This document shows, in pieces, positions 1-41,783 of a stretch of 41,783 nucleotides of DNA; the first letter of the stretch is position 1; each line of letters opens with the position of its first letter. The position numbers were made by a program, and so were the translations under genes. The notes under the pieces were generated by a model. It had not been told where the DNA came from. It searched no databases and worked only from the letters and a program-made list of their open reading frames with translations. The stretch is from a virus. The stretch is taken from positions 1 through 41,783 of IMG/VR virus record IMGVR_UViG_3300050821_018428. The stretch is one strand, 5' to 3'.

Positions 1-2
1 CA

Positions 3-167
3 AACCCAGATTCAGCGCAGTGGGGCATCGTCATCTACTATGGTGTCGATCACAGATTCATTGCGTTCGCCGATAAGGAGTCCGCAGACAAAGCCGCTGA
101 ATACTTGGACCGGATTTTCAACAAGGATTACAACATCAATCCGCTGAAAGCGCTGACGGATGAGTAA
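3..167 (+). CDS. Partial hypothetical protein, C-terminal end only
   Basis: An open frame runs from the left edge to a TAA at 165-167 and gives about 54 residues (beginning NPDSAQWG, ending LKALTDE). The start lies outside the window. The next gene starts inside it (ATGAGTAA overlap), so the two are translationally coupled and probably in one operon with the terminase genes. The sequence is mixed-charge, with one helix-like stretch (DKESADKAAEYLDRIF), and I recognise no family. That an open frame crosses the edge shows the contig or window is cut here. Confidence 0.6.
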   Translation, partial: NPDSAQWGIVIYYGVDHRFIAFADKESADKAAEYLDRIFNKDYNINPLKALTDE

Positions 168-492
168 GTCGACCATCGTCACTACAGCCAACGAGCAGTT
201 ACTTCAGCTGATGCCCGATGCGATGAAAGTGATCGAAGAAACTATTAAGGAGTCTTGTGATGCCCCTTGGTCAAAGGACGCGCTTCACACTTCTGTTTGG
301 CTAATCGAAAAGTTAACCGGCAAGGCAAAGACCGAAGAGGCCCAGACTGATTCAGGGCTAATGCGCCAACTCTTGCAAATGATTCAAGATAAAGACCGGA
401 GATCCGCTCTGGAAGCCATTTCTAGAGACACTAAACAAGAATCATTGACTGAAACAAAAGATCCGGTGGATTCCTTTGTCGAACAATCTTGA
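160..492 (+). CDS. Small protein upstream of large terminase; candidate small terminase subunit
   Basis: 110 residues, ATG start overlapping the stop of the preceding gene by 8 bases. It overlaps the start of the large terminase by 17 bases. The protein is helical and charged, without a motif I can name. The position directly before the large terminase and the length suggest a DNA-recognition (TerS-like) subunit that would bind the packaging site and hand DNA to the motor. This is inference from synteny; no HTH is clearly visible, so the call is tentative. Confidence 0.5.
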   Translation: MSKSTIVTTANEQLLQLMPDAMKVIEETIKESCDAPWSKDALHTSVWLIEKLTGKAKTEEAQTDSGLMRQLLQMIQDKDRRSALEAISRDTKQESLTETKDPVDSFVEQS

Positions 493-2059
493 TCTCGCCA
501 GTCAATATCAAAAATACGCCACTGACCCATGGGCGTTCCTATGCGACTGCGTTTACACCAAGAACCAGGTAAACAAAATTGATTCAGTTCAAAAGTTCCC
601 GAGTGAGTGGGAATACTTGCGCCTTTACGCAGGGCTATGGAAAAAGCATTCGCTGATCGCAGTGCCAAAGAGTCGTCGTATGACGATGAGCTGGACGAAC
701 ATTGCGCTTTACCTTTGGGCCGCGATGTTTAACCACACGCAAGACTTTGCCTTTGTGTCGAAGAAGGAAGAGGACTCAGCCGAACTCGTTAGGCGTGCCG
801 AGTTCATTTACGATCACATTCCAGAGGATAAGATCCCACGTGAGTTATTACCGAAGAAGCAAACTAGAGCCAAACCTCCAGCCCTCATCTTTCCAGATAT
901 TGATTCCAAGATCCAAGGCTTCCCAATGGGTGCTGATCAACTACGTCAGTTTACCTTCTCAGGGATACTTGGTGACGAATGTGCATTCTGGGATGATGCA
1001 CAGAAGTTTTATTCTGCCGCCTTCCCAACTATTGAAGGTGGTGGAAGGATGACTCTCATCTCTTCTCGTAGTCCTGGATTCTTTCAACGCCTGGTTTATG
1101 ATCAACTCGACAATCAAGATCCGATTGATGAGACTGTGACTCCACCACAAGAATATCCGTTCAAAGATGACTCGGTAATCTTCTGGAAAAATCCCAAAAA
1201 TAAGTTCGTTGTGATAGATATACACTTCACCGCGAATCCAAATAAGAAAGACCCTGAATTCAAGGCTAACGTGAAGGCGTCAATGCCGTTCAGGGAGTAC
1301 ATGCGGGAGTATGAAAGGGACTGGAGTGTTTTTGCTGGACGACCTGTTTTCGAAGATTACTCAAAATCCAGGCATGAGCTTCGCAGTAACGTTGAGCCTC
1401 ATCTTGGTTTACCTTTGCTACTTGGTTGGGATTTTGGCCTAACTCCGGCGTGCATTGTAGCACAACTCCGCGAAGGTCGCCTTTTCATCTTAAGGGAATA
1501 CGTTGAGAGCCACATGGGGATTCAGAAATTTTGTCCCCGTGTAATGGGCGATCTAGCGGTAAGATATCCTTCGTGGCGGAATCCACGGACGGATTTTCGC
1601 TCTTACATCGATCCGGCAGGTTTAGCCAAAGCTCAAACAGATGAACGCACATGTGCTCAGGTTATGGCTGAATGCGGAATGAAGAACATCTACCCAGGAC
1701 CAATTGATTTCGAAACTAGACGAAAAGCGGTCGAGCATTTCCTAGTCCTTTACACCAAAGACGGTCCGGGGTTAGTTCTTTACCCGCAGGATTGCCCGAC
1801 TCTATCTAAGGGTTTCGCCGGTGGTTACACCTATCCTGAGCGCTATGACGAGATTGAGCCCAACAAGGCTAGACCACTCAAAGATCATTACAGCCACGCG
1901 CATGATGCCCTACAATATTTGGCAGCAGGCGCGTTTGATCTAAAATCAATCAAGACTCATGTGACGGCACCGCCACCGGCTTATGCATTTGGCGAAAAGC
2001 AGGTCCTGCCTAGGACCGCAACAGAATATCAAATTACTAAATCAGATATCGGGGGATAA
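476..2059 (+). CDS. terL: Terminase large subunit (packaging ATPase/nuclease)
   Basis: 527 residues. It is the motor that pumps phage DNA into the prohead through the portal and cuts the concatemer. A Walker A-like segment KSRRMTMSW is at residues 65-73 (the deviant form common in phage terminases). Walker B ILGDE is at 164-168, with the catalytic Glu at 168. The RNase H-fold nuclease shows acidic residues at D319 (GWDFG), D379 (YIDP) and D477 (HAHDALQY). The start is TTG at 476, overlapping the upstream gene in another frame. The stop is immediately followed by the ATG of the portal gene, so the two are in one operon. Full length for the family. Confidence 0.95.
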   Translation: MSNNLDLASQYQKYATDPWAFLCDCVYTKNQVNKIDSVQKFPSEWEYLRLYAGLWKKHSLIAVPKSRRMTMSWTNIALYLWAAMFNHTQDFAFVSKKEEDSAELVRRAEFIYDHIPEDKIPRELLPKKQTRAKPPALIFPDIDSKIQGFPMGADQLRQFTFSGILGDECAFWDDAQKFYSAAFPTIEGGGRMTLISSRSPGFFQRLVYDQLDNQDPIDETVTPPQEYPFKDDSVIFWKNPKNKFVVIDIHFTANPNKKDPEFKANVKASMPFREYMREYERDWSVFAGRPVFEDYSKSRHELRSNVEPHLGLPLLLGWDFGLTPACIVAQLREGRLFILREYVESHMGIQKFCPRVMGDLAVRYPSWRNPRTDFRSYIDPAGLAKAQTDERTCAQVMAECGMKNIYPGPIDFETRRKAVEHFLVLYTKDGPGLVLYPQDCPTLSKGFAGGYTYPERYDEIEPNKARPLKDHYSHAHDALQYLAAGAFDLKSIKTHVTAPPPAYAFGEKQVLPRTATEYQITKSDIGG

Positions 2060-4117
2060 ATGGCAAAACGTAAAGTGAAACGAAAAAAGGATACTGAATC
2101 TGTTTACGGCAGAGGTGCTGCCAAATCATCAGGCGGCAATGAATCAGAGAGTCCAGAGACGGGCAGTGCTGAGGGCAATCCTATTGTCAGGTGGATTTTA
2201 AACTGCCGCAATGAGGCCAAGCTCGCTAAGTGGAACTCAATCATGCAGACGAGGGAAAACTGGGATGTCTACTGGGGCAGACAAGATTTCTCGCACAAAC
2301 TTCAGGGACAAAGCCGCGAAGTATTATCCATGCTCACTATGGCAGTCGAAGAGACCGCGGCCTTCTTTCAGCAAGCGTTGGTCGATATGGGAGAAGAATG
2401 GTGGAGCGTTGATCCCAGGCATCCACAAAATGAAACGCACATGAAGGTCACAACCGACATGATTAAGGCCGTGACCCAGATGCAACTCTTAAAAGCTGAT
2501 GTGTTAAAGCACGTCACCAATGCTGTGAAGTCTGGACTACTGGGCAGTCTCATTATCTCCAAGGTTCACGGCGAGGAATATTGCGTTCCAAAGTATGTGG
2601 CCAACAGATCTTGGATGAGGCGCAAAGCCACACTCGAGCAAACCATGAAGTGGGGCTGGAAGCTGAGGCTAGACAATGTCAGCCAGTTTAACTACTTCCC
2701 CGACCCAACTCCTACCAATCACAAAATGCTCTATGAGATCGAAGACATGTGGACCGATTACCACCGGGTTTGTGAGCTCTCTCAGGGTGAGAATGCGATC
2801 TATGATCCAGAAGTGGTCGAGCAAATCGAGCACTCCATGGACGATGACGCTGAGGAGAAGTTCGACCAGATGAGACGCACCAACCAGAATGCTGTTTCTC
2901 ATGCCTTTAGGGGCAGGGTGAAACTCACCGAGTATTGGGGCGATATCCTAGACGATGACGATAACTGCATTCATGAAAACATCGTCTGCACTCTGGCCAA
3001 TGACCGCTGGCTCATCAGGCCCCCCATTCCCAACCCCTTATGGCATCAAAGCTCACCTTATGTCGTGCAACCCATCTTAGATTTACCAGACGCCAAGTGG
3101 CCCAGGGCCCTTATGGATTTCCCAGCCAAACATAATCAGGCCGCGACTGAGGTCTATAACCTGATGGTCGATGGCGCGATGAAGGCTGTGAACAATATCG
3201 GCATGATCAGACAGGACTGGCTCGAGGACCCAACTCAGATCGAGGGTGGGATTAAGCCAGGTACTAACCTCAATGTGAACTCGCAGTGTCCCCCAGGTGC
3301 CAAGGTCCTAGAGATGGTGCAGACAGGGATTGTGCCGCCAGACTCTCAGCAGATGTTTCAGATCATCCAGCAAGAGTTTAACCGCTCGGCACTGACCTCT
3401 GACATCAGGCAGGGCATGCAACCAAGGCAGACTGTCTCGGCCACGCAAATCGTTGAAACCAATCAGACCATCACATCTGTGTTCCAAGGGATGACGAAAA
3501 ATATCGAGCAAGGCTTCCTTCAAAAGATACTCGAGAAGGTCTGGATGACTTGCTGTCAGTACTCAGACCTCATGGACGAAGATGAACTCAAACAAGTCTT
3601 GGGCGCTGATGATGCAGGTCACTACCTAGCGCTGACCCCTGAAGAACGTTTCGCTGAAACGGTGCACGGAGTTCATTTCCGAGTGAATGGCATCACGCTG
3701 ACTTTGCAGAAGAAAATGGACGCCAAGGCCTACATGACGCTGCTTCAAACCATTGGTGGCAATGAAGTCCTCATGGAGGAATTCGTCAAAGACGGCAACT
3801 CTATCGGCAAGCTTTTGTCGAACATCATCAGATCCATTGGCATTGATAAACGCTCAATCGCCATGGATCAGTCAGAAAAAGATGTCATGGATGCCCAGAC
3901 CCAACAAGCCGCGGCCGCAGGGCCTGGTGGACAAGGTGCACCTCAAGGAGGTCCTCAGCCTATGCAAGGTCCAGGGGCCGCTCAACCTGGATCAAGTCCT
4001 AATCAAATGAGCCAAGTCACGTCACCAAACTCTGGAAGCCTTGCTTCGCAGTTAGGAAGCGCCGCACCTGGGGTTTCAAAGTTACCGCATGAAGGATTTC
4101 ACCGGAGGCAGCAATGA
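2060..4117 (+). CDS. Portal (head-tail connector) protein
   Basis: 685 residues beginning directly after the terminase stop. Portals form the dodecameric ring at the capsid vertex through which DNA enters and leaves. The long size, the position between terminase and scaffold/capsid genes, and a helical body followed by a low-complexity Gly/Gln/Pro tail (about residues 615-685) fit the large portals of podoviruses. A basic lysine-rich N-terminus (residues 1-15) is also present. The identification rests on gene order and overall character rather than a short motif. The last bases overlap the next gene (ATGA). Confidence 0.85.
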   Translation: MAKRKVKRKKDTESVYGRGAAKSSGGNESESPETGSAEGNPIVRWILNCRNEAKLAKWNSIMQTRENWDVYWGRQDFSHKLQGQSREVLSMLTMAVEETAAFFQQALVDMGEEWWSVDPRHPQNETHMKVTTDMIKAVTQMQLLKADVLKHVTNAVKSGLLGSLIISKVHGEEYCVPKYVANRSWMRRKATLEQTMKWGWKLRLDNVSQFNYFPDPTPTNHKMLYEIEDMWTDYHRVCELSQGENAIYDPEVVEQIEHSMDDDAEEKFDQMRRTNQNAVSHAFRGRVKLTEYWGDILDDDDNCIHENIVCTLANDRWLIRPPIPNPLWHQSSPYVVQPILDLPDAKWPRALMDFPAKHNQAATEVYNLMVDGAMKAVNNIGMIRQDWLEDPTQIEGGIKPGTNLNVNSQCPPGAKVLEMVQTGIVPPDSQQMFQIIQQEFNRSALTSDIRQGMQPRQTVSATQIVETNQTITSVFQGMTKNIEQGFLQKILEKVWMTCCQYSDLMDEDELKQVLGADDAGHYLALTPEERFAETVHGVHFRVNGITLTLQKKMDAKAYMTLLQTIGGNEVLMEEFVKDGNSIGKLLSNIIRSIGIDKRSIAMDQSEKDVMDAQTQQAAAAGPGGQGAPQGGPQPMQGPGAAQPGSSPNQMSQVTSPNSGSLASQLGSAAPGVSKLPHEGFHRRQQ

Positions 4118-4338
4118 ACTACTCAGATGAAGACATTTTACCCAACCGCGTCTCAGATCTCGAGCGCAGTATGATCACCGAGGCGTATCATAAGCTCGGT
4201 CGCAACATCTCCAACACGGCAAGGGTACTTGGTATTTCAAGAGCCACACTTTACCGCAAGCTAAAGGAATTTGGTTTATACGGTAAAAAGATGGGCGTTC
4301 AAAAACCGGAGGTGAAGCATGACATTCGATCCGAGTGA
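4114..4338 (+). CDS. Small Fis-type helix-turn-helix protein
   Basis: 74 residues. Residues about 14-56 (DLERSMITEAYHKLG, NISNTARVLGIS, RATLYRKLKEFGL) match the Fis/NtrC C-terminal HTH_8 pattern, in which the second helix holds AxxLGIS and the recognition helix RxTLYRKL. It therefore probably binds DNA as a dimer. It starts inside the portal stop (ATGA) and overlaps the next gene by 20 bases, so it is expressed with the virion genes. A DNA-binding protein here is unusual: it could regulate late genes, act in packaging, or be virion-associated. The domain is clear; the role is unknown. Confidence 0.8.
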   Translation: MNYSDEDILPNRVSDLERSMITEAYHKLGRNISNTARVLGISRATLYRKLKEFGLYGKKMGVQKPEVKHDIRSE

Positions 4339-4600
4339 AAAGGAGCTAAACGAGCTTAATACTGGGCGCCTCATGCGGGCTGAGGCAGATCTTTTGGTGC
4401 CCATGCTCAATCGTCAACGTGAGGCCGTGGTGGCCAAACTCTGTGCCTATTACCGCTCTGGCGAGATGGCGCAGTTACCAGTGTGTGCTGCAGAAATTGT
4501 GGCCATTGAGAATATGAAGTCTGAAATCAAGAACAAGATCGCGAAAGCGCAAAGCATAGAGAGGAAAATTCAAAATGGATCAACAAGTGACGACGAATGA
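4319..4600 (+). CDS. Hypothetical helical protein in head operon
   Basis: 93 residues, predicted almost all helix (RLMRAEADLLVPMLNRQREA and a Lys/Glu-rich C-terminal helix), so probably coiled-coil. It overlaps both neighbours (20 bases with the HTH gene, 26 with the scaffold-like gene), which argues for translational coupling. No family recognised. The position between portal and scaffold suggests a head-assembly accessory, but this is context only. Confidence 0.65.
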   Translation: MTFDPSEKELNELNTGRLMRAEADLLVPMLNRQREAVVAKLCAYYRSGEMAQLPVCAAEIVAIENMKSEIKNKIAKAQSIERKIQNGSTSDDE

Positions 4601-5474
4601 ACCAAAAGCCCCGCCACCGGATGTAAAAGAGAAATTTCAGCGCCGAGGCTTTAAGCCAGCAAGTGAAGTGAAAGAAGAGCCTGTGTCTGACTCGGACCCC
4701 GAAGTAGAGACAGTAGAGACAACGGAGCCAGAAGCGAAGGAGTCTCTGCCCGCTGAATTCTCTTTTGAAGCTCCAGAGGAAAAGCCCGAAGTTGAAGAGC
4801 CAACCGTTGCAGAAAATGCCACAGTTCAACCGGCCGAGGACGACATCGTCATTGGCGATAAGGTTTTCAAAGACAAGAAAGAGGCTTTTCGTTATGCCCA
4901 GGAGCTCGAGAGGGAGAAACTAGCTGCTGACGCATTCCGGCAAGGGCTTGAGGCAGCGCAAATTCAAGCCAGTAGTAACTTAAAAGCCGAACCTCCTAAG
5001 CCTCCAGAATTAGAAACTATTCCAGACGAGTACTACACGAACCCTCAGGCGTATTTCGCGAAGATGAAACGCGAGATGGAGGCGAAGTCGGCGCAGACCG
5101 TTGATCAAAGAATTGCGCAGATCAATGCACATCAAGCGACCATGCAGAAATTCTGGACTGATTATCCTGACTTAGCGAGATCCAATGCAACGATGGCATT
5201 GGCACAAAAGCACATTCAACTGGGCTTGCAAAAATATGGGCACATCGAAACCAATAAAGCTTTGAAGCTGATTGCTGAAGAAACGAGAGCGGAATTGAAA
5301 GAATTAGGAGTTACTACCCTACCCACAAAGATCATACCTAGTAACACAAAACCTGCTGTTTCAGCTGGAGGGTCAACAGCTCCTACCCGACCAAAACCAG
5401 ACGAAAAGCCATTGAATTGGGTGCAGCAAATGAAGAGTATAAAAAATAAGCGCTTTGCGAAACGCAAAGGTTGA
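4575..5474 (+). CDS. Scaffold-like capsid assembly protein
   Basis: 299 residues. The N-terminal third (about residues 15-95) is extremely acidic and Pro/Glu-rich. The middle (about 95-245) is charged and helical with heptad-like stretches, and the C-terminus ends in a short basic tail (KNKRFAKRKG). This arrangement, immediately before the major capsid gene, is typical of scaffolding proteins, whose basic C-terminal end contacts the coat subunit. Scaffolds are removed before DNA packaging. No protease gene is adjacent. Followed by a strong hairpin before the capsid start. Confidence 0.75.
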   Translation: MDQQVTTNEPKAPPPDVKEKFQRRGFKPASEVKEEPVSDSDPEVETVETTEPEAKESLPAEFSFEAPEEKPEVEEPTVAENATVQPAEDDIVIGDKVFKDKKEAFRYAQELEREKLAADAFRQGLEAAQIQASSNLKAEPPKPPELETIPDEYYTNPQAYFAKMKREMEAKSAQTVDQRIAQINAHQATMQKFWTDYPDLARSNATMALAQKHIQLGLQKYGHIETNKALKLIAEETRAELKELGVTTLPTKIIPSNTKPAVSAGGSTAPTRPKPDEKPLNWVQQMKSIKNKRFAKRKG

Positions 5475-5479
5475 AGCCC

Positions 5480-5518
5480 GGGGAAAATAGTTTTTTCCCC
5501 AAACTTTGAAAAGGGGAA
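5480..5518 (+). promoter_or_regulatory. Alternative hairpins covering the capsid gene ribosome binding site
   Basis: A perfect 8-bp stem GGGGAAAA/TTTTCCCC (5480-5487 with 5493-5500, 5-nt loop) follows the scaffold stop at 5474. Its 3' arm can instead pair as TTCCCC/GGGGAA with 5513-5518, which is the Shine-Dalgarno of the capsid gene (ATG at 5522). The first hairpin leaves the RBS free and the second hides it. There is no T-run, so it is a poor intrinsic terminator. A ribosome stopped at 5474 would cover the first arm. Confidence 0.45.
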
Positions 5519-5521
5519 TAA

Positions 5522-6466
5522 ATGGCTACGTTTACCTGGACACTCGATAGTCCCACAGGGGTTTATAAGAATCACAAGCTCTCGGCACAGATCCGGGAAG
5601 CCTCTGTCCTTCAATCGCTCTTTCATGAGTTCGTCGACGCAGAGCCCGGCTATGGCAGGAACAGTGGTGACACTCTGAACATCACTCGTGTGTCGAACAT
5701 CACGGTGCCCACATCGGCACTCCTTGTCGAGGGTCAGCCCATTTCTGAGGACACTTTCATTTTGAGCACACAAGCAATTGTGGTTGCTGAGAATGGTCGC
5801 TCGGTTCCGTTTACTTCTCTTTCAGAAGATCTGGCTTATTTCGATGTTGGCTCCAAGGTCCAAAAGATGCTGATGCGCCAAATGCGTATCTCCTTTGACC
5901 GCGCAGTCGCTGCAGCTTTCAAGACTGGCCAAATCAGAGCTGCTGCCACTGGTACCGCTGCCATCAGCTTTACCACGAACGCCACGGCAGGTACCGCTAC
6001 CGTCGCCCCCAACACCTATCACGTTGAGCAAATCAGAGATTACCTGTTCACCACTCTCTATGCTGAGCCATTCGACGGCGAAGATTACATCTGCATGATT
6101 TCGACCAAAGCCAAGCGTTCGATCATGCAAGATCCGGCCTGGATTGATTGGAAGAAATATACCGACCCGGAAGCCAAGTACAATTCCGAGATCGGGCGGT
6201 TTGAGAACATCAGATTTATCGAGATCAATGACACGGTTTCAGTGTCTGGCTCGGTTGGTGCTAACTCTCAGCCAGAAGCGATCTTCTTTGGTGCAGACGC
6301 TGCCACTATGGCCGTTGCAGTTGACCCTGAGCTTCGCGCTAAGATCCCAACGGATTATGGCAGATCGAAAGGTGTCGCTTGGTACGGCATTTATGGCTTT
6401 GGTCAGATCTGGTTTGATTCGGCCAACGCAGGTGAAGCTCGCACGGTTTACCTGACAAGCATTTGA
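5522..6466 (+). CDS. Major capsid protein, N4-gp56-like
   Basis: 314 residues, start ATG after AAGGGGAATAA. The protein resembles the N4-gp56 family of HK97-fold coat proteins: an N-terminal segment with QIREASVLQSLFHEFV, a central GDTLNITR beta element, the pairing IGRFENIRFIE around residues 221-231, and a C-terminal beta-rich part with GVAWYGIYGFG. Several hundred copies would build the shell. It follows the scaffold-like gene as expected. Length is normal for the family. Confidence 0.85.
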   Translation: MATFTWTLDSPTGVYKNHKLSAQIREASVLQSLFHEFVDAEPGYGRNSGDTLNITRVSNITVPTSALLVEGQPISEDTFILSTQAIVVAENGRSVPFTSLSEDLAYFDVGSKVQKMLMRQMRISFDRAVAAAFKTGQIRAAATGTAAISFTTNATAGTATVAPNTYHVEQIRDYLFTTLYAEPFDGEDYICMISTKAKRSIMQDPAWIDWKKYTDPEAKYNSEIGRFENIRFIEINDTVSVSGSVGANSQPEAIFFGADAATMAVAVDPELRAKIPTDYGRSKGVAWYGIYGFGQIWFDSANAGEARTVYLTSI

Positions 6467-6497
6467 TTTTTTAAAACGATTTTTTGAGGGAGAAAAA

Positions 6498-6959
6498 ATG
6501 TCTTATCCAGAAATGTTAATGTGGAACGAAGTCCTTAAGAATAAGGCCGGTTCATTTTCGACAGCCGTCAACGTGGCAGGCGCAGCAGCCAGCTATGGCG
6601 GTTTCGCAGTGATGCAACCCATTAGCCTTAAGCGGCTCTTGTTCTTTGTGACGGTTCAGGTGACGGCTGGAACGACCGCACCAGTTGTGAACTGGGTGTC
6701 AGCACCCACTTACGCAAGCTCAAGCGGCGCCGTGACCCTTGGCACTCTGACCATTCCTAACGGCTCGGCAGTCGGCACGGTTGTCTATAAAGACATCTCC
6801 GATTCGACGAGAGTTCAGGCAGGATATGAGCTGACGTTAAACCTTCAGACCCAAGCGGCTGATGGTGGTACGGCAGCTGGATCTGGTTGGATGGGCATGA
6901 TCTGGGAACCGAGCCCGGATGCTGATGCCAACAACACCAAATTAGTGAAATCGGTTTAA
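6498..6959 (+). CDS. Virion structural protein, beta-rich (decoration or head-fibre type)
   Basis: 153 residues, ATG preceded by GAGGGAGAA. The sequence is rich in Ala, Gly, Thr and Val, with alternating hydrophobic strands and no charged helices, as in small capsid decoration proteins. No family motif recognised. It lies just downstream of the coat gene and is followed by a GNRA-loop hairpin. Role inferred from position and composition. Confidence 0.6.
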   Translation: MSYPEMLMWNEVLKNKAGSFSTAVNVAGAAASYGGFAVMQPISLKRLLFFVTVQVTAGTTAPVVNWVSAPTYASSSGAVTLGTLTIPNGSAVGTVVYKDISDSTRVQAGYELTLNLQTQAADGGTAAGSGWMGMIWEPSPDADANNTKLVKSV

Positions 6960-6970
6960 GTTTGTAAACG

Positions 6971-6988
6971 GGGCCGAGAGATCGGCCC
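6971..6988 (+). terminator. Hairpin with GAGA tetraloop after the 6498 gene
   Basis: GGGCCGA, GAGA, TCGGCCC form a perfect 7-bp GC-rich stem closed by a GNRA tetraloop, 12 bases after a stop codon. There is no proper T-run behind it (only TT), so it may be an RNA 3'-end stabiliser or processing site rather than a classical terminator. Confidence 0.5.
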
Positions 6989-7021
6989 TTAAACGTACCT
7001 GGCAACAGGGAAGGAGCAAAG

Positions 7022-7375
7022 ATGTCCAATTTAAGCGCAACTGCGGTGACCTATTCGATCAAGAATTTACGCCGTGGTGGAAACTCGAAAGTGCATAACC
7101 TGGTGTCTTTGACCTTCGGCAACACTTCTGCCACCTATTCGACTGGTGGAATCGCGCTCTCTGGCGCCTCGATGGGTTGCCCCAACACGATTGAATCCCT
7201 GATTGTCGCGAGCCAATACTCGGCGGCGTCTGGGTACTACATGCTCTTTGACCCGAATACTTCAAAGCTCAAGCTCTTCAGAAACGGCTCTTCGCCCAAT
7301 GCCGCGGCTTTTGTGGAGGCTACTGGTGATGCACCGGCTCCTGAAACTGTGGACGTGGAAGTTACTGGCTGGTAA
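7022..7375 (+). CDS. Virion structural protein, beta-rich, hypothetical
   Basis: 117 residues, ATG with a good AAGGAG site. The pattern (YSTGGIALSGASMG, then YYMLFDPNTSKLKLF, ending VDVEVTGW) resembles small phage structural proteins with a jelly-roll-like core found beside coat genes in environmental phages. The family name is not known to me. It is one of two such proteins in a row; a capsid decoration or cement role is a guess. Confidence 0.6.
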   Translation: MSNLSATAVTYSIKNLRRGGNSKVHNLVSLTFGNTSATYSTGGIALSGASMGCPNTIESLIVASQYSAASGYYMLFDPNTSKLKLFRNGSSPNAAAFVEATGDAPAPETVDVEVTGW

Positions 7376-7411
7376 CTTTTCACTTTAGGCTTTAAGCCAG
7401 AGGGAGAAGTG

Positions 7412-7822
7412 ATGACCCAGGACATTCCAAAGATTAAAGAGCACCCGGAAAAACCAACAAACCGTGATGGAAGTCCTCTGTTTGATAACAGAGTGCACAT
7501 TTTCAACGACAAGACTGGTCAATTGATCGGATATCAGCCCTATGCGGAACATGTTTGGGGCAAAGACGAAAACATGAAACGCATTTTCGAGCGCCCGCCT
7601 AACACCGGCAACGCCTGGAATGAAAAAAATGAGAAGATCGGCCGTTGGGAAGCAAATCCAGACGGTTCATGGAAGAAAATCGCTGATCATCACATTGAAA
7701 CCAAGGCTATACCGCTCAATAAAGCTGAAGCGCTCGAAATGGAGCTCGAAGCATTGCGCGCGGAGAATGCGGCACTGAAGGCTAGCGCTGAAGAGCGGCC
7801 GAAGATGAAGAAAGTGACTTGA
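7412..7822 (+). CDS. Hypothetical protein with C-terminal coiled coil
   Basis: 136 residues from the ATG at 7412, which sits well behind AGGGAGA; a GTG at 7409 would add one residue. The N-terminal part is polar with many Asn/Asp/Lys and aromatic residues. Residues about 105-125 form a short leucine/alanine heptad (AEALEMELEALRAENAALKA) predicted to oligomerise. No family recognised. Located between the decoration-type genes and the tail adaptor, so likely a virion component. Confidence 0.6.
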   Translation: MTQDIPKIKEHPEKPTNRDGSPLFDNRVHIFNDKTGQLIGYQPYAEHVWGKDENMKRIFERPPNTGNAWNEKNEKIGRWEANPDGSWKKIADHHIETKAIPLNKAEALEMELEALRAENAALKASAEERPKMKKVT

Positions 7823-7829
7823 AACCAAG

Positions 7830-7874
7830 ACTCCCCTTGATTTAGCCCATGTGGGAGACTGTTTTTGGGGGAGT
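7830..7874 (+). promoter_or_regulatory. Stem enclosing the ribosome binding site of the tail-adaptor gene
   Basis: ACTCCCC at 7830-7836 can pair with GGGGAGT at 7868-7874, the latter being the Shine-Dalgarno of the ATG at 7877. A smaller palindrome CCCATGTGGG (7845-7854) sits in the loop. Like the element before the capsid gene, it could limit translation. Confidence 0.35.
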
Positions 7875-7876
7875 AA

Positions 7877-9277
7877 ATGAATTTTAGGAACACACCGGAC
7901 CTCTTGGATGGCGTCCTTAGGCGCTGTGGGGAGCTCACGACGTCTCAAGGGGTAAGCCCGAGGCTTGATTCAGCTCTTTTGTACTTGAATCAGATACATC
8001 ACACCATGGTGACTGGTGGAAATGAGCTAAATCTCGACATCGACGAGCCTTGGATCTGGGCTAGGGCTCGCCAACCCATCGTCATTCAGCTAAATCCGAG
8101 CATCACATCGGGTACAGTGTCGCTGACTCAAGGTTCAGCTAACGGAACATTCAATGTGGCGCCTCAGGTGAACGGTGTAAACGCCTCAGTTGAGAATTGG
8201 CATATCAGACCTGTTGGTTTCCCGGAGATTTACCGCATCGCGAGTCACACTTCAGGCTCAACTTCATTCACCATCGATGCGCCATATCCACAAGTGACCA
8301 ATTCTTCGCTTAATTTTGCGGCATTTCAGATCGATTACGACTTGGTTTCGAGCACGATCAATATCGATAAGTACAATGACACTTTTAATTTCAGCGAAGA
8401 TCAGGTACTCGATGCCACTCGAGCTACAGTTACACATGGTGCTTATACACCTGGCGATTTAGCAACTGCCATCGCAGCAGCGATGACCGCAGTAAGCCGT
8501 CATGGCAACACCTACACGGGAGTTTATAGTCCCGACTACAGAATGTTTACTTTCAGTTCCGATTTCAAGAATTCAAGCATCTTTACCATTCTTGGTGGCA
8601 ATACTCCCAACAATCCAATTGGGTTTGTAGGTTCTTTTAGAACAGGTTGGGACACGGTAGGTTTTGATTACACAAATTTGATAGGCTCTTCGAGCTATTT
8701 ATCCACTTATCCATTCAACAGCATCATCAGACTCTCTCAGCCGGCAAGGGTTTATTACGGCACGCAGTTTTTCTGGGGACAGGGCTCAGGCCAGGTCGGA
8801 AATCTCGATGTGGTGGCTTTTGACAGGCAATATCCACTTCTTGATCTCAAAATGGGGACGCCTGAGCACTTTTGTGTGATCGAGGAGAAAAGGGCCGCGC
8901 TTTTAACCGGAGCGCTTAAAGTCAGGTTCAATAAATATTTGAGCACCACGCAAAACATGAGGGTGGAGTTCGATTACATCCCTCAACCGAAAGATCTTTA
9001 CAACAACGGCGCAAGCTTTCCTCTACTCCCTCGAAAGTTCGTTCGCATCTTGGAATTTGGTGCAAGCTACTACCTTTGCGTCGACAAAGAAGATTCGAGA
9101 CAAGGCCAATATCTCCAGCTCGCGCAACAAGGGCTTCAGGCCATGATGAGACTCAATCGGCGTGAAATGGAGCGCAGTGGAACGGATTGGGGCCAGGTAA
9201 TTGCTAGACCAGACCTAGTTCCTGAGAAAAAACGTGCACTTAGGATTAACGATTATGGATATACGGCGAGCTATTAA
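7877..9277 (+). CDS. Tail adaptor / tubular-A-like protein with inserted beta domain
   Basis: 466 residues. The N-terminal part (MNFRNTPDLLDGVLRRCGE) and the C-terminal helical part (RQGQYLQLAQQGLQAMMRLNRREMERSG) look like the two halves of a podoviral gp4/gp11-type adaptor that sits under the portal. Between them (about residues 70-380) is a long Thr/Ser/Asn-rich beta domain, making the protein longer than a minimal adaptor. It overlaps the next gene by one base (TAATG). Assigned from order (coat, adaptor, hub, fibre) and the helix layout; moderately sure. Confidence 0.6.
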   Translation: MNFRNTPDLLDGVLRRCGELTTSQGVSPRLDSALLYLNQIHHTMVTGGNELNLDIDEPWIWARARQPIVIQLNPSITSGTVSLTQGSANGTFNVAPQVNGVNASVENWHIRPVGFPEIYRIASHTSGSTSFTIDAPYPQVTNSSLNFAAFQIDYDLVSSTINIDKYNDTFNFSEDQVLDATRATVTHGAYTPGDLATAIAAAMTAVSRHGNTYTGVYSPDYRMFTFSSDFKNSSIFTILGGNTPNNPIGFVGSFRTGWDTVGFDYTNLIGSSSYLSTYPFNSIIRLSQPARVYYGTQFFWGQGSGQVGNLDVVAFDRQYPLLDLKMGTPEHFCVIEEKRAALLTGALKVRFNKYLSTTQNMRVEFDYIPQPKDLYNNGASFPLLPRKFVRILEFGASYYLCVDKEDSRQGQYLQLAQQGLQAMMRLNRREMERSGTDWGQVIARPDLVPEKKRALRINDYGYTASY

Positions 9278-10929
9278 TGTACAAGAACTCAACCATAGCC
9301 CAAATTCCACTCGGCGCCGCAGGGGAACTCAGCGATGAGGCTTCATCTGAGATCCCACCGCAAAACATCATCAAGGCATTCAATTTAAACTTTACGTCAG
9401 GCTACATAGAGAAAGCCCCAGGTGCGCTTAAATACAATTCGTCAGGCAGCTTTGGCGCCGGCATTGTAGGCATTCTTGATTACTGGCCAGCCTTCAACAA
9501 GCCGCGGATCTTGGCTTTAACGAACGACGGCAAGCTCTGGAAAGACACCGGCGACAGGACCTTTGGCACCACAGCTGGACCGGTCGCCATCGCTACGGGG
9601 ATAGGCGGAGGAGCACTCAATAACTCCTGCCAAATGGTTGTCGGCGGAAACGAATCATCGGGTCGGGATAAGTTAGTCTTCATTTTCTCAAACGGTGTGT
9701 CCCAAATTCAGGTCTTAGGTGGGGACAACAACACAGTAGCTAAGATTACGTTGCCCGCGGCCGACTGGCCAAACGGCAATGCCTCGACGATGACGAACCC
9801 TCAGGGCAATTATCCTAAATTTGGCATCATGTTTCTGGGACGACTTTGGGTATTCGCGAAGTCGGTGGCTTATGCGAGTGCGACTGACAATCATCAGGAC
9901 TTTCAGACCTCAAACAAGATTCTCATCAACAACGTGGGCCCTGGTGAGGGTGGCGACATCAATGGGGCTGTAATCTATAAAGGCCTGCTCGTGGTCTTTA
10001 AACAAGGGGACCTCTGCTACGTTCTTGATACTTCATCGTCGACATCATCTGGTTGGTTCTTCAAGCTATTTGCCACTGGTTTCAGTATCGCGAACTACCA
10101 CGGGGCGTGTCAGATCTTGGATGATCTCATCATCATGGGGGTAAATGGAATTCTCACCAGCTATCAAGCAACTCTCAACTTTGGCTCGATAACTCAGGGT
10201 GACATATTCAAATTCCGCAAAGTTTCGCAGTTTTTTAAAGCCTACACCTACTTTTACGGTGCTCAGTTTACCCATGCCATTTATTACCCCGACAAGGGTT
10301 TGGGCCTTTTCACCGCCAGATCGACTTACATCACGAATAACGACACGCTCATCCAAATGGATGTCTCAGATGCCACTAATCATAAGTTTGGCATTTGGAA
10401 CCATTACCAGGCGGACGCGATCACCTTAAAGCGCGATCCGATGACGGACATCTTGCGGCCCATGTACGGCGGCATTGATGGCAACGTCTACATCGGCGAT
10501 TACCGGGACAGATCCATTGCGGGCGCGGCGTATACGGCCGAGTTCAAAACTCCGTATTTTGACATGAGGCATATGGAGCCTACATTGGCTCACAAAAATA
10601 AGATCTTTGATCACCTTGGGGTCACATTTACGCCTGACGGGAACCACAATTTGAACATCGATGTTTGGATTGATGGCAGATTTTCAGAGACGATTTCATT
10701 TACACAAACGGTAGACACCAACTATTTAGGTCAGTTTAAACTTGGCACGAGTGTCCTGGGCGTTGAAGAAGAGCAAACCATTTGGAAGCCACTTCATGGT
10801 TCAGGACGTAGAATCAGTTTCAGGGGCTATAATGGGGTGGCGAACGAGAATTTTAAGGCTAGTCTTCTAAGCGTAGCCTTTAGGCCAGCTGGCGAGAATG
10901 CCACAGTGTTACCGAGCATGGGGGGATAA
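9277..10929 (+). CDS. Tail hub / nozzle-like beta-propeller protein
   Basis: 550 residues, start overlapping the previous stop. The whole chain is beta-rich with repeating short blades (for example ILALTNDGKLWKDTG, RLWVFAKSVAYASATD, GLLVVFKQGDLCYVLD, DGNVYIGDY). This is what T7 gp12/P22 gp10-type nozzle proteins look like. Such proteins extend the tail tube and anchor fibres. The next gene follows directly (stop then ATG), consistent with a tail-tip operon. Confidence 0.6.
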   Translation: MYKNSTIAQIPLGAAGELSDEASSEIPPQNIIKAFNLNFTSGYIEKAPGALKYNSSGSFGAGIVGILDYWPAFNKPRILALTNDGKLWKDTGDRTFGTTAGPVAIATGIGGGALNNSCQMVVGGNESSGRDKLVFIFSNGVSQIQVLGGDNNTVAKITLPAADWPNGNASTMTNPQGNYPKFGIMFLGRLWVFAKSVAYASATDNHQDFQTSNKILINNVGPGEGGDINGAVIYKGLLVVFKQGDLCYVLDTSSSTSSGWFFKLFATGFSIANYHGACQILDDLIIMGVNGILTSYQATLNFGSITQGDIFKFRKVSQFFKAYTYFYGAQFTHAIYYPDKGLGLFTARSTYITNNDTLIQMDVSDATNHKFGIWNHYQADAITLKRDPMTDILRPMYGGIDGNVYIGDYRDRSIAGAAYTAEFKTPYFDMRHMEPTLAHKNKIFDHLGVTFTPDGNHNLNIDVWIDGRFSETISFTQTVDTNYLGQFKLGTSVLGVEEEQTIWKPLHGSGRRISFRGYNGVANENFKASLLSVAFRPAGENATVLPSMGG

Positions 10930-13350
10930 ATGCCAACGAATTCGAGTGCTATATTTTCGAGAGCTCACACCTGGGGCGCCGCCGATACGGTGCTCGCCAC
11001 TGATCTCAATAACGAGTTCAACAACATTCTCATCAATCTCAATCCGTCTGGCATTGGTGGGTACTCGTTCAATGTGCTCCAGATGCAGGTTCAAACTTCC
11101 CCCGGCGGCATAGGCTCAGAAAGCTTAGCCACAACTCTGGCTGGCGAAATTGAGAGATTGCGGTTTCAGATCAACGCTATCATGGGCACCACTTATTGGT
11201 ACCAGACTCCCGCGGCGACCCTCGCTCAGCTCAATCAGGCCATAGGGGCTGGCTCAATCGGTAACCGGGTTAACTCTGGCGTAACAATGGCGTCTGGGGC
11301 AGCAGCATTTCTCATCCCTGATAACACGGTCAACCAAGTGACTTTAGCCACCAGTACACCGTTTATTTATTCAATCGCAGGCGTTGCATACACAATTTCG
11401 GCAAACATCACACTTGGTGCTCTCGCGACCGCTGCAGCAAGTAGTGCGACAACTCAGTGTAAGATTGCTGACACGAACATTACTTCTGGCCAATCCTGGA
11501 CTCAGCTCCTTGGCGAGAATGGCTCGACCATCAATGTCGCAACAATGGGCGCTGGCATAAGCTCCCAAATTGGTAAAATCGTCGGTCTCACCAATGTCAC
11601 AAGTGGCGAGCTTTTCATAGGCAGAGTGGCTTCAACCACAGCCATAATTGATTGCTATCGTGGATATTTCCAGACCTCATCTTCTGCTTTTTCGGCTAGA
11701 GCCAATGTCACAAATGGTGATGTGTTAAACATTTTAGGTTTATCTTGGATTTACGCGACAACCGCAGGTACATTGACCGCGACGAGTACTAATCCAAGCT
11801 ACCAGGGTACGGCGCCTAGTGCTCCGGCCAATGGTGATAGGTGGTTTGATACTTCAACCAATATCTGGAGAAGTTTTGACGGCATCATGTGGAATGACTC
11901 TCATTCGACATTGATCGGTATTGCCGCGCAAAATGACACGAAGACGATTGGGGTGAGAGCTCAAGACTTCTTTCAAGTCTTTAGCCCCACAAACACGATT
12001 GAGATCTTCGATTCTTCAAATGACACGGTTTATCCGGTCCGTGGACGCTACATTCAGGAGAGTATCTCGGTTAACGGGACACTCCTAAATTTTGGCAAAT
12101 CTTATCCTTTCTGGACTGGGGTCGGATCTGGCCTTATTGACGGCACCACTCTCTCAAATAACCTTGATTATTATTTCTACGTCTCAAGTCTCGGTAATTG
12201 CTATGTCTCAAGTGTGGCGCCTTATGCTAGGGCCGACATGCTCGGCTTTTATCACCCTTATGCGCCTTACAGGTGTGTGGGCTATGGGCTTTGCACAGCC
12301 TCTGGAGGTCCTACATTCGGGCCTCTTGAATCGTTCTTCAGGCAAGACACTTCGAGCTCCGTTTACACTTTGACTGCGGCGGTAGTGAATTTCCCAAGAC
12401 CTTATGTGGTCCAGCCCACTCAGGAATACATTGAACTGGATGCTAGCGCTGCCGCCTTCACTCAAATTTTACCGCCACCAGAAATGTGGAAAGGTAAGCG
12501 TTATACCTTCATAAAAACTGATTCGACCATTAGCGCCGCGACACTCCAGGCCTGGGGCTTAAGTGTTTTGACGACGACTTGCAATCTAACGGCAGGTAAC
12601 ACCAATATCGGGTCCCTAGCCGCAAATACTGGATTATCGTCTGGCATCACTTATTGGATCAGCGGTACTGGCATTCCAAATGGCGCAACCGGAACCTGGA
12701 GTTCAGGCTCAACCGCCACGAGTAGCATTGCGTCGACGATAACCCTCACTGGGACTGACATCACTTTCGCTACAGGCAGTGCGATTAACAACATGTTCAC
12801 CACCACACTCAATACGCAATATGAGGCAGCGACGTTATTTAGCGATGGCACCAACGTTTGGGTCGAGAATCGTAAAATTCCATCCAACTGGACGCCGATT
12901 ACGCTCTTAAATTCAAATGTCTTTGGCAATAATGGAATTTCAGCGATTGGATCTCAGAATTCGTTTTATAGACGAGTCGGAGATTCCATGGAAGTCAGAT
13001 TTAGCCTCGATAATCTTACTTGCGTTGCAAGTCCAGGGCGGATTGTTTTACCAAGTGGTTACACCATCGATCTCAGGAGCATCGCTGATAAACGAACTAT
13101 GGTAGGTACCTATGATCGCCAATCCAGTAATATCACCTATTATGGCGTGGGGTTAGGTAGTATTCAGGGAGCCAATTCTGGTCGTTTGGGTATCGATGTT
13201 TCGCTCAATACTTCTATGTTCTTAAGCTTCAAGGCTGTGAACGGAGGTGGAACAAATGCCTATGACAATTTCACCATGAACAGCTTCATCACTTCAGGGG
13301 ATGGCATATCTGGCGTATTTATAGTCCCAATCAAAGGCTGGAATCCTTAA
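10930..13350 (+). CDS. Tail fibre / receptor-binding protein
   Basis: 806 residues. The N-terminal about 100 residues (SRAHTWGAADTVLATDLNNEFNNI, then TTYWYQTPAATLA) look like a virion-anchoring segment. The rest is Ser/Thr/Gly/Ala-rich beta structure typical of trimeric fibres, including a GDRWFDTSTNIWRSFDG element around residue 302 seen in carbohydrate-binding modules. No chaperone autocleavage motif seen. Position after the hub and before ejection proteins supports the role. It shares one base with the GNAT gene (TAATG). Confidence 0.75.
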   Translation: MPTNSSAIFSRAHTWGAADTVLATDLNNEFNNILINLNPSGIGGYSFNVLQMQVQTSPGGIGSESLATTLAGEIERLRFQINAIMGTTYWYQTPAATLAQLNQAIGAGSIGNRVNSGVTMASGAAAFLIPDNTVNQVTLATSTPFIYSIAGVAYTISANITLGALATAAASSATTQCKIADTNITSGQSWTQLLGENGSTINVATMGAGISSQIGKIVGLTNVTSGELFIGRVASTTAIIDCYRGYFQTSSSAFSARANVTNGDVLNILGLSWIYATTAGTLTATSTNPSYQGTAPSAPANGDRWFDTSTNIWRSFDGIMWNDSHSTLIGIAAQNDTKTIGVRAQDFFQVFSPTNTIEIFDSSNDTVYPVRGRYIQESISVNGTLLNFGKSYPFWTGVGSGLIDGTTLSNNLDYYFYVSSLGNCYVSSVAPYARADMLGFYHPYAPYRCVGYGLCTASGGPTFGPLESFFRQDTSSSVYTLTAAVVNFPRPYVVQPTQEYIELDASAAAFTQILPPPEMWKGKRYTFIKTDSTISAATLQAWGLSVLTTTCNLTAGNTNIGSLAANTGLSSGITYWISGTGIPNGATGTWSSGSTATSSIASTITLTGTDITFATGSAINNMFTTTLNTQYEAATLFSDGTNVWVENRKIPSNWTPITLLNSNVFGNNGISAIGSQNSFYRRVGDSMEVRFSLDNLTCVASPGRIVLPSGYTIDLRSIADKRTMVGTYDRQSSNITYYGVGLGSIQGANSGRLGIDVSLNTSMFLSFKAVNGGGTNAYDNFTMNSFITSGDGISGVFIVPIKGWNP

Positions 13351-13817
13351 TGCACATCTATGAACTTGTTCATGTTGATGAATGTTTCGAGGAGATCGAT
13401 AAGATACTCCGGGAAGAGCATTGGCCAGAGGTTGGCCAGCATAAAGACCTGCCCATAGACATGGACTGGCCCAAGTATTTCGCTCTTCAGGAATTAGGTA
13501 AACTAAAATGCTATACCATCAGGGCGCCACTTAATGAGTCATTCAACACGATGCCACTCATTGGCTATGCGTTTTACATTGTCGATTTTCACCTTCACTA
13601 CAAGACGGTGAAAATGGCTCAGCAAGACATCCTTTATGTGAGAAAGGCCCACCGCGGGATTGGCCGGGAGTTTATCGATTGGATCGATAAGGGGCTCAAA
13701 GAAGAGGGTGTGATATTATCAATTCATCATGTGAAGCCATATTTTGATTGGTCGCACATGCTTGAAGAAAAGGGCTATGTCTTTTCAGAGAAGATCTTTT
13801 CACGGAGGTTAGATTAA
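13350..13817 (+). CDS. GNAT-family N-acetyltransferase-like protein
   Basis: 155 residues. The segment QDILYVRKAHRGIGREFIDWI (about residues 91-111) matches the GNAT motif A pattern V-x(3)-R/Q-G-x-G-x-A/G, the pyrophosphate-binding loop of acetyl-CoA. It is followed by a helix and a C-terminal KPYFDWSHMLEEKGYVF resembling motif B. Such genes are common between fibre and internal virion genes of podoviruses; the substrate is unknown, and modification of a host or virion protein is possible. Translationally coupled to the fibre gene. Confidence 0.8.
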   Translation: MHIYELVHVDECFEEIDKILREEHWPEVGQHKDLPIDMDWPKYFALQELGKLKCYTIRAPLNESFNTMPLIGYAFYIVDFHLHYKTVKMAQQDILYVRKAHRGIGREFIDWIDKGLKEEGVILSIHHVKPYFDWSHMLEEKGYVFSEKIFSRRLD

Positions 13818-14801
13818 ATGGCACTAGGCATAATGGCAGGAGTTGGTGCTGCCACAAGTTTGGCCGGAAGCTTCATGGGTGCCAATGCCGCGCAAAGTGC
13901 GGCTGAAGCTCAAGAGGCTCAGGCTAGGCGCTATCAAGACTTTGTAAACGGCCAGACTGAAAAGGCGATGAATCTCGTCAAGAATCCGGCTGACTTGGCC
14001 GCTTACGATGAGGCTTTAACTGCCCAAAGGTCAGTGGTTCAAAAGCAAAAAGCTCTGGCTGATTCCTTAAGCCCAAACCTGATTGAGATCGGTAAACAGC
14101 TTCACGGACTTATGACTGGTCAATCAGCTCCGGCACTTGATAATTTGAAGCAGCAAAGAGCCTTGCAGCGTACGCAATTGGTCGACAATTTGACTCAAAA
14201 ACTTGGGCCAGGGGCTGAGAGTTCATCGGCTGGCATTCAGGCTTTGAATCAATTTGATCAAGAAACGGCCAACACTCTTCAGCAAGCCCAGAGCGATTAC
14301 ACGAAGACGTTCATGTCGGCCTCGCTTAGCTCGCCAGAAGTGATCAATGCTCTCGGAGGTGCTAATAAAGATCTGACCGCTCTTCAGGCTCAATCACCAG
14401 GTCAGAGACAAGCTAATATATTAATGGGCGCTCTCGGGCCTCAAGGGCAAGCCGCGCAAATGAGCATTAACGCTGCAGGTGCAGGTGCCGTGGCCAATCA
14501 GTTCATGGGCCAAGGGATTCAACAACTCGGTCAATCAGGGATTATGGGTGCCGCTATGATGGCTGGCCGTAACTCGGTAAATAAGCCTGCCGCCCCAGTC
14601 GGTGCTCCTGCTGAGGGGACTCTGGGCGCCGACATGAATGGATTCCAGGGTATGGATAATCTCGGCGGTCAACCGCATCTCCCAATGCCAAGGGTTGGAG
14701 TAGGCGGATCATTTGATTTTAATACAATCCGGGCAAATGGCTATAACGGGAACCCTGCAGCTCTTGATGCTACTGGAACCGTGAGGAACTTTGATCAATG
14801 A
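13818..14801 (+). CDS. Internal virion / ejection protein
   Basis: 327 residues. A hydrophobic small-residue N-terminus (LGIMAGVGAATSLAGSFMGANAA) is followed by a long Gln/Ala-rich helical region and a glycine-rich C-terminus. This is the typical composition of podoviral internal core proteins ejected into the periplasm to build the DNA conduit. It overlaps the next gene by ATGA. No enzymatic motif seen. Confidence 0.65.
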   Translation: MALGIMAGVGAATSLAGSFMGANAAQSAAEAQEAQARRYQDFVNGQTEKAMNLVKNPADLAAYDEALTAQRSVVQKQKALADSLSPNLIEIGKQLHGLMTGQSAPALDNLKQQRALQRTQLVDNLTQKLGPGAESSSAGIQALNQFDQETANTLQQAQSDYTKTFMSASLSSPEVINALGGANKDLTALQAQSPGQRQANILMGALGPQGQAAQMSINAAGAGAVANQFMGQGIQQLGQSGIMGAAMMAGRNSVNKPAAPVGAPAEGTLGADMNGFQGMDNLGGQPHLPMPRVGVGGSFDFNTIRANGYNGNPAALDATGTVRNFDQ

Positions 14802-15097
14802 GTAAGACAGGTAAAACCACATTGAATGAAGTGATGGGCAAGCACGGCGAGAAGTTCGCGTCGCGCGGGCTCGAACTTCATGATTTGCCTGAGCTCTTGG
14901 GCGAGGGTATGCCCAAGCTCGAGTTCCATACTTTGGGCCGCATAAGGCTCATCAGGGCTTTGCGTAATCGTTTTGGGAACCATTATCGCTCTGTGCCAGG
15001 GGTCCAGCAGGTGATGCAGAAGTTTGACCATCAGGCGAAAATTGAGCTTCAACACCATGAGATCAGGAAACGCTTAGGTCGAAAGCCGGGAGAATGA
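14798..15097 (+). CDS. Small basic hypothetical protein in ejection-protein operon
   Basis: 99 residues, helical, with many Arg, His and Gly (RGLELHDLPELLGEG, LGRIRLIRALRNRFGNHY). Starts within the stop of the previous gene and ends one base before the next ATG. Not recognised. It might be a virion component or assembly factor for the neighbouring internal proteins. Confidence 0.6.
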   Translation: MSKTGKTTLNEVMGKHGEKFASRGLELHDLPELLGEGMPKLEFHTLGRIRLIRALRNRFGNHYRSVPGVQQVMQKFDHQAKIELQHHEIRKRLGRKPGE

Positions 15098-15098
15098 C

Positions 15099-16232
15099 AT
15101 GGCAACTTTAGCCGAAACTATGATCGGTAATCAGCAACAAGCGATGCAAAACTCTAGCCATACGGCTGGTGACGCGATCCAAGCATTTCACATTGCGGCC
15201 ACCGCTGAGCATGCCCGTCAAGAGCTCGAAATGGAGCAGCAAAAGCAAGAGGTCAATAAGGCCCAATGGATGACCTCCATGATGGAAAAAATTGGTAAGT
15301 TGGATGGTCCGGCACAAGACATGATGATTGATACCTTTGGACGTCAGGCTAAAAAAATAGAACCAACGTTCAACACAGACAATCTTGATATCTTAAAGAA
15401 AGATCCGGAATTAGCAGACAGATATTCGGCTGTTGCGGCTAAATATGCGAACGCTAAAGAGGACATGACTCCAGATGACATGAAGTATCTAAGGGCATTG
15501 CATGGATCAGCACCCGATGCATTTATCAATGAAATTGATAAAGCACATGAATATCAGCTACAAAAACAAGGTGCCGAATTAAAGGCTCAGAGTTTTCAAG
15601 GTCGAGTTCAAACTCAACAAGATAATCAGGTCATGCAGGCAGGCGACCGATTCGATAAAGATCCCAACCTTCTTAAATTAGTGCCGATGGGTCAGACTTT
15701 AGGACGTGATTTAAGAACTTTGACTTCAAACGCGCGTCCAACATATCAAACACTCCACGAGATGTTGATGAGTGGTGCATCCGTACTTGGCTCCGGGACA
15801 TTGTCTGATGCAAGGGTCAGTTCGATAACTCCACCAGCTCTAGGTAAAACTAAAAGTGAGGTCGAACAACTCTTCACGAGTGATCCTGATCAGCCTGCAG
15901 ATGCGAAATATGTCAAATATGTGAAAGATTTCATCGATAGGCTTCATACTGGTGTTAGAGCGCAGGTGGCTGATAGGTCAGATACCCTCTTTGCTGGCAA
16001 AGATCAGGATTTATTTCACAATCAAAATATGGTCGAGATGGCAAAGCGAAAACGGGCCTATTATTCATCTGGGGCATGGGAAAATGCGGGTGTACCGGCC
16101 GGCATTAAAACGCCACAAGCAGTTCAAGCTACGGAGGCTCAAGCCACGACACCGACCGCACCGCATCCAGTTGACTCAATGAACGATGATCAAGTACGGC
16201 AGCTTTATAATGCCAAATTCGGAGGCAAATAA
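15099..16232 (+). CDS. Internal virion protein, long helical
   Basis: 377 residues, strongly helical with heptad regions (AEHARQELEMEQQKQEV around residue 40), a Lys/Asp/Gln-rich middle and a Pro/Thr linker near the end. No catalytic motif found. It is located between two other ejection-type proteins and overlaps the next gene by one base. Consistent with the second of three podoviral core proteins; role inferred from context. Confidence 0.6.
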   Translation: MATLAETMIGNQQQAMQNSSHTAGDAIQAFHIAATAEHARQELEMEQQKQEVNKAQWMTSMMEKIGKLDGPAQDMMIDTFGRQAKKIEPTFNTDNLDILKKDPELADRYSAVAAKYANAKEDMTPDDMKYLRALHGSAPDAFINEIDKAHEYQLQKQGAELKAQSFQGRVQTQQDNQVMQAGDRFDKDPNLLKLVPMGQTLGRDLRTLTSNARPTYQTLHEMLMSGASVLGSGTLSDARVSSITPPALGKTKSEVEQLFTSDPDQPADAKYVKYVKDFIDRLHTGVRAQVADRSDTLFAGKDQDLFHNQNMVEMAKRKRAYYSSGAWENAGVPAGIKTPQAVQATEAQATTPTAPHPVDSMNDDQVRQLYNAKFGGK

Positions 16233-17668
16233 TGCCTGAACCGTCAGTCGCTGAAATGAGAGCTGCACTCAAAGCTAGCCCATCGGTGGATGAGATGAGA
16301 GCTGCCCTTAAGGCTTCGCAAGAGCCAGAGGGCACCGCATCAGGCAACAAGTTCCTAGATGAACATCCTGTGATGAAAGAAATGGTTAAGGGCGCCATTG
16401 GCGACCTTCCAACGGTTGGTGGGTTGGTCGGGGGAGCTGTCGGTGCTGGTGCTGGTGGGCCGGTCGGTGCCGTCGCAGGTGCTGGCCTTGGCGGAGCCAC
16501 GGGAAGTGCCGCAGGCGATGTGCTCAACAAACTGGTGTTTGGCAAAGATAAGACTGCCGTCGACACGATCAAAGATGCTGCGACCGAAGGAGTGACGCAA
16601 GGTGCTTTTCAAGGTGCGGGCGAAGCTATTCCTGCGGTGACAAAGATCCCCGCAGTTAAGAACTTAGCGGCGAAGGCCGGTGAGGCCATCTTCAAGGTGC
16701 CGGCCGAAGTGATCAAAACGTATGCGGAAAATGCAAAGAAGATCAAGGCGATGTATTCCTCAAATGATGGCAATATCGCGGCGGCAGCTGATACGGTAAA
16801 GACCGGATTCATGAGTGAGCTTGATGAGTTTAGGCAATCGATGGGACAAAAGATATCACAGGCACTTCAAGGTAGCGACAAGACAATTAGTGCTGAGCCA
16901 ATTTTAAACAATCTTGAAAAGACTAAGGCTAGCCTCAACAAGGTTCTACATAAAGATCAGATCCAAAATATTGACGATTTAATGGGCCAGGTGAAAGAAC
17001 TAGGCGGCGATTCAGGTGAGATCCCAATCTCTGAGGCTAATCAGCTGAAAGAACATTTTCAGACAATGGCCAGGGATGCTTATAGATCTCCTGGTGAGAT
17101 TTTTCAAAGTAAGGATAAAGTCGCCCAGGCTGCCAAATCAGGTGGCGCCATAACCAGAAAACTCATCAATGAAGCGGCTCCCCAAGTAGCTGAAGCCAAT
17201 GAAAAGTTAGCGGCACTTCATACTATTGAAGACAATATGAATTCCTCGTTACTCTCATCCGGTAAAACTGAGAGCTCTTTAGTGGCGGCCGGCAAAGGTT
17301 CAAACCAGGCTAATCAGCTAGCTCTTGAAAAGTTGTCTGAGTTAACTGGCAAGGATTTCGTTGGTCCAGCTAAAGATTTGGCAGCGGCCCAAGTCATGGG
17401 TAACGCAAGTTTTACGCCAGGTCGCGGACAATTAGCTGGTGCCGCTCTTGGCGGAGTAATTGGTGGTAGGCATGGCAATTTGTCTGAAGCAGCAGCTGGT
17501 GCTGCGGCTGGTGGTATTATGACGTCCCCAAGGGCCTTAAAATCGATGATCGATGCTGGTCTTTTAGCGACCAAGACCCCACAGACCAGGAACGCTTTAA
17601 CCCAAGGTGTGATCAGAGGTACGAGGGGTGTGAACAATCTCGTCAATCCTTCGGAGCCGACTCCCTAA
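16232..17668 (+). CDS. Ejection protein with glycine zippers
   Basis: 478 residues. The N-terminus has an in-frame tandem repeat of a 13-residue unit (SVAEMRAALKAS, SVDEMRAALKAS). Residues about 57-98 form a glycine-zipper stretch (GGLVGGAVGAGAGG and following) able to pack in membrane, and a second glycine-rich zipper is near residues 395-430. The middle is helical. This matches proteins ejected with DNA that insert in the cell envelope. It is the last plus-strand late gene: its stop overlaps, tail to tail, that of the converging minus-strand gene, with no terminator between. Confidence 0.65.
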   Translation: MPEPSVAEMRAALKASPSVDEMRAALKASQEPEGTASGNKFLDEHPVMKEMVKGAIGDLPTVGGLVGGAVGAGAGGPVGAVAGAGLGGATGSAAGDVLNKLVFGKDKTAVDTIKDAATEGVTQGAFQGAGEAIPAVTKIPAVKNLAAKAGEAIFKVPAEVIKTYAENAKKIKAMYSSNDGNIAAAADTVKTGFMSELDEFRQSMGQKISQALQGSDKTISAEPILNNLEKTKASLNKVLHKDQIQNIDDLMGQVKELGGDSGEIPISEANQLKEHFQTMARDAYRSPGEIFQSKDKVAQAAKSGGAITRKLINEAAPQVAEANEKLAALHTIEDNMNSSLLSSGKTESSLVAAGKGSNQANQLALEKLSELTGKDFVGPAKDLAAAQVMGNASFTPGRGQLAGAALGGVIGGRHGNLSEAAAGAAAGGIMTSPRALKSMIDAGLLATKTPQTRNALTQGVIRGTRGVNNLVNPSEPTP

Positions 17669-18024
17669 CTTCTTTCAACATCCAGCATTCTTCGTTCGTG
17701 AGCGATAATGGCCTCACACGGATCACAGAATATTGGCCTCTCAGCAAACAAGATATCATCAGGACAGCAGCATTCTTCCTTCAATGCAGCTACGAGCTTT
17801 TCACAACACACTTTAAGTGCGTCTATTTGGGTTTTTGATTTGCACGCGACGTGATAAACATCGGCTCGGTCTTTCCAGCAAGCCTCGCAGTCAGACTGCC
17901 ATGACTCGGCCGCTTTCTTCATTGCATCGTACGCACGCTTTTCAATGACGTGAATGAAGCCTTCTTCAACCGGCGGCTCGGTATAAGCCGCTTCTGATAT
18001 CCACCATTCTCTCGGCTTACTCAT
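17665..18024 (-). CDS. REWWI-family small protein, Cys-rich
   Basis: 119 residues. The N-terminal module (KPREWWISEAAY, then FIHVIEKRAYDAM) is shared with two other genes here (18021-18236 and 39411-39611) and with a family of phage proteins that start K/PREWWI. The C-terminal part holds about ten cysteines (CEACWKD, VCCEKL, EECCCPDD, CDPCEA), suggesting metal binding. Function unknown. Start overlaps the stop of the upstream paralogue (ATGA). Confidence 0.7.
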   Translation of the reverse strand: MSKPREWWISEAAYTEPPVEEGFIHVIEKRAYDAMKKAAESWQSDCEACWKDRADVYHVACKSKTQIDALKVCCEKLVAALKEECCCPDDILFAERPIFCDPCEAIIAHERRMLDVERS

Positions 18025-18236
18025 GGCACAATCTCATCATATTTCTCTTCCAATCGAGCGTACATATGTTTGAGTTTTTCATATCTCTGTTTGAGATCGT
18101 CATAGGCGGACTTTTCGATGACACAAATGCAAGGCCCAGGGGTTTTCATTTCTGAGTCGTAACATTGGTATCTAGACCAACCCCCTCCGCGCGTGCTTGC
18201 AGCTTCAGCAAACTCAGCTATCCACCATTCTCTCAT
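18021..18236 (-). CDS. REWWI-family small protein
   Basis: 71 residues with MREWWIAEFAE at the start and CVIEKSAYDDLKQRYEKL near residue 38. This is the same two-block architecture as the neighbouring gene, with a C-terminal short coiled coil instead of the cysteine part. Translationally linked on both sides: the start immediately follows the upstream stop and the end overlaps the next start. Function unknown. Confidence 0.7.
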   Translation of the reverse strand: MREWWIAEFAEAASTRGGGWSRYQCYDSEMKTPGPCICVIEKSAYDDLKQRYEKLKHMYARLEEKYDEIVP

Positions 18237-18605
18237 TTAACCAACCTCGCATTTACCTGGCTGTGGAAACTGTCCCTTTGTCCACCGCCATAGATGTAAA
18301 CATGTTTTGCTTAGGTTCACATACTCAGATTTTGCTGGATGATATTGAACGACTACATCATCTTCGTCCCAAAATAAATCCTTCACTTTGCACATTTCAT
18401 CCCAGGTGGGGCATCGGTGTCCAAGACTGACCGAAACATGTTCAAACTCGAATTCATCATAGGCGTTTGAGACTTGGCAACGAATCACCGGGCCAATTGG
18501 TGTCGTCGGAATTTCAAACCACCCGAATGGATCTCCTGCTTTTTGCTCCAATTTCATTGGATGTGGTCGCCTGTATTTTTCTACACGCGCGGTTGAAAAG
18601 CTCAC
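18237..18605 (-). CDS. Conserved phage protein with HVSVS/CPTWDEMC/QYHP motif
   Basis: 122 residues. The blocks HVSVSLGHRCPTWDEMCKVKDLFW, VVQYHPAKSEYVN and CLHLWR are characteristic of a widespread small phage protein of unknown function (I believe the DUF7694 type). Conserved His, Cys and Trp could form an active or metal site, but this is not established. It overlaps the upstream gene by ATGA, so is part of the early operon. Confidence 0.7.
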   Translation of the reverse strand: MSFSTARVEKYRRPHPMKLEQKAGDPFGWFEIPTTPIGPVIRCQVSNAYDEFEFEHVSVSLGHRCPTWDEMCKVKDLFWDEDDVVVQYHPAKSEYVNLSKTCLHLWRWTKGQFPQPGKCEVG

Positions 18606-18850
18606 AATGGCCCCAGATCTTCTATTTGTTTAATCAGGTCACCATTTGCGATAACAAACCAGACTCCGTCCTCGTTATCCACTGCCCATGCATCAGGCTC
18701 GGTTGGCTCAACATAGACTTTGTATTTACTATCGAATGCGCTGACATCTTGCTGATGATATTTGTCCATGAAGCGCACTCTGATCCCGACACCAAGCTTA
18801 CCATTCTCAATGTTTATCAATACCCGCTCAATGGTTTGAGAATCGCTCAC
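18602..18850 (-). CDS. Hypothetical small protein
   Basis: 82 residues, predicted mostly beta (RVLINIENGKLGVGIRVRFMD, then KYKVYVEPTEPDAWAVDNED, VWFVIANGDLIKQIE). Coupled to neighbours on both sides by ATGA overlaps. No family recognised. Confidence 0.6.
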   Translation of the reverse strand: MSDSQTIERVLINIENGKLGVGIRVRFMDKYHQQDVSAFDSKYKVYVEPTEPDAWAVDNEDGVWFVIANGDLIKQIEDLGPL

Positions 18851-19098
18851 ACATGCTCCTTCATGTTCCTGAGAGCCAAGATCCGCTCTTCAGCGCGTTT
18901 GATGATGTCTTGCCTCTGTTCATCCAGGACCTCGCGACATACTGCAAGCAAATGAGTCTGAAGCTCGGTGCGGTAATTGAGTTCTTCACCCTTTGGCTTC
19001 ACCAGATCGTTAAGAGTCTGATCCGCCGCGGTCTCGAACTCTTTTCTGAACCTTACCTTTTTGGGCTTTGGCCTTTTCTTCTTTACGATCTTTCCCAA
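18847..19098 (-). CDS. Hypothetical basic helical protein
   Basis: 83 residues, TTG start at 19098 supported by GGAGG seven bases upstream. The N-terminus is very basic (KIVKKKRPKPKKVRFRKEF) and the remainder is an amphipathic helix with Glu/Arg. It could bind nucleic acid. It overlaps the zinc-ribbon gene by 89 bases in another frame, so the reality of one or both ends should be treated with care. Confidence 0.5.
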   Translation of the reverse strand: MGKIVKKKRPKPKKVRFRKEFETAADQTLNDLVKPKGEELNYRTELQTHLLAVCREVLDEQRQDIIKRAEERILALRNMKEHV

Positions 19099-19201
19099 GC
19101 TTTTCCTCCATGATGCATTCTTCGCATCGTTGATCTGATCTCCCGGAAAACCACAAATGAAGCTGACCGCATAGGGGACATCCTATTTCAAAGATGCCCA
19201 T
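19010..19201 (-). CDS. Small zinc-ribbon protein
   Basis: 63 residues from the ATG at 19201, chosen because GAGGGG lies just upstream; a longer frame to 19273 would overlap the resolvase gene. C-PLC and C-EEC pairs about 15 residues apart (residues 8-11 and 27-30) form a probable zinc ribbon, followed by a highly charged Lys/Glu tail. The tail region overlaps the next gene. Probable DNA- or protein-binding early protein; function unknown. Confidence 0.5.
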   Translation of the reverse strand: MGIFEIGCPLCGQLHLWFSGRSDQRCEECIMEEKLGKDRKEEKAKAQKGKVQKRVRDRGGSDS

Positions 19202-19211
19202 TTTTCGCCCC

Positions 19212-19628
19212 TCATATGGAGATAGCCACATCTGGGTCATAGGAATAAAGCCATACCTGAGTCTTTGGCTCATATCCGAAAAATTTGCCTGCTGTAAGCT
19301 TCATGATCAGTCTATCGTCTTTCAACAAATGAGCTTTCACCATGATGTCCTGTACCCCTTCGATCAAATTCGAGACATCCGCCTCAGCACTTCTGTTTTC
19401 AAAATAAAAGGAATAAACAGCGATGATTTCCCGTTCAATCAGGATCTTGTCCTTATTTTGCTTAACGACACTGAACATGGCTTGGTTTTCCCAAATCATG
19501 TATTTCTCTGAAGGGAGGACGCGCTTTTTCCCACCATGGCCGAATATCCTTTTGTGGTTTTTCAACACCATCGCACGACCAGGAATAGTTAAAGTGATGA
19601 GAGGCTTAGGCTTTGTAGAGTCTATCAT
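19212..19628 (-). CDS. RusA-like Holliday junction resolvase
   Basis: 138 residues. RusA enzymes cut four-way junctions symmetrically and help resolve recombination intermediates. The pattern ITLTIPGRAMVLKNHKRIF at the N-terminus, then D84-VSNLIEGVQ-D94 and KDDR (104-106), corresponds to the family signature with three conserved acidic residues. Length is close to RusA (about 120 residues). Context with an annealing protein and an exonuclease 1-3 kb away fits a recombination role. The start has GAGG four bases upstream and overlaps the preceding gene by 23 bases. Confidence 0.8.
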   Translation of the reverse strand: MIDSTKPKPLITLTIPGRAMVLKNHKRIFGHGGKKRVLPSEKYMIWENQAMFSVVKQNKDKILIEREIIAVYSFYFENRSAEADVSNLIEGVQDIMVKAHLLKDDRLIMKLTAGKFFGYEPKTQVWLYSYDPDVAISI

Positions 19629-19809
19629 CTGGCCTCGATTTCAGTGGATACTCACACTTCGCGCACCATCTGCGCACATAACCTGCCTTAAATGGCACGA
19701 ATTCCCTACCGCACTTCTCGCACTTGCGATTCCTGCATTTGCGGCACGTATCGTATCTCACATGCTGACCTAGCGGTGCCCCACAACCCCTGCACTTCAT
19801 GTGTATCAT
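19606..19809 (-). CDS. Double zinc-ribbon protein
   Basis: 67 residues from the ATG at 19809; a TTG at 19836 or an ATG at 19800 is possible and no good Shine-Dalgarno decides. Four C-x2-C pairs (CRGC, CRKC, CEKC, CAKC) could hold two zinc ions. Small zinc-ribbon proteins of phage early regions often bind nucleic acid or host RNA polymerase; which applies here is not known. It is the first clear gene after the gene-free stretch. Confidence 0.6.
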   Translation of the reverse strand: MIHMKCRGCGAPLGQHVRYDTCRKCRNRKCEKCGREFVPFKAGYVRRWCAKCEYPLKSRPDDRLYKA

Positions 19810-19836
19810 CTTGAAACAGGTACATTCCAGGTTCAA

Positions 19837-20411
19837 GGATTTTTTTCAACCACGGCGTGCCCAAAGGGGCTATCGGAACGGTTCCCGAGTTTTCTCATTT
19901 TGGCCACTTCCCCGCCCCGCTCCCGTTTCCAATCAAGCCTTGGCTCTAAACCTGAACTCCCCCGCATCGCGAGACTAGTTAAAACAAAGAAGTAGCGAAA
20001 GTGAAAACCAAGACAACTTGACCCCGTGCCTTTGCTTTGGGCTCGGCCGACCGGATGTCGGCGAGCACGGTGCGCACGAGCGCCGAGGGGAACCCTCGTG
20101 ACGAAGCTGTAGCTATGTGCCCCGGAAATCCGTTTCACGAGACTAGCCTAATTTAGGGTACGTTCGAATTTACTTAGTTTCCCCTAAACCTATGTAGAAA
20201 AGAAATGGTGGCCTTCCGCTCGCCCCTTGATCACTCGGGTGCGAGAGATGCTTGCTACTGTGGACATCTGTGCCCCTCTGCCGGTTATCCCGGTGGTCCT
20301 ATTTCACGGTCCCCCATTACTGTTCTGCTATGGACAACCATGAGCTACTTGTGTAAGTATTTTCTCGTGGTTTTGATTGCACCATAATCACAGCGGGGGG
20401 CCCCGAAAGAG
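19837..20411. other. Gene-free, hairpin-rich stretch (candidate structured RNA or control region)
   Basis: About 575 bases with no convincing gene; the open frames in it have odd composition and no ribosome binding site. It has strong potential stems: GCTCG-G-CCGAC/GTCGG-CGAGC (20041-20066, 5-nt loop), CGAGGG-GAA-CCCTCG (20084-20098), CTCGC-CCC/GGG-T-GCGAG (20219-20245). The 9-mer CGAGACTAG occurs twice in direct orientation (19970-19978 and 20138-20146) and brackets the first two stems. It divides the early minus-strand genes into two blocks. It could hold promoters, a replication origin or a long non-coding RNA. Confidence 0.45.
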
Positions 20412-20612
20412 TCAATTCTCGACGGGGCTAGTCCTTTGATTTTTTCCAAAAATTAGCATTTTTTCTAACTCAGCTTGTCGTTGTTCAAGATGTTCGATCC
20501 GGCGCATTAAGGCCTGAAGGCCGTCGCCGCACAGATCAATAAGTAAGAGAAGATCTCCTAGTTGCGCATCTAGATTTGAAACTTTGTTCAAGACTTTATC
20601 TTCAATTCTCAT
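20412..20612 (-). CDS. Small coiled-coil protein
   Basis: 66 residues, nearly all helix with heptads (VSNLDAQLGDLLLLIDL, LQALMRRIEHLEQRQAELEKML). Its start overlaps the stop of the annealing-protein gene (ATGA). A hairpin GCCCCG/CGGGGC overlaps its stop codon but lacks a T-run. Possibly a partner of the recombination proteins; not recognised. Confidence 0.6.
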   Translation of the reverse strand: MRIEDKVLNKVSNLDAQLGDLLLLIDLCGDGLQALMRRIEHLEQRQAELEKMLIFGKNQRTSPVEN

Positions 20613-21466
20613 AGCTTATCAAGGATTTCAGATTCATCAGTTTCAAGATAGTCGTGTATCATCTCAAAGTCCTGAAGCTCTTCTGGGCTGAAATTACGGG
20701 TCTTTTCTTCATAGAACCATTTGAGCATTGACTCGAGTATCTTTCGATCATGGGACTCGATGGTCTTTCCTTTGCGCGTTGTGCCAGTCAGAAAGACATG
20801 CTTCGCGGGGTCTGTTGGCCCGGTGATCGGTTCATGGATCAGACCCGGCGGCGGGTACTCAACATTGCTTAGCTTTTCTTTTGATTCAGCATCTTTGTAG
20901 ACTCCAGGCTTTGGCTCAATCCTGGCCTCAATGGCGCGCGCGCGCTCGTGGGCTGGAGCTCTGGTGTCCCTTTGCGCCTGATCCATTTCTGAAGGCTCAT
21001 AGACGCCGCCAAGGGCATCGGGAAATGCCATTCGCAAAGCGGCACACTCCGCGACCTTCTTGAGCATGGTCTCAGGCATCTTCTGCCAAAGTGCCTTGCC
21101 AGTGTTGTATTCAGACAACGGGACTTCCTCGAATGCCGGATGATTCCAATCTTTGCGGTAAACTTTGCACCAGGCCGAAATTAGCTTGCCATTATCATCT
21201 CTCGTCACACCTCTTTCAGTCCCTGAATGGAGTCCAGATTTGGCGGCGATTGATCTAAAGCCATCAAGCCCCACGACGACTGTCCCAGGGGAATTGCCGT
21301 ACTTGATGAAGTAAATGAGTCCAGGCTTCATCGGATCAAGGCCCAGATTTATGGCTCTATAGAGAAAAAGCTTTAACTCATCATTCGTCGCACCTTTAGC
21401 GACTGTCGATTTGATGAGTTCTAACTGCTCAGGGGTGTACTCGGTTAAGGTTAGTTCTTTGGACAT
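20609..21466 (-). CDS. bet: Phage recombination protein Bet (RecT/Red-beta-type annealase)
   Basis: 285 residues. Bet proteins coat single-stranded DNA and anneal complementary strands. The core about residues 30-165 shows the family pattern: LFLYRAINLGLDPMKPGLIYFIKYG, VVGLDGFRSIAAKSGLHSG, then W-K-M-P-ETMLKKVAECAALRMAFPDALGGVYEPSEM. The C-terminal about 100 residues are variable and charged. It shares an operon with a RecE-like nuclease, forming the usual two-component annealing system. The start overlaps the alpha-CTD-like gene by 16 bases. Confidence 0.9.
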   Translation of the reverse strand: MSKELTLTEYTPEQLELIKSTVAKGATNDELKLFLYRAINLGLDPMKPGLIYFIKYGNSPGTVVVGLDGFRSIAAKSGLHSGTERGVTRDDNGKLISAWCKVYRKDWNHPAFEEVPLSEYNTGKALWQKMPETMLKKVAECAALRMAFPDALGGVYEPSEMDQAQRDTRAPAHERARAIEARIEPKPGVYKDAESKEKLSNVEYPPPGLIHEPITGPTDPAKHVFLTGTTRKGKTIESHDRKILESMLKWFYEEKTRNFSPEELQDFEMIHDYLETDESEILDKL

Positions 21467-21777
21467 TTGTCTCTCGCTTCTTTGATTAGTACAAGTTTCT
21501 TAAGTAAGATCATTACTAGTTCAAAAGCTTCACCTTCATTTAAGGTTTTAGCTAAATCTTCAAATCTTTCAGATCTCAAACATCTTCTATGCCCAGATAA
21601 AAACTCTCTAATTTCGCACAAACTTTTACGACCAAAGTTTTGATGTTTAAGTAAATCTCGTTCAGAAAAGGCACATAAATCATCAATAGTCTCAATGCCA
21701 ATATTTCTGAGGACAGTTACTGTTCGAACGGTTAATCCATCGGTATCGAAAGCTATTTTCTTAAATGGATAAACCAT
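21451..21777 (-). CDS. Stand-alone RNA polymerase alpha-CTD-like protein
   Basis: 108 residues, start ATG behind AGGAGG. Residues 12-67 match the C-terminal domain of the bacterial RNA polymerase alpha subunit, the helix-hairpin-helix module that binds UP elements and activators. LTVRTVTVLRNIGIETIDDL, then LLKHQNFGRKSLCEIREFL, parallels the host form. Residues equivalent to E. coli R265 (R18), G296 (G49), K298 (K51) and S299 (S52) are kept; N268 is replaced by Thr. The alpha NTD is absent. It may compete for UP elements or activators and redirect transcription. It sits between Bet and nuclease genes, so is expressed early. Confidence 0.75.
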   Translation of the reverse strand: MVYPFKKIAFDTDGLTVRTVTVLRNIGIETIDDLCAFSERDLLKHQNFGRKSLCEIREFLSGHRRCLRSERFEDLAKTLNEGEAFELVMILLKKLVLIKEARDKCPKN

Positions 21778-21786
21778 TTTTCCTCC

Positions 21787-22605
21787 TTAAAATACTGTGG
21801 GCCAGGCCCAGGCGGGTAAATTGATCGGCTGAATTTCATCCGGATAAGCTTCATAAATTCCGGTCTTTTTACTTTGAGCAAAGATAATCATGGCCTTTTT
21901 ATAAAGGGATCTTCCGACGTCGATTGTCGCTTCATCAAGAAGAAATGTTGCGACCGCATAAGGTGGTTTTGTCTCAATTGCTAGGATTACAAAGTCCGTG
22001 TAGTTTTCATGAGTCACAGCCGACACAACATCGAGATAAAGTGCCGCACTTAAATGGTACTTAAAGTTGGCGATTGATTTCTGGAAGTCACCAAGAGAGG
22101 CGTCACTCGTAGTTTTCACGTCAACGATGATTTTTCCTTCTCTTAAGAGATCAGGTCGACATTTCAACGGAAACGCTGAGTCTGTGTAAAACTCTGCGAA
22201 GTAAGATTCTTCGGCATGGCCACAATCCAGGAGCCGTCGCGCGGTCTTATGCTTACTGACTGATAAAAGCATCGCCTGAATTTTCTCATAGTCCTCGGCG
22301 TCCAGGCCCTTTCGGCCCATGGCGTGTTGTCTCGATTCCCATTCTTCTCTCTGCGCGACTGAGCCTTTGCCTGAGAATTCAGGTCTGATGCAATAGTTAA
22401 CTTTAAAGAGCTCAGGCTCCAAGATTGCTTCGTGCACAATTGTGCCAAATTCCATGGCAGGTGTTGGCTTTGTCGGATGTGTTTTCTCCCAGAGATAATG
22501 CGCGGGACTCCTTAAAAGATGCTTGAGGTTCGTGGAGCCTAGAGCTTCATGCGCGTGATAGGCTTCGTTTGAGATCTTGACCTTCGATGGGTATGTGATT
22601 TCCAT
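21787..22605 (-). CDS. PD-(D/E)XK exonuclease, RecE/lambda-exonuclease-like
   Basis: 272 residues from the ATG at 22605, which has AAGGA upstream; an upstream extension is not needed. The enzyme would resect double-stranded ends to give single strands for Bet. Visible motifs: FGTIVHEAILEP (His58), then CRPDLL (D152) and IIVDVKTTSD (D162, K164), the PD-(D/E)XK core, plus a downstream helix with YHLSAALYLD. Length matches RecE C-terminal domains. It heads the recombination operon, and the 42-bp divergent gap upstream holds a motif shared with a second intergenic region. Confidence 0.85.
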   Translation of the reverse strand: MEITYPSKVKISNEAYHAHEALGSTNLKHLLRSPAHYLWEKTHPTKPTPAMEFGTIVHEAILEPELFKVNYCIRPEFSGKGSVAQREEWESRQHAMGRKGLDAEDYEKIQAMLLSVSKHKTARRLLDCGHAEESYFAEFYTDSAFPLKCRPDLLREGKIIVDVKTTSDASLGDFQKSIANFKYHLSAALYLDVVSAVTHENYTDFVILAIETKPPYAVATFLLDEATIDVGRSLYKKAMIIFAQSKKTGIYEAYPDEIQPINLPAWAWPTVF

Positions 22606-22626
22606 TGTGAATCCTTTTTGGACGGT

Positions 22627-22638
22627 AGTAACTAGGTC
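22627..22638 (+). promoter_or_regulatory. AGTNACTAGGTC motif, copy 1 (between divergent genes)
   Basis: AGTAACTAGGTC lies in the 90-bp gap between the divergently read nuclease gene and the small membrane protein gene. The same 12-mer with one change is at 34947-34958, where it forms part of a palindrome over a putative promoter. Candidate operator shared by two transcription units. Confidence 0.35.
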
Positions 22639-22695
22639 TGTAAAGGATTGCAACAAAAATTGCCTTTTGCCGACTGTCCATACGACTATGTCTCT

Positions 22696-22923
22696 ATGAG
22701 GCAACGACTCGGATTCAGCCACTTTGTGGACAGAGCTTTCTGGACGCTGCTTACGGCGAGCGCCGTCTATGCCGCGAACCAACTCAAAGTGGTGTCAGCC
22801 TCGATTGAGGAGCTCAATGTAAAGATGGGCGTCGTTGTGGAAAAGATTTCAAATGCCGAGAAGAGAGTGGATCTTCTCGACCGTAGAATTGAGCGCATTG
22901 ATAATTCGATGAGACATAAATAG
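22696..22923 (+). CDS. Small membrane protein with coiled coil; holin-like
   Basis: 75 residues from the ATG at 22696; a TTG at 22648 would extend it by 16 residues but its AGGA is too close. One predicted membrane helix (FWTLLTASAVYAANQLKVV, about residues 14-32) is followed by a heptad helix (VKMGVVVEKISNAEKRVDLLDRRIERID). This layout occurs in small phage holins and in haemolysin XhlA-like proteins. It is isolated between minus-strand blocks and away from the endolysin at 28011. Role in lysis is inferred. Confidence 0.55.
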   Translation: MRQRLGFSHFVDRAFWTLLTASAVYAANQLKVVSASIEELNVKMGVVVEKISNAEKRVDLLDRRIERIDNSMRHK

Positions 22924-22928
22924 TCAGT

Positions 22929-24959
22929 CTATTCCCACGCAAAACAAGTATATGTGACCTTATTTCCAGCCACGAATACCCCGTTGATCTTAAAGCTACT
23001 CGTACTCACGTTTGAAACTCTAACAGCTACGGACGACGTTTCATCGTTGGCAAAACATGCTGGCGCCACAGGCCATGAAGAGTCTGAGAATGTCACTGTG
23101 CAAACTCCTCCGTTAGTTGAGCTGCCGACAGTAATTCGGCCTGCCATATCGTTTCCATCAACACTCGGAGATGTGCCACAATCACCTGATCCAGATCCAA
23201 TGGTTGGTGCAGGCCCTGAAAATACAGTGTGTCCGAAAAGCGCAATCTTACCCCGTGTCCCAGTCCCATCCTTTGCACCCGGATTAATAGTGACCCCACC
23301 ACTTGAACCATTACTCGCGGCAACAGCATTTCCTGTGCTTAAAGTGACACTTCCGGTTCCTGTTTTAGCTGCTCCTGTGGTTAGATTTATGTTGCCACTG
23401 AAGGCCTTATTTACTTGAGCATCTCCTGTTTGTAAGACGATGTTTCCAGTGTTTGGCTCATCGCCCGGGGCAACGGTTTGATTCGTTGTTATGTTCCCGG
23501 TGAGTAGCGAAATGCTGCCGGTCAATTGAGCGTTGAAGCCCACTTGAGTCGAGACGACACTGTTATTGCCAGTCGTTAGATTGATGCCTCCGGTACCCTC
23601 ACCAGAGCTCGTATCAAACGCTGTGTTTCCCGTCGTAACGTTAAATTGTCCAGAGTCCGCAGTCGTGGCAGCTCCAGTAGTCATTACGATATTGCCACCG
23701 GCATGCCCGGTAGCACCAGTCTGAGACACAATATTAATTGCCGTGCCAGCATTTGATCCGCTGGCAGTACCACCTTCGACGTCAAGGATGCCAGCCGGAG
23801 AAGTCGTCCCTATGCCGAAATATCCTGACGTATCGAATCGCCCAACTTCACGAAGAGTGTGATTGTTCGTTGTTTGAAAAGCGAGCGCACCATTTTCAGC
23901 GCCAGCTGTGACATCGGTCATGATCCCGCCGACGGCTGCTGCTGCGATAATTCTGTTTGGTGAGTTGTTGTTTTCGGCCGAAAACAAAATATTGGAACCA
24001 TTGCCATTGGCGCTTGAAGCTGTGTTTTCTACACGAAGCGCGTCTCTCATTCCAGAGCCAGGTGCTGCAAACTCCCCAGCTAATGAATAGCTATTTGATA
24101 CTCCAGTCCCTGCACCACCTCTAGAGTTACCATTGGACGTTCCACCAGTCGAAGCATAGATTGCTATGCCAGTTCCGCTAGCCGTTCCGCCGGTTGCAAC
24201 CTCAACATCCAAACATCTCTCTGTTGTGGCAGTGCTGGCACAACTATCTGATATGCCAGTAGGATTCGCGCCCGTTGCAGACATGGTGACGGTGATCCCG
24301 GAAACACCACCATTGCTCACGTTGCTTGCGTTGGTGATTGATAAATTGCTGGCCTTATTGCTCGCTCCAGTGGCGGTAAGGGCTAGGATATTCCCAGTTG
24401 ATCCGTTGTTGTTTCCGGTCGCCTGCATTTGAACGAGGTTGCCAGTGAACCCTGTGCCGCTTGTTGAAAAGAGCATTGCGGTGCCAGAGGTCTGAGAGTT
24501 CCAATCCCACTCCTGAGCATTGGCCACGTTATTGATGGTGTTTGCACCAGTTGCGGCCGTGATTCCAGAGAGAGCGGCACCACCACCCGCACTTGCCCAT
24601 GACGTATTCGTTCCATTGGTAGTCAAAAATAGACCAGAATTTCCGCCCTGAGATGGCGCGAGAGCATTGAAGGCGGCATTTGCCGTAGTCTGCCCTGTTC
24701 CACCACTGGATATGGGTACAGTGCCCCCTGCTCCTCCTAAGCTCGTCCATGAAGTGCCATCGCACCACTGAAGAGTGTTGGCATTGTTGCGCAGCGAGCC
24801 TTGCGCCGCGGAATTGCAGGTCGTTGTTGTGTCAGAATTCTGAAATTGTTGACCACCAAGGCCTAAGAGTAGCGGGTAAGGTGAACCCCAAATTAAAGGT
24901 GAAGTGGCGAACGCTGGATTCACAAAAAACGCGAGCATGAAAATCAAAAGATGTTTCAT
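22929..24959 (-). CDS. Exported fibre-like adhesin (signal peptide plus phage-fibre repeats)
   Basis: 676 residues. The N-terminus is a Sec signal peptide (MKHLLIFMLAFFVNPAFA, likely cleaved after AFA). Next comes LQWCDGTSWTSLG and the phage-fibre motif VPISSGGTGQTTANAAFNAL (about residues 82-101). The centre contains many repeats of the type GNIxLTTGxA. The C-terminal about 75 residues (CTVTFSDSSWPVAPACFAND, ending VTYTCFAWE) form a conserved beta tip domain with paired cysteines. A virion fibre has no need of a signal peptide, so this is probably exported by the infected or lysogenic host. Similar mosaic proteins occur in Bdellovibrio-type predators. Alternatively it is captured host cargo. 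Confidence 0.75.
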   Translation of the reverse strand: MKHLLIFMLAFFVNPAFATSPLIWGSPYPLLLGLGGQQFQNSDTTTTCNSAAQGSLRNNANTLQWCDGTSWTSLGGAGGTVPISSGGTGQTTANAAFNALAPSQGGNSGLFLTTNGTNTSWASAGGGAALSGITAATGANTINNVANAQEWDWNSQTSGTAMLFSTSGTGFTGNLVQMQATGNNNGSTGNILALTATGASNKASNLSITNASNVSNGGVSGITVTMSATGANPTGISDSCASTATTERCLDVEVATGGTASGTGIAIYASTGGTSNGNSRGGAGTGVSNSYSLAGEFAAPGSGMRDALRVENTASSANGNGSNILFSAENNNSPNRIIAAAAVGGIMTDVTAGAENGALAFQTTNNHTLREVGRFDTSGYFGIGTTSPAGILDVEGGTASGSNAGTAINIVSQTGATGHAGGNIVMTTGAATTADSGQFNVTTGNTAFDTSSGEGTGGINLTTGNNSVVSTQVGFNAQLTGSISLLTGNITTNQTVAPGDEPNTGNIVLQTGDAQVNKAFSGNINLTTGAAKTGTGSVTLSTGNAVAASNGSSGGVTINPGAKDGTGTRGKIALFGHTVFSGPAPTIGSGSGDCGTSPSVDGNDMAGRITVGSSTNGGVCTVTFSDSSWPVAPACFANDETSSVAVRVSNVSTSSFKINGVFVAGNKVTYTCFAWE

Positions 24960-24962
24960 CGC

Positions 24963-25283
24963 TTATCTCCGGTAAGTTGTGATTTCGATTTGGCCACCTG
25001 TCGCGGCTGAGTCCAAAGCTTTAAGTGAAAGTCTTGCACCTTTTGAAATGAGCACCGGAATGCGGCCGTTCCCGCCTGGGGGGATGATCAGGAGATTTTG
25101 CTCATTTCCGGCTGATCCATAGGCCAGATCGAAGGAGCTCCCAGAGGTATCAGAAATTTCAATCTCTGAAGTGTGGTCAGTGGTTGCGGCTTTGATTTGC
25201 ACATAAGCCCCCGTGCCGACCGTAGTTGAAGCATAAGAGTTTCGGATAAGATCGACAGGTTTAGCGGCTGAGCCGATAGGCAT
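24963..25283 (-). CDS. Small beta-type protein upstream of the exported adhesin
   Basis: 106 residues from the ATG at 25283, which has a strong GGGGGGA site; the longer frame to 25337 has none. Alternating strands (AYVQIKAATTDHTSEIEI, LLIIPPGGNGRIPVLI, ARLSLKALD, GQIEITTYRR) suggest a beta-sandwich. It ends 3 bases before the adhesin start, so they are co-transcribed. Not a recognised family; could be a fibre attachment protein. Confidence 0.65.
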   Translation of the reverse strand: MPIGSAAKPVDLIRNSYASTTVGTGAYVQIKAATTDHTSEIEISDTSGSSFDLAYGSAGNEQNLLIIPPGGNGRIPVLISKGARLSLKALDSAATGGQIEITTYRR

Positions 25284-25357
25284 AAAAATCCCCCCACAAG
25301 TTGACACCAGAATAGACGTTTCCAAACAGACATCCAACTAGCATTTAGGCTCGATGC

Positions 25358-25386
25358 ATCATTTCTAGTCTTGCGCATAGGTTCAA
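25358..25386 (-). promoter_or_regulatory. Putative promoter for the adhesin operon
   Basis: On the minus strand TTGAAC (25381-25386) and AATGAT (25358-25363) are spaced by 17 bases, in the 138-bp gap between divergent genes. Transcription would begin near 25350 and give a leader of about 65 bases. The minus-10 box is weak. Confidence 0.35.
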
Positions 25387-25421
25387 AGGCAAGCAGACTC
25401 TGGCCTAACAGGGGGGATTTC

Positions 25422-25643
25422 ATGCAGATAATTGATGTGCCGTTTGGCAAAGGCGGGGAGCTTACCGTCGATGAAGAGGCCGGGATGTTTTCGTTAGAGA
25501 TCAAGGCCACGATTCTTGGCACGCCTGAAGACGTGAAGCTGAATTTATCCGTTGTTACAGTTTTGACAATCTTGCTTGCCGGGACCAACAACCCGATTGC
25601 AAAATTGGCCTTGAACATTCTCCTAAACCTTTTTGCAGTGTGA
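25422..25643 (+). CDS. Small membrane protein
   Basis: 73 residues from the ATG at 25422 with GGGGGGA upstream. The N-terminal half is acidic and beta-like, and residues about 42-73 are hydrophobic (LSVVTVLTILLAGT, then LALNILLNLFAV), enough for one or two membrane passages. First gene of the plus-strand lysis/accessory operon, so a holin role is possible, but no family is recognised. Confidence 0.55.
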   Translation: MQIIDVPFGKGGELTVDEEAGMFSLEIKATILGTPEDVKLNLSVVTVLTILLAGTNNPIAKLALNILLNLFAV

Positions 25644-25651
25644 GGTGAAAA

Positions 25652-26077
25652 GTGAACAACATCATATATTTCATAATCTTTATGTGTGCACTTACCGGAT
25701 GCACAAAAACGTCCCCCATTATCACCCCGATCAAAGACGTCGGTTGCGCAATCGAGAGTGCAGTGACCGGCAGCATCAGCCAGGTGGTTGCGACAAGTCT
25801 TAATTGCACTAATCAAGCAGCGGTCCAGGCGTCACTTCAAAGTGCCTTTGGAAATGCGAACCTGTGCGCCACCGCTTCCATGGCTAAACAAGCCTCCTTG
25901 AAGTCAGACAGACCAAAAGGTGTGATTGGTGATCTTGCCTGCCCCGTGGCAGTCAGCGCTGCTATGGGCTTTTTATCAAATCAAGTACCAACCACCTGGG
26001 GATGCTCAGTAGGCGCCACAGCTTCAGCATTAAGTGCGGCACTCGTCGCCGCATGTGAGGCAGCAATTCCATTATGA
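25652..26077 (+). CDS. Phage-encoded lipoprotein
   Basis: 141 residues, GTG start at 25652 with GAGGTG upstream. The lipobox LTGC is at residues 14-17 (cysteine 17), so a lipidated form is expected in the inner or outer membrane. The mature part is Ala/Ser-rich with five further cysteines. It may be a spanin-like partner or superinfection-exclusion lipoprotein; neither is shown. Overlaps the protease gene by ATGA. Confidence 0.7.
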   Translation: MNNIIYFIIFMCALTGCTKTSPIITPIKDVGCAIESAVTGSISQVVATSLNCTNQAAVQASLQSAFGNANLCATASMAKQASLKSDRPKGVIGDLACPVAVSAAMGFLSNQVPTTWGCSVGATASALSAALVAACEAAIPL

Positions 26078-26856
26078 ATAGAATCTTCAATCACAAAAAA
26101 GACAGATCACGAATTGGCGATGACCTTTTCAAGTTTCACCACCCCATTCATCCAGGCACGGCACTTACGTCCTATGTTGACTTAAGATCAAGGGACATCC
26201 CGATCTTTGATCAAGGTCAGATGGGCTCTTGTACGGCAAATGCCGGTGCAGGCCTTTGGGGCTTCATCGAGAAATATGACATTGAACGTGGATTCCTAGC
26301 ACCTGAGGAATTTGGCAAAGGCTATCAAGACATTTCAAGACTCATGCTTTATTATCTAGCCAGATGTCTTTGTGGCGACGTGAGCACAGATGGCGGCGCT
26401 GAACTCAGAGACATCATCGGCGTGTTTGCTAGATGGGGGATATGTCCTGAAGGTTTATGGCCGTACCTCCCGGACAACATTTTTAAATCACCGCCATCCC
26501 CAGTCTACGGCGTGGCGTGGCATCATAAAATCACCACAGGACTTCGCATCACTGATGGCTCACTGGATGAAATGAAAACCTGTTTACTAAACGGCTTTCC
26601 ATTCATCTTTGGTTTTCAGGTCTTTGACGACTTCATGAACGATTCCACGGCTCAAACAGGAATAGTTGACATGCCATCTGGCGATAACGTCGGTGGTCAT
26701 GCGGTGGAAGCTGTTGGCTTTGATGATTCAAGACAGTGGTTCATTGTCAGGAATTCGTGGGGAACATCTTGGGGTGATGCCGGATACTGTTACATGCCTT
26801 ATAACTACATCTGTGACACATCACTAGCTAACGACTTTTGGACGATAAAACCATGA
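26074..26856 (+). CDS. Papain-like cysteine protease (peptidase C1 family)
   Basis: 260 residues without a signal peptide. The papain set is complete: oxyanion Gln47 (DQGQMGSC), nucleophile Cys53 (GSCTANA), His209 (GGHAVEAVG) and Asn227 in the hallmark RNSWGTSWGDAGY. The N-terminal propeptide is short (about 30 residues), with YVDLRSR before the core. It might process a virion or host protein, or act on the envelope at lysis. It is coupled to the lipoprotein upstream (ATGA) and the glycosyltransferase downstream (ATGA). Confidence 0.85.
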   Translation: MNRIFNHKKDRSRIGDDLFKFHHPIHPGTALTSYVDLRSRDIPIFDQGQMGSCTANAGAGLWGFIEKYDIERGFLAPEEFGKGYQDISRLMLYYLARCLCGDVSTDGGAELRDIIGVFARWGICPEGLWPYLPDNIFKSPPSPVYGVAWHHKITTGLRITDGSLDEMKTCLLNGFPFIFGFQVFDDFMNDSTAQTGIVDMPSGDNVGGHAVEAVGFDDSRQWFIVRNSWGTSWGDAGYCYMPYNYICDTSLANDFWTIKP

Positions 26857-27830
26857 CATCAAAACATCTAGTAGATCATCATAAACACCACGAACTCGAA
26901 GCGAATAATACGCTTTATGTAGTCGGTGTGTGTTCGAATCCTGCTAGATGGCACTCCAGATACCGCATTGCCCGTGAATGGATCAAGCACATGGTGGGCA
27001 CTCCAAATGTGCACCTGATTGTGGTTGAAGGCAGATTTGGTGACAGACATTTCGAACTCACTCCAGACGAGATTGTTTACGACCATTTGAAAGTAAATTT
27101 GAGCTCTGAAGCATGGGTGAAAGAGTCGCTGACTAACATCGGCCTCAGATATGCGATTGCTGTCTGCAATGCACAAAACCTGTGCTGGACCGATATGGAT
27201 GTATTTTTTCGAGATGAACATTGGGCGCAAGAGGCCCTTCATCAATTACAAACATACCCGGTGATTCAGCCATGGCAAGACTGCGCGGACCTTGGTCCTC
27301 ATGGCGGCATCTCGAGACATTTTCGCTCATTCGGATATCAGCATGCCAAAGGGATTAAAAAACAAACTCACCCCTCTCAGCCATATGAATATGCGCACAC
27401 TGGGTTTTCATGGTGCTGCACCAGAGGCTTTTGGGAAAATGTGCTAGGTCTCATGGACTTCCCTATTCTTGGAAGTGCTGATCATCACATGGGTTTCGCA
27501 ATGACAGGTGAAGTCGACAAAACCATTCACCTTGGCATGCAACCCTCATTCTTTGAACTATGCCGGGAATGGCAACAAAGGGCTTTGCAAGTCACTCAAG
27601 GCGAAGTCGGGTTTTCGGTGGGGCGCATCGAGCATTGGTTTCATGGGCCAAAGAACCGCAGGTACTACCGTGAGCGTTGGCAGATCTTGGTTGATAATAA
27701 GTTTGATCCGAAGATCGACCTTAGAAAAGACTCTCAGGGTGTTATTACCTTGGTTGGAAAGCCAAGGCTTGAACATGCAATCATCAAATACAACCGAGCA
27801 AGGCTCGAAGATTCAATCGAGGAGGTTTAA
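26853..27830 (+). CDS. Glycosyltransferase-like protein, phage type
   Basis: 325 residues from the ATG at 26853, overlapping the protease stop; a TTG at 26838 is the alternative. The N-terminal nucleotide-binding region (LYVVGVCSNPARWHSRYRIA) and a DxD motif (WTDMDVFF) suggest a GT-A fold. The C-terminal part has KNRRYYRERWQIL, as in several phage glycosyltransferases. A substrate such as host surface glycan is probable but unproved. It is followed by a 60-residue gene with GGAGG. Confidence 0.7.
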   Translation: MTSKHLVDHHKHHELEANNTLYVVGVCSNPARWHSRYRIAREWIKHMVGTPNVHLIVVEGRFGDRHFELTPDEIVYDHLKVNLSSEAWVKESLTNIGLRYAIAVCNAQNLCWTDMDVFFRDEHWAQEALHQLQTYPVIQPWQDCADLGPHGGISRHFRSFGYQHAKGIKKQTHPSQPYEYAHTGFSWCCTRGFWENVLGLMDFPILGSADHHMGFAMTGEVDKTIHLGMQPSFFELCREWQQRALQVTQGEVGFSVGRIEHWFHGPKNRRYYRERWQILVDNKFDPKIDLRKDSQGVITLVGKPRLEHAIIKYNRARLEDSIEEV

Positions 27831-27831
27831 A

Positions 27832-28014
27832 ATGGAAGCAACCGTAAAGAAGTCATCTTATCGTCAGCGGATTTATCAAATGTCAGATGGTTCGATTTTC
27901 CTGGTTTTCGGCAATGACCCCGTTTCTGACGTGGGTGCCAAATTATTGGCAGACCATGACATCGTGGATGTCGCGACAGTAACCGATCATGTTGAGCCAG
28001 CTCCGGTGCCATGA
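27832..28014 (+). CDS. Small hypothetical protein before endolysin
   Basis: 60 residues, ATG at 27832 with GAGGAGG upstream. Basic N-terminus (ATVKKSSYRQRIY) and beta-like middle (MSDGSIFLVFG). The stop overlaps the endolysin start (ATGATG). Function unknown; it might assist lysis. Confidence 0.65.
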   Translation: MEATVKKSSYRQRIYQMSDGSIFLVFGNDPVSDVGAKLLADHDIVDVATVTDHVEPAPVP

Positions 28015-28538
28015 TGGCTGAATTTGAATTTGCTTTCACTTATGTGCTGGAGAATGAAGGGGGCTACTGCGTCGATGACGGAGGTCCCACTAAATGGGGA
28101 ATTGTCAGAGCCGATCTTGCTGCCTTCAGAGGCGTTCCAATCGATCAGATCACGGCTCAGGACATCAAAAACTTATCGGCCGATGACGCTTCAAAGATCT
28201 ACCAAAAGCAGTACTGGACCCCGATGAGGCTTATGGCTATCGAGGACACTGGTGTAGCGACTGCGATCTTTGATATTGGCGTCAATCGCGGTATCGAAGT
28301 CGGCGCCAAATATGCGCAAAAAGCAGCGAATTTACTTGGCCATCCGCTTTACGTCGATGGGGTGATTGGCCCTCAGACGTTACAAGCCATCAACGCCTGT
28401 GTCGCTTCCGACTTTATCCGTTACATCGAAGCCATGGATGTAGCCGGTTACCTGGCTATTTTAAGAGCTCACCCGGAAGATAAGATTTATGAGCGCGGTT
28501 GGATGGCGAGAGCAAAAAGACTTTTAACTTTGATCTAG
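28011..28538 (+). CDS. Endolysin, glycoside hydrolase 108 (muramidase)
   Basis: 175 residues. The family signature is present: LENEGGYCVDDGGPTKWGI at 13-31, with the catalytic Glu in ENEGG, then YQKQYW and the downstream helical part (IFDIGVNRGIEVGAKYAQKA). It cleaves the beta-1,4 bond of peptidoglycan. No signal peptide or SAR segment is seen, so a holin is required; the nearest candidates are 22696-22923 and 25422-25643. Length is normal for GH108. Confidence 0.9.
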   Translation: MMAEFEFAFTYVLENEGGYCVDDGGPTKWGIVRADLAAFRGVPIDQITAQDIKNLSADDASKIYQKQYWTPMRLMAIEDTGVATAIFDIGVNRGIEVGAKYAQKAANLLGHPLYVDGVIGPQTLQAINACVASDFIRYIEAMDVAGYLAILRAHPEDKIYERGWMARAKRLLTLI

Positions 28539-28546
28539 AGGTAACC

Positions 28547-28990
28547 ATGTCGCTTTCAAATGCTTCAGTCACGGCCGCAATCTTCACAATGCAGATCCAG
28601 CAAGTGAACGTGAATCCGATTGTGGTGAACCCGACCATTCAGGTACCCTTGACGTTTGGTACGACGACCTACGTTAATACGACCTCTGGAACTTTCACCC
28701 CAAATAACAACACGAAGACGATTCACACATTCTCAACCACCAATGATCTGCCAAAGTGGCTACTTATCGTGGTTGATCAGCCAGTGAGTCTCACCATCAC
28801 GACCTCTGGTGGGGTGACTCCGGCCCTTCAAATGCCTGTTCAGCGAATGATGTTCTTTGGAAATCCCACACCTGTTCAAAACTGGAACACTCTCGTGCTC
28901 GATGGCACGAATGCGAACCCTGCTTATGTCATGGCTCAAAATGTGGCTGTGAATTACTCAGTCTTCTGGGGAGATGGGTCGCTCTCATAA
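28547..28990 (+). CDS. Beta-rich structural-type hypothetical protein
   Basis: 147 residues from the ATG at 28547, 8 bases after the endolysin stop with GAGGT upstream. Thr, Asn and Val rich with alternating strands and no membrane segment. It resembles fibre or decoration proteins but no family is named. It ends directly at a strong terminator. Confidence 0.6.
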   Translation: MSLSNASVTAAIFTMQIQQVNVNPIVVNPTIQVPLTFGTTTYVNTTSGTFTPNNNTKTIHTFSTTNDLPKWLLIVVDQPVSLTITTSGGVTPALQMPVQRMMFFGNPTPVQNWNTLVLDGTNANPAYVMAQNVAVNYSVFWGDGSLS

Positions 28991-29023
28991 AAAAAGCCCC
29001 CTTGGGATGAAGAAGGGGGCTTT
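28989..29023 (-). terminator. Rho-independent terminator between converging operons
   Basis: An 11-bp perfect stem AAAGCCCCCTT/AAGGGGGCTTT (28993-29003 with 29013-29023, 9-nt loop). On the minus strand it is followed by seven Ts (28989-28995), making it a proper terminator for the 29081 gene; on the plus strand it also closes the endolysin operon but with little T-run. Confidence 0.8.
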
Positions 29024-29080
29024 AAAGACACCAACAACAAGCTCCACCGATCTTTATTTACTCACACGCTAGAGCATCTT

Positions 29081-29521
29081 TCAATACTCACCGTGAGTCT
29101 TTTTGCCCTTAGCTAGACCTGGCACTTTTTTCCCGGCCTGAAGACCATTGCCATAATTGATCTTGCCAGCGCCGCCCGGACCTTTAATTCCACCTTCATG
29201 CGGACCTTTTCCGGCGTGCATTTGAGGACCAGTTTTGTGTCCAGTATCGGCCTCTAAGCCTTTACCTTTGCCAAATGGCCCATGATTGCCTTCTTCATGG
29301 GATTTCATATGAGTCTCAGCTTCACGCGAATGAATCCGCTTGCCTGGGTCAAAGCCATCAGGTCCTACGTGCTTCGAGTTTTGATACTCGCTGGTATTCA
29401 CTTTCGCCATACCGATGGCGCTGTGTTTTCCCTCTTTGTCGGCCCACTCTTTGTGAGCTTCCGGCGAAACTTTCATGGATTCGCCCATTCCGTCCTTCAT
29501 TTGTGGCTTAAATTGATACAT
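29081..29521 (-). CDS. Gly/Lys/His-rich hypothetical protein
   Basis: 146 residues, low complexity with many Gly, Lys and His (GPQMHAGKGPHEGGIKGPGG, NYGNGLQAGKKVPGLAKGKK). Probably unstructured and basic, so nucleic-acid or virion association is conceivable. Start ATG has GGGAGAG upstream. Last gene of the long minus-strand region; the terminator follows. Confidence 0.6.
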   Translation of the reverse strand: MYQFKPQMKDGMGESMKVSPEAHKEWADKEGKHSAIGMAKVNTSEYQNSKHVGPDGFDPGKRIHSREAETHMKSHEEGNHGPFGKGKGLEADTGHKTGPQMHAGKGPHEGGIKGPGGAGKINYGNGLQAGKKVPGLAKGKKTHGEY

Positions 29522-29576
29522 ACGACTCTCTCCCCTGGGTTATCGTTGAGCCAAATCGGCCCCGCGTCCCCTAAGG

Positions 29577-29756
29577 TTACACCTTGGTGTGACGCCGCCG
29601 CAACAGAGACCGGACCTTCTTAGGCTTTGCTTTGACGCGCTCAGGAAGTTTCCCGGAAGTGGCCGAGTTCCACTCATTGAATGTCGCCTGCGACATCTTG
29701 CCTTGTTTTACGAGTTCGCCGAACTTTCGCCTTTGAGCCTCACTCTTAAATGGCAT
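29577..29756 (-). CDS. Small conserved phage protein MPFKSEAQRRKF
   Basis: 59 residues. MPFKSEAQRRKFGELVKQGK, then FNEWNSATSGKLPERV and a basic tail of Lys and Arg. The pattern FKSEAQRRKF with T/EW and LPERV is common in small phage proteins of unknown function. Lies between the toxin cassette and the Gly-rich gene. Confidence 0.7.
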   Translation of the reverse strand: MPFKSEAQRRKFGELVKQGKMSQATFNEWNSATSGKLPERVKAKPKKVRSLLRRRHTKV

Positions 29757-29774
29757 AAAAAACCTTACCTCGCG

Positions 29775-30158
29775 TTATCTAAATTCGCCATATTTTCTGA
29801 CTATTTTGCCAGTCTCAAGATCAAATACCGCTCGAGTGTGACCTTGACCCCAGACTTCATTCAGCTCTTCATCAAAGCCGAGACCAAAATATGGTTGGCG
29901 GGAAAATATGTTGTTTGGGTCTACTTCACAAATACCTTGGGCCCGCCACAGAATCTTCCCTTGGCGGTCAAATGCGATGATGTTGGAGTTTGGTAAATAT
30001 TCTTCAGGCTTCGGGTTACGACATAAATAAAGGACGAGTACTTTATCGCCTAAGTCTAAACCTTGGTGAGGAGCAGTCCCTTTTATCGGATTGAGCACTT
30101 TATTGCCATCGATCATGACGTGATCAGGGGTGGTAAATGCTAACTTAACGGGCTTCAT
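29775..30158 (-). CDS. Putative immunity protein of the toxin cassette
   Basis: 127 residues, ATG overlapping the toxin stop (ATGA). It has no signal peptide. The sequence is a compact beta-rich unit (VLVLYLCRNPKPEEYLP, NIIAFDRQGKILWRA, GLGFDEELNEVW, RAVFDLETGKIVRKYG), of the kind seen in many small immunity proteins directly downstream of polymorphic toxins. The role rests on order, coupling and size. It would bind and neutralise the C-terminal toxin domain in the producing cell. Confidence 0.6.
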   Translation of the reverse strand: MKPVKLAFTTPDHVMIDGNKVLNPIKGTAPHQGLDLGDKVLVLYLCRNPKPEEYLPNSNIIAFDRQGKILWRAQGICEVDPNNIFSRQPYFGLGFDEELNEVWGQGHTRAVFDLETGKIVRKYGEFR

Positions 30159-31729
30159 TTGATCTCCCTAGTGTTACTAAACCAGTTGCCATCCGGTTTT
30201 ATTATTTGGATCTGGTTAACTCCGCCTTCGCCGTTAAAAATAGGGGATGTGTGAGACTCAATGATTTCAATGCCCTTAGGGATTTGAACATCTGTCAAAT
30301 GTGTTGGGACATTCGGAAGTGAGAGTGCTCTTTGTATTTCTTGAGGAGATTTATTAGCGATATTTTCTTTTGTCACCCAATCTCCGACAACGTTATCTAA
30401 AACACCAGAGGCTCTAGTAGCGTTTATCGTTTGCTTTGTTTCTCCGCGAATGCCGTAACTATATGCTTGAAAAGGTCCCTCAGCGCTTGGGTGCTTTTTT
30501 AACCACATAAGGTTCATTTCTTCAGCCGAATAAAATTCGTGAATCGCTATATCGCCATGACTCTTTTCAATTGCTTTCGCTATGTCCTGGAATAGCTCTT
30601 TTTCTCTAAAAGCCCATTTTCCAAGCTTAAAAACTGAAGGGGCCAGACCCAGGGTTACAATGCCAGCAAAGGCTAACGCACGTTGATTGAAATTGAGCTT
30701 ATCCCCGTTGATGAGGCTCTCGCCAGTGATGGCTTCATAGATGGATTGACCTTCGCCAACGCCTGGTACAAAGCCTAGGGCAATTTCAGCCATTGTGCCT
30801 GCAATCTTTTTGAAATCATCAGCCTGCCATGATTTGCCCGCAGCATATGCGTGATCTGCAGCCGTGACCGCTTGATAACCAATTGTTTGAGCGTTTTTTT
30901 GGGCCTGTGAATTCGCATGAGCACCCAGGAGCTTCAGGAAGATGGGGAGAAGTGATTGCTCATTAGGCGCGACAGGGTTGTCAGCATTTAAGTAAATATC
31001 GGGTTCTAGCTTTGAGACAGGATGATTTCTAATATTTCGTTGGGCGTCGTCGATCATCTTTTGAGTGTCCTGCTTTCCGAAGGTTTCTAGTTCCTGATAC
31101 CTTTGAAATTCAGCAATCCTCACTTGGTCGTATAAATCTGCGAATCGATTATACGCTGCCAATGGATGTAGTTGCGGTGGGAAGTTGGCCCGAAGCTGTT
31201 TCTCGACGTCACCTTGTGAGACCAAGTTTGGCAGGATGAGCGCTTGTTTGTGATTTAGCAACTTTGAGAATTCATCGCCTTCAGCTCCTTGGGGCCAACT
31301 GGCCCCTGGAACGCCCCCGCCTATTGTCGGAATCTGACGAAGATTTTCAAGATACTCGAGCCGTGAATCCGCCACCATTTTTTCATACTTGTTTATGAAA
31401 TCCCTGATCGCAGGATTATTCCCACCATGACCCCACTGCGGCCCCAATTGCCGATCACCGTGCTCAGGTCCACTACCTCCACCATTTTGCCATCCTGGGA
31501 TTCTGGATGAACCATATCTTTGGCTGTCACCGGGGGGGGAGTTTGGGGATGACCGTAGTCCCTCAGATGGACTCGTCCTTGTTCCAGAACAGTTTCCGCA
31601 CATTCCTGTTTCAGGCTGTACGCACATCACTCCGGACGGGACGGGCGGCTGAGATGGAAGCCCAATATTGATGCAAATTTGCGCATAAACTGAACTAGTA
31701 AATAAATAAAAATAGATTACGTATTTCAT
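30155..31729 (-). CDS. Secreted polymorphic-toxin-like protein
   Basis: 524 residues. Sec signal peptide at 1-16 (MKYVIYFYLFTSSVYA), Cys-rich start (CVQPETGMCGNC), then a Gly/Pro/Ser linker and a helical middle. Residues about 317-345 (IALGFVPGVGEGQSIYEAITGE) match the pre-toxin TG domain that precedes the C-terminal toxin in polymorphic toxins. The end (about 417-524) has LPNVPTHLTDVQIPKG and EGGVNQIQII, a pattern like NAD-targeting or ADP-ribosyl toxins with a Gln after GG. Activity is inferred. It overlaps both neighbours by ATGA. Confidence 0.7.
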   Translation of the reverse strand: MKYVIYFYLFTSSVYAQICINIGLPSQPPVPSGVMCVQPETGMCGNCSGTRTSPSEGLRSSPNSPPGDSQRYGSSRIPGWQNGGGSGPEHGDRQLGPQWGHGGNNPAIRDFINKYEKMVADSRLEYLENLRQIPTIGGGVPGASWPQGAEGDEFSKLLNHKQALILPNLVSQGDVEKQLRANFPPQLHPLAAYNRFADLYDQVRIAEFQRYQELETFGKQDTQKMIDDAQRNIRNHPVSKLEPDIYLNADNPVAPNEQSLLPIFLKLLGAHANSQAQKNAQTIGYQAVTAADHAYAAGKSWQADDFKKIAGTMAEIALGFVPGVGEGQSIYEAITGESLINGDKLNFNQRALAFAGIVTLGLAPSVFKLGKWAFREKELFQDIAKAIEKSHGDIAIHEFYSAEEMNLMWLKKHPSAEGPFQAYSYGIRGETKQTINATRASGVLDNVVGDWVTKENIANKSPQEIQRALSLPNVPTHLTDVQIPKGIEIIESHTSPIFNGEGGVNQIQIIKPDGNWFSNTREIK

Positions 31730-32208
31730 CGATTAAGCCATGTTCGATATTCATATCGTAATCGTAATTTAACGAGTTCGGGTGAGGTTTGATCAAGCCA
31801 TGTTCGATATGCATCCAAAAAGCCCTGGAGATTAATACCTTGATTGGTGGCCTTAATATGATCTAGTCGGCTTAGGTAAATATCTGCTTCAATTGATTTA
31901 ACCGCCTGCATGCAAGAAATAGCTTTACTCCCGGGCGGCGTGCAAAAATTTGAAAGATTCGCAATTGAATCGGTGATTCGTTTCATGTTGTCTTCGGCCG
32001 CAACCACTTTCATTCGGATGTAATTGAGCTCACTGTTAATCCGAACTTGATTATCGTAGTCCCGTTGCCGCAGATAACTGATGTACCTCACCCGTTCCTC
32101 GTCAGTGGCAGCCTGGGCTTGTCCGGTAAACAAAAATAATATTAGTAAAAAGTACATGCAATTTACAATATGCCACATTGTATCATTTTGCAACACTTTG
32201 TTAAACAT
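31726..32208 (-). CDS. Exported helical protein, partner of the toxin
   Basis: 160 residues. Signal peptide (ending FLFTGQAQA, cleaved near residue 33 of the long form); starts at 32178 or 32157 are also possible and none has a clear ribosome binding site. The mature part is helical (ERVRYISYLRQRDYDNQVRINSELNYIR). The YRTWL block occurs twice at the C-terminus because of a 60-bp in-frame repeat. It overlaps the toxin gene (ATGA). Possibly a periplasmic chaperone or carrier for the toxin. Confidence 0.6.
   Translation of the reverse strand: MFNKVLQNDTMWHIVNCMYFLLILFLFTGQAQAATDEERVRYISYLRQRDYDNQVRINSELNYIRMKVVAAEDNMKRITDSIANLSNFCTPPGSKAISCMQAVKSIEADIYLSRLDHIKATNQGINLQGFLDAYRTWLDQTSPELVKLRLRYEYRTWLNR
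31735..31810. repeat. 60-bp-spaced direct repeat at the end of the toxin-partner gene
   Basis: AAGCCATGTTCGATAT occurs at 31735-31750 and again at 31795-31810. On the minus strand it encodes the duplicated YRTWL block. The spacing (60 bp, 20 codons) keeps the frame, so slippage would shorten or lengthen the protein without a frameshift. Confidence 0.7.
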
Positions 32209-32226
32209 AATGTGTTTATTTGATCT

Positions 32227-32260
32227 GTCGAACTTAAAGTGTTTCGTCTATAAGTTCGAC
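32227..32260. promoter_or_regulatory. Inverted repeat GTCGAACTT upstream of the toxin operon
   Basis: GTCGAACTT (32227-32235) and AAGTTCGAC (32252-32260) form a perfect 9-bp inverted repeat with a 16-base spacer. The site covers the end of the glycosyltransferase gene and the gap before the exported-partner gene. ATAAGTTCGAC (32250-32260) recurs at 39279-39289. Either a regulator site or a transcript hairpin; no T-run on the minus side. Confidence 0.4.
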
Positions 32261-33333
32261 ATTATTTCTTTGAGCGCATGTCTAAACTTCTCAGCACCAT
32301 TCCCGAACAAAAGATCAATGCAAAGATTATCCTGGTACTTGCACTTGTGGAAGGTGTGGGTCAGAAACTGGGGCCATTTGTCCTGGCAAGCGGAACACGC
32401 GAGCTCCTCGTCTGTTAAAAAAACGTCGATTGTTTTTCCCCAATTTCTACGTGGTCTTCGCTTTTCTGGCCTCAAGATATTGTAGGCGAAAATGACATTG
32501 GAATCCTTCATGATCGCGGCCAGATGCAAAAGCCCGCAATCAAGGCCGATGGTGGCAACAGCATGTTGCATGATGATTGCAGCATCAACAACAGAGGTTT
32601 GCTCTCTCATGTCGAGGCCTAAGTGAAACGAGATATCTTCTGCGTTGTAGGACAAAAGCGAACCATTGGAACAGACATCTTTTTTACCAAGGAACACGGG
32701 CGTAAGGCCTAGATATTTAATGTGTTCAATGAGCGGATTCAAATGCTTACCACTTACCCACCGACTCGGCACCATGGAGCTCGTGCACACAACGACATAT
32801 TTCTTCTGAAGCCTTTTGACCTTTGGCAAAAGCCTTGAGTCTGGGAAATCGAGCATCGGCAGCATCGCATCCGGTGGTGCTGGACACCTTGAACCATAGT
32901 AGGCAAAGCCAAGATCAAAAATATGGGCACCCACTGCGTTCAGTAACTGAGGGTTCACGTTCCTGCCTTCGAGCTGAATCTCTGGGCCAACAAGCGGACA
33001 ATTGGGCTCCATGTACTGGCCGGCATTCTCGCCAGGGAACACTTGCCACTCAGGGTAGGGTTTATGGATCTCCTGCATGAGCGGGACCAAGTAATTGGCC
33101 ACCATGAGCCGGCCTTGAATGTAGGGTGCGTTTCTAGCTAGCCAAGTGGTGGCGCCTGAGTAATTGATGTAATCGCCCATCCCGCCAGCGTTAAAAGCGA
33201 AGTTCACAATGAACCTTTGAACCTTTGTGTCTGGCCTAAAGCCATGCTCAGGGCCATAAATGCCAGGGTCAACCAAGGTCGGAATCGGACTCGCGTGCTT
33301 CACATTTCGATCAACTGGAAGTCTGCCGATCAT
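32248..33333 (-). CDS. Glycosyltransferase family 9-like protein
   Basis: 361 residues. GT9 enzymes (heptosyltransferases) add heptose to lipopolysaccharide core. Visible: FNAGGMGDYINYSGATTWL near the start, RWVSGKHLNPLIEHIKYLGLTPVFLGKKD, and the conserved GLDCGLLHLAAIM (D-x-G-x-x-H) in the C-terminal lobe. Near the end is a Cys-rich element (CSACQDKW). Alters host surface glycans or recruits a sugar donor; substrate unknown. Coupled (ATGA) to the upstream glycosyltransferase. Confidence 0.75.
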   Translation of the reverse strand: MIGRLPVDRNVKHASPIPTLVDPGIYGPEHGFRPDTKVQRFIVNFAFNAGGMGDYINYSGATTWLARNAPYIQGRLMVANYLVPLMQEIHKPYPEWQVFPGENAGQYMEPNCPLVGPEIQLEGRNVNPQLLNAVGAHIFDLGFAYYGSRCPAPPDAMLPMLDFPDSRLLPKVKRLQKKYVVVCTSSMVPSRWVSGKHLNPLIEHIKYLGLTPVFLGKKDVCSNGSLLSYNAEDISFHLGLDMREQTSVVDAAIIMQHAVATIGLDCGLLHLAAIMKDSNVIFAYNILRPEKRRPRRNWGKTIDVFLTDEELACSACQDKWPQFLTHTFHKCKYQDNLCIDLLFGNGAEKFRHALKEIMSNL

Positions 33334-34022
33334 TGGCCTGCCTCAAAGGTAAAATTACCAGTGTGTTTCACGATTAGATCTGGATGAAGGTGCGTTTGGA
33401 ATCCATGCTCTGCCGCAAGCCTACAGAAAAACCAGTCTTCAGAGAGGTAATCGCCTTCCTCATCGACGCCCGTACCAAAGAAATCCCAACAATCAAGAGG
33501 CTCTGGCCCCGTGGTGGTGTCTTTGTAAGCCTTAACGTGAGGTTTTAATTCCTCTAGAACAAATCTATCAATGCACAAGAATGCAGTGCCGAGTTTTTTG
33601 ACCTGGATATTCTTGCCCCCATGGGCTTCACTCATTTTCCGATAGGATTCAGGGGATCTATTATCTCCAACAAAGAACTGCTCATCTTCCTTTTTGGGAT
33701 TGAAGTTGAGAGTAATTGGAAACTTCTTTAACGGGACGGCGCCACCGATAATGTAGCAAGATGACGTCACGATTTTGCCAAAGTCTTGAGGAGTCCAGGT
33801 GATGTCGGCATCGATGAAAAAGAGCTTATTCCAACGAGGGTTCTTGAGGAAATATCCGGCCGCGGTATTGCGGCCCCTGGCGATTAGAGACTCATTACCT
33901 AGCGTGAAAGTGCCAATTTGCCAACCACTGTCAGTGAAAGCCGCGAGGGTTTTAAAAAAGCTCATGAAATAGTATTGAGAAAGCATGCTGCCGTAACAGG
34001 GTGTGGCGACGAGTATTTTCAT
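33330..34022 (-). CDS. Glycosyltransferase-like protein, GT-A fold
   Basis: 230 residues, no signal peptide. N-terminal KILVATPCYGSM with NESLIARGRNTAA and the acidic FFIDADI motif (D71-A-D73) typify small phage glycosyltransferases of the GT2 superfamily. The C-terminal HLHPDLIVKHTG is also typical. Coupled on both sides by ATGA overlaps. May modify host polysaccharide, phage DNA or virion surface; cannot be decided here. Confidence 0.8.
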   Translation of the reverse strand: MKILVATPCYGSMLSQYYFMSFFKTLAAFTDSGWQIGTFTLGNESLIARGRNTAAGYFLKNPRWNKLFFIDADITWTPQDFGKIVTSSCYIIGGAVPLKKFPITLNFNPKKEDEQFFVGDNRSPESYRKMSEAHGGKNIQVKKLGTAFLCIDRFVLEELKPHVKAYKDTTTGPEPLDCWDFFGTGVDEEGDYLSEDWFFCRLAAEHGFQTHLHPDLIVKHTGNFTFEAGQ

Positions 34023-34324
34023 ATCACTTCCTGAACTTTGATGACCTTGTCGGCTTTTTTCTTTTTGTCGCGCACCTGAGCTTGAATGGCGTAGCCCTCA
34101 GCTTCGGCTTTGGTCAGAAAAGGTTTAGGCTCCCCGTTATCGACAAACACCCAACAACTAAAGACAAGACGAGGAACGCCATGTGGAGCAGGATATCCAG
34201 GAATATCAAAATGCTTCTTAAGAATGGCATTGTAGGATTCATGCTTTGCCTTCTTTCGGTCGAGAATTGCCTCGAGCTCTGGACCTATTCTGATAAGTTT
34301 GCCGGCCTGCTTTTTCGTGCTCAC
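34019..34324 (-). CDS. Hypothetical protein with RHH-like N-terminus
   Basis: 101 residues. The N-terminal about 45 residues (KLIRIGPELEAILDRKKAKHESYNAILKKHF) have the strand-helix-helix spacing of a ribbon-helix-helix DNA-binding unit. The remainder has a short strand pair and a Lys-rich tail. Overlaps both neighbours. Possible regulator of this operon; not proven. Confidence 0.6.
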   Translation of the reverse strand: MSTKKQAGKLIRIGPELEAILDRKKAKHESYNAILKKHFDIPGYPAPHGVPRLVFSCWVFVDNGEPKPFLTKAEAEGYAIQAQVRDKKKKADKVIKVQEVI

Positions 34325-34551
34325 CTGAAGCTGACTGCCTTTAGCTTTTCTTTCTTTTCGCGCAGTGTCTTCTCAATGAGCCTCAAGTCAAAGCTACAGT
34401 TTTTGTTCCATCCATAAAACGTCACTAAGTTTGTTTCGAAATCCACTTTGGAGTTCACAATCTTGCCGATTTGCGCAATGAGTCCTTCGACGAATCCTGG
34501 TTGGGAATACATGCTGTCAATTATTTCAAACTCCGTGAATTCACGTTCCAC
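34321..34551 (-). CDS. Hypothetical small protein
   Basis: 76 residues, an alpha/beta mixture (EFTEFEIIDSMYSQPGFVEGLIAQIG, then FYGWNKNCSFDLRLIEK). Overlaps 11 bases with the upstream gene and ATGA with the downstream. Not recognised. Confidence 0.6.
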   Translation of the reverse strand: MEREFTEFEIIDSMYSQPGFVEGLIAQIGKIVNSKVDFETNLVTFYGWNKNCSFDLRLIEKTLREKKEKLKAVSFR

Positions 34552-34927
34552 TGCGCTTTACCTGCCGCTTTCTGCCGAAATATTCTTGGGTATCGCCTCT
34601 GAGCTGTCTTAACGCCTCAGCAGCGGTGAATTCATGAGTCGTGCCCAAAGGGTCGACCTGAGAGACGAACATGGCCTGCTGAAGCGTTGGCAGCATGTAG
34701 ATGTGAACCGCGGCTGAACCTAGGTAAATGGCCTCTTTCAACTGTGGAACGTCGCAGTCTTCTTTGATGAATGATGCGATGTCGCCAAGCGCCCTATTGG
34801 CGCGGCCCATCAGCTTACCCTGATGCACTCCGCGCTCGACATGGGCTTTGTGGCCTATGTCTGCGTCAAAGATCTTTTTCTTGAACTCGTGAGTATCGTC
34901 GATGAAACCCCTCCCCCGAAGAGTCAT
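34541..34927 (-). CDS. Hypothetical helical protein, first gene of the glycosyltransferase operon
   Basis: 128 residues from the ATG at 34927 (a TTG at 34930 gives one more). Helical, with GKLMGRANRALGDIASFIKED and AIYLGSAAVHIYML. No family recognised. A promoter/operator lies just upstream. The start is close to the predicted transcription start, so a downstream start or a leaderless mRNA cannot be excluded. Confidence 0.55.
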   Translation of the reverse strand: MTLRGRGFIDDTHEFKKKIFDADIGHKAHVERGVHQGKLMGRANRALGDIASFIKEDCDVPQLKEAIYLGSAAVHIYMLPTLQQAMFVSQVDPLGTTHEFTAAEALRQLRGDTQEYFGRKRQVKRSGT

Positions 34928-34931
34928 CAAA

Positions 34932-34966
34932 ACGATAATAATAATCAGTTACTAGGTCAAGTAACT
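34932..34966 (-). promoter_or_regulatory. Putative promoter with palindromic operator
   Basis: On the minus strand TTGACC (34955-34960) and TATCGT (34932-34937) are 17 bases apart. The palindrome AGTTACT-aggtca-AGTAACT (34947-34966) overlaps the minus-35 box. Its left part AGTTACTAGGTC is the second copy of the motif at 22627. Confidence 0.45.
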
Positions 34967-34967
34967 A

Positions 34968-35636
34968 TTACACGCCTTTAAGTTTGCGGATGCGATCCAC
35001 AGCTTGAGGCTTTTCTTTCACCCGCCAGGTGTGATACGTCAGTTCATCATCTGACCAATTCCCATAGCCGATCCGGTGGGTCTCATCGAGGACGCCAGTC
35101 CTAAAGGCGTGATTGTGCCGGACCACGACTGAATCTTCATACTTCCAGCACTCAGTGGCGTTGCCTAAATCCTCCCAGACATTGTCGATGAAGAGATGCT
35201 GGAGGGTGGGTGGGAAAACATAGCCTACCGCAAGTAAGAGATCTCTCGACCAGATGGTGGCGCCGCACGCCCGCTCATGACCAAACCAAGCGTCGTTACA
35301 GGTGACGAAGTTTTTACCATCGAGCAAAGAGATTAATTTCTTGTCCCATTCCTTTGTGATCGGCACATGGTCGTCATTGAGCAGACAAAGATATGGCCAC
35401 TTGGAAAATACAAACAGATCCCAAACGGCTCTCACTTTGTCGCCCATTGATTCTTCTGGGCCTGTTCGAAATATCCAGTTGTCTGGCATCAAGAGATTCT
35501 CGTAATCAGCCTGGTTGTCACCCCAGTCTTTGTCATCAATGAGGAGCATTCCAGGCTCGGAGCTTTTTGCCTGGTCATAGCCCATAAAGAACTGCTTCAA
35601 ATGGGCCGGTCGTCTTCGTGAAGGTAGGATGATCAT
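34968..35636 (-). CDS. Glycosyltransferase-like protein
   Basis: 222 residues. Starts MIILPSRRRPAHLKQFF, with a DDH motif (D88-D89-H90) in LCLLNDDHVPIT, followed by KNFVTCND and HNHAFRTGVLDE. These are typical of small phage or capsule-type GT-A enzymes. Overlaps the small membrane protein upstream by ATGA. Substrate unknown. Confidence 0.7.
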   Translation of the reverse strand: MIILPSRRRPAHLKQFFMGYDQAKSSEPGMLLIDDKDWGDNQADYENLLMPDNWIFRTGPEESMGDKVRAVWDLFVFSKWPYLCLLNDDHVPITKEWDKKLISLLDGKNFVTCNDAWFGHERACGATIWSRDLLLAVGYVFPPTLQHLFIDNVWEDLGNATECWKYEDSVVVRHNHAFRTGVLDETHRIGYGNWSDDELTYHTWRVKEKPQAVDRIRKLKGV

Positions 35637-35806
35637 TTGAGGAAATCGTAAATCATGTAAAGTGGGCCAAAGATAAGACAGAGCGGAAGGGCTATGAAAA
35701 AATCACCTAAGCCAGGTTGGTGAATATTTCTAATGAACTGCTGGCCCCAAAATATTGAGCCCATTATTAGCCAAACAAAGAGCGCCCAAAACATTAAGTC
35801 GATCAT
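35633..35806 (-). CDS. Small two-helix membrane protein
   Basis: 57 residues (MIDLMFWALFVWLIMGSIFW, then IALPLCLIFGPLYMIYDFL), two predicted membrane helices around a short loop. It is linked by ATGA overlaps to both flanking glycosyltransferase-like genes, which supports it as a real gene. Could anchor an enzyme or flip lipid-linked sugar; unknown. Confidence 0.7.
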   Translation of the reverse strand: MIDLMFWALFVWLIMGSIFWGQQFIRNIHQPGLGDFFIALPLCLIFGPLYMIYDFLK

Positions 35807-36699
35807 TGTTTCCCCTCCCAGATGCAGGTAAATGCCCTATTCACTTGATTGTGAAAATGCTCTTTACAAAATCCAGAAGGGTCGTGCTTATTGCCTGGCA
35901 AGAGTTGCGGCATATTGCGATTTGCCTGAGTGATCTCGACAATAAATGCAGCGTTGGATGAGCCAATCACTCTCTCTCGATTTTGTTTACAGAGCTGACC
36001 TGGCCATTCGTGATCAATCGAGCCAAAGAATTTTTGCCGCATGAAATAGCTTAAATCGCTTGGGATGAAGTTACAAAAAAATGGTGCTGGCAATAAGTGG
36101 GTCACTGACATCATGCCAAAGCCAAGTTCCTTCCAGGAAACCCCACCAATGAAGGAACAGGATTCGCGCTGTCCGTGTTCGGAGTAAATCCAGGAGTCAT
36201 GGAGATGGTAGTCAAAAGCTCTCGACACCAATTCTGGATTTGACCATGCGTCTTTACGGGCCCAGTCATCATTGTCGATGAAGCTATCGAGCACTCTGAC
36301 ATGAGGCACACATACTACATTATTTGGCTCAGCTCCGATGGCGCAGAGGGTAGGGATTGTGCCTTCACCAAAGATGATATCGGGTGGCGCCATAATGAGG
36401 GACGCATTCTCCGTCAAGCAGCGGTCGATTTCATAGACAAAAGCCCAGAGGTGAACCGCATTGTAGGAGTCCTTGCTATCAGCGTCTTCAGGGATTTCCA
36501 CGAACTCGTACTTTGCGACATTCGTCTTGCCTAGGATTTCCTTCAGCCTTGGGATGTCTTGAGGAAGCGTGACGATAACCCAAGTGGCTCTCTGAAGCTC
36601 TAGCCTATTCTTTGGCCACATGAGAGACGCCACAGTGCCGCGCTCAAACCAGTCGACATACTTTCCCCAGACGGCCGAGTAAATCCTGAGTGGCTTCAA
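35803..36699 (-). CDS. Glycosyltransferase-like protein
   Basis: 298 residues from the TTG at 36699, which follows GGGGGAG; an ATG at 36720 without a ribosome binding site adds 7 residues. LRIYSAVWGKYVDWFERGTVASLMW at the N-terminus, an APPDIIFGEG element and WGGVSW-like turns resemble phage glycosyltransferases. Not assigned to a CAZy family. Overlaps the small membrane gene by ATGA. Confidence 0.6.
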   Translation of the reverse strand: MKPLRIYSAVWGKYVDWFERGTVASLMWPKNRLELQRATWVIVTLPQDIPRLKEILGKTNVAKYEFVEIPEDADSKDSYNAVHLWAFVYEIDRCLTENASLIMAPPDIIFGEGTIPTLCAIGAEPNNVVCVPHVRVLDSFIDNDDWARKDAWSNPELVSRAFDYHLHDSWIYSEHGQRESCSFIGGVSWKELGFGMMSVTHLLPAPFFCNFIPSDLSYFMRQKFFGSIDHEWPGQLCKQNRERVIGSSNAAFIVEITQANRNMPQLLPGNKHDPSGFCKEHFHNQVNRAFTCIWEGKQ

Positions 36700-36757
36700 A
36701 TCTCCCCCTAAAGTGATCATTAAGTAGTAACTATGATGTTTTATGGAGGCAACATTT

Positions 36758-37420
36758 TTATGGTATCAAATTGACTGTGAATGCTGGCACGGTTTGGCCA
36801 TTGAGCAACATGCCTGATTCCGGACAGGAATAAGTGGTGCCTGAAACGGTGCAGCTCAAGACCTGGTTGGTTTGGCTTCCCGTAAAGTCGTTGTTAATGA
36901 GCACATTGCTTGTGCCATCCCCGTCAGAGGCTTGATTCGGCAAACCATAAAGTGAGAGCTCGGGGCTTAAGAGTGAGACATCTGGCAAGTGCACCATTTG
37001 AAACAAGGCATTAACACTCTGAGTTTCATACGGATAAATCGGCCCAAATTTGTAAGACGCGACCCCGGCTGAGACATACCCTTTGTAAGCCATGTAAGGT
37101 TGTTTCACGACGTTCGCCACAACAAAGACCCCTTCATCCGTGACATTGATGCTAGTCACATGATGAACCGCGATTGGCTCAGGATTCTGCGTCACATTGA
37201 GCAAGTTCCCAGGATCACCCCAACAATAAGCCGTGCCAGAGATGAGTGTGCAAGTGAACATTGCGTGGGGCGAATTCGTCGTAGTGATGATTCGCACATC
37301 AACATTTGAAGCGTTGACCGGACCCACAATCGGAAGCTGAGCTAAAGCTTTCGGCCCCTGGTTCGTTTCATTACAAGCAGTAAAACCCAAGACTAAACAA
37401 AATAAGATTAGGCGTTTCAT
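36758..37420 (-). CDS. Lipoprotein with duplicated beta unit
   Basis: 220 residues. Lipoprotein signal peptide MKRLILFCLVLGFTAC with cysteine at 16 as the acylated residue. Two similar Cys-pair elements (FTCTLISGTAYCWG near 55 and LSCTVSGTTYSCPE near 190) suggest a repeated beta module with a disulphide. Likely periplasmic or surface-exposed. Overlaps the upstream lipoprotein gene (ATGA). Function unknown. Confidence 0.7.
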   Translation of the reverse strand: MKRLILFCLVLGFTACNETNQGPKALAQLPIVGPVNASNVDVRIITTTNSPHAMFTCTLISGTAYCWGDPGNLLNVTQNPEPIAVHHVTSINVTDEGVFVVANVVKQPYMAYKGYVSAGVASYKFGPIYPYETQSVNALFQMVHLPDVSLLSPELSLYGLPNQASDGDGTSNVLINNDFTGSQTNQVLSCTVSGTTYSCPESGMLLNGQTVPAFTVNLIP

Positions 37421-37770
37421 TGTATCCTCGCTTTCACCAGAGTCTGATATTGTGGTGTCACAACTTGAGACCCAGGATATGAGTTGTTACCGGCCTGAAA
37501 TCCGTCTGTGTACCCTTGCGTATAAGCTTTAACGGTAAAGTTCGTGCACGCTTGTTCAGCCTCGTGTCCATCAGAAATCAGCTGTTCATACCGTTGTGCG
37601 TGCATGGCTTTCTCCTCAAACAACTTATCGGCCTCTTTCGGATTTTCTTTAGCGAAAGCCAAGAATTGATTTACCCGCTCTGAGTGTTTTGGTTGAGATG
37701 AGCAAGCGCTCAAAAACATGACCAATATTGATACGATTAATGCTACATTTGAGGGAAACAGGAGGCTCAT
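37417..37770 (-). CDS. Small lipoprotein
   Basis: 117 residues from the ATG at 37770; the same frame extends to an ATG at 37974 that overlaps the upstream gene (ATGA), so the start is uncertain. The short form begins with a hydrophobic segment and lipobox LSAC (cysteine at residue 22), then a helical Glu/Lys part (FLAFAKENPKEADKLFEEK) and a QGYTDGFQAGNNS element. The short form lacks a good ribosome binding site, and the longer reading would overlap a plus-strand gene. Confidence 0.5.
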   Translation of the reverse strand: MSLLFPSNVALIVSILVMFLSACSSQPKHSERVNQFLAFAKENPKEADKLFEEKAMHAQRYEQLISDGHEAEQACTNFTVKAYTQGYTDGFQAGNNSYPGSQVVTPQYQTLVKARIQ

Positions 37771-37965
37771 ATGCCAAAGGGAAGTTTTAAGTTTCAACCC
37801 ATGGGCGATACTGCTTCGAACCGACCGATATACCCGTCGAAGCTCGACACTTACTATGAGAATGCCGTTTACTCTGGCAAAGCTGGCCAAGACCTTGCGA
37901 CAGCTAGAGAGGCAGCCCAAAAGGCCGATAATGGCGCATCCAAACCAAGTAATGACGAAGGTTAG
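37771..37965 (+). CDS. Small plus-strand protein embedded in a minus-strand region
   Basis: 64 residues, ATG at 37771 with AGGAGG exactly placed at 37760-37765. The sequence (MPKGSFKFQPMGDTASNRPI, then AVYSGKAGQDLATAREAAQK) has a natural composition with no unusual bias. It is antisense to the N-terminal extension of the lipoprotein gene, and its start codon abuts the minus-strand ATG. Not recognised; either this gene or that extension is real. Confidence 0.5.
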   Translation: MPKGSFKFQPMGDTASNRPIYPSKLDTYYENAVYSGKAGQDLATAREAAQKADNGASKPSNDEG

Positions 37966-37970
37966 AGTTT

Positions 37971-38234
37971 TCATTCGGTCTCCCTTAATCTAGTCGCCAC
38001 TCCAATTTGACTCTCACTGGCGGGGCTTGGAAGTATCGTCGTCTCTTTGCCGTGTGGCCAGCGACTGAGCTCGAGCACAAAGCCTGCAGCTGAAAGCCCA
38101 ATCAATTCTCCCATCTTCAAGCATTTGCGCCCAGTCAGCATGACAATCGCGTAAGACGTCCCGTTCTTTGGGTAGAAGTGGCATTTGCCAAAGGCATCAT
38201 GCCGTTCAAACTTTAAGAGCGCTGTGGGGTTCAC
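37971..38234 (-). CDS. Hypothetical small protein
   Basis: 87 residues, GTG start at 38234 which shares one base with the preceding stop (TAGTG). Beta-like pattern (TSYAIVMLTGRKC, GELIGLSAAGFVLEL, ETTILPSPA). No family recognised. Its stop overlaps the ATG at 37974 of the longer lipoprotein frame. Confidence 0.5.
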   Translation of the reverse strand: MNPTALLKFERHDAFGKCHFYPKNGTSYAIVMLTGRKCLKMGELIGLSAAGFVLELSRWPHGKETTILPSPASESQIGVATRLRETE

Positions 38235-38581
38235 TAGCCACCTCGCTTGAACTTGGGGCGCTCGCGATATGTCGCAAACGCAATGGCCTCACGAATCACA
38301 TGTAAATCTTCAGCACGGAATGAACGATCTTTAAGCGCATTACTTGCATCAGCGATCATATCCACAGCGAGTTTGCAGGCCTCAAGCAGCATTGGACTTG
38401 CCGCGAACAGCTGAGCTAATTCTGGAGCTCCTTCGCAGTCATTGAGCATTGAGGCTACGACCTCAGTGTCGCTTAAAGACGTCTTGATGCGCTCGATTTG
38501 AATCATGTTTCCATTGAACGCAGTAGAGGTACAAAGCCATGGTCTTGGGGTTAGGGCTAGGGTTCGATTTGGTTTGCTCAT
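38234..38581 (-). CDS. Small phage hypothetical protein with AASPMLLEACK motif
   Basis: 115 residues. The segment AASPMLLEACKLAVDMI, with a C-terminal helix VIREAIAFA, is similar to many phage proteins of unknown function. Overlaps upstream gene by ATGA. Likely early or accessory. Confidence 0.6.
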   Translation of the reverse strand: MSKPNRTLALTPRPWLCTSTAFNGNMIQIERIKTSLSDTEVVASMLNDCEGAPELAQLFAASPMLLEACKLAVDMIADASNALKDRSFRAEDLHVIREAIAFATYRERPKFKRGG

Positions 38582-38910
38582 ACGTCACGCTCCTTGAAAT
38601 TGGATATTGCGGCTTCGGCGCGCTGCCTTCCACCTTGCGTCACTCTACCCATCGGATCACCGAGCAGGAACTTTATGGCACCAATGAGCTCACGAACTGC
38701 GAAAGCTGTGGGCTCTTCATTGAAGAAAGCGTTCCAGCCCATTTGAGCCATTGATTGGGGTGCAGCAGTACAAAGAGTCCATTGCTGGTCCTGACTGAAG
38801 GGCTTGTATAGCCATATGGAGCCATCTTCTTTCAGCGCCAGATATGTGATGTCCATGACTTTGCCAGAATCAATTGCGGTCAGGTGGATTGTCCTACTTT
38901 CGTGTCTCAT
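38578..38910 (-). CDS. Hypothetical small protein
   Basis: 110 residues from the ATG at 38910, selected because it overlaps the upstream stop by ATGA; the frame extends upstream but without support. Beta-like N-terminus (RTIHLTAIDSGKVMDITYLAL, GSIWLYKPFS) and helical C-terminus. Not recognised. Confidence 0.6.
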   Translation of the reverse strand: MRHESRTIHLTAIDSGKVMDITYLALKEDGSIWLYKPFSQDQQWTLCTAAPQSMAQMGWNAFFNEEPTAFAVRELIGAIKFLLGDPMGRVTQGGRQRAEAAISNFKERDV

Positions 38911-39071
38911 TGCTGCCCCCGAAGCTTTCGCAATGTGTTGATGGCAGCTCGGCACCTGCCAGCACAGCAAACCCCGAGCATGTGTCTGCGGTTAAATTCC
39001 AATCGAATGATGCGGATAAGCTCTGTGATGAGCATCAGTTCAGGTCCAATTGGTTCAGTTTCAAGTTCCAT
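38907..39071 (-). CDS. Small basic protein
   Basis: 54 residues from the ATG at 39071, preceded by AAGGAGGAA; a TTG at 39158 lacks such a site. Helical (ELMLITELIRIIRLEFNRRH) with cysteines (CCAGRC) and a basic end. Unknown function; first of a run of overlapping genes. Confidence 0.5.
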   Translation of the reverse strand: MELETEPIGPELMLITELIRIIRLEFNRRHMLGVCCAGRCRAAINTLRKLRGQQ

Positions 39072-39292
39072 GTTTTTCCTCCTTGCATGAGCGGCATGCT
39101 CACGACACATGACTAAAGATGCACACCAAATGCCAGTAGCTGACCCTAGTAAATTCAAGAGGTTAATCTTAATGAGACTGTAGAAGTTTCAGTCAGTTAG
39201 CGTCTTGTTGTAAGAAATCTCTACTAAGCTCTGGAAAGCTGAGCTGATTTCCATGCGTCAAACTTCTAGGCGAAATCGATAAGTTCGACGGT
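39072..39292. other. Intergenic stretch, little seen
   Basis: About 220 bases with no supported gene. It contains the third copy of ATAAGTTCGAC (39279-39289), which also occurs upstream of the toxin cassette. A very short frame (21 codons) is not credible. Confidence 0.4.
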
Positions 39293-39448
39293 TCATTGTG
39301 AAACGCGCAGGTAGGGGCCCCATAAGGAAATAGTAAGAATTGCAAGCATACTCAGGAGCCACACGAGTTCCTCAAATAAAGTACTCCAATTCGACTCATG
39401 GATGTGAATCTTAAGGCTGTCCAGATGATCTTTGAGGCTTGGCCACAT
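39293..39448 (-). CDS. Tiny membrane protein overlapping the REWWI gene
   Basis: 51 residues (MWPSLKDHLDSLKIHIHESN, then FEELVWLLSMLAILTISLWG), one membrane segment near the C-terminus. The ATG at 39448 lies inside the REWWI gene and follows an AGGGAG. Weak but plausible gene; it fills the space after the 39411 stop. Confidence 0.45.
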   Translation of the reverse strand: MWPSLKDHLDSLKIHIHESNWSTLFEELVWLLSMLAILTISLWGPYLRVSQ

Positions 39449-39611
39449 AGGTATTGAGCTCCCTGCGGAGCCATCTTATCTCTTCGAGAGCCCTGTCGTA
39501 TGCTGATTTCTCGATCACATGAATCCTCGGCAGGTCTTGTTTGTCCCCTGGGCGCTTGCATGCGTAATCGACATGACCTTCTTGAATCCACCACTCGCGG
39601 GGCTTATTCAT
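39411..39611 (-). CDS. REWWI-family small protein (third copy)
   Basis: 66 residues: NKPREWWIQEGHVDYACKRP, then RIHVIEKSAYDRALEEIRWL. This is the same two-block arrangement as the 17665 and 18021 genes, 21 kb away. Overlaps the upstream stop (ATGAATAA). The family function is unknown. Confidence 0.75.
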   Translation of the reverse strand: MNKPREWWIQEGHVDYACKRPGDKQDLPRIHVIEKSAYDRALEEIRWLRRELNTYVAKPQRSSGQP

Positions 39612-40002
39612 GGCTATCGATCAAAAGATCTTGTGCACGCGCATAGAGATCATCCATGCCGCGAAGGCCGCCTTGATCGGCGTACCATCTCTTTACAAGC
39701 TCGCGGATAAACTTGCGTTCTTCGGATTCTTCTTTGATTGGGCGAAGGCCAATTCCTAAAGCGATATGCGAATCTCTTCGATCTGAAAAATTACCTATGT
39801 TCCATCCACTTGGATCATCTGATTTGTGGGCTGTAAGGGGAATGCCTTCGCCAAGCAAGCGGTGGATTGCAAATGCTTTATACCAAGAAAATGGCAATGT
39901 TGTAGTGTTCATAACAAGCCCGAGTTCTTTGGCTCTTTTTTTTCCACATTCCAGAAGTTCAGCGTCATCATTGTCAGACAAGAGTCGCTCCGGTTTCGGC
40001 AC
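39604..40002 (-). CDS. Hypothetical protein
   Basis: 132 residues from the GTG at 40002. Polar, helical ends, with a middle GWNIGNFSDRRDSHIALGIGLRP. It overlaps 29 bases with the upstream gene and 8 with the downstream. Not recognised. Confidence 0.55.
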   Translation of the reverse strand: MPKPERLLSDNDDAELLECGKKRAKELGLVMNTTTLPFSWYKAFAIHRLLGEGIPLTAHKSDDPSGWNIGNFSDRRDSHIALGIGLRPIKEESEERKFIRELVKRWYADQGGLRGMDDLYARAQDLLIDSHE

Positions 40003-40216
40003 TGTTTAACTCGGACTTAGGGGCAGCATCCGCCTCATTATCATTGGCCCACCGATGAAGCATCTGAGCGAAGAACTCATACGCATCGACATGATCTGAG
40101 AGTGAATACGTGCGGCCATCCTCCATTTCAAAGATGTAGCCACGATTATCCGTGATGTAGACCGACATATTGAAAAGCTGCTCAAACGGAACCATGCTTC
40201 GTCTCTTTTTTCTCAT
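39974..40216 (-). CDS. Hypothetical small protein
   Basis: 80 residues from the ATG at 40216 with GGGAGAAAG upstream. MRKKRRSMVPFEQLFNMS, VYITDNRGYIFEMEDGRTYS and a helical region. Function unknown. Start is supported by the ribosome binding site rather than the longest frame (to 40327). Confidence 0.55.
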   Translation of the reverse strand: MRKKRRSMVPFEQLFNMSVYITDNRGYIFEMEDGRTYSLSDHVDAYEFFAQMLHRWANDNEADAAPKSELNSAETGATLV

Positions 40217-40550
40217 TCTTTCTCCCGTTACACAAAGGTGCGCGAATGCCAGCTTTAGAGCGTCGCGCGCGCCCGTAGTACATCGAACTGACTCAATGGG
40301 GACGAATATCCAGGCTTTATATCCCAATCACTGCTATGGCCAGCTTTTCTACCCGTTGGGATGCCTCCCTTGGATGCGCTACAACGCCACAGACCTGGAG
40401 TGAGTACGGATACTGTATTATAATGAGACAGTTAAAAACTCAAGATTTTCGGTGTTTAAAAACGCTCCACCCCAAGCCTTTTACCCACTCATTTATCCAA
40501 GTGGGGGGAGCTGATCAGAGCTTAACATGTGTATCGAGGTGATACAAGTC
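40217..40550. other. Intergenic stretch with an AT-rich promoter-like site
   Basis: About 330 bases without a credible gene. A consensus TATAAT-type element can be read on either strand at 40417-40424; on the minus strand TTGAGT lies 15 bases upstream, which is short. AATCTTGA in front of it resembles the repeated element at 40901 and 41118. Could hold the promoter of the minus-strand run ending near 38 kb. Confidence 0.4.
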
Positions 40551-40727
40551 TCAAGTCCACAGCCATAGAAGAAATAGCGCCAAAAGTGAGGGCTTTTTAT
40601 GGCACTTCTCGCAAACATGATCGTGATCATGCAATTTTCGGCTATTGGCACAAATCGCGACGACTAATTGCCCGCAACTATCGCACTTTGACTGGAGATA
40701 CATGGGGTTAAAGAACTGGCATGGCAT
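40551..40727 (-). CDS. Small zinc-ribbon protein
   Basis: 58 residues from the ATG at 40727, overlapping the upstream stop (TAATG) with AGGAG seven bases before. C-DSC and C-EKC pairs (about residues 15-18 and 40-43) suggest a zinc ribbon; the C-terminus is hydrophobic (SLLALFLLWLW). Unknown function. Confidence 0.55.
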   Translation of the reverse strand: MPCQFFNPMYLQSKCDSCGQLVVAICANSRKLHDHDHVCEKCHKKPSLLALFLLWLWT

Positions 40728-40888
40728 TATAGAACTCCTATGAAGATCCAAGCTGCAGGACGAATGCTCGGAGTGATCTCAGGATCAAGCGGCACGATTA
40801 CTTCTTCAATGCACCCATCTTCTGGAACCAAGAGAATGAAATTGTCGATATATGGGTCGTAATAGATCTGAACATCAGTTAATGGCAT
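40727..40888 (-). CDS. Tiny hypothetical protein
   Basis: 53 residues (MPLTDVQIYYDPYIDNFILL, VPEDGCIEEVIVPLDPE), predicted strands. It has no Shine-Dalgarno, but a 16-bp element shared with the next gene upstream lies 13 bases before the start. Its stop shares a base with the next start (TAATG). Confidence 0.5.
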   Translation of the reverse strand: MPLTDVQIYYDPYIDNFILLVPEDGCIEEVIVPLDPEITPSIRPAAWIFIGVL

Positions 40889-40900
40889 GTGTTTCAATAC

Positions 40901-40916
40901 GATACAGTTCAAGATT
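40901..40916 (-). repeat. 16-bp direct repeat, copy 1
   Basis: AATCTTGAACTGTATC on the minus strand, identical to 41118-41133. Each copy lies 12-16 bases before the start of a 53-codon gene that has no ribosome binding site. May be a promoter minus-35-containing element (TTGAAC) or an operator. Confidence 0.6.
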
Positions 40917-40939
40917 TAGCAAGATCGGGAGGGGAGCAT

Positions 40940-41101
40940 TTAAAGTAGGCCTATGAATCTAAAAGTGTCATGTTGGTCATGTAACCAAAGCCCAAACATA
41001 GCCAAAAAGCCTTGATATTTGAAGACGTAGAGATTGGCGTCCACTTCATCGATGAAAACAGCTTCCACTGTGATTACGTGATCGAGGTCAACCTGACTCA
41101 T
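40940..41101 (-). CDS. Tiny hypothetical protein
   Basis: 53 residues (MSQVDLDHVITVEAVFIDEV, DANLYVFKYQGFLAMFGLWL), possibly a beta-type or amphipathic fold. It is preceded by the repeated 16-bp element and has no clear Shine-Dalgarno. Same length as the next gene; weak similarity only in length and layout. Confidence 0.45.
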   Translation of the reverse strand: MSQVDLDHVITVEAVFIDEVDANLYVFKYQGFLAMFGLWLHDQHDTFRFIGLL

Positions 41102-41326
41102 TACTATGTATTACTTTGATACAGTTCAAGATTCAAGATATTCGGGAAATGGTCACCTATTGAATACCTTACTGGCCTACAGGCCTGGTGTGGGTAGTGG
41201 CGGGGTTGTCGTCTGGCTGGCGGTTGGATGTTGGCGTGTGAGCTCGTCGGCCGCTTGGTTGTGGCTGGATGGTCGTGCATTCAAAGCGCTATATTCAAAG
41301 CGCGTGGAATGCGTAACGTGTTGTGA
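41102..41326. other. Gene-free stretch with G/T-rich strand
   Basis: About 225 bases without a credible gene. Between about 41180 and 41275 the plus strand is strikingly G and T rich. The left arm of the terminal inverted repeat starts at 41268, and the 11-mer ATTCAAAGCGC is repeated in tandem (41279-41289 and 41293-41303). Confidence 0.4.
41118..41133 (-). repeat. 16-bp direct repeat, copy 2
   Basis: Second identical copy of AATCTTGAACTGTATC, 17 bases before the ATG at 41101. See copy 1 at 40901-40916. Confidence 0.6.
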
Positions 41327-41365
41327 TTAGTGTCGGAAGTGAGGCTTTGCCACACGGTGGACATC
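41268..41365 (+). repeat. Terminal inverted repeat, left arm (98 bp)
   Basis: Perfect reverse complement of 41686-41783, with a 320-base spacer that encodes most of a small membrane protein. The right arm ends exactly at the contig end, so the repeat may be longer. Could be a real palindromic region, an invertible segment or an assembly artefact. Confidence 0.95.
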
Positions 41366-41572
41366 TTGTGGTGCGGCGTGAGTTCCGCAGTTAGTCCAGA
41401 AGATGTGGCCAAGGATGATGCCTGCTAGCAATGGAATGATTGGCCATGATTGTGAGGTCTTGAGCAGCATTCTGGATATCGTCGCGTCGTCACCCTTCTT
41501 TAGGTACAGCACGAGATCAGTGATGATTACGACCACAGCTACTAGGATGACGAACCATTGAGTGAAGGACAT
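41327..41572 (-). CDS. Small membrane protein, holin-like
   Basis: 81 residues from the ATG at 41572 with GAGG five bases upstream (the frame extends to 41647). Two predicted membrane helices (FVILVAVVVIITDLVLYL and WPIIPLLAGIILGHIFW) separated by a charged loop with KKGDDATISRMLLKTSQS. Its last 13 codons lie in the left arm of the inverted repeat. Candidate holin or antiholin; far from the endolysin gene. Confidence 0.55.
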   Translation of the reverse strand: MSFTQWFVILVAVVVIITDLVLYLKKGDDATISRMLLKTSQSWPIIPLLAGIILGHIFWTNCGTHAAPQDVHRVAKPHFRH

Positions 41573-41685
41573 GCACACCTCATTACTTATTAAATTAACC
41601 TGGTGTTCTATGAATTTAGTAATTAATTCCGCTATATTACATCGCATGTAATGCCACCTATCAACCGCAGATCTATATTAGATCT

Positions 41686-41783
41686 GATGTCCACCGTGTG
41701 GCAAAGCCTCACTTCCGACACTAATCACAACACGTTACGCATTCCACGCGCTTTGAATATAGCGCTTTGAATGCACGACCATC
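41686..41783 (-). repeat. Terminal inverted repeat, right arm (98 bp)
   Basis: Reverse complement of 41268-41365 without a mismatch. The last base of the window is the last base of the match. Confidence 0.95.

Follow-up and report, generated by a model that had tools for sequence, protein, structure and literature searches.

Fibre-type proteins with predicted Sec signal peptides in uncultured tailed phages

Results

The gene pair and its genome

The window, by which we mean the whole stretch of DNA analysed (a virus record of IMG/VR, 41,783 bases long), is a tailed-phage genome, in which PHROGs family matches place the terminase at 476-2059, a head-tail adaptor/portal-like protein at 2060-4117 and the major head protein at 5522-6466. 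The span 22929-25283 was assigned in an earlier note to a fibre-like protein. The 676-aa fibre open reading frame is indeed present (22929..24959, minus strand, ATG start; its product is P0001 below), but the span consists of two genes: the other encodes a 106-aa jelly-roll protein without a signal peptide, which we call the adaptor (24963..25283, minus strand, ATG at 25283). The adaptor gene comes first and the fibre gene second, with 3 bases between them.

Both genes have a Shine-Dalgarno sequence on the minus strand, GGGGGGA for the adaptor (25289..25295) and GGAGA for the fibre (24966..24970), the latter lying 6 bases 5' of the start and overlapping the end of the adaptor gene. P0001 lacks Shine-Dalgarno sequences at its internal start codons (5, 8 and 13), so no alternative start is seen that would yield a cytosolic P0001. 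A promoter of its own, also proposed for the pair, is not borne out: 16 promoter-like sites were counted in the region against 10.1 +/- 3.3 by chance, barely above expectation. The proposed opposition to the lysis block holds, the pair being on the minus strand and the lysis genes, the endolysin among them, on the plus strand; a 91-aa holin-like ORF (22648-22923, plus strand) faces the pair. The recombination genes (a single-strand annealing protein and an exonuclease) share the strand of the pair. In the related genome G001 the fibre, a Tfa-like gene and a holin-like gene all have the same direction. The flanks of the pair carry no convincing inverted repeats of an invertible fibre cassette, and the proteins searched included no recognisable integrase or repressor.

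Other genes of the window may be mentioned here. The lysis block includes a papain-family C1 cysteine protease (26074-26856, plus strand; PF00112, E 6.7e-12), flanked by a lipoprotein gene and a 330-aa gene. The lipoprotein (25652-26077, plus strand; start MNNIIYFIIFMCALTGC...) is another exported envelope protein close to the fibre; it has the motif LQSAxGNANLCATA in common with a lipoprotein of contig L074 (5393-5932), which adjoins the small gene of that contig. The 330-aa protein (26838-27830, plus strand) has a DMD motif and may be a glycosyltransferase, with no Pfam match. The top-scoring signal of the window is that of a 160-aa protein (31729-32208, minus strand), with the signal-like start MWHIVNCMYFLLILFLFTGQAQA and a site before ATDEE.

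The large terminase subunit (TerL) of the window is 66% identical to that of G001, 53% to that of G012 and 42% to that of G009 (the same as L056). By these identities the four belong to one phage family, a kinship that backs the family placement of P0001. The record of G001 has its start repeated at its end (L021:1-911, L022:1717-2760), with the fibre gene spanning both ends; the genome is thus probably complete and circularly closed. A tblastn search of 50,697 named phages with P0001, its tip, the adaptor and P0002 gave no match, so that the whole lineage is uncultured within the reach of that collection. P0002 (10930..13350, plus strand) is a tail protein without a signal that belongs to the structural module and lies outside the pair; it aligns over its full length, with 38% identity, to a G001 protein of 817 aa in the syntenic position, and the C-terminal part of these proteins is apparently variable. 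We consider P0002 to be probably the ordinary virion fibre.

The fibre protein and its signal peptide

A signal peptide on a fibre-type protein is unusual for a tailed phage. The predicted signal of P0001 occupies residues 1-18 (MKHLLIFMLAFFVNPAFA; 24906..24959, minus strand) and comprises K2/H3, the uncharged h-region LLIFMLAFFV and the cleavage site AFA before T, after which TSPLIWGS follows. It was found with a rule-based check, which considers charge, an uncharged hydrophobic core and a site of the A-x-A type; 8 of 9 E. coli reference signals pass it, and none of 24 signal-less fibre relatives does. Nine of the 109 ORFs of the window pass, with P0001 ranked second. The weight-matrix score of P0001 is middling, the matrix being a crude one trained on 20-odd E. 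coli signals; taken alone, the call is therefore good, short of certain.

By alignment, the predicted new N-terminus TSPLIWG (24885..24905, minus strand) takes the place of the M-GSPxIF-x-G start of the signal-less relatives considered below, and the position-specific score of TSPLIWGS at the cleavage site is exceeded by about 0.3% of random 9-mers (motif p ~0.003). Residues 41-76 (24732..24839, minus strand), with Cys48/Cys66 (C-x17-C), form an N-terminal domain that resembles the pattern APxGSLxLxxxxGxLYxKxDxGxxTNWxEVG of the fibre family. The match of the family HMM to residues 35-77 is weak (~1e-4 for one comparison; of 2000 shuffles of the same protein, 1 scored better), so the family assignment of P0001 is carried largely by adaptor synteny. 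A shaft of SGNIxLxTG-type beta repeats, read from the sequence, covers residues ~405-560 (23280..23747, minus strand), and the C-terminal tip, with cysteines 594, 620, 635 and 672, covers residues 588-676 (22932..23198, minus strand). Searches of Pfam and PHROGs with P0001 and the adaptor gave no match. The description of P0001 as a fibre-type protein with a Sec signal, fibre repeats and a conserved tip of the receptor-binding type is thus upheld by the rule-based check, the sequence itself and the relatives of the tip.

The adaptor and the signal-less fibre modules

Relatives of the adaptor domain (35-49% identity) were found in ~30 uncultured phage contigs. In most of these contigs the domain is directly upstream of a fibre gene, as in the window, and this next gene mostly encodes a signal-less fibre starting M-[G/A/S]-[S/A]-P-x-[I/L]-[F/W/Y]-x-G, often with a Tfa-like gene after it. 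The signal-less modules (L025-L066) thus share with the window the adaptor domain, the gene order and the kind of fibre N-terminus; they differ in having no signal on either the fibre or the adaptor. Their adaptor is mostly the last domain (~95 residues) of a longer, 250-820-aa virion-type protein, whereas that of the window is a stand-alone protein of 106 aa; it also stands alone within the structural operon in L044 and L060. The adaptor HMM had no match in 398 Pseudomonadota genomes.

The adaptor model (pLDDT 92.5) resembles TNF-like virion jelly rolls of the PDB, namely the PRD1 vertex protein P5 (E 0.002, TMq 0.51) and the HS1 tail needle knob (E 0.014, TMq 0.53); these are weak fold matches, with no relation in sequence. 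Among predicted viral proteins the fold gave 18 matches at E<=1e-3, including a named virion protein of phage S-SCSM1, and it is like ~110-aa proteins of uncultured caudoviruses, one of them annotated as a virion protein.

Fibres with signal peptides among the relatives

The rule-based check is passed by P0001, by the fibres of L055, L062 and G001, by the adaptor proteins of L055 and L056, and by a second fibre of L055. In L055 and L056 the fibre begins MLKFISILIAITTSAYA, with the site AYA before GSPFIFKG, and in L062 it begins MGKILTLLLTVFSLSLQAA, with the site LQAA before NSPVIYQG. An HMM built from the N-termini of signal-less fibres only matches L055 and L056 from residue 18, directly after AYA (E 5e-10 and 9e-10), and L062 from residue 21 (profile position 2; E 1.7e-20). 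As judged from these matches, in two lineages (L055/L056 and L062) the predicted signal peptide is fused exactly before the fibre N-terminus. P0001 fits this pattern, though less well in its sequence; since it has a signal peptide, we file it as an exported variant and not as a plain member of the MGSPxIFxG family.

The adaptor proteins of L055 and L056 have signals as well (...DANA before DTIDLP and ...AVKA before DTIDLP), and so has the third, fibre-like gene of L055 (...NANA before SLSQ). In G009 the adaptor domain also has a paralogue without a signal (L068:1367-1720, minus strand; E 1e-9), just upstream of the exported adaptor. Between L055 and L056 the fibre-signal sequence has changed at five nucleotides, in each case synonymously (12 synonymous and 39 nonsynonymous sites). 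The adaptor signals of the two contigs are identical at 9 of 19 aligned residues, both remaining signal-like, and the mature parts are 95% identical. Such changes match the evolution of working signal peptides, and these predicted signals are under purifying selection.

It could be argued that P0001 is a fibre like any other and that its start resembles a signal by chance, as its middling matrix score might suggest. Its rank of second among 109 ORFs and the purifying selection on analogous signals in its relatives argue otherwise, and of all the readings considered here we give this one the least credence. A different objection is that the hydrophobic N-terminus is left uncleaved: the protein would be an otherwise ordinary tail fibre, put together in the cytoplasm, that uses this segment to insert into a membrane or the virion. 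This would agree with the virion-type partner and tip, and with the cytosolic Tfa-like gene that follows the G001 fibre; it would leave unexplained why canonical A-x-A sites coincide precisely with the beginning of the conserved N-terminus, and why the L055 adaptor and second fibre have signals. We regard it as improbable.

The mature parts of all four exported fibres have even numbers of cysteines (8, 2, 4 and 2), and the complete signal-less fibres are divided into 9 odd and 9 even. This fits disulfide formation in the periplasm weakly and is suggestive only. A Tfa-like gene follows the fibre in 10 signal-less contigs and does not do so in the window, L055 or L062; as a mark of exported modules its loss was set aside, the numbers being too few for significance. 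Searching the window, G009 and G010 for a further docking-type fibre gave none. In the adaptor tree the exported fibres occupy three places, with 3 changes in 200 of 200 bootstraps; a single exported clade is not rejected (AU p 0.098), and the branches are long.

The tip and the comparison with predator adhesins

Close relatives of the tip (the last 89 residues) occur only in 12 uncultured virus contigs and one alphaproteobacterial MAG contig, with 49-54% identity and all four cysteines invariant; a search of plasmid sequences gave no match. The tip model has a pLDDT of 65.5, rising to ~80 over the last 50 residues. Its best PDB folds are the R2 pyocin fibre and the receptor-binding domain of the Pam1 tailspike; at E 0.08-0.1 these matches are weak, and we take the likeness as a lead only.

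The earlier note considered P0001 an exported trimeric adhesin of the kind known as MAT in Bdellovibrio, which would remodel the surface of a host or predator. MAT fibres of Bdellovibrio bacteriovorus have a signal peptide, a phage-fibre-like shaft and a variable tip, and this general layout matches P0001; 13 of the 21 members carry an S74 chaperone/protease domain, a conserved beta-rich domain of ~130 aa follows the signal, and the solved structures are tips (PMC10769870). The signal peptide and the fibre-like shaft are thus common to both. The difference, the two being compared by their tips, is that P0001 has neither S74 nor a known NS74 tip and is encoded by a phage beside a virion-type adaptor. 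Pfam gave no S74 hit in P0001, PDB chains (the solved MAT structures included) gave no sequence match, and a MAT tip is absent from the 50 best fold matches of the P0001 tip, the model of which reaches only pLDDT 65.5. There is no host evidence for Bdellovibrionota, the sole match in a tip scan of genome contigs being the alphaproteobacterial MAG. Lasting remodelling of a lysogen's surface finds no support either, as no integrase, repressor or other lysogeny gene was recognised among the proteins searched. Homologues in virion tail modules, named in advance as speaking against the adhesin, were largely found: both the partner and the N-terminal region of P0001 relate to signal-less fibre modules of the virion type. 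We therefore consider the adhesin very doubtful.

Analogous cases and the accessory fibre slot

The relatives of the tip are tailspikes of alphaproteobacterial prophages (L002-L013, L023). Besides the homologous four-Cys tip they have a signal (e.g. RILLRIAAFAFGLGVALPTLA before QT) and, in most cases with intact context, a 145-aa small gene upstream, a likeness to the window; they differ in their length of 900-1000 aa, in a pectate-lyase-like body (PF12708) and in the absence of the docking motif. The pN/pS of their signal region is 0.21. The tailspike gene lies between the terminase and portal genes, an odd location for a tailspike. The G001 fibre has an unrelated, Gly-rich tip and a signal-like start (MCQLIGLLLAAAVSLQAYG), and lies behind two small genes; G001 keeps a cytosolic Tfa-like gene after this signal-bearing fibre. 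HMM searches found no homology to the adaptor in the small proteins of G001 or of the alphaproteobacterial prophages, and we therefore treat G001 and L002-L013 as analogous cases and not as relatives.

In L074, a sister of G001 (small proteins 49% identical), the small gene has no adjoining fibre, and in L044 no fibre lies beside the adaptor. The fibre slot is thus accessory and, by the predicted signals, exported fibres recur in it.

Discussion

Tail fibres of tailed phages are generally held to be produced and mounted in the cytoplasm. Some tailed phages appear instead to send their fibres out through the host secretion machinery. We found no published precedent for a Sec-exported tailed-phage fibre in the literature, in which the known Sec-exported phage proteins are endolysins.

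Our proposal starts from what is shown at the sequence level: the presence of the signal peptide, its precise position in two lineages, the selection on the signals and the adaptor synteny; export in the real host, docking, its timing and the disulfides are what we infer. P0001 would be a receptor-binding tail fibre that descends from virion fibres, is now a Sec substrate and docks on virions after lysis. We put this forward tentatively, at slightly under an even chance. Methionine aminopeptidase removes Met before small residues, and in the sister phages it would free the docking N-terminus GSPxIFxG. In the exported forms signal peptidase would recreate the same free end outside the cytoplasm. 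Since the free N-terminus G/A/S/T-S-P-x-I-F is common to signal-less and exported fibres, we propose that this end docks on the adaptor. The exported fibre would fold in the periplasm, probably with disulfides, and would meet the virions at cell lysis. As the adaptor of L055/L056 is itself exported, adaptor-fibre complexes could form there before lysis; the adaptors of the window and L062 are without a signal, so that docking in these phages would need mixing after lysis. The accessory fibre slot, the cytosolic Tfa-like gene of G001 and the weak N-terminal match of P0001 count against late docking.

The main rival is that the exported fibre is free, not a virion part, and masks the receptor: it would bind the phage's own receptor, either from inside the envelope or on debris, and would thereby block superinfection or keep progeny from sticking to dead cells, with the virion using P0002. 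Receptor-blocking phage proteins such as T5 Llp work from the periplasmic side, which offers a parallel. The separate signal-less tail protein with its variable C-terminal part (P0002, the 817-aa protein of G001), the accessory nature of the fibre gene, which L044 and L074 lack beside their adaptor or small gene, and the position of the pair on the strand of the recombination genes all agree with such a role. A free mask would need neither the precise docking N-terminus behind the signal in L055/L056 and L062 nor the co-export of the L055/L056 adaptor with the fibre. We presume that masking is possible, though rather unlikely.

In its general form, our proposal is that several tailed-phage lineages independently made their fibre modules Sec-exported, with signal peptidase replacing methionine aminopeptidase and disulfide-bonded fibres being added at lysis; this we advance with more reserve than the reading of P0001 itself.

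If a fibre module does switch between cytosolic and exported forms through the gain of a signal at one exact residue, this would amount either to a new, post-lysis step of virion completion or, if masking is the correct explanation, to a new class of secreted phage receptor-binders. In metagenomic phage genomes annotation would not tell exported fibres from plain tail fibres, and either outcome, if true, would bear on the host range and superinfection exclusion read from such genomes.
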